A DNA stretch of 64,000 nucleotides, from NCBI GenBank assembly GCA_030424845.1, contig JAUHWC010000003.1:257034-321033 (forward strand). Reading direction: 5' to 3'. The translations under genes and the position numbers were made by a program. The notes beneath the pieces are model-generated. The model was not told the DNA's origin. It was given only the letters and a program-made list of their open reading frames with translations, and searched no databases. Positions 1-64,000 of the stretch are shown here, piece after piece (the stretch's first letter is position 1; the number at the start of each line of letters is the position of its first letter). This DNA is from Alphaproteobacteria bacterium. GTDB taxonomy: Bacteria; Pseudomonadota; Alphaproteobacteria; Sphingomonadales; Sphingomonadaceae.

Positions 1-2
1 GC

Positions 3-323
3 TACAATGACCGTTATGACAGGTATGACCGTCGCGGTTATGGTTCTTCGCGCCACAACGGCAATGCCGCGGTCGACCAGTGTATCCGCGCCGTCGAACG
101 CCGGGCCGAACGCTGGAGCGGTGCCCGCGCCGAAGTCACCCAGATCCGCGATGTCGATCGTGAACGCGGTGGCTGGGAAGTGAAGGGCCGGATCGCGGTC
201 CAGGATTACCGCCACAACGGCCGCCATTACCGCAACAACGGTTGGGATGAAGGCCGCTTCACCTGCGATATCCGTCGCGGACGGGTGGTCGATGTCGACT
301 TCCGCGGAATTCGCGGGCTCTGA
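3..323 (+). CDS. Secreted hypothetical protein, C-terminal part (5' end outside window)
   Basis: An open frame enters from the left edge and ends at TGA 321-323, giving 106 visible residues. It starts in a Tyr/Arg/Asp-rich stretch and then has a domain of the form AVDQCIRAVE...RDVDRERGGWEVKGRI...FTCDIRRGRVVDVDF. The next gene carries the same pattern (AVDMCVNQVE...RDARGWNVSGSL...FNCRIDNEGRIRSIDLG), including two matching Cys residues, so the two are tandem paralogues. I recognise no enzymatic motif. A role as a periplasmic or envelope protein is inferred from the signal peptide of the paralogue, because this gene's own N-terminus is missing. Confidence 0.75.
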   Translation, partial: YNDRYDRYDRRGYGSSRHNGNAAVDQCIRAVERRAERWSGARAEVTQIRDVDRERGGWEVKGRIAVQDYRHNGRHYRNNGWDEGRFTCDIRRGRVVDVDFRGIRGL

Positions 324-351
324 TCGAACCACATGATGAACTCCCTCGGCA

Positions 352-383
352 GGCGGTTCAGGCAAATGCAAGCCTGGACCGCC
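352..383 (+). terminator. Terminator-like hairpin between the two paralogues
   Basis: A 12-bp stem (352-363 with 372-383, one G-U wobble) closes an 8-nt loop, 29 bases after the stop codon of the first secreted gene. There is no T-tract after it, so it may instead protect a 3' end or attenuate read-through. Confidence 0.4.
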
Positions 384-444
384 TATCGCTTGTGGTAACG
401 ATGAATCCGCCCCCCAGATGTTGGGGCAATGAAAGGACCTGACG

Positions 445-1179
445 ATGGCCCTCCATTCTTCCCGCCTTGCCGCCTGCGCTGCGGCGCTTGCAGCCACTTC
501 CATGCTTGCCATGGCGTCCGCTGCGGCCGAGCTGCCGAGGATCCCCTCCAACCTTCCGGCCCACGCGACGAGCCATGACGGCTCTGCCGAGACGGCCGAT
601 GGCTGGCGTCGCCGCCATCACCGGCGCGGTGTCGATGCCGGGGACGTGATCGCCGGCGTGGTCGTGCTGGGGGCGATTGCCGCGATTGCCAGCTCGGCTT
701 CCAGCAGCCGGGATCGCGACCGGCGCCGCGAGGATGTACGCTATCGCGAGCCTGCCCCGCGCCAGGCGAGCTGGGGTTCGGGCGGGATCGACCGTGCGGT
801 GGACATGTGCGTGAACCAGGTCGAACGCGGCCGTGACCGGGTCGACAGCGTGGACAATGCCTCGCGCGATGCCCGTGGCTGGAACGTTTCCGGTTCGCTG
901 AGCAATGGCGAATATTTCAACTGCCGGATCGATAACGAAGGGCGCATCCGCTCGATCGACTTGGGCGACAATTTCTCCTCCTACGATGGCGCAGGTGCCC
1001 AGGCAGGCCCGCAGTGGAGCGACCAGGACTATGCCGCAGCGCGCGCCAGCGTGCGCGGGCAGGCTGTAGAGCCGGGCTATGACGGTTCGATCGATGCCGA
1101 CCTTGACGGCCCGCGTCCGGCCTATCCGGGTGGTCCGCTTCCGGGTGAGGAAGGTTACGAGGAAAGCTTCGGCGGCTGA
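445..1179 (+). CDS. Secreted hypothetical protein with glycine/alanine-rich hydrophobic segment
   Basis: A 244-residue protein with an N-terminal Sec signal peptide (Ala-rich core, likely cut after ASAAA near residue 28). A His/Arg patch (WRRRHHRR) is followed by a short hydrophobic segment, DVIAGVVVLGAIAAIASSAS, near residues 66-85, then an Arg/Asp-rich linker. The C-terminal domain, with two Cys, resembles that of the preceding partial gene. The ATG follows an AAAGGAC ribosome site at a suitable distance. The C-terminus is acidic and Gly/Pro-rich. No known family is recognised beyond the paralogy; an envelope or periplasmic location is inferred. It converges on the TRIC-like gene with only 6 bases between the stops. 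Confidence 0.8.
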   Translation: MALHSSRLAACAAALAATSMLAMASAAAELPRIPSNLPAHATSHDGSAETADGWRRRHHRRGVDAGDVIAGVVVLGAIAAIASSASSSRDRDRRREDVRYREPAPRQASWGSGGIDRAVDMCVNQVERGRDRVDSVDNASRDARGWNVSGSLSNGEYFNCRIDNEGRIRSIDLGDNFSSYDGAGAQAGPQWSDQDYAAARASVRGQAVEPGYDGSIDADLDGPRPAYPGGPLPGEEGYEESFGG

Positions 1180-1185
1180 TCGCCG

Positions 1186-1860
1186 TCAGCCTTCTGCATC
1201 CGTCGTCTTGTCCGAAGCCTGCGCGCGCGCAAGGTCCTTGTCCCGCGAATAGGCCGGCAGGGCGAGGTTGTAGCGGATGGCGGCAGCGCGCAGCATGAAT
1301 CCGGCCAGGCCCGCACCAATCCAGACCGGAACGCGCGGCAGGCCTGCCACTTCCCCGATCACGGCGAGCGTGGCGGAAAGGGCTGCTGCCGTGATGTAGA
1401 GTTCCGGCCGCATCAGGATCGAGGGGCGACCTGCCACGACGTCGCGCAGGATACCGCCGACACAGCCTGTGACGATCCCCATCAGGATGGAAGTGACCGG
1501 CGGAACGCCATAGCTCATCGCCTTGGCTGCGCCGATCACGGCATAGCCGGTAAGGCCCGCGCCATCGGCGAATTCCAGCACCTTGCCTTCCCACCAGCGG
1601 GTGGGCGTGAACCATGCGATCAGCGATACGGTGAGGCAGGCCGGCGCCACCCAGAAGTCTCCTATCCAGAACACTTCGGCACCGATCAGCAAGTCGCGAA
1701 CAGTGCCGCCGCCCACGCCAGTCACCAGCGCGAAAAAGGCCATGGTCACGAAGGTCTGTCGCTCCTTCGCCGCCAGCAGCGCTCCGGAAAAGGCGAACAC
1801 GGCCACGCCGAGGATATCCAGCACATCGAGCAGCGGGGTCAGGACGATCGTATCGTTCAT
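1186..1860 (-). CDS. TRIC/UPF0126-family (YicG-like) membrane protein
   Basis: A 224-residue polytopic membrane protein. The start is MNDTIVLTPLL; a longer in-frame extension lies inside the PepSY gene and is rejected. Two repeated modules carry GGGTVRDLL and GGILRDVV, the duplicated glycine-rich signature of the UPF0126/TRIC (trimeric intracellular cation channel-like) family, with about seven hydrophobic helices overall. Bacterial members are cation channels or, as YicG-type proteins, have been linked to small-solute transport; which applies here is unknown. The ATG overlaps the stop of the upstream PepSY gene by 4 bases, so translation is probably coupled. It is the last gene of the long minus-strand run. 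Confidence 0.9.
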   Translation of the reverse strand: MNDTIVLTPLLDVLDILGVAVFAFSGALLAAKERQTFVTMAFFALVTGVGGGTVRDLLIGAEVFWIGDFWVAPACLTVSLIAWFTPTRWWEGKVLEFADGAGLTGYAVIGAAKAMSYGVPPVTSILMGIVTGCVGGILRDVVAGRPSILMRPELYITAAALSATLAVIGEVAGLPRVPVWIGAGLAGFMLRAAAIRYNLALPAYSRDKDLARAQASDKTTDAEG

Positions 1861-2552
1861 GTGCGGGCCTTGATGCGCGCCTTGCGCCTGCGGAACATCA
1901 GGATGCAGCCCAGCAGCGATCCGATCACCCCCAGCGCGGCGAAGATGATCAGGATCGGATGCGACGTGTCCTCGCGTTCCTGCAAATCCATGATGTGCAG
2001 GCCCCACATGAAATCGAACACCCGCCACCAGGCGGACCGGATCGCCACCACCTCACCGGTGGAAGCGCGCATGTAGACATTGGTGCCGTCCGAATAATGC
2101 GCTTGCCATGCGGCAAAGGGTGCGCGCAGGTCCATCGGCGAGACATCCTCGGGGAAATAGGTGACGCCTTCCAGCGTGCCTTCCCCGGCATAGGCAGCCT
2201 CGGCGATGCGCCGGGCCTCGCTCTCGATCAGCGGCGGGATCAGCGAGCCGTCACGCGCGGAATAGCGGAAACGGCCGCCATCGGGTTCGCTCACGATCCA
2301 TGCCGGGCCATCCACCTGCTGGATCAACGCGATGCTGCTGGCGGTGCCGATCTTTGCGGCGGGGAAGACCAGCCCTTCGGCTTCGATCAGCGCAGGTTCC
2401 GCCCGCAGGTGGTCGCCGCGCACCTCCTCGATGGGACGGGCGACCATGACCAGGCCGGTAACCGTCCACATCAGGATGGGCACGCCCACCAGCCAGCCCA
2501 GCCAGATGTGCCATTTGGCGAAACGTTGCATGAAGCGCTGACGAGCCATCAT
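1857..2552 (-). CDS. PepSY-associated TM helix domain protein
   Basis: A 231-residue inner-membrane protein with one hydrophobic helix near the N-terminus (about 14-36, beginning WHIWLGWLVG) and one near the C-terminus (about 197-219), followed by a basic tail (RRRKARIKAR). The long segment between them should be periplasmic. The WHxWLGW start and PepSY-like periplasmic part fit the PepSY-associated TM family, often linked to redox or siderophore-reductase systems. It overlaps the TRIC-like gene by 4 bases and lies 15 bases after the VOC gene. Its function is not known from sequence. Confidence 0.8.
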   Translation of the reverse strand: MMARQRFMQRFAKWHIWLGWLVGVPILMWTVTGLVMVARPIEEVRGDHLRAEPALIEAEGLVFPAAKIGTASSIALIQQVDGPAWIVSEPDGGRFRYSARDGSLIPPLIESEARRIAEAAYAGEGTLEGVTYFPEDVSPMDLRAPFAAWQAHYSDGTNVYMRASTGEVVAIRSAWWRVFDFMWGLHIMDLQEREDTSHPILIIFAALGVIGSLLGCILMFRRRKARIKART

Positions 2553-2567
2553 GCAGGCCTACACGTG

Positions 2568-2996
2568 TTAGTCCGTCGCGAACAGCTTGGACCTGTCGGC
2601 AAAGGCCTTCATCTCGATGGCGTTGCCGCTGGGATCGCGGAAGAACATCGTCGCCTGCTCGCCCGGCTGGCCCTTGAAGCGGATGTAGGGCTCGATCACG
2701 AACCGCGTGCCGGCAGCCTTCAGGCGGTCTGCCAGTTCCTGCCATTCGGGCATGGTGAGAACGATGCCGAAATGCGGAACGGGAACGCCGTGGCCATCCA
2801 CCGGGTTGCTCGCCTCGTCACGCTTGTCGCAACCCGGGACGAGGTGGGTGACGATCTGGTGGCCGTAGAAGTCGAAATCCACCCATTGTTCCGCCGAGCG
2901 CCCTTCCGGGCAGCCCATCACGCCGCCCCAGAATTCACGCGCCATGGCGATGTCATGCACGGGAAAGGCGAGGTGGAAGGGAGACAGTTCGGCCAT
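2568..2996 (-). CDS. VOC (glyoxalase/dioxygenase superfamily) protein
   Basis: A 142-residue cytosolic protein with the two beta-alpha-beta-beta-beta halves of the vicinal-oxygen-chelate fold. The first half starts PFHLAFPVHDIAMAREFW, and the C-terminal strand reads FFRDPSGNAIEMKAF. Candidate metal ligands are His in the first strand, His in VPHFGIVL and Glu in AIEMK. The substrate cannot be told from sequence. It lies 10 bases after lpd, so it is probably co-transcribed with the 2-oxoglutarate dehydrogenase genes, and this may be a positional association only. Confidence 0.85.
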   Translation of the reverse strand: MAELSPFHLAFPVHDIAMAREFWGGVMGCPEGRSAEQWVDFDFYGHQIVTHLVPGCDKRDEASNPVDGHGVPVPHFGIVLTMPEWQELADRLKAAGTRFVIEPYIRFKGQPGEQATMFFRDPSGNAIEMKAFADRSKLFATD

Positions 2997-3006
2997 CGTG
3001 GCCTCC

Positions 3007-4404
3007 TTACATGTGGATCGGCTTGCCCCGCACCGCCATCGCCGCTTCCTTGATCGCTTCGGAATGCGTCGGGTGGGCGTGGCAAGTGTAGGCGATGTCC
3101 TCGCTCAGCGCGCCGAATTCCATGGCCTGTGTTGCCTGCGCGATCATGGTGCCGGCGACAGAGGCGATGCACCATACGCCCAGCACGCGATCCGTTTCCG
3201 CATCGGCGATGACCTTCACGAAACCGTCCGGCTCGTGGTTGGTCTTGGCGCGGCTGTTGGCGAGCATGGGGAACTTGCCGACCTTGATCTCGCCCTGTTC
3301 CCTGGCTTGCTCTTCGGTCAGGCCGACGCCGGCGATTTCGGGCCAGGTATAAACGACCCCGGGGATGAGATCGTGGTTCACGATGCCGATCTGGCCCGCA
3401 ATCCATTCTGCCACGGCGATGCCTTCATCCTCGGCCTTGTGGGCAAGCATGGGGCCGGGCACCACGTCACCGATCGCGCGCACGCCGGGAACGGAGGTGC
3501 GAAACTGGCCGTCCACCTCGATCTGGCCGCGCTGGTTGGTTTCGAGGCCGATATTCTCCAGTCCAAGGCCTTCGGTGTTGGGCTTGCGGCCGATGGACAC
3601 CAGCACGCAATCGGCCTTCAGCACTTCCTCTTCGCCGCCCGCCGCGGGTTCCACGGTGACGGTGGCGGTCTTGCCGCGCACGGAGACGCCGGTGACCTTG
3701 GTCGCCAGCTTCAGTTCCATGCCTTGCTTCTTGAAGATCTTGGCGGCTTCCTTGCGGATATCGTCATCCATGCCGGGCAGCAGCTGGTCGAGATATTCGA
3801 CCACGGTGACCTGCGCGCCAAGGCGGCGCCACACGCTGCCCAGTTCCAGCCCGATCACACCGCCACCGATGACGATCATGTTCTTGGGCACCTTGGGCAG
3901 TTCCAGCGCGCCGGTGGAATCGACCACCACGCCCTTTTCATTGTCAATCTCGACACCCGGCAGCGGGGTGACGGAAGATCCGGTGGCGATCACCACTTCC
4001 TTCGCAGTGTGCGCCTTGCCGTCCACTTCAACGGTATGCGCGTCCTTGAAGGTGGCGTGGCCCTTCAGCCAGGTGACCTTGTTCTTCTTGAACAGGAACT
4101 CGATCCCGCCGGTCAGCTGGGCAACGGCATCGCGGCGCTGGCCGTGCATGGCTTCGAGGTTGAGCTTGGGCGTGACCTCGATGCCCATCTTGGCCATCGC
4201 ACCATTGGCTGCCGCATCGAAGTATTCGGACGCATGCAACATCGCCTTGGACGGGATGCAGCCGACATTGAGGCAGGTGCCGCCCAGCGTCGCGCGGCTT
4301 TCCACGCATGCCGTCTTAAGCCCCAGCTGCGCCGCGCGAATGGCCGCGACATAGCCGCCGGGACCGGCACCGATGATGAGGACGTCGAAATCGTATTCAG
4401 CCAT
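3007..4404 (-). CDS. lpdA: Dihydrolipoyl dehydrogenase (E3)
   Basis: A 465-residue FAD flavoprotein, standard length for E3. It reoxidises the dihydrolipoyl arms of E2 and passes electrons to NAD+. The FAD motif GAGPGG lies near residue 12, the redox-active disulfide is CLNVGC (Cys44 and Cys49), and the NAD-binding motif GGGVIGLELG is central. The C-terminal HPTHSE carries the catalytic His-Glu pair. It sits 10 bases downstream of sucB in the order sucA-sucB-lpd, so this copy most likely serves the 2-oxoglutarate dehydrogenase complex. Confidence 0.97.
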   Translation of the reverse strand: MAEYDFDVLIIGAGPGGYVAAIRAAQLGLKTACVESRATLGGTCLNVGCIPSKAMLHASEYFDAAANGAMAKMGIEVTPKLNLEAMHGQRRDAVAQLTGGIEFLFKKNKVTWLKGHATFKDAHTVEVDGKAHTAKEVVIATGSSVTPLPGVEIDNEKGVVVDSTGALELPKVPKNMIVIGGGVIGLELGSVWRRLGAQVTVVEYLDQLLPGMDDDIRKEAAKIFKKQGMELKLATKVTGVSVRGKTATVTVEPAAGGEEEVLKADCVLVSIGRKPNTEGLGLENIGLETNQRGQIEVDGQFRTSVPGVRAIGDVVPGPMLAHKAEDEGIAVAEWIAGQIGIVNHDLIPGVVYTWPEIAGVGLTEEQAREQGEIKVGKFPMLANSRAKTNHEPDGFVKVIADAETDRVLGVWCIASVAGTMIAQATQAMEFGALSEDIAYTCHAHPTHSEAIKEAAMAVRGKPIHM

Positions 4405-4414
4405 TATCTCTTCC

Positions 4415-5650
<1,236 letters not shown>

Positions 5651-5661
5651 GAGTTGTGTCC

Positions 5662-8493
5662 TCAGCCCTTCTTGGTTCGGGATTTGGTGGTGTTGCCGCG
5701 GGTGGAAAGTCCCAAGGCGACGGAAACGAGCGACTGCTGCTGCGCCTGGTGGCGGGCAGCAAATCCGGTGGCGGGCGATGCGGCGGGTTCACGGCCCGCA
5801 TAGCTGGGGCGCATGCCCTTGTGCCCGGCGGCTGTCAGCGCATCCTCGATCCGGCTTTCGACGAAGAACCAGGCCCCGTTGTTCTTCGGTTCTTCCTGGC
5901 ACCAGACCACTTCCTGGAGGTTGGTCATGCGCTTCAGGCGCACGGCCAGCGGTTCGCCGGGGAAGGGATATAGCTGCTCGAGACGGACGATGGATACATC
6001 GTCGATGCCTTCCTCGTCACGCTTCTCCATCAGGTCATAGGCGACCTTGCCGCTGCACAGCACGAGGCGCTTCACCTTCTTGTCGGGGATATCGGTCTTG
6101 TCCGACAGGATCCGCATGAAGTGGCTGTCACCCATGAAGTACTGCGCATCGCTCTTGGCCAGCGGGTGGCGCAGCAGGCTCTTGGGGGTCATGATGACCA
6201 GCGGCTTGCGGAAGGGGCGCAGCATCTGCCGGCGCAGAACGTGGAAATAGTTGGCCGGGCTGGTGATGTTGCACACCTGGATATTGTCGTTCGCGCACAG
6301 CTGCAGGAAGCGTTCGAGGCGGGCAGAGGAGTGTTCCGGTCCCTGGCCCTCGAAACCGTGCGGCAACAGCATGACAAGGCCGTTGGCGCGCAGCCACTTC
6401 ACCTCGCCCGCGGCGATGAACTGGTCGATCATGGTCTGCGCGCCGTTGGCAAAGTCACCGAACTGCGCTTCCCACATCACCAGCGTCTTGGGATCGGCAC
6501 CGGCAAAGCCGTATTCGAAGCCCAGCACGCCGAATTCCGACAGGGTCGAGTCATACACCTCGAACTTGCCATGGGGCAGGGTGGAGAGGGGGATGTATTT
6601 CTCTTCGGTCTGCTGGTCGACCCAGATCGCGTGGCGCTGGCTGAAGGTGCCGCGGCCCGAATCCTGCCCGGACAGGCGCACGCCGAAGCCTTCGGTAACC
6701 AGGCTGCCGAAGGACAGCGCCTCCGCCGTTGCCCAGTCGAATCCCTCGCCGCTGGCGAACATTTCCTTCTTGGCATCGATCACGCGTTGCAGCGTGCGGT
6801 GGATCGCCAGGTCCTCGGGCACGGTGGTCAGCGTGCGGCCGAGGCTCTCGAACAACTTGGGTTCGATCGCGGTATGCACGTTGCGGCGCGCGGTTTCCGG
6901 GTCTGCCGGCTTGTGCAGGCCGGACCAGCGACCGCCGAACCAGTCCGCCTCGTTCGGCTTGTAGCTCTTGCCTGCCTCGAACTCCTGGTCGAGCACGGCG
7001 GTGAACTTGTCCTCTTCCTCGCCGGCCCAGTCCTTGTCGATCACGCCTTCTGCCACGAGGCGGTTGGCGTAGACCTTGCTGACCTTGGGATGCTTCCTGA
7101 TCTCGGAATACATCAGCGGCTGGGTGAACATCGGTTCGTCACCCTCGTTGTGGCCGAAGCGGCGATAGCACCACATGTCGATCACGATGTCGCGCTTGAA
7201 CTTCTGGCGGTATTCGATGGCCAGCTTGCAGGCGAAGGTCACCGCTTCGGGATCATCGCCGTTCACATGCAGGATGGGTGCCTGCACGCCCTTGGCCACG
7301 TCCGACGGGTAGGGTGACGATCTGGCGAATTTCGGACTGGTCGTAAAACCGATCTGGTTATTGATCACGAAGTGGATGCAGCCGCCGGTGGAATAGCCGC
7401 GCACGCCGGAAAGGCCGAAGCATTCCCACACCACGCCTTGACCGGCGAATGCGGCATCGCCGTGGATCAGCACAGGCAGTACCTTTTCGTGCTTGGACAG
7501 GTCGTCATGCATTGCCTGCTGCGCGCGCACCTTGCCCAATACCACGGGGTTGACCGCTTCCAGGTGGCTGGGGTTGGGTACCAGGCTCATGTGCACCTTC
7601 ACCCCGTCGAACTCGCGGTCGGTGCTGGTGCCAAGGTGATACTTCACGTCACCCGAGCCGCCGACATCATCGGGGTTGGCGCTGCCACCGGAGAATTCGT
7701 GGAAGATCACGCGATAGGGCTTGGCCATCACGTTTGCGAGCACGTTCAGGCGGCCGCGGTGGGCCATGCCGTAGACGATCTCGCGCACGCCCATGGCGCC
7801 GCCATACTTGATCACCGCTTCCAGCGCGGGGATCATGGATTCGCCGCCATCCAGGCCGAAGCGCTTTGTGCCGACATATTTCTTGCCGAGGAACGCCTCG
7901 TACTGCTCGCCGCGGATCACGGCCGACAGGATGGCGCGCTTGCCCTCCGGCGTGAACTCCACGACCGTATCGGGCAGCTCGAACTTCTCCTGCAGGAAAC
8001 GACGCTCGGTCGTGTCCGTGATGTGCATGTATTCGATGCCGACATGGCCGCAATAGGTGCTGCGCAGTGCCTTGTAGAGATTGCCCACGGTGACCCATTC
8101 GAAGCCGAAGGCACCGCCAACATAGACCTCGAGGTCCTCCTGCCCGCCGAAACCGTGCCATTCCAGCGTCAGGTCCCTCGGTTGCTCGCGATGCGACAGG
8201 CCCAGCGGATCGAGATCCGCGGCCAGGTGGCCGCGCACGCGGTAGAGGCGGATCAGCATCATGGCGCGGATGGATGCGTCGCACGCCTTCTCGATCGCAG
8301 CCGGATCGGCGGGCTTGCCGGCCTTGGCCGCGGCTTCCTTGATCGCCACCGCCATGTTCGTCGGGTCCATCGCCTCGACCAGGTCAGGCTCGGCATCGAC
8401 CAGCGGCCACTTGGCATTGCCCCAGCTGGGGCCTGGCTGCGGACCGTCCTGATCGGACAGTTCGGGGAGGAAATCCTGCGCTTCGTTACCCAT
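5662..8493 (-). CDS. sucA: 2-oxoglutarate dehydrogenase E1 component
   Basis: A 943-residue thiamine diphosphate enzyme that decarboxylates 2-oxoglutarate and succinylates the lipoyl group of E2. Length matches the family. Visible signatures are the N-terminal [14 protein letters not shown] segment, the [15 protein letters not shown] region, [11 protein letters not shown], the ThDP site around [12 protein letters not shown], and the C-terminal transketolase-like part ([28 protein letters not shown] in pieces). The C-terminus is basic (TKSRTKKG). It follows sucD by 35 bases and precedes sucB by 11, so these genes form an operon. Confidence 0.98.
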
Positions 8494-8528
8494 GTCGGCT
8501 ACTCGCTAGAGAGGAGGGGGAGGCGGTT

Positions 8529-9419
8529 CTACGCCAGCTCTTTGAGAAGAGCGTCCAGGGTGGTGCCAAGTTCCGAAGGAGACGGCGAGACACGGATGCC
8601 CGCGGCTTCCATGGCCGCGATCTTGTCTTCCGCGCCGCCTTGTCCGCCGGACACGATGGCGCCGGCATGGCCCATGCGGCGGCCCGGAGGCGCCGTGCGG
8701 CCGGCGATGAAGCCGACCATCGGCTTGGAGCGGCCCTTGGCGGCTTCCTGCTTGATGAATTCGGCAGCTTCTTCCTCGGCGCTGCCGCCGATTTCGCCGA
8801 TCATGATGATCGACTTGGTGTCATCATCGGACAGGAACAGGTCGAGCACGTCGATGAAGTTGGTGCCGTTCACAGGGTCACCGCCGATGCCCACGGCAGT
8901 CGTCTGGCCAAGGCCGACGGCAGTGGTCTGGTGCACCGCTTCATAGGTGAGCGTGCCCGAGCGGCTGACAACGCCGACCGAGCCCTTGGAGAAGATCGAT
9001 CCGGGCATGATGCCGATCTTGCATTCGCCGGGGGTGAGCACGCCGGGGCAGTTCGGGCCGATCAGGCGCGACTTGGAGCCGGACAGCGCGCGCTTCACCT
9101 TCACCATGTCGAGCACGGGAACGCCTTCGGTGATCGCCACGATCAGCTCGATCTCGGCCTCGATGGCTTCCAGGATCGCATCAGCCGCGAAGGGCGGCGG
9201 CACGTAGATGCACGATGCGGTGGCACCGGTGGCTTCCCTGGCATCGCGCACGGTGTTGAACTGCGGCAGGCCGAGGTGCTCGCTGCCACCCTTGCCCGGC
9301 GTCACGCCCGCAACCATCTGCGTGCCGTAATCCAGCGCCTGCTGCGTGTGGAACGTACCGGTGTTGCCGGTCATCCCCTGGGTGATGACCTTGGTGTTCT
9401 TGTCTACGAGGATGGACAT
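8529..9419 (-). CDS. sucD: Succinyl-CoA synthetase (succinate-CoA ligase) alpha subunit
   Basis: A 296-residue alpha subunit. It binds CoA through the N-terminal Rossmann-like domain ([20 protein letters not shown]) and carries the phosphorylated His in the motif [33 protein letters not shown] is also typical. The reaction links succinyl-CoA cleavage to nucleoside triphosphate formation. The partner beta subunit gene (sucC) is not adjacent and is absent from the window, although many alphaproteobacteria keep sucC directly upstream. The gene sits 30 bases after a secreted-protein gene that follows mdh. Confidence 0.97.
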
Positions 9420-9449
9420 GGTGCTTCCTTGTGCGGTTAATTCGTGTGT

Positions 9450-11334
<1,885 letters not shown>

Positions 11335-11402
11335 TTATGATATCAGTTCGCAATAGCATTAAATGGGGCGTGAATTTGGAAATTCGCGCCAGATTGGCGG
11401 CT

Positions 11403-11898
11403 TCAGCCAGCCAGCTGGGTGGGTGAGAAGTTGTCTGTCTCGTCCTTCAGCAGTTTCAGGGCAAGGTGTTCGGGCACGGCGCAGCTGAAGTGGTACCCCT
11501 GGCACAGCGTGCAGCCGTCTTCGCGCACCGCTTGCACCTGCTCCGCGGTCTCCAGCCCTTCGGCGACGATCTCCATGCCCAGTGTCGAGCCCATCTCCGC
11601 GACGGCCCGAATGATCGCATCGTTGCGGCGGCCGATATGCGCGCCGGAAACGAAGCTGCGGTCAACCTTGATGGCGCGGAGGGGATATTTGTTGATGTAG
11701 TGCAGCGAGGACAGTGTCAGCCGATCTATCAGAATTCTGCACGCGTTCCTGCGCTTGAGGGGGCACGGAAACAGACAATTGCTCAGCTACCGAGGCAAGT
11801 GGTTCAATGCGCGGTTCCCCGGAGGACTGCGCGTGTGCAGGCACTGCGAAAAGGATGGCCAAGGCAACGCCAGTGTAGTGTCGGTTGCGAGAATGCAT
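11403..11898 (-). pseudogene. Remnant of an EAL-domain (c-di-GMP phosphodiesterase-type) gene
   Basis: Two fragments lie in different frames. At 11898 an ATG opens a signal-peptide-like N-terminus ([20 protein letters not shown], cut after AHAQ) that runs on out of frame. From about 11735 down to 11403 another frame encodes the end of an EAL domain: SSLHYINKYPLRAIKVDRSF, then EIVAEGLETAEQVQAVREDG, then CQGYHFSCAVP, ending DNFSPTQLAG. The EAL signature and first metal ligands are missing. This looks like an internal deletion that fused a secreted or sensor N-terminus to the tail of an EAL domain out of frame. It is unlikely to be active. Confidence 0.75.
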
Positions 11899-11997
11899 CT
11901 TGGGTAACTCCTTCCAAAGAGAGGGATCAAAACACATTGCGAAGGGCAAAACGCGTAACACAGATCACGCCATGGGCGCTTCGCGCTGGACCGATGT

Positions 11998-12012
11998 GAA
12001 CATTTGCGGAAC
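11998..12012 (+). promoter_or_regulatory. SOS box (LexA site) upstream of uvrA
   Basis: GAAC, seven bases, GAAC, which is the alphaproteobacterial LexA site GTTC-N7-GTTC read on the other strand. It lies 70 bases before the uvrA start codon, where LexA could block the promoter. The assignment rests on the exact motif and position. Confidence 0.8.
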
Positions 12013-12081
12013 ATTGGTTCTTTGTGGGCCTGAACCAAAGGCCTGCTGGACTCTTCGCAGCAAAGGCACCACATCGCCCAT

Positions 12082-14979
12082 ATGGCACTTACCACTATCT
12101 CGGTTCGCGGCGCGCGCGAGCACAATCTCAAGGGTATCGATATCGATCTTCCGCGCGATGCGCTGATCGTGATCACCGGGCTTTCCGGCTCGGGCAAGTC
12201 GAGCCTCGCCTTCGACACTATCTATGCCGAGGGGCAGCGGCGCTACGTGGAAAGCCTGTCGGCCTATGCGCGCCAGTTCCTCGAGATGATGCAGAAGCCC
12301 GATGTCGAGCATATCGACGGGCTTTCTCCCGCCATTTCCATCGAGCAAAAGACGACGAGCCGCAACCCGCGCTCCACCGTGGCGACGGTGACCGAGATCT
12401 ACGACTACATGCGCCTGCTTTGGGCGCGGGTGGGCGTGCCTTATTCGCCTGCCACAGGCCTGCCGATCGAGGCGCAGACCGTGTCCAACATGGTCGACCG
12501 GGTGATGGAACTGCCCGAAGGCACGCGGCTCTACCTGCTTGCCCCGGTTGTGCGCGGCCGCAAGGGCGAATACCGCAGGGAGCTGGCCGAATGGCAGAAG
12601 GCGGGCTTCACCCGCGTGCGCATCGATGGCGAGATGTACGCCATCGAGGATGCGCCTGCGCTCGACAAGAAGTTCAAGCACGATATCGAGGTGGTGGTTG
12701 ACAGGATCGCCGTGAAGGAAGGGATCCAGACGCGGCTGGCCGACAGTTTCGAAACCGCTCTCAAGCTGGCGGATGGGCTGGCCTATGTGGACCTTGCCGA
12801 TGGCGTGGTGCCGGGGCGCGAGGAGGAGGCGGCAGGTGGCGGCAACCTGAAGGGTGCCGGCATTCCCGCCAACCGAATCGTCTTTTCCGAGAAGTTCGCA
12901 TGTCCTGTCTCCGGCTTCACCATCGAGGAGGTGGAGCCGCGCCTGTTCAGCTTCAACGCCCCGCAAGGCGCATGTCCCACTTGCGACGGCATCGGCGAGA
13001 AGCAGCTGTTCGACCCGCAGCTGGTGGTGCCGAACGAGGAGCTCAGCCTCAAGCAGGGTGCCATCGTCCCCTGGGCGAAGAGCAACCCGCCGTCGCCTTA
13101 CTACATGCAGGTGCTCGGCAGCCTGGCGAAGGCTTACGACTTCGACCTCACCACGCCGTGGAACGAGCTGGAAGCGGACCAGCGCGACATCATCCTCTAC
13201 GGCACCAAGGGTTATCCGGTGGAGCTCACCTTCAAGGACGGGCGCAAGGAATACACCGTGCAGAAGCCGTTCGAGGGGGTGATCGGCAACCTCACCCGCC
13301 GCCTGGCGCAGACCGACAGCGGGATGATGCGCGATATCCTTGCCGCCTTCCAGACCGCGCAGCCGTGCGAGACCTGCAACGGCGCGCGCCTCAATGACAA
13401 GGCGCTGGCCGTCAAGGTGGCGGGCGAACACATCGCCATGCCCACCCGCCTTTCCGTCAGCGATGCGCTGGAATTCTTCACCGGCCTGCCGGACAGGCTC
13501 AGTGACACGCAGAACCAGATCGCCCGCGCCATCCTGAAGGAGATCGTCGAGCGGCTGGGCTTCCTCAACAACGTCGGCCTCGACTACCTCAACCTTGACC
13601 GCACCTCAGGCACGTTGAGCGGCGGGGAGAGCCAGCGCATCCGCCTCGCCAGCCAGATCGGCAGCGGGCTGTCAGGCGTGCTCTACGTGCTCGACGAGCC
13701 GAGCATCGGCCTCCACCAGCGCGACAATGACCGGCTGCTGGAAACGCTCAAGCGCCTGCGCGACCTTGGCAACACGGTGATCGTTGTCGAGCATGACGAG
13801 GACGCTATCCGCGCGGCAGACCACGTGGTGGACCTTGGCCCTGGCGCGGGCGTGCACGGCGGCGAAGTGGTGGCGCAAGGCACGCTGGCACAGGTGCTGA
13901 AGTCCAAGAAGAGCCTTACCGCGGCCTACCTCACCGGCGCGCGCGAAATTGCGGTTCCGGCCAAGCGCCGCCAGGGCAATGGCAAGCAGCTGACGGTCCA
14001 CGGCGCCACGGCCAACAACCTCAAGAACGTCACCGCATCGATCCCGCTCGGCACCTTCACCTGCATCACCGGCGTATCGGGATCGGGCAAGTCCAGCTTC
14101 ACCATCGACACGCTCCATGCCGCTTCGGCTCGCGCGCTCAACAACGCCCGCGTGGTGGCCGGCCCGCACGAGAAGGTGACCGGCCTCGAATATTGTGACA
14201 AGGTGATCGAGATCGACCAGTCGCCCATCGGCCGCACCCCGCGATCGAACCCCGCCACATACACCGGCGCCTTCACCAATATCCGCGACTGGTTCGCCGG
14301 CCTGCCCGAAGCGCAGGCGCGCGGCTACAAGCCGGGCCGCTTCAGCTTCAACGTGAAGGGCGGGCGGTGCGAGGCGTGCCAGGGTGACGGACTGATCAAG
14401 ATCGAGATGCACTTCCTGCCCGATGTCTACGTGACGTGCGAGGAATGCCACGGCAAGCGCTACAACCGCGAAACGCTAGAAGTGAAATTCAAGGGCCACT
14501 CCATCGCCGACGTGCTCGACATGACGATCGAGGACGCGGAGGAGTTCTTCAAGGCCGTGCCCCCCATTCGCGACAAGATGCACATGCTGAACGAGGTGGG
14601 GCTGGGCTATGTCAAGGTGGGCCAGCAGGCCACTACGCTGTCAGGCGGCGAGGCGCAGCGCGTGAAACTGGCCAAGGAACTCTCCCGCCGCAGCACCGGG
14701 CAGACGCTCTACATCCTCGACGAGCCGACCACGGGCCTCCATTTCGAGGACGTCCGCAAACTCCTCGAAGTACTGCACCGGCTGGTGGACCAGGGCAATT
14801 CCGTTGTGGTGATCGAACACAACCTCGACGTGATCAAGACCGCGGACTGGCTGCTGGACTTGGGGCCAGATGGCGGCGTGCGGGGTGGAGAGATTGTTGC
14901 TCAAGGCACGCCGGAGGAGGTGGCCAAGACCGAGGGCAGCTATACGGGTGAGTATTTGCGTGGGATGTTGGGGGATTAG
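12082..14979 (+). CDS. uvrA: Excinuclease ABC subunit A
   Basis: A 965-residue DNA damage recognition ATPase of nucleotide excision repair. It has two ABC modules: Walker A GLSGSGKS at 33-40 and GVSGSGKSS in the second half, with [12 protein letters not shown] and [12 protein letters not shown] signatures. The second zinc module is complete (CEACQGDG...CEECHGKRY). In the first, the leading CxxC is changed to CPVS, which I recall as common in alphaproteobacterial UvrA. It starts at ATG 12082 with no strong ribosome site. An SOS box upstream suggests LexA control. Confidence 0.98.
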
Positions 14980-15115
14980 TGGGAATTAAGTTGTGTAGCA
15001 ATTTTTTTGCGTTGCTTGACTATTCGCTGCCAGATGCCAAGTGTCTGAATAGCTAGGCTCGGCCCCATTGATTGGCAGGCCGCGATGTGATTCAGGCTCC
15101 GTGAGGAGACTGAGT

Positions 15116-15463
15116 ATGAGCGATCTGTATTGGCTGACGGAGGAGCAGATGGCGCGGCTATCGCCGTATTTCCCCAAGAGCCATGGGAAGCCGCATGTCG
15201 ATGATCGCCGGGTTTTGAGCGGGATCATCTTCGTCAACCGGAACGGGTTACGCTGGCGGGATGCGCCACGAGAGTACGGCCCGCACAAGACGCTGTATAA
15301 CCGATGGAAACGGTGGAGTGAGATGGGTGTCTTTGGACGGATGATGGAAGGCCTTGCTACCGAACGCGCGGAACCTAAGACTGTCATGATCGACGCAACC
15401 TACCTCAAGGCACACCGCACGGCTTCCAGCCTTGGGTTAAAAAAGGGGATCTCGGGCGCCTGA
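15116..15463 (+). CDS. IS5-family transposase, first frame (OrfA)
   Basis: A 115-residue frame starting at ATG 15116 after a GGAG ribosome site (MSDLYWLTEEQ). It contains the N-terminal DUF4096-like part (MARLSPYFPKSHGKPHVDDR, then LRWRDAPREYGPHKTLYNRW) and the first catalytic Asp in MIDATYLKAHR. It ends with SSLGLKKGISGA, whereas the expected continuation lies in the -1 frame. It is joined to the second frame through the slippery run at 15439-15445, giving a full-length transposase of about 252 residues. Confidence 0.9.
   Translation: MSDLYWLTEEQMARLSPYFPKSHGKPHVDDRRVLSGIIFVNRNGLRWRDAPREYGPHKTLYNRWKRWSEMGVFGRMMEGLATERAEPKTVMIDATYLKAHRTASSLGLKKGISGA
15439..15445 (+). promoter_or_regulatory. 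Programmed -1 ribosomal frameshift site A AAA AAG
   Basis: In the OrfA frame this reads TTA AAA AAG GGG. The heptamer A_AAA_AAG is a classic -1 slip site. Slipping gives KKGDLGRLIGRTKGGMNTKL, the expected IS5 continuation, and bypasses the OrfA stop at 15461. Confidence 0.85.
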
Positions 15464-15483
15464 TCGGACGCACGAAGGGCGGC

Positions 15484-15873
15484 ATGAACACGAAGCTTCA
15501 TGCTATCACCGATGCCAATGGCCGCCCCTTGAGCGTCTTCATCACCGCTGGGCAGATCAGCGATTATACCGGCGCAGCAGCCTTGTTCGACGATCTACCC
15601 AAGGCGCAATGGATGCTTGCTGACCGAGGCTATGATGCAGACTGGTTCAGGGATGCCCTAAAGCAGAAAGGCATCAAACCCTGCATCCCTGGCCGGAAAT
15701 CTCGATCCTTGCCCGTAAAATACGACAAGCGCCGATACAAACGCCGCAACCGCATCGAGATTATGTTCGGTCGCCTCAAGGACTGGCGCCGTGTGGCAAC
15801 CCGCTACGATCGCTGCCCTCAGGTCTTCTTCTCCGCTCTCGCGCTAGCCGCAACCGTACTCTTCTGGCTCTAA
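15484..15873 (+). CDS. IS5-family transposase, second frame (OrfB, DDE domain)
   Basis: This frame is -1 relative to OrfA and is probably read mainly by frameshifting; the shifted product enters at 15445. It starts MNTKLHAITDANGRPLSVFI and has the second catalytic Asp in LADRGYDADWF and the catalytic Glu in RRNRIEIMFGRLKDWRR, completing the DDE triad. It ends ALAATVLFWL, as is typical for the family. No truncation is seen, so the element may still be able to transpose. Confidence 0.9.
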   Translation: MNTKLHAITDANGRPLSVFITAGQISDYTGAAALFDDLPKAQWMLADRGYDADWFRDALKQKGIKPCIPGRKSRSLPVKYDKRRYKRRNRIEIMFGRLKDWRRVATRYDRCPQVFFSALALAATVLFWL

Positions 15874-15899
15874 TCAACGAGCCCTGAGCCTAGCTAGTA

Positions 15900-15925
15900 A
15901 GGGAAGTGGCAGTTGCCACTTCCCT
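15900..15925. repeat. Perfect 12-bp inverted repeat next to the IS right end
   Basis: Arms of 12 bases (AGGGAAGTGGCA and its complement) are separated by GT, 10 bases beyond the right end of the IS. It could be the original uvrA terminator displaced by the insertion, but it has no T-tract. Confidence 0.6.
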
Positions 15926-16191
15926 ACATCCCCCAATCCATGCCTCACTAGTTGCATTTCACTCGCAACCATGAGGCATTCCCATGAAATCAGTTTGTTT
16001 GGCCCCTCAATCGCCGGGCGTGGGCCATCCGGCCCCCTCGGCTTTCCTCCTCCGGATCAAGTCCGGGGGCCGGACGGCGAGAACGCGCCCGCCGGCAATC
16101 CGCACGCGACGGGCGGAAAATCTCCGCCATGACCGTGTTCCATGTGTTCCATCGCGCCCACCAATTGCAGGCGGGCAGGGCTGAATGGGCG
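15926..16191. other. Intergenic stretch without a recognised gene
   Basis: Between the IS and the VOC gene there is only a short weak frame (15984-16184) of Arg/Pro-rich composition without a ribosome site or domain. It contains a segment (CTCCGGATCAAGTCCGGGGG) that looks like a dispersed imperfect palindrome of the kind common in sphingomonad intergenic DNA. Nothing else was seen. Confidence 0.5.
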
Positions 16192-16704
16192 CTACTTGAA
16201 CTCGATCAGTTCGAACGGAATGCCTGAATTGTCGGCAAAGAACACGTAAGTGGTGCGCTCGGTAACGACCGGGCCGAGCAGGACGGTGACGCCCTTGGCC
16301 ACCAGTTCGGCCGTGGCGGCCTCGGCATCGTCCACCTCGAAGGCGAGGTGCTTCACGCCGTTCACGTAAAGGTCTGCCGTGGGATCGAAGCGGTATTCGG
16401 GCATGGCGCGGTCCTCCACCACCTCGAACAGCTCGATGTTGAAGCTGCCGTTGGTGATGAGGGCGAAGTTCATCTCCGGGTCCTCGGGCTTGTACATGCG
16501 GCGCACCAGTTCGAAGCCCAGCATCTCGCTGTACCAGGCGATGGAGGCATCAAGGTCGGGCACGCTGATGCCAACGTGATGCGCGCCGATGGTGAAGCCG
16601 GGGCCGTGGGTGCTTGCCGCCTCGTCCTGTGCGAAGGCTGGTGTGGCGGTGGCGGTGAGTGCAAGCGCGGCCAGCGCGGTGATGGGGCCGGTCAGTCTGG
16701 TCAT
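16192..16704 (-). CDS. Exported VOC (glyoxalase-like) family protein
   Basis: A 170-residue protein with a signal peptide (MTRLTGPITALAALALTATA, cut after AFAQ). The mature part has a VOC fold beginning IGAHHVGISVPDLDASIAWY and ending YVFFADNSGIPFELIEFK. Candidate metal ligands are His in HHVGI, His in VKHLAFEV and Glu in FELIE. The start is supported by a strong ribosome site (GGGAGGGAGAG). Export of a VOC protein is less usual than a cytosolic location. It is divergent from the CHRD gene; its substrate is unknown. Confidence 0.85.
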   Translation of the reverse strand: MTRLTGPITALAALALTATATPAFAQDEAASTHGPGFTIGAHHVGISVPDLDASIAWYSEMLGFELVRRMYKPEDPEMNFALITNGSFNIELFEVVEDRAMPEYRFDPTADLYVNGVKHLAFEVDDAEAATAELVAKGVTVLLGPVVTERTTYVFFADNSGIPFELIEFK

Positions 16705-16922
16705 GGGTCTCTCCCTCCCTTGTTTGCGGGCGAGCTTAGCCGCCGAGGGTCGGCCTTGCCAATCCGCGATATCGCCGGGTGCGGAAGGCGGGACCAAGGG
16801 GCAGGTGGGAACCGGGCGCGGCTTTGCGCATTATGTGCGGCGAGGCGCTGCTTGCGGCCGCGTCTCCGTTCCGTGTGCCCGGCCGCCGCTCGCCTCCCGA
16901 AACGATATTAGGGAGACAGACG

Positions 16923-17339
16923 ATGCATCTCATGCCGAAACGCAGCCTTGCCCTTCTCGCTTCCCTGGCGATGGGCGCTTCCGCCATCTCCGCCGTGCCT
17001 GCCGGCGCGCAGGTCGCCCCGCACCCGGTGGTGACCGCGAAGCTGGCCGGCGGGAACGACCATGCCTCCTTCACCGGCGTGGTGAACCAGGAGGCGGGCA
17101 CCTTGTGCTACATCCTCAACAGCGCCGCGATCGCGCCGGCGAGTGCCGCCATGATCCGCGATGGCGATGGCAATGTGCTGGTCCGGCTCGCCGCGCCAGA
17201 CGGCGGGTCAAGCGGCGGCTGCATGGATGTCGGCGCGGATCTCGCCGCGGCGATGGTGGCCGATCCTTCCGCCTATGAAGTGGCCGTTGCCAGCGAACAC
17301 GCGCTGGGCGGCGAAGTCAGCGGCAAGCTGATGGGCTGA
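16923..17339 (+). CDS. CHRD domain-containing exported protein
   Basis: A 138-residue protein with a signal peptide ending near PAGAQ and a single CHRD-like beta-rich domain: TAKLAGGNDHASFTGVVNQE, then GTLCYILNSAAIAPASAAMI, then GCMDVGADLAAAMVADPSAY and GGEVSGKL at the end. The paired Cys residues (LCYI, GCMDV) may form a disulfide. The start follows a GGGAGA ribosome site. The molecular function of bacterial CHRD proteins is not established. It is convergent with rlpA. Confidence 0.8.
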   Translation: MHLMPKRSLALLASLAMGASAISAVPAGAQVAPHPVVTAKLAGGNDHASFTGVVNQEAGTLCYILNSAAIAPASAAMIRDGDGNVLVRLAAPDGGSSGGCMDVGADLAAAMVADPSAYEVAVASEHALGGEVSGKLMG

Positions 17340-17385
17340 TGGTCTGCTGAATGCGTGGGGCTGGGGCGATGCAGCGGGAGGACGC

Positions 17386-18000
17386 TCAGTCCGCCAGCAG
17401 CTCCAGCTCCACCGTGGCATGGCCCCGGCGGATCATGCCGAGTTCCTCTGCAGCGGCGCGCGACAGGTCAATCTCGCGCCCGCGGGTATAGGGACCGCGG
17501 TCATTGATGCGCACGATCACGCTGCGGCCGTTGTCCGGATTGGTCACCCGCACGCGGCTGCCGAAGGGCAGCGTCTTGTGGGCGGCGGTCATCTCGGTCA
17601 TGTCGAACCGCTCGCCGCTGGCGGTCAGGCGCCCATCGAAGCGGCGGCCGTAATAGCTGGCGACACCGCGGCCCAGCGTGCGTTCCACTTGCGGGCCGCG
17701 CGGCGCCTCGATCTCGCTGATGTCAACGGCGTGGTCCGGCACGTTCGGCATGGCAAGCTGGCCGTCAAGGTGAGCAAAGGCTTCCTCGAATTCGGCTTGC
17801 AGGGACGGGGTAAAGCTGGTGCGTGCCGCTTCGGCCAGTGGCGCTTCGATGGCAGTGCTGTCCACCACCTCGGTTTGCGCCTGGACGCTGCCCACGACGC
17901 CGCCAAACGCCACTACGGCGCCAACGGCGACAGCGCGGCCCTGGCGTGCCCAGCGCGGGCATGGGGAGATGAGCGGCTTGCTCGTCATGGCGCCGCTCAT
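17386..18000 (-). CDS. rlpA: Septal ring lytic transglycosylase RlpA family protein
   Basis: About 204 residues from MSGAMTSKPLIS; the ATG at 17988 is an alternative. A hydrophobic signal segment (AVAVGAVVAFGGVVGSVQAQ) is followed by an acidic linker and the double-psi beta-barrel domain: GVASYYGRRFDGRLTASGER, then LPFGSRVRVTNPDNGRSVIV, then RINDRGPYTRGREIDLS. These are the RlpA signatures, including the Asp in NDRGP. There is no SPOR domain, so septal targeting would have to work differently. It probably cuts glycan strands at the division site. Confidence 0.9.
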   Translation of the reverse strand: MSGAMTSKPLISPCPRWARQGRAVAVGAVVAFGGVVGSVQAQTEVVDSTAIEAPLAEAARTSFTPSLQAEFEEAFAHLDGQLAMPNVPDHAVDISEIEAPRGPQVERTLGRGVASYYGRRFDGRLTASGERFDMTEMTAAHKTLPFGSRVRVTNPDNGRSVIVRINDRGPYTRGREIDLSRAAAEELGMIRRGHATVELELLAD

Positions 18001-18788
18001 ACGCCTGTGACGGTGAAAAGCCCATGAATCGCCCTTCCGATAACCGCTGCGGCGGGGCGTCCGGTCGCAAAATGGGGCATAAATGGGGCGAATTGACCGC
18101 TCCGGGACGCAAAGATTGAAGAATAGCGAACAGGAAGCGGGAATGTTGCCAGTGCCGGAAAAGAGAAATGGGGCCGACATTGCTGCCGACCCCACTCTCA
18201 CCGGCGTGTGGACCCCTTGCGGGATGCTTGACGCCAAGCGTTTCTCCTCTGGCTTGCCCATGCGGGCCGACCATCGGTTGCACCGCCCGGCGCTCGCGCC
18301 GGTGCCGGATCGCTGCCAAGACCGGGTCAGACCAAGGGCCTTCCACATGTCTTGTCACTTTCCGAGACCGGTTCTGGCGCTTCTGACTGCCTCGAGCGGA
18401 TGAGCCTGTGCCAGGGGGCATGGCGCTTCCATCGGCAGCCGGGCATCTCCTGATCCGGCCTTCCGGCGATGCTGCATCCTGGGCCTCGACGAAGCGAGAT
18501 GGCTTCAACACCCTTGCGGGCCTGTTACCGCCTCTCTCCTACTCCCACGATGACCTTCATCGTCGCGTCGATCGCTTCCTTGGAACCTCTCCGGACCGGC
18601 AGGCGAACCTTCGAGAAACCCTTTCCGTGATCGATGAATTGATGATGTGCCTGAGAGCTGAGTCGGGCAATAGGACAAGCGCCGACTTATCCACTTCGCG
18701 CGTTTTTCGCGGTAGACAAGGGTGGATAAGTCAACCGCTCGTCGAGCGCTTGAACTTAACTTTCGCTGGGCAGCGCAGTTGTTGCGCG
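18001..18788. other. 788-bp stretch with no recognisable gene
   Basis: The frames here have no homology-like features, ribosome sites or domains. I searched by eye for tRNA, SRP RNA, RNase P and tmRNA signatures and found none. The only clear structure is the inverted repeat at 18684-18732. The length is unusual for such a compact region, so an untypable RNA or decayed gene is possible. Confidence 0.5.
18684..18732. repeat. Inverted pair of DnaA-box-like sequences downstream of argG
   Basis: GACTTATCCAC (18684-18694) and its exact complement (18722-18732) are separated by 27 bases that contain an inner CGCG/CGCG pair. Each arm holds TTATCCAC, eight of nine bases of the classic DnaA box. It starts 57 bases beyond the argG stop and could equally be a large terminator hairpin. 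Confidence 0.55.
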
Positions 18789-20009
18789 TCAGCCCTGCTT
18801 GTTGCGCTGTGCCAGCAGGCGAAGGCGCAGGGCATTGAGCTTGATGAAGCCCTGTGCGTCCTTCTGGTCATAGGCGCCCGCATCATCCTCGAAGGTCACA
18901 TGCGCCTCCGAATAGAGCGAATAGGGCGACTTGCGACCGACAAGGATGGCATTGCCCTTGTACAGTTTCAGCCGGACGGTGCCGGAAACCTTCTGCTGGC
19001 TGTGATCGATCGCCGCCTGCAGCATCTCGCGTTCGGGTGCGAACCAGAAGCCGTTGTAGATGAGTTCTGCATATTTCGGCATCAGCTCGTCCTTGAGGTG
19101 AGCCGCGCCGCGATCGAGCGTGATCTGCTCGATACCGCGATGGGCGATCGCATAGATCGTGCCGCCCGGCGTTTCGTACATGCCGCGGCTCTTCATGCCG
19201 ACAAAGCGGTTCTCGACCAGGTCAAGGCGGCCGATGCCGTGCTTGCGGCCCAGTTCGTTGAGCGCGGTGAGCAGGCTTGCCGGGCTCATCGCCTCACCGT
19301 TCAGGGCAACGCCGTCACCCTTCTCGAAATCGATGGTGATGTATTCGGGCGTATCCGGCGCGTCTTCGGGGTTGACGGTGCGCGAATAGACATAGTCGGG
19401 CGTTTCTTCCCACGGATCTTCCAGCACCTTTCCTTCGGAAGAGGTGTGCAGCAGGTTTGCATCGGTGGAGAAGGGGCTTTCGCCGCGCTTGTCCTTGGGA
19501 ACCGCGATCTGGTGGCTTTCCGCCCACGCGATCAGCGCGGTGCGGCTGGTGAGGTCCCATTCGCGCCAGGGGGCGATGACCTTGATATCCGGATCAAGCG
19601 CATAGGCGGACAGCTCGAAGCGCACCTGGTCATTGCCCTTGCCGGTTGCGCCGTGGGCGATGGCATCGGCGCCGGTTTCATGCGCGATTTCGACAAGGCG
19701 CTTGGAAATCAGCGGACGGGCGATGGAAGTGCCGAGCAGGTAATCGCCTTCATAACGGGCATTGGCGCGCATCATCGGGAACACGAAATCGCGCACGAAT
19801 TCCTCGCGCAGGTCCTCGATATAGATGTGCTTGTCCGGAATACCCATGGCACGGGCCTTGGCGCGCGCGGGCTCGATTTCCTCTCCCTGGCCGAGGTCAG
19901 CGGTGAAGGTAACGACTTCGAGGCCACGCTCGCTCTCGAGCCATTTGGCAATCACGCTGGTATCGAGGCCGCCGGAATAGGCGAGGACGACGCGCTTGAT
20001 ATCGGACAT
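18789..20009 (-). CDS. argG: Argininosuccinate synthase
   Basis: A 406-residue cytosolic enzyme joining citrulline and aspartate with ATP in arginine synthesis. The ATP pyrophosphatase P-loop is [11 protein letters not shown] near residues 9-19, and [13 protein letters not shown] and [12 protein letters not shown] are family signatures. Length is normal. The gene lies 93 bases after the papain-like gene on the same strand, so it may have its own promoter. No other arg genes are nearby. Confidence 0.97.
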
Positions 20010-20102
20010 TGGGTACTCCGCGAATTCAATCGCGGGCGCGCCTATCAGCCGAAGGGGATTCCCGCAACGGCCATGTTGCGGGCAGGCCGCCGGGCGAAAG
20101 GA

Positions 20103-20660
20103 TCAATCCACCTCGGCTGCACCAAGATGCGGATTGTTGCGCGTGACATAGTTGAGCCACCTCTTGGGGCGCCGCAGCATGTCTTCGGGCACATCCGCCT
20201 TCAGGCCGAGCATCTGGGCAAGCGTTGCAACGAAGTGAATGCAGTTGCGTTCGTCGAGATCGTAATAGCGACCGGGATAGTTGCGCCAGCGTTCGATCTC
20301 CGCACGCAAGGCGTGATACTGCGCATCGCTGATCCGCATCGAGAAATGCCGGTTGGTATCCTCGATCGTGTCTTCCTCCTCCACGATGATCTCGTGCTCG
20401 GCGGGACCGTTCGTGATGGCTTGCGATGTGTATTTGGCCGAGAAGCCGAAATTCTCGCGGACCCGCTGGCCGCTGGCTTCCAGTGTCCCTTCAAACACCA
20501 CGAAGGTATGGGGATAGCGTCCCCACAACACGGATCCGTTGAAACTGTGGAAGTGGATTGTCACTGCTGCCGTCGCGGGCGCTGCCATGACCAGCGCGGC
20601 AAGGGCTGCGCACAGCGCGGCCAGATGGCGGGAGGGGGATCGGCGAAGCATGATCGGCAT
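20103..20660 (-). CDS. Exported protein with permuted papain/LRAT-like motif
   Basis: A 185-residue protein with an N-terminal signal peptide (MLRRSPSRHLAALCAALAAL, cut near ATAA). The mature part has a beta-rich region with His51 in YPHTFVVFEG and, later, Cys140 in DERNCIHFVATLAQ. A His before an NCxxF(V) Cys is the order seen in permuted papain-like hydrolases and acyltransferases (LRAT, YiiX, PPPDE types). I therefore suggest a periplasmic thiol hydrolase or acyltransferase, by motif only. It starts 4 bases after the MATE gene, so it is probably co-transcribed. Confidence 0.7.
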   Translation of the reverse strand: MPIMLRRSPSRHLAALCAALAALVMAAPATAAVTIHFHSFNGSVLWGRYPHTFVVFEGTLEASGQRVRENFGFSAKYTSQAITNGPAEHEIIVEEEDTIEDTNRHFSMRISDAQYHALRAEIERWRNYPGRYYDLDERNCIHFVATLAQMLGLKADVPEDMLRRPKRWLNYVTRNNPHLGAAEVD

Positions 20661-20664
20661 GTCG

Positions 20665-22059
20665 TTATTCAGCCTCGGCATTGGGTGGTTCGTCAAGATG
20701 CTTTGCGGCCTCGCCGCTCTCGATATCGCGCAATAAAGCAGGCAGATAGACAGCCAGCGCACCGGCGCGCAGCAGGTAACTGCCCGTCATGGCGATCCAT
20801 ACGCCGAGATTGCCATGCGGCCTGAGCGACAGGTCCAATGCCAGGTAAAGCACGGTTGCGATGACACCGGCATTGCGCAGCGCCCGTCCGCGCATTGCAC
20901 CGATGAAGATGCCGTCCAGCAACCAGCTCGGCATTCCCACCAGGGGCACGAGTGCGGCAAAGGGCAAGAAGCGCATCGCCTCCGCCCGGACATCGGGATC
21001 GGTGGTGATGAAAGCGATCACGGTTCCGCCAAGGGCCAGGAAGAGCAGTGCCAGCAGCGCGCCGGAGGCAAGCGAGAACTCTCCGGCAAGTCGCGCGCTG
21101 CGCAGGAAGGCGCGCTTGTCCCTTGCACCGATGGCATTGCCTACCCGGCTCTCCGCGGTGAAGGCAAAGGCATCGAGGATGAAGGCAGCGAGGTTGATGA
21201 ATTGCAGCAGCACGTGGTTGGCGGCAAGTTCGGTCGCGCCGAGCCGCGCCCCGGAGTTGGCGAACCAGGTGAACATGGTGAGCAGGGCCAGCGTGCGGAT
21301 CATGATGTCGCAGTTGACCGAGAACAGCCGTTTGAGCGCGGCCTTGTCCGTGATCGCGCTGCGCGGCGTGCGGGCGATGATGGCGAGCATTGAGCCGCCC
21401 GCCACCCGCCCGGCAATTACCAGTCCAACAAGCAGCGCGGACCATTCGGCAATCGCCGTGCCGATCCCCACGCCAAGAGCGCCCATGTCAAGCCCCCAGA
21501 CGAGTGCGATATCGGCCACGATGTTCACAAGGTTCATCACGACCTGCAGCAAGAGAGCAGCGCGCGTGCGGCCAAGCCCCAGCAGCCAGCCATTGATGGC
21601 AAAGACGCAAAGCGCAGCAGGAGCGCCGAAGAAACGCGCAGTGACATATGCGCTTGCCTCGGTCGTCACGTCCTCTCCGCCTGCCAGCAAGGCAAAGGCC
21701 GCCTCGCGCAAGGGCCATTGCAGCGCCACAATGGCAAGGCCGAGGCCGAAGCCAAGCAGCAAGGCACGCAGCAGCAGGGCTTCTACTTCGCGCTGGTTGC
21801 CCGAGCCTTCTGCCTGTGCGGTAAGCCCGGTCATGCCCATGCGCAGGAAACCGAAGCTCCAGAAGATCAGGCCGATGATCGTTGCGCCCAGCGCCACCCC
21901 CGCAAGTGCGGCGGCTTCACCCGTGCGGCCGATGACGGTGGCATCAACCACGCCGACGAGCGGGATCGATGCCTGCCCGAGCATGATCGGCCAGGCTTGC
22001 GCAAAGATGCTCGCCCTTGTCAGTGGCTTCGGGTTAAGGGGGCGGTCAGCTGCGGTCAT
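20665..22059 (-). CDS. MATE family efflux transporter
   Basis: A 464-residue inner-membrane transporter with about 12 hydrophobic helices in two homologous halves, matching MATE length. The N-terminal half has FAQAWPIMLGQASIPLVGVVDATVIG in pieces, and the second half has FSVNCDIMIRTLALLTMFTW. It is of the DinF-like type by overall pattern. It exports small cationic or toxic compounds using a Na+ or H+ gradient; the substrate is unknown. It starts 9 bases after the first CFA gene, so it is in the same transcription unit. Confidence 0.9.
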   Translation of the reverse strand: MTAADRPLNPKPLTRASIFAQAWPIMLGQASIPLVGVVDATVIGRTGEAAALAGVALGATIIGLIFWSFGFLRMGMTGLTAQAEGSGNQREVEALLLRALLLGFGLGLAIVALQWPLREAAFALLAGGEDVTTEASAYVTARFFGAPAALCVFAINGWLLGLGRTRAALLLQVVMNLVNIVADIALVWGLDMGALGVGIGTAIAEWSALLVGLVIAGRVAGGSMLAIIARTPRSAITDKAALKRLFSVNCDIMIRTLALLTMFTWFANSGARLGATELAANHVLLQFINLAAFILDAFAFTAESRVGNAIGARDKRAFLRSARLAGEFSLASGALLALLFLALGGTVIAFITTDPDVRAEAMRFLPFAALVPLVGMPSWLLDGIFIGAMRGRALRNAGVIATVLYLALDLSLRPHGNLGVWIAMTGSYLLRAGALAVYLPALLRDIESGEAAKHLDEPPNAEAE

Positions 22060-22068
22060 GCAGCGCCC

Positions 22069-23322
22069 CTAGCGCGTCAGCAGGCGCTTTTCAGCCTCTT
22101 CCATGTATCCGCGGGTCAGCGGCAGGGCGTTCCTCTCCCTCACATACTGGATCTGGTAGTTGCACATGGCGCCGTGTTCGAAACTGGTGGCAGCACCAGC
22201 GAGGTAGAAGGTCCAAAGACGGAAGAATTTCTCATCGAACATCTCTTCGATGCGGGCCTTGTTTTGCATGCAGGCGCGATACCAGTGGTGGATCGTCTTG
22301 GCGTAGTGGACGCGCAGGGTTTCCACGTCGGTCGCGATCAGGCGCACCTTCTCGCTGGCAGCCACCGTTTCGGACAAGGCAGGGATATATCCGCCGGGGA
22401 AAATCCACTTGTCGGTAAAGGCATCGGTGCGGCCCGGCTGGCCCATCCGCCCGATGGTATGCAAGAGCATGCAGCCATCCTCCGCCATCAGGTTTGCACA
22501 GGCACGGAAGAAGGTTTCGAACTGTGGCACGCCGACATGTTCGAACATGCCGACGGACACGATCCGGTCGAATGTCGCGCCGCTGGCGGCAAGGTCGCGG
22601 TAGTCGATCAGCTCGAACTTGACCCTGTCGGAAACGCCTGCCGCTTCGGCCCGTTCGCGGGCGAGGGCGAGCTGCTCTTCCGAGAGGGTGATGCCCATCA
22701 CCTCCACGTCCGCGCGGGCCGCAAGGAAGATCGCCATACCGCCCCAACCGCAACCGATATCCAGCACCTTGAGGCCGGGCTTCAGGTTCAACTTGGCTGC
22801 AATATGGGCCAGCTTGGCTTCCTGCGCTTCGGCCAGCGTTAGGTCATCATTCGGGAAGTAGGCACAGCTGTACTGCATATGCTCTGCATCGAGCATCAGC
22901 TTGTACAATTCATTCCCGATATCATAGTGATGCGCGACGTTCTTCTTGCTTGATCCCGGCTTGTTCACGGCCCGCATGGCGCTGGTGAACTTGCCCTTGA
23001 TCGACCGCATGAAGGACGGCGGGGCCAGCTTGCCGTTGCGTTCCCACCCGTTGTTCGAGCGGACCAGCGAGACGAGTTGCATGACATCGCCCTGCTCGAT
23101 CACGATGCGCCCGTCCATATAGGCTTCGCCCAGGCCCAGGCGCGGGTCGAGCAGGATGTCGCGCGCCACGTTGGCATCGGTGAAACGCACCGCGATATCG
23201 GGAAAGTCCAGAGTCGGCGTGCCGAATGTGCGCGTTTCACCGCTTGCGTGGGTGATGCGCAGCGTGCCCTTTGCAACCAGCCTGGCTGCCAGCTTGTCGA
23301 ACAGTCTTTGCGATGTGCTCAT
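22069..23322 (-). CDS. cfa: Cyclopropane-fatty-acyl-phospholipid synthase
   Basis: A 417-residue SAM-dependent methyltransferase that adds a methylene bridge to unsaturated acyl chains of phospholipids. It keeps the hallmark residues: HHYDIGNELY at 131-140, Cys153 in MQYSCAYF, the SAM motif VLDIGCGWGG, Glu in VGMFEHVG and His in LLHTIGR. The N-terminal domain (residues 1-120) is the usual lipid-binding part. It lies 18 bases after a PQQ sugar dehydrogenase gene and just before MATE. A paralogue lies two genes upstream. Confidence 0.93.
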   Translation of the reverse strand: MSTSQRLFDKLAARLVAKGTLRITHASGETRTFGTPTLDFPDIAVRFTDANVARDILLDPRLGLGEAYMDGRIVIEQGDVMQLVSLVRSNNGWERNGKLAPPSFMRSIKGKFTSAMRAVNKPGSSKKNVAHHYDIGNELYKLMLDAEHMQYSCAYFPNDDLTLAEAQEAKLAHIAAKLNLKPGLKVLDIGCGWGGMAIFLAARADVEVMGITLSEEQLALARERAEAAGVSDRVKFELIDYRDLAASGATFDRIVSVGMFEHVGVPQFETFFRACANLMAEDGCMLLHTIGRMGQPGRTDAFTDKWIFPGGYIPALSETVAASEKVRLIATDVETLRVHYAKTIHHWYRACMQNKARIEEMFDEKFFRLWTFYLAGAATSFEHGAMCNYQIQYVRERNALPLTRGYMEEAEKRLLTR

Positions 23323-23340
23323 GGCCGGGATGCTAACCGC

Positions 23341-24564
23341 TCAGCGGCTGGGCGCAATCCGCAAGACGGCGTTTTCCGGACCGTCGGTAAGGACGTAGAT
23401 CAACCCGTCCGGCCCTTGCTTCACATCCCGCACGCGTTGGTGCAGGTCTGCCAGCAGGGCTTCGCGGCGAAGCTCTCCGAAATCCTCGTTGAAGACCACG
23501 CGTTGCAGGCTGCCGGTGCCATTGATCTCGCCCCAGCGGGCGCTGCCGACGAACATGTTGCCTTGCCATTCGGGGAACGCATCACCGGTGTAGAACATCA
23601 GGCCGGACGGCGCGATGGAGGGGAGCCAGACCACGGCAGGCTCCTCCGTGCCGGGGCCGAAGGGCAATTCGGTTGCGTCCGATCCGTCATATTCGCGGCC
23701 GAAACTGTATGTCGGCCAGCCATAGTCGCCCAGTTCGATAATCCGATTGGCTTCGTCGCCCCCATTTGGCCCGTGCTCGACCGTCCAGGGTTCGCCGGTT
23801 ACCGGATGGATTGCGAGGCCATGCTGGTCGCGGTGGCCGTAAGAATAGATCGCGGAGTGGAAGTTGACGAGGTCCACAAGCGGATTGTCGTCGGGGATGC
23901 TGCCATCTTCATGCAGGCGCAGGACCTTGCCGTAGATATTGCCAAGGTCTTGCGCGTTCTCCTCATAGGGCCCGGTAGTGGCGACCCAGACCATGCCGTC
24001 GTCATCCACCTCGACCCGCGTTCCCCCTGCATAGGCTTCCCGCTCGCTGGCAAAGATAATCTCGACATTGCTGACTGCGCCATCGGCATAGGTGCCGCGC
24101 ATCAGCTGGAAATAGCCGGGACGCATCAACGGGCTGGTGCCTTCGGGCAGCGGAGCAAAGGCATTGAAGGTGAAGTAGATCCAGCCGTTCTCCTCGAAAT
24201 CGGGATGCAGCGCTATATCGATCACGCCGTAGCTGAAAATCTCCGGATGATCCTCGGGCACGCCGGGCAGCAGGCCTTCCACCAGTTCGGGCGCAGAGCC
24301 GGTCGCCCCGCGCAGCAAGCGCAAGCCGCGCCCGCGCTCGACGATCAGCAGGTCGCCATTGGGCAGCGGTTCGATGGCGAATGGCTGGGCGAAACCCTTG
24401 GCGAGCACGTCCACACGGATGCCATGCACTTCGGCGGTGTCGAAGGTGTATCCGACCGAACTGAGCGGCGGGATTTCCGCACCGGGAGGAGCAGGTTGGG
24501 CGAGGAGAGGCGCAGCGAGCAGCAACCCCAGGCTACCCAAGATCGCGTGTCGAGATATGGCCAT
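23341..24564 (-). CDS. Periplasmic PQQ-dependent sugar dehydrogenase
   Basis: A 407-residue protein with a signal peptide (ILGSLGLLLAAPLLAQ). The six-bladed propeller of soluble aldose/glucose dehydrogenases is indicated by EPLPNGDLLIVERGRGLRLL, then DIALHPDFEENGWIYFTF, then GHRDQHGLAIHP, then EHGPNGGDEANRI and YGWPTYSFG. GHR and GPxGGDE are typical of the PQQ and Ca site. The start follows a strong GGAGG site. It is placed between two CFA-type methyltransferase genes (20 and 18 bases away). A second copy is at 28790. Confidence 0.9.
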   Translation of the reverse strand: MAISRHAILGSLGLLLAAPLLAQPAPPGAEIPPLSSVGYTFDTAEVHGIRVDVLAKGFAQPFAIEPLPNGDLLIVERGRGLRLLRGATGSAPELVEGLLPGVPEDHPEIFSYGVIDIALHPDFEENGWIYFTFNAFAPLPEGTSPLMRPGYFQLMRGTYADGAVSNVEIIFASEREAYAGGTRVEVDDDGMVWVATTGPYEENAQDLGNIYGKVLRLHEDGSIPDDNPLVDLVNFHSAIYSYGHRDQHGLAIHPVTGEPWTVEHGPNGGDEANRIIELGDYGWPTYSFGREYDGSDATELPFGPGTEEPAVVWLPSIAPSGLMFYTGDAFPEWQGNMFVGSARWGEINGTGSLQRVVFNEDFGELRREALLADLHQRVRDVKQGPDGLIYVLTDGPENAVLRIAPSR

Positions 24565-24584
24565 CGTCCTTCCTCCTGAACCGC

Positions 24585-25898
24585 TTATTCGGCCGCTTCC
24601 TTCAACGCTGGGTCGAGGTGCCACACGGGCGGTTCCTCGGCAGCGCGCAGGCGCGCGCTTTCCTCATAGACGTAATCGCCCGTCATGGGGATGGCAGCGC
24701 GGTCCTTCACATACTGGATCTGCCAGTTGACCAGCGTGCCGTTGCGGAAACTCTGTTCCGCGCCTGCAAGGTAGTAGAGCCACATGCGGTAGAACTGTTC
24801 GTCATACATCTCGACGATCTCTTGCCTGTGCATGACGGTGCGCTTGTACCATTCCTCCAGCGTGTGGCTGTAGTGGAAGCGCATGGCCTCCACGTCCATG
24901 ACCTGCCAGCCCGCCTTCTCGCTTTCCGTCACCAGTTCGGACAGGGCAGGGATATAACCGCCGGGGAAGATGTACTTGCGGGTAAAGGCATCGGTGAAGC
25001 CGGGCGGTCCGGCGCGGCCGCAGCAATGACTGAACATCACGCCATCGGGCGCAAGCAGCTCGTAGGTCTTCTTCATGAATTGCGGGTAGTGCGGCGTTCC
25101 GACATGTTCGAGCAGGCCGACCGAGCTGATGCGGTCGAACTCGCCTTCCACGTCGCGGTAATCCATCAGGGCGAACTTGACCTTGTCAGCCACGCCTGCT
25201 GCCTCGGCGCGCTCCTTGCAGAAGGCGATCTGGTCAGGCGCGAGCGCCACGCCCAGCACCTCGGCACCGTAATGCTTGTGGAGGTAAAGCGCCAAGCCAC
25301 CCCAGCCGCAGCCGATATCGAGAACCCGCAACGGGCGATCCATTTCGCGCGCCTTCTGCATGTACATCTTGGCGGCGATGTGCGCCTTCTTGTCGCGCTG
25401 CGCCTGTTCCAGGCTCACGTCAGGCGAACGGTGATAGCCCATGGTGTACTGCCGGTCCTCGTCGAGGAACAGCTCGTAGAGGCGACGGGTTAGGTTGTAG
25501 GTGTGCTCGGCGTTCTTGCGCGCCTTGCCCTTCAGGTTGATGCTGTCGGCCTTCGCGGCTGTCTTCTGCACAAGGCGCTTGATCGGTCCCTGCGGCTGCA
25601 ATGCACGGTCACCATGGGCCTTGGCCTGCGCGGTGACGAACAGGATCAGGTCGCGCAAATCGTGCGGTTCCTCGATCTCCATCCAGCCCCACATATAGGC
25701 TTCTGCGGTGCCAAGCTGCGGGTAGCGGGCGATGTGGCCGGATGCCTTCTTGTTGGTGAGGCGGACGATGACCGGCTGGTCCCCCGTTTCGGGCGTGCCG
25801 CCGCCGGGGCCGTATTCATAGGCCCTGCCGTCATGATCCACGATAACCAGCTGACCGGCCTTGATCAGCTTCTTCAACATCTTGTCCAGCAGCCACAT
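24585..25898 (-). CDS. Divergent CFA-synthase-like SAM methyltransferase
   Basis: A 437-residue paralogue of the gene at 22069. The SAM motif VLDIGCGWGGLALYL, the Glu in GLLEHVG, the His in FSHCCGR and the C-terminal LEEWYKR region are retained. The position of the conserved Cys153 is Met (QYTMGYH), and the HYDxGN motif reads HTYNLTR. These residues help hold bicarbonate and substrate in CFA synthases, so this protein may methylate acyl chains or another lipid differently. It is the first gene of the run to the LRAT-like gene. Confidence 0.85.
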   Translation of the reverse strand: MWLLDKMLKKLIKAGQLVIVDHDGRAYEYGPGGGTPETGDQPVIVRLTNKKASGHIARYPQLGTAEAYMWGWMEIEEPHDLRDLILFVTAQAKAHGDRALQPQGPIKRLVQKTAAKADSINLKGKARKNAEHTYNLTRRLYELFLDEDRQYTMGYHRSPDVSLEQAQRDKKAHIAAKMYMQKAREMDRPLRVLDIGCGWGGLALYLHKHYGAEVLGVALAPDQIAFCKERAEAAGVADKVKFALMDYRDVEGEFDRISSVGLLEHVGTPHYPQFMKKTYELLAPDGVMFSHCCGRAGPPGFTDAFTRKYIFPGGYIPALSELVTESEKAGWQVMDVEAMRFHYSHTLEEWYKRTVMHRQEIVEMYDEQFYRMWLYYLAGAEQSFRNGTLVNWQIQYVKDRAAIPMTGDYVYEESARLRAAEEPPVWHLDPALKEAAE

Positions 25899-25991
25899 GG
25901 GTGTCCAGTACTCCCCCTCGATTTTTCTTTCCCGGACAAGGTTTGAATGTCACCTTGTGTGCTGTCAATTGCCGCAAGGAGGCAGCTTGCC

Positions 25992-26432
25992 ATGAGTACG
26001 AACAAGACGCAGCCGACCGATGCCAGTGTTGCGGCCTTCATCGATGCGGTGGAAAGCGATGCCAAGCGCGAGGATGCGAGGGTCCTGGACGCGCTGTTCC
26101 GCAAGGTGACCGGCGAGGAAGCGGTGATGTGGGGGCCGACGATCATCGGATATGGCAGCTATCACTATGTCTATGACAGCGGGCACGAAGGGGGCATGTG
26201 CCGCGTGGGCTTCTCGCCGCGAAAGGCGAAGCATTCGCTCTACCTGCTCAATTGCGGCAAGGATGGCGATGATGCCGGGCATGTGGCGCTGCTGGCGAAG
26301 CTGGGAAAGCACAAGCGCGGGGCGGGGTGCCTCTATGTCAACAAGCTGGCCGATATCGACCTTGGCGTGCTGGAGGAGATGATCGCCAACTCCTGGCGCA
26401 ATTCCCACGAACGCTACCCTGAAGCGGGCTGA
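25992..26432 (+). CDS. DUF1801 domain-containing protein
   Basis: A 146-residue cytosolic protein. The start ATG follows GGAGG. The DUF1801 signature is present: VAAFIDAVESDAKREDARVL, GEEAVMWGPTIIGYGSYHYV, GFSPRKAKHSLYLLNCG and the C-terminal CLYVNKLADIDLGVLEEMI. Members resemble the YdhG/FrataxinCyaY-like fold; their biochemical role is unknown. It is divergent from the CFA-like gene and ends one base before the oppositely oriented oxidoreductase gene, with no room for a terminator. Confidence 0.88.
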   Translation: MSTNKTQPTDASVAAFIDAVESDAKREDARVLDALFRKVTGEEAVMWGPTIIGYGSYHYVYDSGHEGGMCRVGFSPRKAKHSLYLLNCGKDGDDAGHVALLAKLGKHKRGAGCLYVNKLADIDLGVLEEMIANSWRNSHERYPEAG

Positions 26433-27176
26433 TCAGATCCCGGCGTACCACTGGTAACCGCCGCGATCTTCCCAATAACCGCCCTTGCCGCCGGCAATGT
26501 CATCCAGGCTGGCGACCAGCCGCACGCCGGTGAGATACTTGGGGTGCTTGTAGCCCAGCTGGCGTTCCAGCCGCAGGCGCAGCGGTGCGCCGTTGATCTC
26601 GGGGAGGACCTCGCCGTTGAGCATGTGAGCGACGATGGTTTGCGGGTGCATGGCATCGTCCATGTCGCAGCTTTCGTAATAGTCCTGCCCGTTGAGGTTG
26701 TCGGCACAGGTGAAGACGGCAAACTGCGCGCCTTCCTGCACGCCTGCCATTGCCAGGATGTCCGACAGTTGCGGGCCGGTCCACTCACCGATCGCGCTCC
26801 ACCCTTCCACGCAATCGTGGCGGGTGATCTGGGTGCGCTGGGGAAGGTCGCGGATATCCTCCAGCGACAGGGACAGCGGCGTGTCCACCATGCCGGTCAC
26901 TTCCAGCCGCCAGTCGGGGAAGCCTGCCGCGAGGGCCGCCCGGTACTCATCGGTATCGACCGTCAGGCTGCCGTTGCCGCGGAAGAAGGGAGAGATATCC
27001 GCCCTCTCGTATTCCGGAGCCATCGGGATGCGCCCCACGCCCAGCGATCGATGGATGCCGCGGTGCCAGCCCTCTGCCGTGTCGACCAGCGCTTCAAACC
27101 ACTTGGAATCGCCGATCTCCTTGCACCCGGCAAGGAAGGCGGCACCGATGCCGACCAGGAAGTTACGCCGCTTCAT
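26433..27176 (-). CDS. Molybdopterin-dependent oxidoreductase (sulfite-oxidase/MsrP-like), Tat lipoprotein-like
   Basis: A 247-residue protein. The N-terminus has KRRNFL, a twin-arginine signal, and a lipobox FLAGC with Cys18, suggesting a membrane-anchored periplasmic enzyme. The molybdopterin domain contains HDCVEGWSAIGEW, where Cys122 should ligate Mo, followed by DYYESCDMDDAMHPQTIVAH and GAPLRLRLERQLGYKHPKY. It overlaps the upstream cytochrome b gene by 14 bases, and that protein is its likely electron partner. The substrate is unknown: methionine sulfoxide reduction or another oxo-transfer. Confidence 0.88.
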   Translation of the reverse strand: MKRRNFLVGIGAAFLAGCKEIGDSKWFEALVDTAEGWHRGIHRSLGVGRIPMAPEYERADISPFFRGNGSLTVDTDEYRAALAAGFPDWRLEVTGMVDTPLSLSLEDIRDLPQRTQITRHDCVEGWSAIGEWTGPQLSDILAMAGVQEGAQFAVFTCADNLNGQDYYESCDMDDAMHPQTIVAHMLNGEVLPEINGAPLRLRLERQLGYKHPKYLTGVRLVASLDDIAGGKGGYWEDRGGYQWYAGI

Positions 27177-27861
27177 CTTCGCGCCCTCCGGTAATCATGT
27201 CTGCCAGCTGTCTTGCCGGGCCGGACAACAGCACCAGCAGGATATGCACCACGAAGAAGGCGAACAGCAGCCACGCGCAGATGAAATGGATGCTGCGGGC
27301 GCTCTGCCTCCCGCCGAATAGCTCGGTCAGCCACGGCCAGGCCGCTTCCATGCCCGGGCTCATCACCATGCCGGAGAAGATCATCAGCGGCAGCAAGAGG
27401 AAGATCACCTTGGAGTAGGCGAGTTTCTGCAGGAAGTTGAACTTGGCCCCCTCGTGTTCGAACTTGAGTTTCAGGTGGGCGCGGATGTCCCGCCAGATGT
27501 TTGCGGGACGCCATTCGGCGAGCCGGGTGAACAGGTCGCGCCGGAAGTGGCCGTTGCGGATCGCGGAGATCATGAACACCAGCAGCCCCACCGCAAAGAC
27601 CCAGGCGAACAGCACGTGCCAGTCGCGCGCGGCGGCAAGGCTGTAATATCCCGGGATCGTCGCCCAATCGGGAAAGCGCGGCACGGTCAGCCAGGCATGT
27701 TCGGGCGCAAAGCCCCAGTCTCCCCAATAGAGCCGCCGGTGGCCATTGGAGATATTCAGGCCGGACATGAACAGGATGATCACACTGAGCGCATTCACCC
27801 AATGCCATATCCGTGTTCCCAGCGCATGGCGTTTCCCGGGCTTCTCCGGCGTGCCGGCCAT
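27163..27861 (-). CDS. Cytochrome b/b561-type membrane protein
   Basis: A 232-residue four- or five-helix membrane protein with heme-ligand candidates His20 (RIWHWVNA), His82 (RDWHVLFAW), His192 (SIHFICAW) and His206 (FVVHILL), a common pattern for di-heme b561/Ni-Fe-hydrogenase-type cytochromes. It should pass electrons between quinone and the neighbouring molybdopterin enzyme. Its start overlaps the stop of the SDR gene (TGATG), and its end overlaps the oxidoreductase start by 14 bases, so the three genes are probably translationally coupled. Confidence 0.9.
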   Translation of the reverse strand: MAGTPEKPGKRHALGTRIWHWVNALSVIILFMSGLNISNGHRRLYWGDWGFAPEHAWLTVPRFPDWATIPGYYSLAAARDWHVLFAWVFAVGLLVFMISAIRNGHFRRDLFTRLAEWRPANIWRDIRAHLKLKFEHEGAKFNFLQKLAYSKVIFLLLPLMIFSGMVMSPGMEAAWPWLTELFGGRQSARSIHFICAWLLFAFFVVHILLVLLSGPARQLADMITGGREDEAA

Positions 27862-28637
27862 CAGTCTTCCCCTTCCCCTTCGCGCGCAAGATAGAGCACG
27901 TCGCGCGGTTGTGACAGCAGGTGCTGGCCGGAATCGACGAAGATCTGCTGCCCGCTGGCCAGCGGGCCTTCGGCCATGAACAGCGCCGTATCGGCAATTT
28001 CGGCAGACCGCGTCCGCCGCCGCAGCAGGTTCATCCTGTGGGATGTCTCCGCCTCGTCCGGTGTCTGGTCATGGCTGGCAAGGATTGCCCCGGGTGCCAG
28101 GCGATAGACCCTGTCGTCCGGGCCGCATTCCATTGCCAGCATCTCCGCTGCCGCATCCACGGCAAACTTGCTCATCGTGTAGCTGAAGAAATCGGGATTG
28201 ATGTTCGCCAGCTTCTGGTCGGTCAGCTGGATCACCCGCCGACCCGCCCGCGAACACGCGACAGCGAGATAACGCTGGGCCATGAGGGCTGGGGTGACGG
28301 CATTGACCTGCATGGCCCTGTTATTCGTGGCAGGATCGAGCGCGGTTACACTGTCTTCTTCAAAGAGCGAGGCATTGCAGACGAGTGCCCGCCAGTCGGG
28401 GAGTCTGCCGGCGAGCGTATCCACCATGCGGCCTGCGGCCTTGCCATCCGCAAGGTTGCACTGGAACAGCTCCGCACTCGGCAGGTCTTCAGCCAGCTTG
28501 CGGGCATCTTCTGCCGAACTGTTGTAGTGCACCACCACGTGCCAGCCCGCTTCGCCAAAGCGCCGGGCGATCGCTGCACCGATGCGGCGGGCGGCACCGG
28601 TGACAAGGACGGCAGGGCGGGATGGTTCGGGCTGCAT
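27861..28637 (-). CDS. SDR family oxidoreductase (pteridine-reductase-like)
   Basis: A 258-residue NAD(P)-dependent short-chain dehydrogenase. The cofactor motif is VTGAARRIGAAIARRFG, followed by HYNSS as in FolM/pteridine reductases that use NADPH. The active site is the Tyr and Lys of YTMSK, with VCNAS in place of NNAG. The C-terminal FVDSGQHL is typical for SDRs. An in-frame upstream extension (to 28886) is rejected; the ATG at 28637 precedes MQPEPSRPAVLV. It shares TGATG with the next gene, so a role in pterin supply for the Mo-enzyme is possible but unproven. Confidence 0.85.
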   Translation of the reverse strand: MQPEPSRPAVLVTGAARRIGAAIARRFGEAGWHVVVHYNSSAEDARKLAEDLPSAELFQCNLADGKAAGRMVDTLAGRLPDWRALVCNASLFEEDSVTALDPATNNRAMQVNAVTPALMAQRYLAVACSRAGRRVIQLTDQKLANINPDFFSYTMSKFAVDAAAEMLAMECGPDDRVYRLAPGAILASHDQTPDEAETSHRMNLLRRRTRSAEIADTALFMAEGPLASGQQIFVDSGQHLLSQPRDVLYLAREGEGED

Positions 28638-28789
28638 AGGCGCTCCAATACTAGCCACATTCGGGCTGCGCGTGAAATGGCCGGTAGAAAACCGGACAGA
28701 GTCATTGTGCAGCAGCGCGCTCGCGCATAGGATACGGCAAAAGGGCGGCTCCGGACGGGACCGGGCTGTCGAGGGGAGAAAAGCTGAAA

Positions 28790-30034
28790 ATGAAGTCCTT
28801 GAAGGCATTCGCGGCCGTTTCGGCCATTGCATTCTGCGCCAGCATGGCAGTTGCCCAGGATGAAGAGCCGGCGCGGCCCGCGGCACCGCCGCCTTTCATG
28901 GGTACCGCCCTTGCCGAAGGCCCGTGGGATTTCCAGACCGACGAAGCCGATATTCATGTGGAGGTTGTTACCCGCGAACTGGAGCGTCCGTGGGGTATGG
29001 CCTGGACGCCCGACGGCACGCTGCTTGTCACCGAACGGCCCGGTCGCCTGCGGATCATCCGTGACGGGGTGCTGGACCCGACGCCGATTGCCGGGCTGCC
29101 GGACATCTACAATCTGGGTATCGCCGGGCTGACGGATATCGCCCTGCATCCCGATTTTGCCGAGAACGGCCTGATCTATCTCGCCTATTCGAAGAACAAC
29201 CCGAATGGCGAGAACGAGCAGGCGCTGGCCGTGCTGCGCGCGAAATGGGACGGCGGCCACCAACTGACCGAGGTCGAAGACATCTTCGTTGCCATGCCGT
29301 GGTACGGCGCAATGACCCAGCCTGAGCGCTGCTGCGGGCAAGGCCCGGCTTTCGGCAGCTTCGGCGGCCGCCTGCTGTTCGATCCCGACGGCTATCTCTA
29401 CGTCACCAGCGGCGATCGCAATTATGGCGAGCTGGTGGCCGACCCATCCAACCATTTCGGCAAGATCCTGCGCCTGAACGACGATGGCAGCGTGCCTGCG
29501 GGCAATCCCTGGGTCGGCAAGGAAGGCCATGCGCCGGAAGTTTGGTCCACCGGCCATCGCAACCCGCTGGGCCTTACCTACAACACGCTGACCGGTGAGA
29601 TCTGGGAGAGCGAATTCGGCCCGCGCGGCGGGGACGAAGTCAACCGCATCCTGCGTGGCGGCGATTACGGCTGGATGGCCGTGACGCAGGGCTTCCACTA
29701 CAACGGGCAGCAGCAGGAGCAGATCCGCAATGTGTCGGGCAAGATCGATCCGGTCTTTGCCTATGGCCCGCCGTCGGTCAACCCCGGCAATCTGGCATTC
29801 TATGACGGTGATGCCTTCCCCGGATGGCACGGGGACCTGTTCCTCGCCAGCTTCACCCAGGGCATCCTTCGCTACGACACCGATGCCGAAGGCAATCCCG
29901 TTGGCCAGCCGGAACACCTGCTGCGCGATCTCGGCCAGCGCTGGCGCGATGTGCGCACCGGGCCGGACGGAGCGCTCTATCTCCTCACCGACATGGGAGA
30001 GGGTGCGCTGATCAAGGTAACGCCCTCCGAATAG
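28790..30034 (+). CDS. Periplasmic PQQ-dependent sugar dehydrogenase, second copy
   Basis: A 414-residue protein with a signal peptide (AFAAVSAIAFCASMAVAQ) and an acidic, Pro-rich leader. Propeller signatures are WGMAWTPDGTLLVTERPGRL, then DIALHPDFAENGLIYLAYSK, SGDRNYGELVADPSNHFGKI, TGHRNPLGLTYN, EFGPRGGDEVNRI and YGWMAVTQG. The central GHRNPLG and GPRGGDE segments indicate PQQ binding. It is a paralogue of the gene at 23341. It is divergent from the SDR gene; the electron acceptor is unknown. Confidence 0.9.
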   Translation: MKSLKAFAAVSAIAFCASMAVAQDEEPARPAAPPPFMGTALAEGPWDFQTDEADIHVEVVTRELERPWGMAWTPDGTLLVTERPGRLRIIRDGVLDPTPIAGLPDIYNLGIAGLTDIALHPDFAENGLIYLAYSKNNPNGENEQALAVLRAKWDGGHQLTEVEDIFVAMPWYGAMTQPERCCGQGPAFGSFGGRLLFDPDGYLYVTSGDRNYGELVADPSNHFGKILRLNDDGSVPAGNPWVGKEGHAPEVWSTGHRNPLGLTYNTLTGEIWESEFGPRGGDEVNRILRGGDYGWMAVTQGFHYNGQQQEQIRNVSGKIDPVFAYGPPSVNPGNLAFYDGDAFPGWHGDLFLASFTQGILRYDTDAEGNPVGQPEHLLRDLGQRWRDVRTGPDGALYLLTDMGEGALIKVTPSE

Positions 30035-30216
30035 GCTCGCGCCTTTCCGAGTCGTTTTGCCGGAACCTGGCTTGCCACCTGTGGGTGGCTGCCGGGTATT
30101 GTCGCTCGGTTCCAATGGCTTGCGTTCATTTATCTGGCAAGATTTCTGAATATTCTGGTGCGGTGTTACCCTCCCTCCGCCGTGGCGACCCTGTCGCGGC
30201 AGAATTGGGCGACTCT

Positions 30217-30645
30217 ATGATCAAGATGTTGAAGCCCGCCCTTGTGGCGGCAGCAATGGCAATGGCGGCAACTCCGGCAATCGCGCAGGAAGAGGAAGAA
30301 CCGCGCACGACCTGGCAGATCAATATGATTGACGTAAAGTCCGGCGGGATGGACCGCTGGCAGGAAATCGTCATGGAACACATCGTTCCGGCATATGCGG
30401 CGGCGGGGTTGCGGGAGCCGCAATTGCATTGGACAATGATGGATGACGAGTGGGACATGATCGTCATCACCGAAGTCCCCGGCGGCATGGCAACCTTCGA
30501 TACCCACGCACCAGCCGCGCGCCGGGCGCTGTTTGCGGCGCTGGTGGAGCAGGAAGGCTCCGAGGAAGCGGTGCGCGCCCTGTTTGACGAGTTGGATGGC
30601 CTGGAAGAAAAGTCTTCCAGCGTCATGACGCACAGCCATCCGTAA
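30217..30645 (+). CDS. Small exported hypothetical protein
   Basis: A 142-residue protein with a signal peptide (MLKPALVAAAMAMAATPAIA, cut before QEEEEP). The mature part (TWQINMIDVKSGGMDRWQEI and LHWTMMDDEWDMIVITEVPG) looks like a dimeric alpha/beta-barrel (ABM/NIPSNAP-like) module, on pattern only. The tail is SSVMTHSHP. A second ATG three codons in (30226) is an equally possible start, and the ribosome site is weak. It is followed by a hairpin shared with nadE. Function unknown. Confidence 0.7.
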   Translation: MIKMLKPALVAAAMAMAATPAIAQEEEEPRTTWQINMIDVKSGGMDRWQEIVMEHIVPAYAAAGLREPQLHWTMMDDEWDMIVITEVPGGMATFDTHAPAARRALFAALVEQEGSEEAVRALFDELDGLEEKSSSVMTHSHP

Positions 30646-30669
30646 ATTGCGCCGGCTTTGACCGGTCGG

Positions 30670-30695
30670 GGGCGGCAGGCCGAGGCTTGCCGCCC
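30670..30695. terminator. Hairpin between convergent genes
   Basis: An 11-bp GC-rich stem (30670-30680 with 30685-30695, one wobble) with a 4-nt loop lies between the converging exported-protein and nadE genes. T-tracts are weak on both sides. It is probably a bidirectional terminator. Confidence 0.5.
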
Positions 30696-30703
30696 TCGTC
30701 GTT

Positions 30704-32764
30704 TCAGCTTTCGGGAACGTTGCGGCGCAGTTCCTCCAGCCACACGTCGGCCACGGCATCGGATGGTGCGCGCCAGTCGCCACGCGGGGACAAGGCCCCG
30801 CCGGATGAGACCTTGGGGCCGTTGGGGATGGCGCTGCGCTTGAACTGGCTGAACTGGAAGAAGCGGACCAGGAACTTCTCAAGCCACTTGCGGATCGTGG
30901 CCAGGTCATACTGGTTGCGTGCAGCCTCGGGGAAATGGCTGGGCCAGTTGCCAGCCTCGATATCCTTCCATGCATGCCATGCCATGAAGGCCACCTTCGA
31001 AGGCGGCAGGCCCCAGCGCATGATGTTGTGCAGGTAGAAATCGTTGAGTTCGTAAGGGCCGACGGCGCTTTCGGTACTCTGCACCTCGCCGTTCTCGCCA
31101 ATCGGCACAAGCTCGGGCGTGATCTCGGTGTCGAGCACGGCCTGCAGGATTGCATCGGTTTCATGCGTGAACTGTTCTGACCGGATCGCCCAGCGGATGA
31201 GGTGCTGGATCAGCGTCTTGGGAACGCCCGCATTCACCGCGTAATGGCTCATGTGGTCGCCCACGCCATAGGTGCACCAGCCCAGCGCCAGCTCGGACAA
31301 ATCGCCGGTACCGATGACGAAGCCCTTGTGCTGGCTGGCGAGGCGAAACAGGTAGTCTGTGCGCAGGCCTGCCTGAACATTCTCGAATGTCACGTCATAG
31401 ACCGGTTTTCCGTCCGCAAACTCGTGGCCGATATCCTCCAGCATGCGGTTGGCGGCGGGACGGATGTCGATCTCCTCGGCATGGACATGGAATTTCTCCA
31501 TCAACCCCCAAGCGTTGGACCTGGTGTGATCGGTCGTGCCGAACCCGGGCATGGTATAGGCGCGGATGGTGTCGCGCGGCAGGCCCAGCCGGTCACACGT
31601 CTTGGCCGCCACTATCAGCGCATGGGTGGAGTCGAGCCCGCCGGAGATGCCGATGACGAGGCTCTTGGGATTGGTTGCCTCGACCCGGCGCATCAGGCCG
31701 TCGACCTGGATGTTGAACGCCTCGTAGCAATCCTCGTCAAGCTTGTGTTCGCGGTCAGGCACGAAGGGGAAGCGGGCGATCGGGCGGACTAGGCCGATAT
31801 CGCCGCCATGCGGATTGTGCTCCATCGCGATGGTGCGGAACCGGTCTGCCGGGCGGCGTGCTGCTTCTATCGCATCGTCGAAGGTCTTGTTGCGGATGCG
31901 GTCCCCGTGGATGCGCTCCACGTCCACATCCGCGATGGCGAGCTCGGGATGGCGGCGGAAGCGTTCGCTCTCGGCAAGCAGGTCGCCGAGTTCGTAGATG
32001 AAACCTTGTCCGTCCCACGCGTGGTCGGTGGTGCTTTCGCCATGGCCGGCGGCGGAATAGACATAGGCGCAGGAGGTGCGCGCCGAATGGCTGCGGGCAA
32101 GCAGGTGGCGCTCGTCGGACTTGCCGATGGTGATGTTCGAGGCAGAAAGGTTCGCGCAGATGGTGGCTCCGGCCAGCGCACCTTCGATGGCGGGCGGGGC
32201 GGGCGACCACATGTCCTCGCAGATCTCGACATGCAGCTTGAAACGATGGTTGCGGTTCGAGGCGAAGAGCAGGTCCGTGCCGAAGGGGACATCCTCGCCA
32301 TTCACGCGGATTGTCGCACCCTTCACGTTGCGGCCATGGGCATACCAGCGCTTTTCGTAGAACTCGCGATAGTTTGGCAGGTAGCTCTTCGGGATTGCGC
32401 CAAGCAGCTTGCCCGCCGCGATCACCAGCGCGCAATTGTAGAGCTGGCCATTGGCCACCAGCGGCGCGCCGATCACCATGACGGGCGATAGATCGCGGCT
32501 TGCTGCCACGACATCACCCACGGCAGCCTCGACCGTTTCGAGGAAGGCCGTCTGCATCACCAGGTCGTCCAGCATGTATGCGGACAGGCACATTTCGGGA
32601 TAGACCAGCAGGTCCACCTGGGCCGCATGCGCGCGCTGGGCTTCGTCGATGATGGCCGCGCAATTGTAGGCGACATCGGCAGTGCGCACTTCCGGCGTGC
32701 TGGTCGCGGTGCGGACATAGCCGTGCCGGTGCATGTCGTAGAAAGGATGGCTGTTGCTGCTCAT
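30704..32764 (-). CDS. nadE: Glutamine-dependent NAD+ synthase
   Basis: 686 residues from MSSNSHPFYDMH, the typical start. The N-terminal nitrilase-type glutaminase domain has Glu57 in VYPEMCLS, Lys in IPKSYLPNYREFYEKRWYA and the nucleophilic Cys in EICEDMW. The C-terminal synthetase domain has the P-loop GISGGLDSTHAL, YTMPGFGTTDHTRSNAWGLM, and GTGDLSELALGWCTYG. It makes NAD+ from deamido-NAD with ammonia from glutamine. The frame continues without a stop into an upstream HTH-coding segment. An internal GAGGA lies 13 bases before this ATG, so translation could also begin here. Confidence 0.97.
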   Translation of the reverse strand: MSSNSHPFYDMHRHGYVRTATSTPEVRTADVAYNCAAIIDEAQRAHAAQVDLLVYPEMCLSAYMLDDLVMQTAFLETVEAAVGDVVAASRDLSPVMVIGAPLVANGQLYNCALVIAAGKLLGAIPKSYLPNYREFYEKRWYAHGRNVKGATIRVNGEDVPFGTDLLFASNRNHRFKLHVEICEDMWSPAPPAIEGALAGATICANLSASNITIGKSDERHLLARSHSARTSCAYVYSAAGHGESTTDHAWDGQGFIYELGDLLAESERFRRHPELAIADVDVERIHGDRIRNKTFDDAIEAARRPADRFRTIAMEHNPHGGDIGLVRPIARFPFVPDREHKLDEDCYEAFNIQVDGLMRRVEATNPKSLVIGISGGLDSTHALIVAAKTCDRLGLPRDTIRAYTMPGFGTTDHTRSNAWGLMEKFHVHAEEIDIRPAANRMLEDIGHEFADGKPVYDVTFENVQAGLRTDYLFRLASQHKGFVIGTGDLSELALGWCTYGVGDHMSHYAVNAGVPKTLIQHLIRWAIRSEQFTHETDAILQAVLDTEITPELVPIGENGEVQSTESAVGPYELNDFYLHNIMRWGLPPSKVAFMAWHAWKDIEAGNWPSHFPEAARNQYDLATIRKWLEKFLVRFFQFSQFKRSAIPNGPKVSSGGALSPRGDWRAPSDAVADVWLEELRRNVPES

Positions 32765-33022
32765 GGTGTGTTTCGGTTCCTCGGGCGGAGCGGGAAGGGG
32801 CGGTTCGATCCAGTCCGCGGGATCGCAAATGCCCAGTTCGGCAAGGCGTTTCTGCACCGGTGCGCGCGGGATCTTGCCCTTGGCCTCCCAGCCATAGACA
32901 GTGCGGCTGGGCCACGGATCGGGCACGCCGAAGCGCGCGCCGAATTCTGCGGCGGATAGCGGCGGCTCCTGCGCCTCGCGCCAGGCGCGCAATTTCTGTC
33001 CGGCCAGATGCATAGCGCCCAT
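32765..33022 (-). CDS. In-frame HTH (XRE-like) domain upstream of NadE
   Basis: From ATG 33013 (MHLAGQKLRAWREAQEPPLS) or 33022, a helix-turn-helix domain is read in the same frame as nadE with no stop between. Helices are KLRAWREAQ, SAAEFGARFG, SRTVYGWEAKGKIP and RAPVQKRLAELG, joined by a Pro/Glu-rich linker to the NadE start. Proteins of this short type are usually free-standing regulators. The product would be a 769- or 772-residue HTH-NadE fusion, or two overlapping products. A perfect palindrome immediately upstream supports a DNA-binding role with autoregulation. Confidence 0.65.
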
Positions 33023-33025
33023 CCA

Positions 33026-33042
33026 GTATCCCAAAAGGATAC
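33026..33042. promoter_or_regulatory. Palindromic operator-like site between HTH-nadE and MFS gene
   Basis: GTATCC, five bases, GGATAC is a perfect 6-5-6 palindrome, 3 bases beyond the ATG at 33022 on the HTH side and 83 bases before the MFS start. It could be bound by the adjacent HTH protein. The function is inferred from symmetry and position. Confidence 0.55.
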
Positions 33043-33124
33043 CAAAGGAAAGCAAAGTTATTCGCCAGCTTGCCTCCCAACCTTCTTGCCGAATGCAAAA
33101 ACACTCGGCAGAGACCTGCTGCAA

Positions 33125-34372
33125 ATGCTCAACACCACCACATTCAGTCCCCTCCGGCACCGCACCTTCGCCCTCTTGGTGACAGGCAGCCTGCTGGCGA
33201 ACCTCGGCAATACGATCCAGTCCGTCGGCGCGGCATGGCATCTCACCGAAATGGGACAACCGGCCGACGTGGTTGCCCTGGCGCAGACAGCCTACAACCT
33301 GCCGATCATGTTGCTGGCGCTGCCGGCGGGCGCATGGTCGGACATGATCGACAAGAAGAAGCTGCTGCAGATTTCGCTGGTGCTGATGCTGGCGGTATCC
33401 ATCGCGCTGGCCGTGCTGGTGGAAATGGGAATGGCCGGCCCCGCGGTGACCATCGGCCTGACTGCCCTGCTGGCCTGCGGCGTAGCCTGCATCATCCCGG
33501 CAGCGGCATCGGCGGTGAACTTTTCCGTCCCGCGCGAACAGCTGGCAGCGGCGGTGGCGCTCAATATACTTGGCTTCAACGTGGCGCGCAGTTTCGGGCC
33601 GGCACTGGGCGGGGCGATCACCTCGCTGGGCGGGGCGAGCGCTGCCTTCATTGCCAATGGCGCGGCTTACCTGCTGGTCATCATCCTCTTGTGGCGCTGG
33701 CACCTGCCTGCCGCACCCAAGCCGCAAAAGCGAAGGATCGGCCCGGTCATGGCAGAGGGGCTGCGTTATGCCTTTGCCAGCCCGCAGATCCGCAACATCA
33801 TGCTGCGCGCTATCACCTTCACCACGGCTGGTGCCGCGGCCTGGGCGGTGATGCCGCTATATTCCAGCGAAGTGCTGGGGGCGGGCTCCTTCGTGTTCGG
33901 CCTGCTGTTGGCGGCACTGGGCCTAGGAGCGGTGATCGGCGCGGCGAGCGCGACGTGGTTCCGCAGCCGCTATTCGGCAGAAACGATCATTCGCGCATCC
34001 GGCCTGATCTATGGTTCCGGACTGGTGGCGGTTGCGCTGCAGCCGCCGCTCTGGGCCATCCTTGCCTTGCTGGTGATGGCTGGCGCCGGCTGGGTGCAGG
34101 CCCTGTCCGGCTTTGCGGTGGCGGGCCAGATGTGGTCACCGCAGAGCATTGTCGGGCGCGTGGCAGCCAAGATCAGCAGCGTAACATTCGGCGGGATCGC
34201 GATCGGCAGCTGGCTGTGGGGCCATTTCGCCGATGCCTATGGCATTACCACCGCTTTCATGGCTTCGGGCATTGCCATGATCGTGCTGCCGCTGATCGGC
34301 CTGTTTGTGCCGATGCCGGAGCATGCCCATGCCCAGCCCGGCGAGGCTGGGTCCGGGCAATCGCCTGACTAG
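33125..34372 (+). CDS. MFS transporter (EntS/TMF-like)
   Basis: A 415-residue inner-membrane transporter with about 12 hydrophobic helices. The start is MLNTTTFSPLRHRTFALLVT. It follows the pattern of the transmembrane-effector MFS branch that includes the enterobactin exporter EntS: LLANLGNTIQSVGAAWHL, SDMIDKKKLLQISLVLML as the motif-A region, and FNVARSFGPALGGAI. The C-terminus is hydrophilic (PEHAHAQPGE). It is divergent from the HTH-nadE gene across a 102-bp gap with a palindrome, so the two may be co-controlled. The substrate is unknown. Confidence 0.9.
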   Translation: MLNTTTFSPLRHRTFALLVTGSLLANLGNTIQSVGAAWHLTEMGQPADVVALAQTAYNLPIMLLALPAGAWSDMIDKKKLLQISLVLMLAVSIALAVLVEMGMAGPAVTIGLTALLACGVACIIPAAASAVNFSVPREQLAAAVALNILGFNVARSFGPALGGAITSLGGASAAFIANGAAYLLVIILLWRWHLPAAPKPQKRRIGPVMAEGLRYAFASPQIRNIMLRAITFTTAGAAAWAVMPLYSSEVLGAGSFVFGLLLAALGLGAVIGAASATWFRSRYSAETIIRASGLIYGSGLVAVALQPPLWAILALLVMAGAGWVQALSGFAVAGQMWSPQSIVGRVAAKISSVTFGGIAIGSWLWGHFADAYGITTAFMASGIAMIVLPLIGLFVPMPEHAHAQPGEAGSGQSPD

Positions 34373-35571
34373 GCCGCTGCGCGGTCATCCCCGATCGCCA
34401 GGCGTGCGCGCACCGTGGCTTGCGAAAGGTCCAGCCCGTAGAGCTTGGCCGCGTTGCCGCCCACGATGCCGCGCACCAGGTCTGCGTCCATGTGTCCCAT
34501 GTGCTCGGTGATCTTGGCCACCGAATGGGGCCAGATGCTGTCCGGGTGGGGATAGTCGCTTGCCCACAACAGGTTTTCCGGTCCCCAGAAGTCGGTCAGC
34601 GCCATGGTCGTGGGGCTTTGCTGGAAGGTGCCGTAGATCTGCCGCTTGAACAGTTCGCTGGGCTTCATCTCGTGCGGGATGCCGCCCTTGTCGTCCCAGT
34701 ATTCGGCGCATTCGTGCAGGCGGTAGTGGCGGTAGTCGAGCTCTTCCACCACCCACGGAACCCAGCCTGCGCCGCATTCTGCGATCACCAGCTTGAGGCC
34801 CGGGTGCCGCTCTAGGATGCCCCAGGCGAACAGGTCCACGAAGGGATCGAGGAACTGCTCGATGAACATCTTGGCGTGCAGGAAAGTCGCGCCCGGTGAT
34901 CCCTTGTACTTGTCGAACGCCTTGGTGACACCCGGAAACACGGTGACGTGGAATGACAGGACAATGCCGCTTTCCTCCAGCAAGCGCCACAGCGGGTCCC
35001 AGCGCTTGTCCTCAAGGCGAGGTTCGCAAACGGCAATCTGCAGGTTCGCCTGGCGACAGTTGCCTGCCTTGGCGAGGCGTTGCAGCTCCTCGTAGGCAGC
35101 TTCCGGATGGGGTGGCAGCATCGCCACGCCGATCAGCCTGTCAGGCGCGGCAGTGCAGAAATCCTCGTAGAGCCAATCGTTATAGGCGGCATAGCAGGCC
35201 TGCATGAAGGCATTGTCGTTGGTCTTGATGCTCGTGACCGGGCCGAACACCACATGGGCCCACACGCTGTCGCGGTCCATGTCCTGCAATCGCAGCTTGG
35301 GGTTGCCTGCCCGCAGTTCCGTAAGGTCCTCGATCCCGCCGCGATCATAGGCGGTGTGGATAGGCTTGGGGCCCTTGAAACCCATCGGCCTGCCCGACCA
35401 GAAGCCCCAGCTCTCGCCGTCGGCCATCCACAGCGCCGGGCCGCTCTCCTGCTCGACCACGCGCGGCGTGCGATCGCCCCATTTGGCAGACAGGCGATCG
35501 CTCCACACATTGGCGGGCAGCATGTTCAGGTCGAGGTGGTCATCACAGGAAACCAGGGCGGTTTCGATCAT
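34369..35571 (-). CDS. Amidohydrolase 2 family protein (ACMSD-like)
   Basis: A 400-residue TIM-barrel metal-dependent hydrolase or decarboxylase from MIETALVSCDDHLDLNML; CGGAGAG precedes the ATG. Signatures are the N-terminal SCDDHLD segment (in place of the usual HxH), AAPDRLIGVAMLPPHPEAAY, LSFHVTVFPG with a metal His, GLKLVIAECGAGWVPWV and WASDYPHPDSIWP, the last with the conserved Asp. The fold is that of PF04909 enzymes such as aminocarboxymuconate semialdehyde decarboxylase. The substrate is not known. It overlaps the MFS gene stop by 4 bases, convergently. Confidence 0.87.
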   Translation of the reverse strand: MIETALVSCDDHLDLNMLPANVWSDRLSAKWGDRTPRVVEQESGPALWMADGESWGFWSGRPMGFKGPKPIHTAYDRGGIEDLTELRAGNPKLRLQDMDRDSVWAHVVFGPVTSIKTNDNAFMQACYAAYNDWLYEDFCTAAPDRLIGVAMLPPHPEAAYEELQRLAKAGNCRQANLQIAVCEPRLEDKRWDPLWRLLEESGIVLSFHVTVFPGVTKAFDKYKGSPGATFLHAKMFIEQFLDPFVDLFAWGILERHPGLKLVIAECGAGWVPWVVEELDYRHYRLHECAEYWDDKGGIPHEMKPSELFKRQIYGTFQQSPTTMALTDFWGPENLLWASDYPHPDSIWPHSVAKITEHMGHMDADLVRGIVGGNAAKLYGLDLSQATVRARLAIGDDRAAA

Positions 35572-35652
35572 CGCGCTCTCCGGGGCACTTTTTCTATTTG
35601 ACTTTATCCGTAGCTTATCCCGCGCAGCAAATCCATGCCCGAAAATGCAACG

Positions 35653-35687
35653 ATGCCGCCCCGCCGGGACAAGCCGGGGGGCGGCAT
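35653..35687 (-). terminator. Terminator-like hairpin after glycine-zipper gene
   Basis: A 10-bp GC-rich stem (35653-35662 with 35678-35687) lies 43 bases beyond the stop of the glycine-zipper gene, followed on the minus strand by CGTTGCATTTTC. It separates that gene from the amidohydrolase gene. Confidence 0.6.
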
Positions 35688-35729
35688 TCGATCTGCTTAA
35701 TGCCGGACGCGAACAGGCGTCCTTGTGAC

Positions 35730-36167
35730 CTAACGACAGCGGGCGTTCCCGCGATCTATCTCGCGACCGATCAGACCGCCGAGCGCAGCGCCCAGGATGG
35801 TGCCTAGCGTGCGGTCGCCGCGGCTGTCGACCTCCCGTCCGAGCAGCGCACCGCCGGCAGCGCCGATGATCAGTCCGGTGGTGCCGTTGTCGCGCTCGCA
35901 ATAGTAACGGCCATCGCGGCCACGCCAGATGCGGTCTCCGCGGTTGACCCGGCGCGGTTCGATGTAGCGACCGCGGTCGTCATAAACCCGGCGCTGGTCG
36001 CGGCGATAATCGCGGCGGTCATAGCGGCGCTCGTAGCGATCGTAGCGGTCATTGTCGCGATAGCCATAGGCAGGCGCGTGGCGCGGAGGATCGGCTGCGG
36101 CAGGGGTGGCGGTGATGGCCATCACGGCTGCTGCGGCAGCGGCGGTAAGAGGTGTCAGTTTGCGCAT
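35730..36167 (-). CDS. Glycine-zipper 2TM domain exported protein
   Basis: A 145-residue protein with a signal peptide (MRKLTPLTAAAAAAVMAITA, cut near AAAD). A middle part is rich in Arg, Asp and Tyr (DNDRYDRYERRYDRRDYRR). The C-terminal double glycine zipper reads GLIIGAAGGALLGREVDS and ILGAALGGLIGREIDRG, as in outer-membrane-associated Rick_17kDa-type proteins. It has a start with an upstream AAGGATT. The composition echoes the Arg/Tyr-rich region of the partial gene at the left edge. Likely outer-membrane or periplasmic; function unknown. Confidence 0.85.
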   Translation of the reverse strand: MRKLTPLTAAAAAAVMAITATPAAADPPRHAPAYGYRDNDRYDRYERRYDRRDYRRDQRRVYDDRGRYIEPRRVNRGDRIWRGRDGRYYCERDNGTTGLIIGAAGGALLGREVDSRGDRTLGTILGAALGGLIGREIDRGNARCR

Positions 36168-36309
36168 CGTCCCAATCCTTTCGATTCCGGGTGCTCTGGG
36201 TCCGGAATGCGCAGGATCATTCATGTTTCCCCAACCTGAGATGAACAACTCGTTGGGATTCGATTTTGCTGACAAAATGTTCGCCGGGCACGACGAATGG
36301 AGCAGGAAA

Positions 36310-36966
36310 TCAGGATCCGCGCTGCGCGATCATGCCTTCGATCTTGCCGCGCAGCGTATCGGCAAGGCGGTGAAGGCCGGCGATCTCGCGCAGCCCTTCG
36401 CTGGAGGTGGGGGTGGATGTGCCCCAGATGCCATCGAACAGGCGCTGCATGGTCCAGCCCGGCAGGCCTTCCTCGACCAGTTCCAGCCTGTCGCCTGCCT
36501 GAGCCGTGCCGCCTTCGAGCACGAGGTAGAACCAGCCACAGCGGCCGGTCGCCAGGATGCGCTTGACCATTCCCTTCTCGCCGAAACGGTGTTCGATCTT
36601 CCAGCAGGGTTTGCGTGGCTGGCAAGCCTCCAGCAGCACGCTGCCGAGCCGGTAGCGCGCGCCGAGCAGGACATCGCCCTCCGTCATGCCGCTGACAGCA
36701 AGGTTGCTGCCGAAAGCGCCGGGATCATCCAGCAGGGCATGGTTGCCCAGTTCGTCGCGCCAATAGGCGTGATGGTCCAGCGGATAGTGATGCACGGCCA
36801 TTTCCGGTCCGCCGTGATGGACCTGGTCCGCCTGCTGGTCCCCCGCGATGCCGAGGACGTGGAAAGTCACCGGGCCGGCAAGTTCCCGCTTGGCGATGGC
36901 GGAGCTTTCGCCATCGCGGAACGGGATGGCCTTTCCGGCGCAGATGGCGGAGACAACAAGGCTCAT
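36310..36966 (-). CDS. MOSC domain-containing protein
   Basis: A 218-residue cytosolic protein. MOSC signatures are GIAGDQQADQVHHGGPEMAVHHYP, then AFGSNLAVSGMTEGDVLLGA and LEACQPRKPCWKIEHRFG, where the Cys in RKPCWK matches the family Cys thought to carry sulfur. MOSC proteins act in molybdenum-cofactor-dependent reactions or detoxify N-hydroxylated compounds; the closest named relatives are YiiM-type. It overlaps the methyltransferase gene by 4 bases (ATGA), so they are translationally coupled. Confidence 0.9.
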   Translation of the reverse strand: MSLVVSAICAGKAIPFRDGESSAIAKRELAGPVTFHVLGIAGDQQADQVHHGGPEMAVHHYPLDHHAYWRDELGNHALLDDPGAFGSNLAVSGMTEGDVLLGARYRLGSVLLEACQPRKPCWKIEHRFGEKGMVKRILATGRCGWFYLVLEGGTAQAGDRLELVEEGLPGWTMQRLFDGIWGTSTPTSSEGLREIAGLHRLADTLRGKIEGMIAQRGS

Positions 36967-37556
36967 GGCGCTTTCTTCCTTACCGTTATGGCAATCCAGT
37001 CCCGCATGACCTTGTCCATCCCGCCGTCCTTGTAATCCTCCACGTCGATCATCTCCCATTCGCGCGCCTCGTAGAGCGCCATGAGCTCTTCGCGTGGAGG
37101 GAAGTTGTAGAGGCGGCCCAGCGCATCGCGGTGCTCGCCATCGCCCAGCTTGTAATTGGCAAAGAAGATGGCGCCCGGCCGCATCGCGCGTTCGACCTTT
37201 GCAAGCACATCCGCCAGGCCGGCGAAGGGTTGGTGATGGAGCGAGGCATGTGCCCAGACGGCGTCATATCTGCCCTCTGCATCCAGATCACCGAACTGCA
37301 TCACGCGGGCCGGGCGGCCCAGCTTCTCTGCCGCGAGCTGGGCCATGTTGGGCGTGCCGTCGGTCGCATCGACGGTGAATCCCTGTGCTTCCATGCGCGC
37401 CGCATCGCGCGCGTCGCCGCAGCCGAGGTCAAGGATGCTCGCACCGGGATCGAGCCGGGACAGGAACGGGTCGAGGAACCGGGAATAGGCATAGGGAAAG
37501 GCCCTGGCCCATTCGCGGGCGTTTGACTGGTAGTAATCGTGTGTCTTGCGGTCCAT
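36963..37556 (-). CDS. Class I SAM-dependent methyltransferase
   Basis: A 197-residue cytosolic methyltransferase from MDRKTHDYYQSNAREWARAF. The SAM-binding motif I is ILDLGCGDARDAARM, followed by an acidic loop (DATDGTPNMAQ) and VWAHASLHHQPF. The substrate is unknown. It shares a 12-bp divergent gap with the PhzF gene and a 4-base overlap with the MOSC gene, so a small functional unit is possible but unproven. Confidence 0.88.
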   Translation of the reverse strand: MDRKTHDYYQSNAREWARAFPYAYSRFLDPFLSRLDPGASILDLGCGDARDAARMEAQGFTVDATDGTPNMAQLAAEKLGRPARVMQFGDLDAEGRYDAVWAHASLHHQPFAGLADVLAKVERAMRPGAIFFANYKLGDGEHRDALGRLYNFPPREELMALYEAREWEMIDVEDYKDGGMDKVMRDWIAITVRKKAP

Positions 37557-37568
37557 GCTGAGGGTCTA

Positions 37569-38444
37569 GTGACCAATTGCGCAAAAGGCGATTCCGCAGT
37601 GCTGCTCGATCTTGTCGATGTCTTCGGTTCGGCACCCGCACGGGGCAATCCGCTTGGCGTGGTCCATGCCGCGCAAGGGTTGGACGAGGCGCAGATGCTC
37701 GCGCTGACGCAATGGCTGGGCTTTTCGGAAACCACCTTCCTGCTGCCGCCGACCAGTGCCGAGGCCGATTACCGGGTGCGGATCTTCTATCCGGCGGGGG
37801 AGTTGCCCTTTGCCGGCCATCCCACGCTTGGAAGCTGCCATGCCTGGCTGAAGGCCGGTGGCAGGCCGAAGCGCGCCGGCATAGTGGTGCAGGAATGCGG
37901 TGTCGGACTGGTCGAGATCAGGCTGGATGCAGGGCAGCTGGCGTTCAAGGCGCCGCCGCTGATCCGGTCAGGCCCGCTTGACGAAGCCGAAATGGCCGAA
38001 GCGATCCGGGTGACCGGGGTGGATCCGGCGGCGGTGGTGGAAGGCGTGCACATCGCAAATGGCCCCAAGTGGCAATTGCTGCGCCTGAAATCGGCCGAGG
38101 ATGTGCTGGCGTCAGAGCCGGCTGCGAAAGCACCGGTCGGCACGGATATCGGTCTTGCCGGTCCGATTGCCGGAGGCGCGGAGGCGGGGTGGGAACTGCG
38201 TGCCTTCTTCGCCAACCAGCACGGCATGATTGTCGAGGATCCGGTGACCGGCAGCTTCAATGCCGGGGTCGCCTTGCACCTTTTCGCCTGCGGACTGGAG
38301 CATGAAAGCTATTGCGCGGCGCAAGGCCGCAAGACGGGCGCGGACGGGCGCGTCACGCTGATCCGCGATGCCGATGGTGCGGTGTGGGTTGGCGGCAAAT
38401 GTGCCACCATTGCCCGCGGCGCGCAATTGCCGGTGTTCGCTTAG
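37569..38444 (+). CDS. PhzF family isomerase
   Basis: 291 residues when started at GTG 37569, which has GAGGG at a good distance; the upstream ATG at 37539 would overlap the divergent methyltransferase gene. Signatures are [32 protein letters not shown] with the catalytic Glu, [15 protein letters not shown] and [16 protein letters not shown]. PhzF enzymes catalyse isomerisation or epimerisation; many are unrelated to phenazines. Its stop overlaps the converging rlmN stop. Confidence 0.88.
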
Positions 38445-39688
38445 GCTTCTGCGTCTGCGGCGGCCTCTGCCGCCTCGCGGTCGCGCTGGGCGCGGCTCTT
38501 CTTTTCCGCAGCGGTGCGCAGCTGGCCGCAGGCAGCATCGATATCGCGACCGCGTGGCGTGCGCACCGGCGCGGAGATCCCGGCCTCGAACACGATGTTG
38601 GAGAAGGCCTTGATCCGCTCGGGCGTTGAGCATTCGTAAGGCGCGCCCGGCCACGGGTTGAACGGGATCAGGTTGACCTTTGCCGGCAGTTTGTATGCCT
38701 TCAGCAGGCGGACAAGCTCGCGTGCGTCATCGTCGCTGTCGTTCTTGTCCTTCAGCATGACGTATTCGAAGGTGATGCGCCGTGCGTTGGATGCGCCGGG
38801 ATAATCCGCGCAGGCCTGCAGCAGCTCCTCGATGCCGTACTTCTTGTTGATCGGCACGATCTCGTCACGAATGTCCTTGGTCACCGCGTGAAGCGATACG
38901 GCCAGGTTCACGCCGATTTCCTCGCCGCATTTCGCCATCGCCGGGACAACACCGCTGGTGGAAAGCGTGATGCGGCGCTTTGACAGGGCGAGGCCGTCGC
39001 CATCCATAACCAGCTGCAAGGCATCGCGGACATTCTCGAAATTGTACAGCGGCTCGCCCATGCCCATCATCACGATGTTGGTCAGCAGGCGGCCATCGGC
39101 GGTGTATTCCGCTGCCGTTTCCTCTTCCGGCATGTCCATCCGGCCCTTTGGCCATTCGCCCAGGGCATCGCGCGCCAGCATCACCTGTCCCACGATCTCG
39201 CCGGGTGTCAGGTTGCGGACAAGGCGCATGGTGCCGGTGTGGCAGAAGCGGCAGTTGAGGGTGCATCCCACCTGCGAGGAGACGCACAGCGTGCCGCGAT
39301 CGGCATCGGGGATGAAGACCATCTCGAAATCATGGCCATCGGCGGTGCGCAGCAGCCACTTGCGCGTGCCGTCGGTCGAATGCTGCGCTTCGACCACGTC
39401 CGGGCGGCCGATAACGAAGCGTTCCGCAAGCCAGGGGCGCATGGTCTTTGCGATATCGGTCATCGCCTCGAAATCGGTCACGCCGCGATGATACAGCCAG
39501 TGGAACACCTGCTTGGCGCGCAGCTTGGCCTGGCGGGCATCGAGCCCGGCTTCGGCGAAAAGTTCGGCAATCCGCTTCCTCGGCAGGCCGATCAGGTCGA
39601 TGCGGCCATCCGCACGCGGCGTGATGTCACGCGCCACGGGAACCGGGTCTATCTGCCCGGGGATCGGCATGAGGTCGGTATCTGGCAT
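38441..39688 (-). CDS. rlmN: 23S rRNA (adenine(2503)-C(2))-methyltransferase
   Basis: A 415-residue radical SAM enzyme that methylates A2503 of 23S rRNA and also tRNA position 37. The iron-sulfur motif is CTLNCRFC within [17 protein letters not shown], followed by [12 protein letters not shown]. The HWLYHRG N-terminal region is typical, and a Cys near the C-terminus in the segment [10 protein letters not shown] is the methyl-accepting residue. The C-terminus is a Lys/Ala-rich extension ([11 protein letters not shown]). It is convergent with phzF. Confidence 0.96.
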
Positions 39689-39750
39689 GATTGGCGGCGC
39701 ATATAATGCAGGATGGCCTGCTTCGCTAGTGCGCTTGTGTTGCCCTGCCT

Positions 39751-40236
39751 TCAGCCTTGCGCGCAGCCGACCCGCGCGGCATCGACCGCCGTTGCCGCAC
39801 CATCGAGGCTGTAGCGATCGGTGAAGCGTCTACCGGTCCTGTCAGTGGCGCTGATCGCCATGTCCGATGCGGCGCGCATGGCAGCGATGATCGCGGCATC
39901 CATCTGCCCGTCCCGTGCCCAGGCATCGCTGGAATCGCCGGTCAGCGCGAATTCTTCCCCGCCAAGCCGCAGGACGACCTGCCCGTCCTCGGCAAGCCTG
40001 CGCGACAGGCGGAAGTGGACCTGGGCGCGCACCTGCCGCTGCGGCCATGTGCCGACGCTGGCAAATGCGCCTGCGTTTTCGTCCGGTCCGCGTTGCTCGG
40101 CCGCCGCAATGGCATAGCAGCGCGGCACTTCCGGATCGCGGAACGCACCCCACTGGCCGAACACGCCCAGGCTGTCGCGTGCCGATGCGGGAGCAGCGAT
40201 GAGCAAAAAGACCAGAAAAAACAGCAGACGGCGCAT
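39751..40236 (-). CDS. Invasion associated locus B (IalB)-like exported protein
   Basis: A 161-residue protein with a signal peptide ([20 protein letters not shown]). The mature part has the family pattern [20 protein letters not shown], then [20 protein letters not shown] and [20 protein letters not shown], ending with a second Cys in AARVGCAQG, possibly disulfide-bonded to the first. IalB proteins are periplasmic and their function is poorly defined. It is on the minus strand, divergent from the YqiJ-like gene. Confidence 0.75.
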
Positions 40237-40403
40237 GAATCGGTGTGTAGCGTCCAAATTTCGGGGAACAAGATGCGCTTAGAATCGTATCATTTGCAAC
40301 CGGATCGTGTGACATAAGTTCAAACGGCCCGGATCTCGCGTAACAACGCAACGCATCGAGAGAGGGGGGAGGGCCTGCCGGGTAACCGGCTGGCCGCAAT
40401 CAC

Positions 40404-40685
40404 ATGAGCCTGTTTGCAGACCACAACCTGCCTTTTGCCATCGCATTGGGGCTGGACAGCCTCGTCGGGCGCAGGGCGACAATAACAACGGGTCGTGCGG
40501 CCGTGGGTTACCCGGCACGCGCGAAGGCACGCGACCACCACGGCCATGCGCATCATGTCATGGTCGAACCGCATGAAGCGGGCAGCGAGTTCCTGCAGGG
40601 AGACGAGGTGCTCCTCGTCCGCCGGGAAGGGCAGCGGTTTTTCGCCGTGCCCCTTTCCGAGCGCAAGCTCGCCCCCGTGGACTGA
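40404..40685 (+). CDS. YqiJ-like protein reduced to N-tip plus OB domain (internal deletion)
   Basis: A 93-residue frame directly before the flotillin gene. It starts SLFADHNLPFAIALGL, the usual N-terminal tip of YqiJ/DUF1449 membrane proteins, and jumps at once to an OB-fold-like C-terminal domain (DSLVGRRATITTGRAAVGYP, DHHGHAHHVMVEP, EFLQGDEVLLVRREGQRFFA). The expected middle part of roughly a hundred residues with membrane helices is missing although the frame is kept. It may be a soluble partner of the flotillin, or a decayed gene. The ribosome site is weak. Confidence 0.65.
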   Translation: MSLFADHNLPFAIALGLDSLVGRRATITTGRAAVGYPARAKARDHHGHAHHVMVEPHEAGSEFLQGDEVLLVRREGQRFFAVPLSERKLAPVD

Positions 40686-40710
40686 ACCTTTTGATGAATA
40701 GGGAGATGAA

Positions 40711-42441
40711 ATGGAAAGCCTGTTAGAAGTCGGATATATCGGGATGGTCGCGGCGGTCGTTGCCTTCCTGGCGATCGTGATTTTCCTCACCAAGCTCTAT
40801 CGCAGGGCCTCGAAAGAGATTGCCTTCGTGCGTACGGGTGTCGGCGGGGAAAAGGTCGTCATGAATGGCGGTGCGCTGGTCTTCCCGATCTTCCACGAAA
40901 CCAGGCCGGTCAACATGAACACGCTGGTGCTCAGCGTGGTACGTCGCGATGGTGAAGCATTGATCACGCTGGATCGCCTGCGGATCGACGTGAAGGCGGA
41001 ATTCTATGTCCGCGTGAAGCCCGACGCCGAAGCCATCGCCATGGCTGCGCAGACGTTGGGCCAGCGCACGATGGTGCCTGAAGCCCTGAAGGACCTTGTC
41101 GAAGGCAAGTTCGTCGACGCGCTGCGCTCGGTTGCGGCGGGCATGACGATGAACGAGCTGCACGAACAGCGGGCGGACTTCGTACAGAAGGTGCAGCAGG
41201 TCTCGTCAAACGACCTCGCCATGAACGGCCTGGAGCTGGAATCGGTCTCGCTGACCGGTCTCGACCAGACCAGTATCGAGCACTTTAACGCCAACAATGC
41301 CTTCGACGCAGAGGGCCTGACCAAGCTGACCGAGCAGATCGAGGCGCGCAAGAAGCTGCGCAACGATATCGAGCAGGACACGCGCGTGCAGACGGAGACG
41401 AAGAACCTCGAGGCCGATGCCCGCAGCTTCGAAATCGCCCGCGAAAAGGAATATGCCCGTCTCCAGCAGGAGCGTGAGGTTGAGGTCCGCCGCGCCTCGC
41501 AGATGTCCGAGATCGCCCGCGAGCAGGCCGAGCGCAACCGCGAAGCCGAAGCGGCAAGGATCGAGGCGAAGAAGCAGGTCGACGCGCAGCAGATCGAGGC
41601 CGACCGCCTCGTGGAGGAAGCCCGTATCGACCAGCAGCGTGCGCTCGAGATCGCTCGCCAGGAGCAGCAGATCGCGGTGCAGAACAAGTCGCGCGAGGAA
41701 AGCCAGGCCAAGGCGGAGGCAGATGCTGCCCGCGCCAAGGCTGTTGCTGCCGAAGAGCAGGTTATCACCAGCCGCGAAAGCGAGGTGGCCGAACGCCTGA
41801 AGATGATCGAGCTGATCGAGGCAGCCAAGATTGCCGAGCGGGACGCAATCAAGATCAAGGTCGAGGCAGAGGCCGAGAAGGACGCTGCCACCAACCTTGC
41901 CGAAGCTGCCCGCCTGGTGGCGAAGGGTGAGGCCGATGCCGAGATGCTGCGCGCTGAAGCAGACCGTGTCCGCTTTGAAGTGGAAGCGGCCGGCCAGCGG
42001 GCAATCAACGAGGCGGCCAATATCCTCTCATCCGACCAGATCAGCTTGCAGACCAAGCTGGCCTTGCTCAAGGTGATGCCGGAACTGGTTCGCGAAAGCG
42101 CCAAGCCGCTGGAAGCGATCGATTCGATCAAGATCGTCCAGGTTGACGGGTTGACCCAGAAGAGCGGTGCCCCCGGCACCACCGCGTCAGGCGGCGGGTC
42201 GAGCGGCAACCTTGCCAGCGATGCCGTGGCCGCGGCGCTCGCCTATCGCGCGCAGGCCCCGGTTCTCGATGGGCTGATGAAGGAACTGGGCCTTGATGGT
42301 TCCTCGCTCAACAAGCTGGTTGAAGGCGGCGCCAAGGGCGAGTTCGTCACCGACGTTCCGCTGGCGGAAGCCAGCAATGCGCTGGAAGTCGAGGAAGCGC
42401 CCGAGGTTGAAATCGCCGAGGACAGCAAGTCCGCCAGCTAG
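40711..42441 (+). CDS. Flotillin/YqiK family SPFH-domain protein
   Basis: A 576-residue protein with one N-terminal membrane helix (GMVAAVVAFLAIVIFL), an SPFH/Band 7 domain (about 40-230, VRTGVGGEKVVMNGGALVFP) and a very long Glu/Ala/Arg-rich coiled coil (about 230-420, repeats of EAxR). A Gly/Ser linker precedes an acidic C-terminal tail. Flotillins form membrane scaffolds that organise lipid domains. The preceding gene encodes the YqiJ-like protein, the usual partner of YqiK. It is followed by a strong terminator. Confidence 0.93.
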   Translation: MESLLEVGYIGMVAAVVAFLAIVIFLTKLYRRASKEIAFVRTGVGGEKVVMNGGALVFPIFHETRPVNMNTLVLSVVRRDGEALITLDRLRIDVKAEFYVRVKPDAEAIAMAAQTLGQRTMVPEALKDLVEGKFVDALRSVAAGMTMNELHEQRADFVQKVQQVSSNDLAMNGLELESVSLTGLDQTSIEHFNANNAFDAEGLTKLTEQIEARKKLRNDIEQDTRVQTETKNLEADARSFEIAREKEYARLQQEREVEVRRASQMSEIAREQAERNREAEAARIEAKKQVDAQQIEADRLVEEARIDQQRALEIARQEQQIAVQNKSREESQAKAEADAARAKAVAAEEQVITSRESEVAERLKMIELIEAAKIAERDAIKIKVEAEAEKDAATNLAEAARLVAKGEADAEMLRAEADRVRFEVEAAGQRAINEAANILSSDQISLQTKLALLKVMPELVRESAKPLEAIDSIKIVQVDGLTQKSGAPGTTASGGGSSGNLASDAVAAALAYRAQAPVLDGLMKELGLDGSSLNKLVEGGAKGEFVTDVPLAEASNALEVEEAPEVEIAEDSKSAS

Positions 42442-42467
42442 GACCGAGCCGTTCGACGGCAAAGATG

Positions 42468-42503
42468 GGGCGGGTGCGGAGGTGATCCGCGCCCGCCCTT
42501 TTT
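42468..42503 (+). terminator. Rho-independent terminator after flotillin gene
   Basis: A 13-bp stem (42468-42480 with 42486-42498, one G-U) has a 5-nt loop and is followed by five T, 27 bases after the flotillin stop codon. This is a textbook intrinsic terminator, overlapping the last base of the converging small gene. Confidence 0.9.
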
Positions 42504-42706
42504 CATTCGCCGATCAGGTCCAGCCAGGCGACCACGTCATTGTCGGTCGCCAGGAACAGGCCCTGTTGCACCTCGTCCGGCTGCTGTTCGGCAATTCGCA
42601 TGGCTTCGGACAACGGGCCGTAGAACAGCGTTTCGGCAGCGCCGCCCTCGGCCTCGTGGTCTAGGAAGTACAGCCGCACGGTGGCATCCTGGTAGGTCGT
42701 GCGCAT
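42503..42706 (-). CDS. Small hypothetical protein coupled to greB
   Basis: A 67-residue acidic protein (starting MRTTYQDATVRLYFLDHEAE and ending ATDNDVVAWLDLIGE). Its ATG overlaps the greB stop (TGATG), so translation is coupled. There is no signal peptide or membrane segment. I recognise no family. It is the last gene of the slt-greB run and ends within the flotillin terminator. Confidence 0.65.
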   Translation of the reverse strand: MRTTYQDATVRLYFLDHEAEGGAAETLFYGPLSEAMRIAEQQPDEVQQGLFLATDNDVVAWLDLIGE

Positions 42707-43215
42707 CAGGGCCGCTTCCCGTCTCCAGGCGGATAGCTGATAGCCACCACTTCCCATTCCTTTTCGCCGCCGGGCAGGCGCACGGTGCGCAGGTCACCCA
42801 CCTGCGCGCCGCGAAGAGCGCGGGCGATGGGTGCGCTCCAGCCGATCAGTTCTGCGGAAGGATCCTGCTCGTCATCGCCAACAAGGGTGAGCGTGCGTTC
42901 GTTGTCATCTTCGTCTGCGATGGTGACCGTGGCGCCGAACCACGCGCGCTTCCGGTCAGGCTGGTCTGCCGGGTCGATGACCTTGGCCGCTTTCATCCGA
43001 CGCGCGAGATGCGCCAGTTCCCGGTCGATCTCGCGCATGCGCTTGCGGCCATAGAGGTAGTCGCCGTTTTCCGACCGGTCGCCATTGCCCGCTGCCCAGC
43101 TGACGATCTCGACGATCTCGGGCCGCTCCTTGCCAAGCAGGCGGTCGTAACGCTGGCGCAAGGCGGCAAGGCCCTGCGGGCGGATGGGGTTGCTGGGTTT
43201 GCGCGGGTCGCTCAT
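42706..43215 (-). CDS. greB: Transcription elongation factor GreB-like
   Basis: A 169-residue Gre factor from ATG 43215; TTG 43221 is an in-frame alternative. The N-terminal coiled coil has LAALRQRYDRLLGKERPEIV and SENGDYLYGRKRMREIDREL, with the acidic tip near ENGDYLY, and the C-terminal FKBP-like domain has IADEDDNERTLTLVGDDEQD and PIARALRGAQVGD. It stimulates RNA cleavage by backtracked RNA polymerase. It lies 11 bases from the slt stop and shares a TGATG overlap with the small downstream gene. Confidence 0.92.
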   Translation of the reverse strand: MSDPRKPSNPIRPQGLAALRQRYDRLLGKERPEIVEIVSWAAGNGDRSENGDYLYGRKRMREIDRELAHLARRMKAAKVIDPADQPDRKRAWFGATVTIADEDDNERTLTLVGDDEQDPSAELIGWSAPIARALRGAQVGDLRTVRLPGGEKEWEVVAISYPPGDGKRP

Positions 43216-43226
43216 GGACAAGCGCC

Positions 43227-45167
43227 TCAGCGCAGGAAATCGCTTACCTTGCGCGTGCGTCCCGCCTCTTCGGGATAGAGGTGCTCGTAGACCACGGCAT
43301 TCTCAAGCACGCGCTGGACATAGTTCTTGGTCTCGAAAAAGCCGATCTTCTCTATCCATTCGGTCCAGCTGATGCCGCCCCGGCGAGGATCGCCGTTCTC
43401 GCGCAGCCAGCGGTTCACATTGCCGGGCCCGGCATTGTAGGCGGCCACGGCGAGCGGATAGGAACCGTCATAATAGGCGAGCAACCGCTCGATGTGGTTG
43501 GAGCCGAGCTGCATCGAATAGGTCGGGTCATCGATCAGGCGGCTGGCCGAATATTGTACACCGGCAAGGCGCGATTCTTCCTGTGCGGTGGCAGGCATGA
43601 ACTGCATGAGGCCGCGTGCACCTGCATGGCTTATGGCGTTTTCGGCAAACTGGCTTTCCTGCCGGGCAAGGGCGTGGATCATCGTCCAGTTGGTGCCTTG
43701 CGGGGTTTGCAGGCGCGGGTAGCCGATCCGGGTGAAGCCCTCGTGCCCGTCGGCCATGGCGGCCTCCGCAAGGTTTACGGCCAGATCGCGCCGCCCGATC
43801 TCGCGTGCGAGTTCGGCAACCAGCACATGCTCCGCCTCGGTCTCGGCCTGGGCGGCGATTTCGCGATAGAAGCGGATGCCCACGCTCCACGGCGCATCGC
43901 GCGCGACTTCGGCCACCGCGCGGGTCAGCGGCCGGTTGATGAATTCCCCGCGCTGTTCTGCGGTGGGGGTTGCATCGGGTGTTGCAGCAAAGCTCGGCAA
44001 GTCACGGCCCAGCGCCTCCAGCGCCAGTTGGCCGTAGAAGCGATCGCCATAGGCGGCGGCCATCTCGTAGTAACGGTTGGCCTCGGCCGCATCGCCTGCG
44101 CGGCTGGCGGCATAACCAGCCCAGTAGAAGCCCTTGGAACGGGTCTGCGGTGTGCGGGCGGCTGCGCCATAGCGGTATAACAGCGGAGCCGCGCCCGCGC
44201 TGTCACCACGTTCCCACAAGGCGCTGGTGCCACCCAGCCACATCAGCGAGGTGTAATCGTCGCGCAGGCGGTATTCGCCTTGCGAGATATCCTCACCCGG
44301 CTCGAAGGCATCATCGATCTTCGCCGCAATCGCTTGCGCGTCACGGGCAGAGCCGAGGCGGGCCACGGCAAGCAGTTCGGTCACCCACGCGGTGGGATCG
44401 AACGGCTTTGCGGACAGCGTGTCCCGATTGGCAAGCAGGGCCACGGCCTCGCTGCGGCGGCCCTCGGTGCGCAATTCGCGGGAGCGGTTGTAGAGATAGC
44501 CGGGATCGGTCAGCGCGCCTGCGGCATTGGTGGCGCCATCACCCCCTTGCAGGATGGCAAGGCGCGCCTCGAACACGGGGCGGCGGGTGGCGCTGGTCTT
44601 GTCCAGCATCCGGCCGGCAGCATCGCCTTCGCGCTGCCACAGCAGCGCATCCATGCGCGCGTCGTGGTCCTCGGCAGTGAAGTCATTGCCGAACATCGTG
44701 CCGATGGTGGCCTCGGCGACTTCGCTCATTTCCCCGCCGCGCCAGGCCTCGCGTGCCAGTTCTGCGGATTTCGCCCGGTCCGAACCCATCAGGGCGAGGG
44801 CATAATGCGCCTTCGAAAAGTTGGTGACCGGGGGATAAAGCGCGAAATATTCCAGCAGCGTTTCGCTCGGCACGAATTCGCGGCGCAGGCGTTCCTCGGC
44901 ACGGGCGCGCAGCGCGGTCTCGTCCGGGAAACCGGGATTGGCAATCAGGAAACTGGCATAGCGTTCGAAGGGAAGCTGGGCCTGCCTGTCCTCGTAAAGG
45001 TCCTGCCAGCGGGCAATCTCGCGCGCCATCGGTCCGGGGCCTTCCGCCACCAGGCTCGCCCGCGCATTGTCCCAGTCCGAAGCCTCCTGCGCGCCCGCGG
45101 AAACGGGCAGCAGGGACATGCCGCCAAGGACAATGGCAAGAATTGCAGGACGAACCATGCTGGACAT
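43227..45167 (-). CDS. slt: Soluble lytic murein transglycosylase
   Basis: A 646-residue periplasmic enzyme with a signal peptide (PAILAIVLGGMSLLPVSAGAQ). The N-terminal superhelical part of about 450 residues is alpha-helical repeats, as in Slt70. The C-terminal SLT domain carries the catalytic Glu in ALARQESQFAENAISHAGAR, then GLMQFMPATAQ and AYNAGPGNVNRWL. It cleaves peptidoglycan with formation of 1,6-anhydromuropeptides. The ATG at 45167 has an upstream GGAGAGG. It is divergent from dapA. Confidence 0.95.
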   Translation of the reverse strand: MSSMVRPAILAIVLGGMSLLPVSAGAQEASDWDNARASLVAEGPGPMAREIARWQDLYEDRQAQLPFERYASFLIANPGFPDETALRARAEERLRREFVPSETLLEYFALYPPVTNFSKAHYALALMGSDRAKSAELAREAWRGGEMSEVAEATIGTMFGNDFTAEDHDARMDALLWQREGDAAGRMLDKTSATRRPVFEARLAILQGGDGATNAAGALTDPGYLYNRSRELRTEGRRSEAVALLANRDTLSAKPFDPTAWVTELLAVARLGSARDAQAIAAKIDDAFEPGEDISQGEYRLRDDYTSLMWLGGTSALWERGDSAGAAPLLYRYGAAARTPQTRSKGFYWAGYAASRAGDAAEANRYYEMAAAYGDRFYGQLALEALGRDLPSFAATPDATPTAEQRGEFINRPLTRAVAEVARDAPWSVGIRFYREIAAQAETEAEHVLVAELAREIGRRDLAVNLAEAAMADGHEGFTRIGYPRLQTPQGTNWTMIHALARQESQFAENAISHAGARGLMQFMPATAQEESRLAGVQYSASRLIDDPTYSMQLGSNHIERLLAYYDGSYPLAVAAYNAGPGNVNRWLRENGDPRRGGISWTEWIEKIGFFETKNYVQRVLENAVVYEHLYPEEAGRTRKVSDFLR

Positions 45168-45270
45168 AGTGGCGGGCCTCTCCTTATCAGGCGCTGAATG
45201 AACTGGCGCCGATTTGGGCGCAAGAGGCCAAAAGTCCCGCTTTTTTCCGGGCTATGCAAGAGGGTATTCC

Positions 45271-46152
45271 ATGTTCCAAGGCTCGATTCCGGCTCTGGCG
45301 ACTCCTTTTCGCGACGGAGCGTTTGACGAAGAAGCCTATCGCAAGTTCGTGGACTGGCAGATCGAGAACGGATCGCACGGCCTCGTGCCCTGCGGCACGA
45401 CCGGCGAATCCGCCACGATCGACAATGACGAGCACCACAAGATCATCGCCACCTGTGCCGAACAGGCGGCAGGCCGCGTGCCGGTGATTGCGGGAGCGGG
45501 GTCCAACGATACGCAGACCGCGCTGTGGCACATCAAGGAAGCCACGCTGGCAGGGGCTGATGCCGTGCTGCTGGTTGCCCCCTACTACAACCGCCCGGGG
45601 CAGGCGGGGCTGCTTGCCCATTTCAGCTATCTTGCCGAGCGATGCGAGCTGCCGATCATGCTCTACAACGTTCCCGGCCGCACGGTGACCGACATCCTGC
45701 CGGAAACCGTGATCGAACTGCATCGCCGATTTCCGGACAAGATCGTCAGCATCAAGGATGCCAGCGGTGACCTCTCGCGCGTGGTCAAGCATCGCATGGG
45801 GGCAGGGCCGGATTTCATCCAGATTTCGGGCGATGATCCGCTGGCCCTGGCCGGTTACGTGCTGGGCCAGAAGGGCTGCATCTCGGTGACGGCCAATGTC
45901 GCGCCGAAGCTTTGTGCCGATTTCCACAACGCCGCGATGGCCGGCGACTACGATACCGCGCGCCAACTCAACGAAAAGCTCTACCCGCTCCATGAAGCGA
46001 TGTTCTGCGATGCCAGCCCGAGCCCGGCGAAATACGCCTTGAGCCGCATTCATGACTGGTTCGAGCCGGATGTCCGCCTGCCGCTGGCCGGCTGTTCGCA
46101 TGCCGCCAAGGTAATCGTGGACAAGGCTCTGGAGGATCTGGGCCTCGTATGA
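45271..46152 (+). CDS. dapA: 4-hydroxy-tetrahydrodipicolinate synthase
   Basis: A 293-residue enzyme condensing pyruvate with aspartate semialdehyde in lysine and diaminopimelate synthesis. Signatures: GTTGES at 42-47, YYNRPGQAGLLAHF, YNVPGRT with the catalytic Tyr132, and the Schiff-base Lys162 in SIKDASGD. The start MFQGSIPALATPF is standard. It is divergent from slt, and its stop overlaps the DUF885 start (ATGA). Confidence 0.97.
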   Translation: MFQGSIPALATPFRDGAFDEEAYRKFVDWQIENGSHGLVPCGTTGESATIDNDEHHKIIATCAEQAAGRVPVIAGAGSNDTQTALWHIKEATLAGADAVLLVAPYYNRPGQAGLLAHFSYLAERCELPIMLYNVPGRTVTDILPETVIELHRRFPDKIVSIKDASGDLSRVVKHRMGAGPDFIQISGDDPLALAGYVLGQKGCISVTANVAPKLCADFHNAAMAGDYDTARQLNEKLYPLHEAMFCDASPSPAKYALSRIHDWFEPDVRLPLAGCSHAAKVIVDKALEDLGLV

Positions 46153-47447
46153 TGCGCAAGCTCTTGCCGGCTGCATCCACGCTCGCTCTCGCGTCCTGCG
46201 CCACCACCACGCCGCAGGTGCCGACGCTCGACGCGCTGGCGCGGGAATACCTCGCCGTGCAGCTGGCGATCGGCGAGAAGGACCCGGGCTATGTTGATGC
46301 CTATTACGGGCCGGAAGACCTGGCCGAGCAGGCCAGGGCGCAGGACGCGGGGATGACGCTGCCGATGTTGCAGGCGCGGGTCATCGCGCTGGATGCAACA
46401 CTGGCTTCCTACCCGGTCGATGCGGCCACGCAGGAACCGAACCGGGTGCGTTACCTGCGTGCCATGCTGGGCAGCGCCAAGGTGCGCCTGCGCATGTTGC
46501 GCGGCGAGACCATCCCCTTTGCCGACGAGGCCGAAGGGCTGTTCGGCGTGCGCCCGGAAATGATCGACCTTGCAACGCTCGATCCCGTGCTGGAGCGGAT
46601 CGAGGAACTGGTTCCCGGAGATCCCGGGGACGGCCCGTTGCATGAACGCATCAACGCCTTTCGTGACCGCTTCCTGGTCCCCGAAGACCGGCTCGACGCG
46701 GTGTTTGACCGCGCTGTGGCCGAATGCCGTGCCCGCACCGTGCCGCATATCCCGCTTCCGGCAAGCGAGAGTTTCGACCTGTCGCTGGTGACGGACAAGC
46801 CGTGGGGCGGCTTCAACTATTACCAGGGCGATTATCACTCGGTGATCGAGATCAACACCGATGTGCCGATCCGGCTGGATCGCGCGCTGGATGTGGGATG
46901 TCATGAGGCCTATCCCGGCCATCACGTCTATTCCACGCTGATCGAGCGGGACCGGGTGAATACCCGCGGAGAGATCGAATTCACTCTTCTGCCGCTCTAT
47001 TCCCCGCGCGCCATCGTCTCCGAGGGCAGCGCGGAATATGGCGTCAAACTGGCGTTTCCGGGTGACGAGACGATGATCTTCGAGCGCGACGTGCTCGCCC
47101 CGATTGCCGGGATCGATGCAAGCGCGATCGGCGACTACTATGCCCTGCGCGAGGCGACCAAGGAATTGGGACCGGCCTATTACACGATTGCGGCCGCCTA
47201 TCTCGATGGCGAAGCCAGCCGCGAAGAGACAATCGACAAGCTGATCCGCTACCAGCTTCGTAGCCGCGCGAGCGCGGAAAACAGCCTCGAATTCCTCGAT
47301 ACCTACCGCAGCTACGTGATCAACTACGATCTCGGCGCGCAGATCGTCGGCGATTTCGTGGAGCGCGATGCGGCAAGCGAGGCCGAACGCTGGGACAATT
47401 TCATCTTCATTCTCTCCAACCCGGTGCTGCCGGAGGACTTGCAGTAG
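46149..47447 (+). CDS. DUF885 (zinc-peptidase-like) lipoprotein
   Basis: A 432-residue protein with a lipoprotein-like N-terminus ([17 protein letters not shown], Cys17). The DUF885 zinc motif HEAYPGHH lies near residues 251-258 and [10 protein letters not shown] follows later, resembling gluzincin-type metallopeptidases. It is likely periplasmic and membrane-anchored. The start overlaps the dapA stop by 4 bases, so it is co-translated with a biosynthetic gene without an obvious functional link. The substrate is unknown. Confidence 0.85.
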
Positions 47448-47450
47448 GGC

Positions 47451-47479
47451 AGGCCTTTGCATTTGCTCTGCGAAGGCCT
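47451..47479 (+). repeat. Hairpin between DUF885 gene and smpB
   Basis: A 10-bp stem (47451-47460 with 47470-47479, one wobble) with a 9-nt loop lies 3 bases beyond the DUF885 stop and 15 bases before smpB. There is no T-tract. It could be a weak terminator or a hairpin affecting smpB expression. Confidence 0.45.
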
Positions 47480-47494
47480 ACATGGCGCCGCATC

Positions 47495-47977
47495 ATGGCA
47501 CGCCCGAAACCTTCCACTTTCGACAAGCAAAAAGTCGTCGCGGAGAACCGCAAGGCGCGCTTCAACTACACGATCGAGGATGTGTACGAGGCGGGGTTGG
47601 CCTTGCAGGGTACCGAGGTGAAGAGCCTGCGTTTCGGCGAAGGCTCGATTGCCGAGAGCTATGCCGAGATCAAGGACGGGCAGGTCTGGCTCGTCAATGC
47701 CAATATCCCCGAATTCAGCCACGGCAATCGTTTCAACCACGAGCCCAAGCGCCCGCGCAAGCTGCTGTTGCACGAGCGCGAGATCGACAAGCTGTTCGGG
47801 GCGGTGGAGCGCAAGGGCATGACGCTGGTCCCGCTGTCGATCTATTTCAACAGCAAGGGCAGGGCGAAGGTGGAACTGGCGCTGGCCAAGGGCAAGCAGG
47901 CGCATGACAAGCGCCAGACGATCAAGGATCGGGACTGGCAGCGCGACAAGGCCCGCCTGTTGCGCGAAAAGGGCTGA
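47495..47977 (+). CDS. smpB: SsrA-binding protein SmpB
   Basis: A 160-residue RNA-binding protein that carries tmRNA to stalled ribosomes. Signatures: [60 protein letters not shown] and [20 protein letters not shown], with the basic C-terminal tail [20 protein letters not shown]. Length is normal. tmRNA itself was not found in the window. Confidence 0.96.
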
Positions 47978-48097
47978 TCGCTCACCTGCAAGTGTTGCAT
48001 CGGTGACATAGGCATCGCGCCGATTGCCGCCGTTAAGCTGCTGTTCGTCGAATTGGACCTAAGGTTGGGTTTCAACCGCGCGTGAAAGGTGTATGGG

Positions 48098-48664
48098 ATG
48101 CCCCTGCTGGCAATGAAGAGCATCAAGAACTACTGGCCGAAGATGCCCACGCGTGACGAGATGGAACGCAACCGCTGGCTTGCGCCCATTGCCCATCGCT
48201 TTGCTCGGTCGGAATTGTGGCGTTTCACCCGCCGTTCCGTGCCGCGTGGTGCCGCCTTGGGGCTGTTTGCCGCATTCATCATTCCGGTGGGGCAGATCTT
48301 CCTGGCCGCTTTCCTGGCGCTTCCGGCGCGTGCCAATGTGCCGGTCGCGGCGCTGATCACCTTCGTGACCAATCCCTTCACCGTGCCGTTCTGGGCTGTG
48401 GTGGCCAACAAGGTGGGCCGCTTCGTGCTGAAGATCGATGCGGCCACCACCGGTGCCGCCAATGCCGAGATTGCCAGCGGCCGCTGGGAAAGCTTCGGCT
48501 GGTTCCTTGAAACCGCGGGCGTGACGGCTTTCGGCTTTGTGGTTCTCTCTGCCATCACCGCGGCGGTCGGTTATGTGGTTGCCGGTTTCCTCTGGCGCTT
48601 TGTCGTTGCCCGCAAATGGGAAAGGCGACCGGGGCGAAAGAAAGTGCTAAACCCTGCCGAATGA
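48098..48664 (+). CDS. DUF2062 domain-containing membrane protein
   Basis: A 188-residue inner-membrane protein from ATG 48098, preceded by GAAAGG. The family pattern includes SVPRGAALGLFAAFIIPVGQ, VAALITFVTNPFTVPFWAVV and a C-terminal hydrophobic segment (TAFGFVVLSAITAAVGYVVA) with a basic tail. Function unknown. It lies between smpB and cckA, an order I associate with sphingomonads. The ATG at 48113 is a possible alternative. Confidence 0.85.
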   Translation: MPLLAMKSIKNYWPKMPTRDEMERNRWLAPIAHRFARSELWRFTRRSVPRGAALGLFAAFIIPVGQIFLAAFLALPARANVPVAALITFVTNPFTVPFWAVVANKVGRFVLKIDAATTGAANAEIASGRWESFGWFLETAGVTAFGFVVLSAITAAVGYVVAGFLWRFVVARKWERRPGRKKVLNPAE

Positions 48665-48736
48665 CTTGGCCTGACAGGCTGCGCCGCCTAAATGCGGCAT
48701 GTCGCAGGACATTGTTGCAGGGAGTTTCTTCACCAG

Positions 48737-51193
48737 GTGCAATTCGCTAGCTCGCCAGGGTCGCGCCGCTTGCTGGATGGTGTCGCGGTTGTCGGTGCCA
48801 TCCTGCTCAGCGTGGGACTGGTGCAATATGCCGCCAAGGATACCACGGTCACGCTCGCCTTTGCCGGGGGGCTGGTGGTGCTCGGCCTCATCGCCTTCAT
48901 GGCCGTACGCTTTCAGACAAGGCCGGACGAGCAATTGCCGCAGGCCTTGCCGGACTGGTCCGTCACCGTCGCGGCGATCGAGCAGCCGGGCCAGGCTGTT
49001 GCCATTACCGATCGCGCCAACCGCATTGTCTGCGCCAATTCCTCTTTCGAGGATTCCTTCGGATCCGGCCATGCCCCGCCGCGCTTGCCTGTCGATTCAG
49101 CCAGCCTCGAGCAGTTGAACCGGGCGGCGCGTGCTGCCTGGCGTGATGGCAGCAGTGGCGAGGTCTTCACCATCACCAAGGCAGGACGCAGCTGGACAGC
49201 GGAAGCCGAACGGGCTGGCCGGGCTGATGATTACCTGATCTGGCGTTTCACCGCGGTCCTGAAGGACGAGCCGATGGTGGCAACGTCCACCTACCTTACG
49301 GGGCCATTCGGCCGGATGCTGGGCAGTGCCGGGATCGCGCTGGCACTGGTCGATCCCGAAGGCACCATCCGCGCGGTCAATTCCGGTTTTGCCCGCCGTG
49401 CCAGCGGTGACGAGACCGCACGCCTTTCCGGGCAGGAGTTTGCTGCACTGCTGCGTTCCGATGAACGGGAGCGGATCTTCTTTGCCCGCGAAGGCAACAA
49501 GGCAACCCCGCAGGCGCTGATCCACATTCCGATCCAGGACTACACGGACAGGAAGGGCGGCCGGCCGGGGCCTGCCGATGCGCCATCGCTGATGATGCTG
49601 GTGGATGCCGGCACCGGACTTGGCGGTCTGGGCGGCGATGCCAAGGGGCAGACACCGCAGCTGGAGGCCCTGCTGGAACAATTGCCGCTGGGCCTCGCCA
49701 TGACCGACAGTGACGGCCACTTCCTTTTCGCCAATCCTGCCTTCCGCCGGGCTGCGGGCCTCGAGGGGCGCGACCTGCCGCCTTATCCCTCCGACCTGGT
49801 GATCCAGCGCGACAAGTCCGCCATGTCCGATGCCGTGCGGCGTTTCGGCCAGGGTGCCGCCAACAGCGGCGACATTGCCGTGCGCCTGCGATCCGAGCCG
49901 GAAGAGCCGGTGTCGCTCGGCCTTGCTGGCGTGCGCGGACTGGGCGAGGCGGCCGTGCTGCTCAGCCTTGCCGACACCACGGAGGAGACCCGCCTCAAGC
50001 GGCAGGTTGCCCAGGCCACCAAGATGCAGGCCGTGGGCCAGCTGGCGGGCGGCGTGGCGCATGACTTCAACAACGTGCTGACCGCCATCATCGGCTATTG
50101 CGACCTGATGCTGCTGCGCCATACGCCGGGTGACAGCGATTATGACGATATCCAGCAGATCAAGGCCAATTCCAACCGCGCCGCCAGCCTGACGCGGCAG
50201 CTGCTCGCCTTCAGCCGCCAGCAGACGCTGCAACCCGAAGTGCTGCAATTGCCGGACGTGCTGTCCGAGGTCTCGCAATTGCTGAAGCGGCTGCTGGGTG
50301 CCAAGATCACGCTCACCACCCGGCATGACCGCAACCTCGGTGCCGTTCGGGCAGACCCGCGCCAGCTGGAGCAGGTGATCATCAACCTTGCCGTCAACGC
50401 GCGCGATGCCATCCAGTCAAAGGGGGGCGGGGAGAGTACGTCCGGTTCGCTGACCTTCGTGACCCGGCGGGTGGAATCCTCCGATATCCGCCGCATGGGA
50501 TCGGAAATCATTCCGGCAGGCGATTATACCGTGCTGATTGCCGAGGACACAGGTGGCGGTATCCCGCCCGAGGTGCTCGGCAAGATCTTCGAGCCCTTCT
50601 TCACCACCAAGGAGCAGGGCAAGGGCACCGGCCTTGGCCTGTCCACCGTCTATGGCATCGTCAAGCAATCGGGTGGTTTCATCTTCGCCAGCAATGCCAA
50701 GGCGCCAGACGGCTCGATCAAGGGCGCGCGCTTCACCATCTACCTGCCGGTCCACCATGTGACCGAAGAGGAACTGGCCAAGGCCGAGCAGGAGGAGGAA
50801 GCGCGCAACTGGTCCGGAGGCGGGCGTATCCTGCTGGTCGAGGACGAGGACATGGTGCGCGCCGTGGCGGAACGGGCGCTCACCCGGCAAGGCTATGACG
50901 TGCAGACCGCTTCCGATGGCGATGAAGGGTTCGATATCGTGCGCGACGGGGGCGAGTTCGACCTTGTCGTGACCGACGTGGTCATGCCGGCCATGGATGG
51001 CCCGGCGATGGCGCGCGAAATCCGCAAGCTGAAACCGCGCCTGCCGATCCTGTTCATGTCCGGCTATGCCGAGGAGCAGTTGCGCAAGGACATCAATATC
51101 GAGGCGATGCACTTCATTCCCAAGCCATTCAGCGTGCAGCAGATTGCCGACAAGGTGGCGCAGGTTCTGGCCCGGCACGGCAAATCCGGTTAG
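48737..51193 (+). CDS. cckA: Hybrid sensor histidine kinase CckA-like
   Basis: A protein of about 818 residues if started at GTG 48737 (an ATG at 48692 gives 833). Two N-terminal membrane helices are followed by PAS-like regions, the latter with [20 protein letters not shown]. The kinase has the His box [20 protein letters not shown], the N box [10 protein letters not shown] (seen as [10 protein letters not shown]), [10 protein letters not shown] and [13 protein letters not shown]. The C-terminal receiver domain carries the phospho-Asp in [12 protein letters not shown] and Lys in IPKPFS. It starts the CckA-ChpT-CtrA phosphorelay that controls the alphaproteobacterial cell cycle. Confidence 0.93.
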
Positions 51194-51223
51194 CTTCCGG
51201 CACGTTCAGCGCGGATACAGGCA

Positions 51224-51242
51224 CGTGTGACAGTGTCACACG
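51224..51242. promoter_or_regulatory. Perfect 19-bp palindrome upstream of the DUF4139 genes
   Basis: CGTGTGACA, one base, TGTCACACG. It lies 35 bases before the first DUF4139 start. It is a strong candidate operator for a dimeric regulator, but the regulator is not identified. It could also form a hairpin. Confidence 0.5.
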
Positions 51243-51277
51243 CAGACCAGTCATTCGCCCTGTGGGGGAGTCTACCG

Positions 51278-52774
51278 ATGAAAATGCACCGCCTAGCCTT
51301 TGCCGCCCTGCTTGCGGCTACAGCCACGGGATCCGTCGCCGGTTTCGCGCAGTCCAGCTTGCCGCCGTCTGGCGAGGATACCGCGCAAGGCGATCTCTCG
51401 GTCACGATCTACAACAACGGCCAGTCGCTGGTACAGGATATCCGGCAGCTCGATATCCGATCAGGCCGCTCGACCATCAGCTTTCCCGATGTCTCGGCGA
51501 TGATCCGCCCCGAAACGCTCAGTTTCGCGGCAGGAAAAACGACCATCGTCGAACAGAATTTCGATTTCGACCTGCTGACCCCGCAAAAGCTGATGGAAAA
51601 GGCCGTGGGGCAGGAGGTCACGCTGATCCGCACCAATCCGGCAACGGGGGCCGAGACGCTGCAACGGGCCGAGGTGCTCTCCACCGTTGGCGGCGTGGTG
51701 GTGCGGATCGACGGGCGGATCGAGGTGCTGCGCGATGACGGCTTGCCGGTGCGCGTGATCTTCGATGAAGTGCCGCCGAACCTGCGTGCCCGGCCCACGC
51801 TTTCCGTCACGCTGGAAAGCAGCCGATCAGGCACGCGGCCTGCCTCCATCCGCTACCTGACCCCCGGCCTTGGCTGGTCGTCCGATTACGTCGCGCTGTT
51901 CGACGAGGACAAGGGAACCGTCGACATGCAGGGCTGGGTGACGCTCACCAACACCACCGGCACCACCTTCCACCAGGCCGATACCTTGCTGGTGGCGGGC
52001 AATGTCAGCGGCAGTTTCGGCCCGCGCGGCCGCGGCGAGCTGGTGCGCGCAGGAACCGAGACGGCGGACCGCGAACGGCTCGGCAATTTCTACCTCTATC
52101 CGATCGAGGGGCGCACCACGATCGCCAACAACCAGACCAAGCAGGTCAGCTTCCTCGATGTGCAGGGTGTCCCCGCGCAGCGTGTCTATGAACGCACCGT
52201 CGGCTGGCTCGGCAATGATAGCGATCCGCGCCCGTTTTCGACCGCCATCAGCTTTTCTTCCAGCCGCGAAGGCGGTTTGGGCGATGCGCTGCCTGCCGGG
52301 ACGGTGCGCTTCTACCAGCGCGATGCGCAGGGCTCGCCGCAATATATCGGCGAGAACCGCATCGGCCACACCCCGATGGGCAGCACGCTTTCGCTGCGTA
52401 CCGGAGATGCGTTCAACGTCTTCAGCCAGGTCGAGGTGGAAAGCCGCGATCGCATTACCTCGAGCGAGTACGAGAACAGCGCCCGATATCGCATTGTCGA
52501 GAACGGCGAAGTCACCCGCACAATGCTGGTTGACCGGCGCATCGAATATTACCGCACGACCATGCGCTACACGCTGACCAATGCGAATGACGAGGCTGTG
52601 GAAGTGCGCCTGATCCAGGACGGCCTCGACCGCGGCTACTGGACGCGTGACTACCGCGTGGTGCGCGAGGATGTTGAAGGCGAACAGCTCAATGCCGACA
52701 GCCGCCTCTATCGCATCTCGATCCCCGCCAATGGCGAGCGCGTTGTGCGGGTGACGTTCGAGACCCGCTACTAG
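51278..52774 (+). CDS. DUF4139 domain-containing exported protein (first)
   Basis: A 498-residue protein with a signal peptide (AFAALLAATATGSVAGFAQ). The N-terminal part starts LSVTIYNNGQSLVQDIRQLD, and the DUF4139 domain includes YLTPGLGWSSDYVALF, MQGWVTLTNTTGTTFHQADT, KQVSFLDVQGVPAQRVYER and VRFYQRDAQGSPQYIGENR. The C-terminus ends ISIPANGERVVRVTFETRY. GGGGGAG lies before the ATG. It is likely periplasmic or outer-membrane associated; function unknown. It is the first of two tandem paralogues. Confidence 0.85.
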   Translation: MKMHRLAFAALLAATATGSVAGFAQSSLPPSGEDTAQGDLSVTIYNNGQSLVQDIRQLDIRSGRSTISFPDVSAMIRPETLSFAAGKTTIVEQNFDFDLLTPQKLMEKAVGQEVTLIRTNPATGAETLQRAEVLSTVGGVVVRIDGRIEVLRDDGLPVRVIFDEVPPNLRARPTLSVTLESSRSGTRPASIRYLTPGLGWSSDYVALFDEDKGTVDMQGWVTLTNTTGTTFHQADTLLVAGNVSGSFGPRGRGELVRAGTETADRERLGNFYLYPIEGRTTIANNQTKQVSFLDVQGVPAQRVYERTVGWLGNDSDPRPFSTAISFSSSREGGLGDALPAGTVRFYQRDAQGSPQYIGENRIGHTPMGSTLSLRTGDAFNVFSQVEVESRDRITSSEYENSARYRIVENGEVTRTMLVDRRIEYYRTTMRYTLTNANDEAVEVRLIQDGLDRGYWTRDYRVVREDVEGEQLNADSRLYRISIPANGERVVRVTFETRY

Positions 52775-52786
52775 AGGGCCGTCGCC

Positions 52787-54376
52787 GTGCTGCGCCGCCT
52801 TTCCTCCGGCTTGTTTGCCCTGTCCTTGCTGTTGCCGGGCGGCGGGGCAATTGCGCGCGAAGTGGTCGATGCCAGTCAGCCGACAGCACTTGCCGTCACC
52901 GTCTATCGCGATCCCGATCGCAGTGTGGGTAGCGAGATGGAGAGGGATTGGCCGCAAGGTTTCGCGATGATCAGCGAAACGCGGCAAGTCACGCTGCCGC
53001 CGGGGGTATCCACCATCCGTTTCACCGGCGTTGCCGAGGGCATGGTGGGTGTGTCTGCCATCGTCACGGGCCTTCCCGGCGGAACGATCGAGAAGAACCG
53101 CAATGCCGACCTGCTCAGCCCCGCAGCGCTGGTGGACGGGATGCTCGGCAATCGTGTCACCGTCACCCGCACCATTCCGGGCAGTGGCGAGGTGGTCAGC
53201 GAAAGTGCGGTTGTGCGCACGCGGGCCGATGGCGGGCTGGTGCTGCAGACGGGTGATGGTTACGAGGCGGTGCGCTGTTCGGGTGTGCCGGAGCGTTTGA
53301 GCTTTGCCGATGTGCCCGATGGCCTTTCCGCCCAGCCCGTCTTCACCATCGATACGCGGGATGAAAGCGGCGGCACCTATATCGTGACCCTGACCTACCT
53401 GGCATGGGGTTTCGACTGGCAGGCCAATTACGTCGCCACCTTCCGCGAAGGAGGGAATGGCCGCGATGTGAACCTGCGGCTGATGAGCTGGCTGACCATT
53501 CTCAACGACAACAACCAGAGCTTTGCCGATGCCGAGTTGATGGCGGTGGCTGGCCGGCTTAATATCGTCAGCGACTTGCAGGAGCTGGCCGAACCTCCGG
53601 CAGCACGCCCGCTGCGGCTTACCTGTTATCCGTTCGGCAGCACCGCGGCCGGATCGCCCTTGCCTGTCTATCGGCGTGATCTCCCGCTTCCGCCCCCGGC
53701 ACCGATGCCCGAAGCAAGCATGATGCGCATGGAGGCGATGGCGGACGCTGCCCCCCAATCCATCCTCGTGACCGGCAGTTTCCGGGCGCAGGAAGAGAAC
53801 CTTGGCGAACTCAAGCTCTACCGCGTGCCGCAGAATGTCACAGTCTCGGCGCAAGGGTTGAAGCAGGTCGCCTTCCTCGACCAGGGGGAGGTGAAGGGGC
53901 AGCAGGTCTATGCCGGTGCCTGCTGGCCGGAAAGGGATGAGCAGAACCCTGCCGAGATACTCCTGGTAACCGAGAACACCCGCGAGAACGGCCTCGGCAT
54001 GGCCTTGCCAATGGGCAATGTCGCCTTTTTCGAACCTTCTCCCCATGGCGACCTGCTGGTGGGTGAGAACAGCCTGCGCGATTATGCCAGCGGCCAGGAT
54101 ATCGAATTGACGCTTGGCACCAGCAGCCAGGTATTCGTGGCTTGCGAGGAAACCGATATCGAGGAGGTGGGTGATCGCTGGCAAGGCGACATGCAGGCGC
54201 TGATCACCAATGCCAATCCCCATCCGGTATCATTTCGCCTGCGGGTGGAGCGCGGGCAGGGTTATGACATCAAGGGCCTGCGCACGCGGTTGCATAATGG
54301 CGAGCGAATCGCCGAGTTCACTGTTCCTGCGAACGGCGAGCGAACCGTCGAATGGCGCTACGTCGAACCCGACTAG
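52787..54376 (+). CDS. DUF4139 domain-containing exported protein (second)
   Basis: A 529-residue paralogue of the preceding gene, starting at GTG 52787, 12 bases after its stop. The signal peptide (LFALSLLLPGGGAIAR) is followed by a domain with YLAWGFDWQANYVATF, MSWLTILNDNNQSFADAELM, LKQVAFLDQGEVKGQQVYAG and the C-terminal FTVPANGERTVEWRYVEPD. It has extra Cys residues (VRCSG, LTCYPFG, AGACWP, VACEE) that could form disulfides, unlike the first copy. Both are probably transcribed together. Function unknown. Confidence 0.85.
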   Translation: MLRRLSSGLFALSLLLPGGGAIAREVVDASQPTALAVTVYRDPDRSVGSEMERDWPQGFAMISETRQVTLPPGVSTIRFTGVAEGMVGVSAIVTGLPGGTIEKNRNADLLSPAALVDGMLGNRVTVTRTIPGSGEVVSESAVVRTRADGGLVLQTGDGYEAVRCSGVPERLSFADVPDGLSAQPVFTIDTRDESGGTYIVTLTYLAWGFDWQANYVATFREGGNGRDVNLRLMSWLTILNDNNQSFADAELMAVAGRLNIVSDLQELAEPPAARPLRLTCYPFGSTAAGSPLPVYRRDLPLPPPAPMPEASMMRMEAMADAAPQSILVTGSFRAQEENLGELKLYRVPQNVTVSAQGLKQVAFLDQGEVKGQQVYAGACWPERDEQNPAEILLVTENTRENGLGMALPMGNVAFFEPSPHGDLLVGENSLRDYASGQDIELTLGTSSQVFVACEETDIEEVGDRWQGDMQALITNANPHPVSFRLRVERGQGYDIKGLRTRLHNGERIAEFTVPANGERTVEWRYVEPD

Positions 54377-54432
54377 CCTTCGGGAAAACCACGGAAAACT
54401 GCGCCTTCCGGCGGCATGGAAACAAAAAATCT

Positions 54433-54447
54433 GTTCCACTCTTGTTC
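54433..54447 (+). promoter_or_regulatory. recA: SOS box (LexA site) upstream of recA
   Basis: GTTC, seven bases, GTTC, the exact alphaproteobacterial LexA motif. It overlaps the predicted -35 element of recA, a position where LexA binding would block transcription. Confidence 0.92.
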
Positions 54448-54470
54448 TCATGGAACAAAATGGGTACATA
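54442..54470 (+). promoter_or_regulatory. recA: recA promoter
   Basis: A -35 TTGTTC (54442-54447) and a -10 TACATA (54465-54470) have a 17-base spacer, ending 54 bases before the recA start codon. The -35 lies inside the SOS box. Confidence 0.75.
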
Positions 54471-54524
54471 CCGTTGCAGTTGATGAATTGATCGCAACTC
54501 TTGGAACGTGTGGAGGGCCGTGTC

Positions 54525-55592
54525 ATGGCTGCAAGTCTGAAACTGGTTGAAGGTAAGGAATCCAACGTGGATCGTCAGAAGGCACTCGACGCGGCGCTCG
54601 CGCAGATTGATCGCGCATTCGGCAAGGGCTCGGCCATGAAGCTGGGCAGCAAGGAAGCGATGAATGTGGAGGCGATCTCCACCGGTTCGCTGGGCCTCGA
54701 TATCGCGCTCGGCATCGGCGGCCTGCCCAAGGGGCGCGTTATCGAAGTCTATGGGCCGGAAAGCTCGGGCAAGACCACGCTCGCCCTGCATGTGATTGCA
54801 GAAGCGCAGAAGGCAGGCGGCACCGCTGCTTTCGTGGATGCGGAACACGCTCTGGACCCGGTGTACGCCAAGAAGCTTGGTGTCGACATTGACGAGCTGG
54901 TTGTCTCCCAGCCGGATACCGGCGAACAGGCGCTGGAAATCACCGACACGCTCGTGCGTTCTAACGCGATTGACGTGCTGGTGGTGGACTCGGTCGCCGC
55001 ACTGGTGCCACGCGCCGAAATCGAAGGCGAGATGGGCGATAGCCACGTCGGCCTGCAGGCGCGCCTGATGTCGCAGTCGCTGCGCAAGCTCACCGGTTCG
55101 ATCAACCGTTCCAAGTGCATGGTGATCTTCATCAACCAGCTGCGCATGAAGATCGGCGTGATGTACGGCAACCCGGAAACCACAACCGGCGGCAATGCGC
55201 TCAAGTTCTATGCCTCGGTCCGTCTCGATATTCGCCGCACCGGCCAGATCAAGGACCGCGACGAGGTGATCGGCAACACCACCCGTGTGAAGGTGGTGAA
55301 GAACAAGGTTGCCCCGCCGTTCAAGCAGATCGAATTCGACATCATGTATGGCGAGGGCATTTCCAAGATCGGTGAAATCCTCGACCTTGGGGTGAAGGCC
55401 GGCCTGGTGGAAAAATCGGGCAGCTGGTTCAGCTACGATTCGATCCGCATCGGCCAGGGGCGTGAGAACGCCAAGACCTACCTGAAGGAAAATCCCGAAG
55501 TTTGCAGCAAGTTGGAAGCCGCCATTCGCGGTAAGACCGACGAGGTTGCCGAAGAGATGATGACAGGCCCGGACGCGGAGCCTGAAGACTGA
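54525..55592 (+). CDS. recA: Recombinase A
   Basis: A 355-residue DNA strand-exchange protein and LexA co-protease. The start [13 protein letters not shown] follows GGAGG; an upstream in-frame start at 54501 is rejected. Walker A is GPESSGKT at 77-84, with [17 protein letters not shown] as Walker B region, and the DNA-binding loop L2 region [22 protein letters not shown] is seen in pieces. The acidic tail (GPDAEPED) is normal. Expression should rise in the SOS response. Confidence 0.99.
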
Positions 55593-55652
55593 TCTCTTCA
55601 AGAAGCGGCTTGCGCCCCCAATGACGACCGGGGCGTGCGCTTGAGAAAACGG

Positions 55653-55703
55653 AGCCGGCGCTTGTGTTCCCTGCCTGGAACCTTTGCGCCGGCTTCTTTC
55701 TTT
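55653..55703 (+). terminator. recA terminator
   Basis: A perfect 9-bp stem (AGCCGGCGC, 55653-55661, with 55686-55694) encloses a 24-base loop that itself contains a GTTCC/GGAAC pair, and is followed by TCTTTCTTTG. It lies about 60 bases after the recA stop codon. Confidence 0.75.
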
Positions 55704-55799
55704 GCCCGGACTGTGAATATCGCTTGGCCTCGATCATCTGATTTTCGTGGCGAGCCGAAGGAATTTCCGCATTATGCGCGAAGGACATCTAGGAGAGGC

Positions 55800-56624
55800 A
55801 TGTTGGACAAGAGCGAGTGGCAAGGCGGCCAGGGAAAGACCTGGGCGGAGGAATGGCGCCGGACGGATCGCAGCTTCACGGCGGTAACCGAGAAGCTCCT
55901 TGAGCGGACGCGGGGCGAACGCTTCTCGCGCGTGCTCGACATCGGCTGCGGGGCAGGGGAACTCTCGCTGGCAATCGCTCGCGGACGGCCCGATGCCGCC
56001 GTGCTCGGTGTCGATATCTCGCCTGACCTCGTGGCCACGGCCCGCAAGCGTGGCGAGAACCTGTCGAATGCCAGCTTTGAACTGGGCGATGCTTCAACCT
56101 GGCAGCCGGCGGACGGTTTCGCGCCGCAATTGCTGGTATCGCGCCACGGGGTGATGTTCTTCGATGATCCGCCTGCCGCCTTCGCAAATCTTGCAAGCCT
56201 TGCAGACAGCGATGCACGCCTGTTGTTCTCCTGTTTCAGGTCTCCCGCCGAGAACCCGTTCTTCACCCATGTAGCCGCCTTGTTGCCGGATCCGCCCGTG
56301 CCGCCGCCGCCCGGTGCTCCCGGTCCCTTTGCCTTTGCTGACCGCCAGAGGATGCTGGATATCCTGACTGCCGGTGGATGGAAGGAGATTGCCATTGACC
56401 CGCTGGATTTCGGAATGGTGGTCGGTGCGGGGCAGGACCCCGTCGAAGATGCGGTCGATTATTTCGCCGCGATCGGTCCGGCCGCAATTGCGGCCCGCTC
56501 CATGAGCGAGGGGCAGCGCAGCGAATTCTTTGACAAGGTTCGTGATCTGGCACGGGCGAACCTGCATGATGGCGTGGTGTCGATGCCTGCCGCAGGCTGG
56601 ATCGTGACCGCACAAAAGGGCTGA
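55800..56624 (+). CDS. Class I SAM-dependent methyltransferase
   Basis: A 274-residue cytosolic protein from MLDKSEWQGGQGKTWAEEWR, with AGGAGAGGC before the ATG. The SAM motif is VLDIGCGAGELSLAIARG with an acidic loop LGVDISPD. It has the overall pattern of the UbiE/tellurite-resistance-type group. The Pro-rich insert PDPPVPPPPGAPGPFAF separates the core from the C-terminal half. The substrate is unknown. It sits between recA and alaS. Confidence 0.88.
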   Translation: MLDKSEWQGGQGKTWAEEWRRTDRSFTAVTEKLLERTRGERFSRVLDIGCGAGELSLAIARGRPDAAVLGVDISPDLVATARKRGENLSNASFELGDASTWQPADGFAPQLLVSRHGVMFFDDPPAAFANLASLADSDARLLFSCFRSPAENPFFTHVAALLPDPPVPPPPGAPGPFAFADRQRMLDILTAGGWKEIAIDPLDFGMVVGAGQDPVEDAVDYFAAIGPAAIAARSMSEGQRSEFFDKVRDLARANLHDGVVSMPAAGWIVTAQKG

Positions 56625-56716
56625 CAGCTTTTCCGAAATGCATCACAGCGCCATGCGATTGCCGCAAACGGCTTAATCCGCTTGTCGGCAGCGCGCGCAA
56701 CAACTAACTGGCAGGC

Positions 56717-59368
56717 ATGAATTCGACCAACGATATCCGCCGCGCGTTCCTCGACTATTTCGCGGCCAATGATCACCTTGTGGCGCCCTCTGCGCCGCTG
56801 GTGCCGTATAACGACCCCTCGTTGATGTTCGTCAACGCCGGGATGGTTCCGTTCAAGAACGTCTTTACCGGTCTTGAAACGCCGCCTGCCCCGCGTGCGA
56901 CCAGCAGCCAGAAGTGCGTGCGTGCCGGTGGCAAGCACAATGATCTGGACAATGTCGGCTATACCGCGCGCCACCTGACGCTGTTCGAGATGCTCGGCAA
57001 TTTCAGCTTCGGCGACTATTTCAAGGAACGCGCTATCGAGCTTGCCTGGGGCATGGTGACCAAGGAACTGGGGCTCGACAAGGAACGCCTGCTGGTTACC
57101 GTCTACCATACCGATGACGAGGCGGCCGGCTTCTGGAAGAAGATTGCCGGCTTGCCCGATGACCGGATCATCCGCATTCCCACGAAGGACAATTTTTGGG
57201 CGATGGGGTCCGATGGTCCCTGCGGGCCATGTTCGGAAATTTTTTGGGATTACGGTCCCGAAGTGGCCGGTGGCCCTCCCGGTACGCCGGAAGATGACGG
57301 GGATCGCTTCGTCGAGATATGGAACCTCGTTTTCATGCAGCATGTGCAGGAGGCGGACGAGATCACCGGCGACCTGCCGCGCCCCAGCATCGATACCGGT
57401 ATGGGCCTGGAACGCATCGCCAGCGTCATGCAGGGCGTGCACAATGTGTTCGAGACCGATACCTTCCGCGCCTTGATCGAAGCGAGCGAGGAGCATTCGG
57501 GCACCAAGGCCGAAGGTGACAAGCTGGCGAGCCACAGGGTGATTGCCGATCACCTGCGCTCCACCAGTTTCCTGATCGCTGACGGCGTGCTTCCTTCAAA
57601 TGAAGGCCGGGGCTATGTGCTGCGCCGGATCATGCGCCGCGCCATGCGCCACGCCCACCTTTTGGGCGCGGACAAGCCGCTGATGCACCGCCTTGTTCCT
57701 TCGCTGGTCGAGGAAATGGCGCACCATTATCCCGAACTGCCGCGGGCAGAGGCGTTGATCAGCGAGGTGCTGGAGCGCGAGGAGACCCGTTTCCGCCAGA
57801 CACTCGACAAGGGCCTGCGCCTGTTGGACGAGGAAACCGGCGGCATGGGCGAGGGTGACAGCCTGGCGGGCGAAACCGCTTTCAAGCTCTATGACACTTA
57901 CGGCTTTCCCTATGACCTGACCGAAGATGCCCTGCGCTCGCGCGGGATCGGCGTGGACAAGGACGGCTTCGACGCGGCGATGGCTCAGCAGAAGGCTGCC
58001 GCGCGCGCTGCCTGGAAGGGTTCCGGTGCCTCGGCCGATGGCGAGCTGTGGTTCGATATTGCCGAACGCGAAGGCGCTACCGAGTTCACCGGCTATACCG
58101 CCACCGAAGGCGAAGGCCATGTGGTTGCGCTCGTGGTCGACGGCAAGGAGGTGGAACGCGCCGAATCCGGACAGGAAGTGACGCTGATCACCAACCAGAC
58201 GCCTTTCTATGGCGAGAGTGGTGGCCAGTCTGGCGACAGCGGCCGGATTACCGGTGATCGTCGCCTCGAAATGGCAGTGACCGATACGTCCAAACCGCTC
58301 GGCCGCCTGCATGCCCACCACGGTACGATCGTGGGTGGTTCGGTGGAAGTGGGAGACACGGTCCATCTTGCCATAGACGTGGAACGCCGGGACCAGATCC
58401 GCGCGAACCACTCAGCCACACACCTGGTCCATGCTGCCTTGCGCAATCACCTGGGCGATCATGTGACGCAGAAGGGGTCGTTGGTCGCGGCAGATCGTTT
58501 CCGCTTCGACTTCTCGCATCCCAAGCCGCTCTCGGCAGAGGAAATCGCCGAGATCGAAGCCGAGGTGAACGCCGAGATCCGCTATAACGCACCCGTGTCC
58601 ACCCGCCTGATGAGCCCGGACGATGCAATCGAGGCAGGCGCGATGGCGCTGTTCGGCGAGAAATACGGCGAGGAAGTGCGCGTCCTTTCGATGGGCCGCC
58701 CGGACAAGGGCGGGCGCAACTATTCGGTCGAGCTTTGCGGTGGCACCCATGTGAAGGCGACGGGCGATATCGGCCTGTTCCGCATCATTTCCGAAAGCGC
58801 GGTGTCGAGCGGCGTGCGCCGTATCGAGGCGCTGACCGGCGAAGCTGCCCGTCAGTGGGTGGTCGGCCGCGAGGAGGCGCTGAAATCGGTCGCCGCAACG
58901 CTCAAGACCTCGCCTGACGAGGCGCTGGAGCGTGTTGCCGCTCTGGTGGACGAGCGCAAGGCGCTGGAACGCGAACTGGCCGAAGCCAAGAAGCAGTTGG
59001 CGCTTGGCGGTGGCGGCGGGTCAGCAGGTCCGGCGGACGAGGAAGTGGGCGGCGTGAAATTCTCCGGCCAGGTCCTTCACGGCATGAACCCCAAGCAATT
59101 GCGCGGCCTGCTGGATGAAGCCAAGAACCGCATGGGATCTGGCGTGGCGGCGATTTGCGCCGTCAATGATGGCAAGGCGGCATTTGCGGTTGCCGTGACC
59201 GATGACCTGACTGGTCGCTTCAGCGCGGTCGACTGCGTGCGTGCCGGCGTGGAAGCGCTGGGCGGCAAGGGCGGCGGTGGCCGCCCGGACATGGCGCAGG
59301 GCGGCGGTCCTGACGGAGACAAGGCAGATGATGCCATCGCTGCGGTACGGGCGCTGCTGGCAGGATAG
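56717..59368 (+). CDS. alaS: Alanyl-tRNA synthetase
   Basis: An 883-residue class II synthetase, normal length, from [20 protein letters not shown]. The catalytic domain includes [40 protein letters not shown] and [18 protein letters not shown]. The editing domain carries [16 protein letters not shown] with the zinc His pair and CGGTHV, and the C-terminal C-Ala domain is Gly-rich ([15 protein letters not shown]). It charges tRNA-Ala and hydrolyses mischarged tRNA. Confidence 0.98.
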
Positions 59369-59395
59369 CCATCGCCTGTCCGGCAGGTGACGGGG

Positions 59396-61168
59396 TCAGA
59401 TATCTTCCGGGCCGGCAGTGGAGGTGCGCAGTTGCGGCTTGTGCTCCAGCTCCGCCTCGCGCTGGATCTTCTCGCGGAATTCGTCGCGCTTTTCGTGAAT
59501 GCTGGCGATCACGGGCCCCATGGGCACACCCAGTTCGACCAGCACGGCTTCCGACAGTTGCAGTGAGCTTTCGAGCGTTTCCGGCACGGCTACCGTGGCT
59601 CCGCTGCGATAGAGTTCCGCTGCATGCACGGAATCGCGCGCGCGGGCGATGATCGGCAGGTCCGGATGGGCGCTGCGCAGCTTGCGCACCAGGCGCTGTG
59701 CCAGGATGTGTTCGTCCATTGTCAGGATGACAGCGGGGCAATCATGCATGCCCAGCTTGTCCAGGATATCGCCGCGCGCGGCATTGCCGAACAACGCGAC
59801 ATATCCATCGCGCCGGGCAAGATCGATCATGTCCCCATCGGCATCCACCGCGATATAGGGCTGGTCGTGGCGCTTGAGCATCTGGCACACCAGCCGGCCG
59901 ACACGGCCCAGGCCGATCACGATAACCCGTGGTTCGCCGTCCTTCATCCCGGCTTCGTCCAGAGTGGGGGCCGGGTCGACCTTCTTGCCCACGTGCTTGC
60001 CGATCATCGCCAGCAGCGGGGTGATGGTGAGGCCGATGGCGGTGACGATCTGCCAGAACTGCGCGGTACCGGGCTGGATCAGCATGGCTTGCGTGGCTGC
60101 AGCCAGCACGATCAGCGTGGTTTCCGAAGGGCTCGCCATCAGGATGCCGGTTTCCGTGGCGGTTCCCCGGCGCGCACCCATCAGGCGCAGGAGCACGCCG
60201 GTCACCACTGCCTTCAGGACCAGCACGCCGACTACGGCGGCCAGGATCGTCCACAAATTGGCCCAGATCGTGGTCAGGTCGATGCCCATGCCCACGGTGA
60301 TCAGGAAGATGCCCAGCGCCAGGCCCTTGAACGGTTCGATAATGCCTTCGACCTCGGTGTGGTATTCGGTCTCCGCGATCAGCAGGCCGGCAATCAACGC
60401 ACCGAAGATGGGCGAAAGGCCGACAATTGCCGTGGCAAGGCTGGCGCCGATCACCACCATCAGGCTTGCCGCGAGGAACAGTTCGGGGCTCTTCGCGCGG
60501 GCAGCCAGGGCAAACAGGCGCGGCAGGGCAAATCGCCCGACGACCATCATGACCGCCACGACCAGCAGGCCTTGCCAGATCGTGTCGAACAGGCCGGTCA
60601 TCCCTTCCGCGGCGGCATAGGGTGCCAGCGCGCCAAGCAGGAAGATGATCGGCACGATCATGATATCTTCGAACAGCAGCATCGACAGCGCCGCGCGGCC
60701 GACAGGCGTCTTGGTGCCTGCAATGGGTAGCACCAGCGCGGTGGAGGAGAAGGCGAGGGCAAGGCCGAGACCGAGCGCGCCTGTCCAGTACTGGCCCATC
60801 ATCGAAAGGACAGCCGCCAGCAGCGATCCGATGACCAGAAGTTCCAGCGCGCCGAGGCCGAACACCAGTTTCCTGAGTTCCCACAGGCGATTGAAGCTGA
60901 GTTCCAGGCCGATCGTGAACAGCAGCAGGATGATGCCGAATTCGGCGAAGGGTTCGAGCCTTTCCGGATCGGTGATGGTGAAGTGGGTCAGCCATTCATA
61001 CTCGAACACCGCGCGGCCGAGGCCATAGGGGCCCACAAGCAGGCCGACGAGGATGAAACCGATGATCGGGGTGATGCGGAAACGCGCAAAAAGCGGGATC
61101 ACGATGCCGGCTGCACCGAGAATCACCAGCGCATCAGACATCATGGGGGAGATATGGCCGCCGTGCAT
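59396..61168 (-). CDS. Monovalent cation:proton antiporter-2 family protein (KefC/YbaL-like)
   Basis: A 590-residue protein. The N-terminal Na/H exchanger domain of about 12 helices includes IIGFILVGLLVGPYGLG, EFGIILLLFTIGLELSF, and FSSTALVLP with the SSTA signature, and FEDIMIVPI. The C-terminal RCK/TrkA-N domain has RVIVIGLGRVGRLVCQMLKR with a nucleotide-binding Rossmann motif. It likely mediates K+ or Na+ efflux against protons under ligand control. The C-terminal tail is acidic. It is convergent with alaS. Confidence 0.93.
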   Translation of the reverse strand: MHGGHISPMMSDALVILGAAGIVIPLFARFRITPIIGFILVGLLVGPYGLGRAVFEYEWLTHFTITDPERLEPFAEFGIILLLFTIGLELSFNRLWELRKLVFGLGALELLVIGSLLAAVLSMMGQYWTGALGLGLALAFSSTALVLPIAGTKTPVGRAALSMLLFEDIMIVPIIFLLGALAPYAAAEGMTGLFDTIWQGLLVVAVMMVVGRFALPRLFALAARAKSPELFLAASLMVVIGASLATAIVGLSPIFGALIAGLLIAETEYHTEVEGIIEPFKGLALGIFLITVGMGIDLTTIWANLWTILAAVVGVLVLKAVVTGVLLRLMGARRGTATETGILMASPSETTLIVLAAATQAMLIQPGTAQFWQIVTAIGLTITPLLAMIGKHVGKKVDPAPTLDEAGMKDGEPRVIVIGLGRVGRLVCQMLKRHDQPYIAVDADGDMIDLARRDGYVALFGNAARGDILDKLGMHDCPAVILTMDEHILAQRLVRKLRSAHPDLPIIARARDSVHAAELYRSGATVAVPETLESSLQLSEAVLVELGVPMGPVIASIHEKRDEFREKIQREAELEHKPQLRTSTAGPEDI

Positions 61169-61292
61169 TAGGAACCATTATCAACAATTACCGTGCACAG
61201 CACAATCGCATTATTGCGCTGCAGCGGCGTTCTCTGAAAGGGTGTGGCAAGTTTCCCGGCAACGGGTGACATGAGGTCCCCGGCTTGTATGC

Positions 61293-62746
61293 ATGGCGCC
61301 CATGCAGACCCCGACACTGATTGCGCTCGCCCTCTATTTCATTCTCATGCTCGCGATCGGTCTCTACGCGTGGAAGCGCTCGACCGAGGATAGCGAAGGC
61401 TACCTGCTGGGTGGGAGGAACCTTCATCCGGCGGTGGCCGCCTTGTCGGCTGGAGCCTCCGATATGTCCGGCTGGTTGTTGCTGGGCTTGCCGGGCGCGC
61501 TTTATGCCGCTGGCCTGGTGGAGGCATGGATCGGCATAGGCTTGTTCGTGGGGGCGGTGGTGAACTGGTTCGTCGTTGCACCGCGCCTGCGCGAACAGAC
61601 CGTACATTACGGCAATGCGCTCACGATCCCGCAGTTTCTTGCCAACCGCTTTCCGAACAAGGCAGTGATCTTGCGTGTTGTCTCGGCCGTCATCATCGTG
61701 ATCTTTTTCGCGGTCTATTCGGCAGCGGGCCTGGTGGGCGGCGGCAAGCTGTTCGAAAGCACCTTCATCGATGCACGGGTGATGGGCCTTTCTCTCTACA
61801 TGGCAGGGGTGCTGCTCACCGCCCTGGTGGTTCTTGCCTACACCATGGTGGGGGGGTTCTTGGCCGTGAGCCTGACGGACTTCGTGCAAGGCTGCATCAT
61901 GGTGGTGGCGCTGGTGGTGATGCCGCTGGTGGTGCTGTTCGGCGATGGCTGGGGGCAACGGGCGCGGCGCTGGAAGAGGTCGACCCCGATTTACTCAGCT
62001 GGTTCGGGGGCCTGACGTTCATCGGCTTCCTCTACGCCGTGGCGTGGGGCCTGGGATATTTCGGCCAGCCGCACATCATCGTGCGCTTCATGGCAGTGAA
62101 GGAAGGTCGCATACCGGCTGCGCGCAACGTCGCGCTGAGCTGGATGTTCGTGGCGCTGATCGGCGCGTTGGGCGTGGGCCTTGCCGGTCGCGCGCATGTG
62201 GAATTGAACGGCCTCGTGCTGGAAGATGCGGAAACGATCTTCATCCTGCTGGCAAACACGCTGTTCCACCCCTTCGTGACCGGCTTCCTGCTGGCGGCGA
62301 TCATGAGCACGATCAGTTCGCAGCTGCTCGTCTCGTCCAGTTCATTGACGGAAGATTTCTATCGCCTGTTCCTGCGCAAGGATGCCAGCGAGCGCGAGAT
62401 GGTGAATGTCGGCCGCCTGTGCGTGGCGCTGGTTTCGGTGGCGGCGATCGTCATCGCCAGCGATCCGGACAGCGGTGTACTGGCGCTGGTGGCCAATGCC
62501 TGAGCCGGCTTCGGTGCGGCATTCGGTCCGCTGATCATCCTGTCGCTCACGTGGAGGCGCATGACGGGTGCAGGCGCAGTCGCCGGGCTGGTGGCAGGTG
62601 CGGGCGTGGTCATGGCGTGGATTGCGAGCGGACTGAACGATGCGACCGGCGTCTACGAGATCATTCCGGGGTTTGTTGCTGCATGGTTGGAATTCTGGGG
62701 CATGAGCCTGGTGACCGCGAAGGATATTGTACCAGGGAACGCCTAG
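61293..62746 (+). pseudogene. putP: Broken sodium/solute symporter (PutP-like)
   Basis: The N-terminal half (YFILMLAIGLYAWKRSTEDS, YLLGGRNLHPAVAALSAGAS, DMSGWLLLGLPGALYAAGL) is in one frame up to a G5 run at 61951-61955, where one missing G shifts the frame; inserting it restores WGATGAALEEVDPDLLSW. The rest (GQPHIIVRFMAVKEGRIPAA, MSTISSQLLVSSSSLTEDFY) is open to TGA 62501-62503, which replaces the expected Trp in ANAWAGFGAAFGPL. The same frame then runs on to TAG 62744. Two lesions make a functional Na+/proline-type transporter unlikely. Confidence 0.9.
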
Positions 62747-62769
62747 TCGAAAGTTCGCGAAGGGGACCG

Positions 62770-63567
62770 ATGGAATACGACATTATCGGCGATATCCATG
62801 GCAAGGCGCCGGTTCTCGAGGCGCTGTTGCGCAAGCTTGGGTATCGTCGTGCGAACGGAAGCTGGACTTCCCCGGAAAACCGGATGTGCCTGTTTGTCGG
62901 AGACTTCATCGACCGCGGGGAACACCAGCTTGAGGTGGTCGAGATCGTTCGCAGCCTTGTCGAGGCCGGCCGCGCGCTAGCGGTGATGGGAAATCACGAA
63001 CTCAATGCAGTGGCCTGGCATCGCAGGTTCCGTCCAGACACTCCCAAGAACCGCAAGCAGCACCTCGAGTTCCTCGCGCAGGTTGGCGAGGGGAGCGACC
63101 TGCACGACGAGCTGGTCGAATGGTTCCTCACCTTGCCGCTGTGGCTGGACCTGCCGCAACTGCGGGTTGTCCACGCATGCTGGGACCCCGCTTCGCTGGA
63201 TGTGCTGGGTGCTCGCCTCAGGGATGCGAGGCTGACCGAAGACCTGATCGAATGCGCTACCACCGGCACCGCAAATGCCCTTGCGGCGGATGGCACGCGC
63301 GAGCCGGGGAGTCCCGTTTTCGCGGCCGGCGAAACCTTGCTGAAGGGGATGGAGATCGCTCTTCCGGAGGGGATGAGCTTCCATGACAAGGACGGGCATC
63401 TGCGCCATCATGTGCGGATGCGCTGGTGGATGCGTACCCCCGCAACATTTGCCGATATTGCGCTTGGCACCGGTGAAAGGGCTGATCCGGCGTTGGAGGT
63501 TCCCATCCCGCCCGGGGTCCTGCCGGGCTACGATGATGCAAAGCCGCTGTTCCTCGGCCACTACTAG
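62770..63567 (+). CDS. Metallophosphoesterase, C-terminally truncated by TAG
   Basis: A 265-residue protein from MEYDIIGDIHGKAPVLEALL, preceded by AAGGGGA. Calcineurin-like signatures are GDIHG, VGDFIDRG, MGNHELNAVAWH and the late FLGHY with a metal His. The frame stops at TAG 63565-63567, exactly where FLGHYW would continue. Reading through gives LTGQPRLLTPMIACVEYSAG and then PLAAYCWRGEDRL to TAG 63706, so about 46 residues are lost. The metal-binding core survives, so partial activity is possible. Family: PrpA/ApaH-type phosphatase. Confidence 0.85.
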   Translation: MEYDIIGDIHGKAPVLEALLRKLGYRRANGSWTSPENRMCLFVGDFIDRGEHQLEVVEIVRSLVEAGRALAVMGNHELNAVAWHRRFRPDTPKNRKQHLEFLAQVGEGSDLHDELVEWFLTLPLWLDLPQLRVVHACWDPASLDVLGARLRDARLTEDLIECATTGTANALAADGTREPGSPVFAAGETLLKGMEIALPEGMSFHDKDGHLRHHVRMRWWMRTPATFADIALGTGERADPALEVPIPPGVLPGYDDAKPLFLGHY

Positions 63568-63708
63568 CTGACCGGTCAGCCGCGATTGCTCACGCCCATG
63601 ATTGCCTGTGTCGAGTACAGCGCCGGGAGAGGTGGCCCGCTCGCCGCCTATTGCTGGCGTGGCGAGGACAGGCTGGAAAACGGGTCCTTCGTAACGGCCA
63701 AACCGTAG
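63568..63708 (+). other. Cut-off 3' part of the metallophosphoesterase gene
   Basis: Codons after the TAG stay in frame and read as the natural C-terminus (CVEYSAGRGGPLAAYCWRGE) to the next stop at 63706. The pattern fits the last strands of this phosphatase family. It has no start or ribosome site of its own. Confidence 0.7.
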
Positions 63709-63720
63709 CTGGCAGCGCGC

Positions 63721-64000
63721 CTAACCGCCGCCCGGCCCGTGCTGGTGCATTGGTGGGGGACCGCCCGGTTCGCCGCCGCCGGTCTCGCCGGTGGCTCCCT
63801 TCTGCTCCCACTCGATGCGGTAGAGGTCGAACCGGCGATCGGCGAGGTTGCGCACGGTGCCTTCCGCGCGTGCCCATGACAGGTCCGCCAGATTCACATC
63901 GCTGATCGTCAGCGTCTCGACATTCTCCGATGCCTCGGCGGCGATGCCGTCCCGCGCGAAGGGGAAGTCGCAAGGGGTGAGGATGCAACTCTGGGCGTAC
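63721..64000 (-). CDS. Carbon-nitrogen hydrolase family protein, C-terminal part (5' end outside window)
   Basis: On the minus strand the frame enters at the right edge and stops at 63721-63723. Visible residues include SCILTPCDFPFARDGIAAEA, then ENVETLTISDVNLADLSWAR and EGTVRNLADRRFDLYRIEW, typical of the end of nitrilase-superfamily amidohydrolases, followed by a Gly/Pro/His-rich tail. The catalytic Glu-Lys-Cys triad lies outside. The substrate cannot be told. It is convergent with the phosphoesterase. Confidence 0.75.
   Translation of the reverse strand, partial: YAQSCILTPCDFPFARDGIAAEASENVETLTISDVNLADLSWARAEGTVRNLADRRFDLYRIEWEQKGATGETGGGEPGGPPPMHQHGPGGG

Follow-up and report, generated by a model that had tools for sequence, protein, structure and literature searches.

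An NAD+ synthetase fused to a helix-turn-helix domain, with a predicted operator before its own start codon, in the family Sphingomonadaceae

Within a 64,000-nucleotide stretch of alphaproteobacterial DNA (hereafter the window), we detected a gene that joins a helix-turn-helix (HTH) domain to a glutamine-dependent NAD+ synthetase (NadE) in one reading frame, with a perfect inverted repeat just before the start codon. Comparison with related genomes suggests that this protein, HTH-NadE, probably controls its own production. The reading that we consider likely, by a good margin of belief, is single-target negative autoregulation. The product would be one polypeptide with a Cro/C1-like DNA-binding domain N-terminal to the enzyme, and the enzyme oligomer would bring the HTH domains together in pairs. 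These pairs would bind the 17-bp repeat, predicted to overlap the promoter and start region, and the bound protein would lower transcription of its own gene, so that the enzyme would limit its own level. Occupancy by substrates or products (NaAD, ATP, glutamine, NAD+) may tune the binding, though in the simplest form of the loop no ligand would be needed and the amount of enzyme would be the signal. The single frame, selection on the HTH, the enzyme residues, the site, the coupling between HTH and site, and the single target are each supported by the comparisons below, and some other protein could use the predicted site. The features, in window coordinates, are as follows.

30704..33013, minus strand: gene for the HTH-NadE fusion (769 aa), from the ATG at 33013 to the stop codon at 30704-30706; open and conserved frame, start set by alignment of 48 genes
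32807..33013, minus strand: HTH domain, residues 1-69, recognition helix at about residues 36-44; from the alignment, AlphaFold and Cro/C1-like PDB neighbours with modest scores
32747..32806, minus strand: proline-rich linker, residues 70-89, containing the ancestral NadE ATG at 32764; fast-changing, low-confidence in the model
30707..32746, minus strand: glutamine-dependent NAD+ synthetase, residues 90-769; from NF002730, the 3dla alignment and invariant residues
33026..33042, no strand: inverted repeat GTATCC-CAAAA-GGATAC, predicted operator, ending 12 nt before the ATG at 33013
33125..34372, plus strand: divergent MFS_3-family transporter (PF05977, 327 bits), with an intergenic region in common with the fusion gene

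The initial annotation had described an HTH followed by a proline-rich linker and a complete NadE in one frame without a stop, a layout that our analysis confirmed: the minus-strand frame 33022..30704 is open throughout. Its length of about 770 residues also held (769-772 aa), but its start at 33022, from which 772 residues are counted, is probably not the true one. The protein that aligns with relatives begins MHLAGQKLRAW at the ATG at 33013, giving 769 residues, and since an ATG at this MHxAG position is conserved in 48/48 fused genes, as against 2/48 with an ATG 9 nt further upstream (33022 in the window), 33013 is the more likely translation start. The closest named relatives are an alphaproteobacterial MAG (95%) and Alteraurantiacibacter aquimixticola (89%).

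By its sequence, the NadE part is a complete glutamine-dependent NAD+ synthetase with predicted activity. Residues 93-771 (in the 772-aa numbering) match the NAD(+) synthase family NF002730 with 1046 bits (cut-off 473), covering positions 3-676 of the 677 in the profile, and the solved NadE structure 3dla aligns over fusion residues 90-768. In 46 aligned sequences E140, K209 and C265, which we take to be the glutaminase Glu-Lys-Cys residues, are invariant, as is the SGGLDST loop (S457-T463), presumably the ATP loop of the form SGGxDS. The only Pfam domains found in the whole chain were NAD_synthase and CN_hydrolase, and the NMN adenylyltransferase and kinase domains of NadR are absent. NadE enzymes of the glutamine-dependent type are oligomers, and that of M. 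tuberculosis is an octamer.

The HTH domain is remote from known families by sequence. The N-terminus of the fusion matches Pfam HTH_31 weakly and below the cut-off (E about 0.03-0.037), the same family was matched in 7/47 HTH members at E up to 0.1 (best 8.5e-06), and the NCBIfam family carph-isopro also matched the window fusion weakly. Among themselves the domains are far more alike: in our HTH alignment, A1, which holds 47 of the 48 HTHs (L229 is absent), mean column identity is 69% and the stretch S-R-T-V-Y-G-W-E is nearly invariant. AlphaFold predicted the isolated domain as five helices (pLDDT 90.9). Confidence in the full-length model (mean pLDDT 80.8) is good for the HTH and for most of NadE, with residues 73-85 scoring under 50. 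The top Foldseek matches to the HTH model include MBF1, P22 c2, 434 and SinR, with TM scores of about 0.5-0.6 and none at E<0.001.

This type of HTH had been described as normally free-standing, which fails in this family: a wider HTH profile gave 53 strong matches (E<=1e-24), comprising 48 NadE fusions, 4 fusions to DAHP synthase and one free 77-aa frame. No third enzyme fusion was recognised with this profile in 298 family genomes, where four further matches were weak (G128, G227, G266 and G194; E 8.5e-06 to 6.3e-04). Another genome, G055 (L260), matched the original 83-residue HTH query weakly. Beyond the family, a search of 385 genomes of the class returned strong matches in the family only, and the three weak ones elsewhere (E 0.004-0.009) were unconvincing by eye.

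We surveyed 298 sampled genomes of the host's family (GTDB Sphingomonadaceae) with the 83-residue HTH as query, which matched 54 of them. Forty-eight of these matches were strong (E 1.5e-25 or better) and contained no internal stop, and HTH and NadE share one frame at all 48 loci read, though the locus in G176 is cut by its contig. By our own count the 48 fused genomes span 16 genera. An NF002730-type NadE scored above its cut-off in 150 of the 298 genomes, and our locus comparison rests on 149 nadE loci, 48 fused and 101 unfused. The partial matches G206 and G268 were left out of this set, G156 contributes two loci, and the partial G176 locus (L009) enters the site counts but not the tree. 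In five pairs (NG86), dN/dS was about 0.04-0.21 for the HTH and about 0.05-0.15 for NadE, and the linker evolves faster than either part. The comparison of close relatives proposed in the initial annotation found no stop between the domains in the 48 fused genes and thereby supports its idea of a regulator-enzyme hybrid. We rejected a chance loss of the stop codon of a former HTH gene, as the fusion is conserved in 48 genomes; sequence comparison confirms that it is real and more than chance.

A single polypeptide is the likely product of this frame. We also weighed a scheme with two products, in which the long HTH-NadE would regulate while a short NadE, started internally, would do most of the catalysis; the initial annotation had likewise offered an alternative NadE start at 32764. 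Two points favour such a scheme: 34/48 fused genes retain an ATG at the ancestral NadE start or close to it, and the window's own copy at 32764 has moderate Shine-Dalgarno pairing (-5.6 kcal/mol). The linker that would have to hold this start is 15-39 aa long (median 22.5 in the 48 fused genes), however, and it lacks any ATG in 14/48 and any of ATG, GTG and TTG in 10/48. Shine-Dalgarno pairing at the 34 internal ATGs is moreover at the level of random coding positions (mean -3.06 versus -2.57 kcal/mol, p 0.11) and weaker than at the starts of 96 unfused NadE genes (mean -4.79 kcal/mol, p 0.0014). The linkers without a start codon and the random-level pairing weaken an internal start as the main product, leaving the pairing of the window's own ATG in its favour, and we consider the two-product scheme improbable beside a single HTH-NadE chain.

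The predicted operator, on which the initial annotation was silent, carries most of the case for regulation. In the window, the perfect inverted repeat GTATCC-N5-GGATAC lies on the plus strand at 33026-33042, just before the fusion start codon, and the same repeat stands without mismatch at 46/48 fused genes, with one mismatch in L224 and three in L143. At a threshold of at most one mismatch it is found at 47/48 fused genes versus 0/101 unfused nadE genes, all of which have 3 or more mismatches across the roughly 480 nt that surround the NadE start. From base composition, a stretch of this length would hold a match with at most one mismatch with a probability of about 0.0007. The distance from the end of the repeat to the ATG is 9 nt in 35/48 fused genes, with a range of 4-12 and a value of 12 in the window.

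Genome-wide counts of the repeat point to a single target. The window's own genome holds one exact copy, at nadE, and we rejected the four 1-mismatch sites there as other targets: all lie inside long frames, two of them in gatA (TIGR00132). Exact copies occur in 61/298 family genomes, namely 46/48 fused and 15/250 others, and these 15 look like background because a control pattern, the repeat written backwards, occurs in 24/298 (own count). In eight fused genomes the exact repeat occurs a second time, in each case within a long frame. Seven of these second copies (L305-L311) were rejected as targets, as they lie inside a TldD-like frame, in the stretch EDGILKGYMQ (the one tested, L306, was TldD), and are probably a by-product of conserved codons; the eighth (G016, L312) lies within another long frame. 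The intergenic region 33014-33124 is common to the fusion gene and the divergent MFS_3 transporter. In the loci searched, which have short flanks for most genomes, an MFS transporter adjoins the fusion in near relatives only and thus cannot be the general target, though the repeat may also act on the transporter gene in those relatives.

The HTH and the site change together in the sequences compared. On a FastTree phylogeny of 148 NadE domains, all fused rows fall within one 99-row clade, and the fused state requires at least 14 changes, 9 of them forced by well-supported branches. Among 9 independent comparisons of a fused with an unfused row, the site follows in 8-9 and never goes the opposite way (sign test p 0.004-0.008). 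The fused gene without the standard site, L143, has TTATCT-TTTCG-GGATAA instead, and it is also the sole one of the 47 aligned HTHs in which Arg37 is changed (to Gln). A single fusion event, after which HTH and site were lost together several times, would be consistent with this distribution, as would gene transfer. We do not claim a single vertical history because distances between HTHs and between NadE domains agree weakly (rho 0.148, with 30/1000 permutations as high). The window's own genus, g1, contains fused genomes (G000, G014, G165, G285) beside unfused ones (G103, G213, G251); their NadE domains occupy separate regions of the tree, a pattern that may reflect transfer of the whole nadE gene.

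The position of the repeat bears on the direction of control. A site so near the promoter could serve several modes of control, and sequence does not fix the sign of regulation, so HTH-NadE might instead activate its own gene, or binding might only switch between modes according to ligand. The repeat ends 9 nt before the ATG in most fused genes, whereas activator sites usually lie further upstream, and we judge activation or a ligand switch unlikely and autorepression by HTH-NadE the better reading. A sigma-70 scan of 32950-33200 found no promoter, and the overlap of operator and promoter is a prediction. A CTTG box, poor in the window, starts 10-11 nt upstream of the repeat in 35/48 fused genes, and the right arm contains GATACT, a possible -10 element. 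Together these would place the transcript start near the ATG and yield a leaderless mRNA, which we offer only as a suggestion because the spacing is short (15-16), the window's box is poor and the sigma-70 scan was empty.

We also considered that the repeat might work as RNA, with a small hairpin before the start codon controlling translation and the HTH doing something else. If the mRNA begins upstream, the two arms could pair into a 6-bp stem closed by a 5-nt loop, and the Shine-Dalgarno pairing of the HTH starts is somewhat better than at random positions. The letters of the arms hardly vary among nadE fusions, however, as expected of a site read by a protein and not of a stem maintained for pairing only, and the presence of the repeat follows the HTH, which makes an RNA hairpin very doubtful. 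We found no point in favour of an assembly artefact, or of a former HTH gene that has recently and without function come to read through into nadE; the probability of either is negligible given the spread over 48 genomes and 16 genera, the purifying selection that acts on the HTH and a site that accompanies the fusion.

A second enzyme carries the same type of HTH. In genus g91, which supplied four weaker matches in the HTH survey of 298 genomes, the domain is fused to a class II DAHP synthase (PF01474, 687 bits in the one protein tested), at the following loci.

L259, L322-L334, L336, L337 and L339-L342: HTH-DAHP synthase loci, genus g91

We found the HTH in 27/61 sampled g91 genomes. Of these 27 genomes, 21 contain an exact TTACCC-N5-GGGTAA repeat, versus 1 of the 34 without the HTH (G711), while a control pattern had no matches in the 61 genomes. 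By coordinates, a copy stands directly before the HTH start in each of the 21, and in five g91 genomes another exact copy lies at a distance of 35-36 bp. Upstream regions were read in 18 genomes, namely 16 of the 27 HTH-bearing genomes together with G205 and G245. All 18 have DAHP synthase sequence in the HTH frame and a repeat that ends 9-12 nt before the ATG, and the repeat matches at 12/12 positions in 11 genomes, at 11 in six and at 10 in one (L334). The exact repeat in G711 (L335:886-902), where no HTH gene was seen, adjoins by eye a glycosyltransferase-like frame; it is either chance or the site of another user.

Two relatives of the domain are free-standing and, by eye, have imperfect repeats of their own before their starts: TTATTC-N5-GGATAA in G036 (L258:998-1216), where the HTH precedes a primase-like frame as in a mobile element, and CTTCCC-N5-GGGTAG in G723 (L338). 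Free-standing HTHs with their own repeats suggest that the module derives from small self-regulating repressors. Across the cases compared, which include few independent ones, residue 37 is Arg where the outer base of the half-site is G, and Gln, Ser or Leu where it is T. A broader reading, to which we give about even weight, is that HTH and cognate operator form a portable module from mobile-element self-repressors. On at least two occasions in this family a biosynthetic enzyme would have acquired this module, the cases so far being NAD synthetase and class II DAHP synthase, and each such enzyme would repress only its own gene, with half-site and recognition helix co-evolving so that Arg37 would go with an outer G and Gln, Ser or Leu with an outer T.

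Enzymes with a DNA-binding domain are a known kind, the trigger enzymes, and by anatomy HTH-NadE resembles them, with a predicted intact enzyme and a DNA-binding domain predicted by the model on one chain. The sections available of one study list BirA, NadR, PepA, PutA and PyrH as trigger enzymes of E. coli and report PutA as single-target (PMC8249747). NadR is similar in that it couples an enzyme of NAD biosynthesis to a DNA-binding domain through which NAD genes are regulated (PMC8249747, in the same sections), but it is an NMN adenylyltransferase with several targets (available parts of PMC5343134 and PMC8249747), whereas HTH-NadE is an NAD synthetase whose only exact site is its own. PutA and BirA also combine enzyme and DNA-binding domain in one chain, and PutA too acts on a single target at its own promoter region (PMC8249747, sections available), yet these enzymes are unrelated to NadE. 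The HTH-DAHP synthase of g91 is like HTH-NadE in its N-terminal HTH of the same type and its repeat with a 5-nt spacer, matched at no fewer than 10/12 positions (at least) in 18/18 genomes, and differs in its unrelated enzyme, its half-site TTACCC and the second exact site in five genomes.

Among Proteobacteria, NadR is limited to Enterobacteriales, with NadQ and NrtR elsewhere, and these two likewise control NAD biosynthesis genes through palindromic sites, according to the part of the source available (PMC5343134); they differ from HTH-NadE in being separate regulator proteins with another DNA-binding domain. The NrtR_WHD domain (PF21906) was absent from the fusion (Pfam, E up to 1) and from its own genome. 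An NrtR-type domain was found in 14/296 family genomes, one of which (G065) also has the fusion. A literature search of titles and abstract starts, in a coverage that leaves most subscription journals outside, returned no HTH-NadE or HTH-DAHP synthase fusion among the matches listed.

With an NrtR-type domain in so few of its genomes, little is known of how NAD+ synthesis is controlled in this family. An NAD synthetase carrying its own repressor would, if true, give an essential cofactor one of the most compact control loops that could exist, and it is directly testable because the protein and its site are available together with natural variants that lack the HTH. The parallel with DAHP synthase hints at a route by which biosynthetic enzymes more generally may come to regulate themselves.
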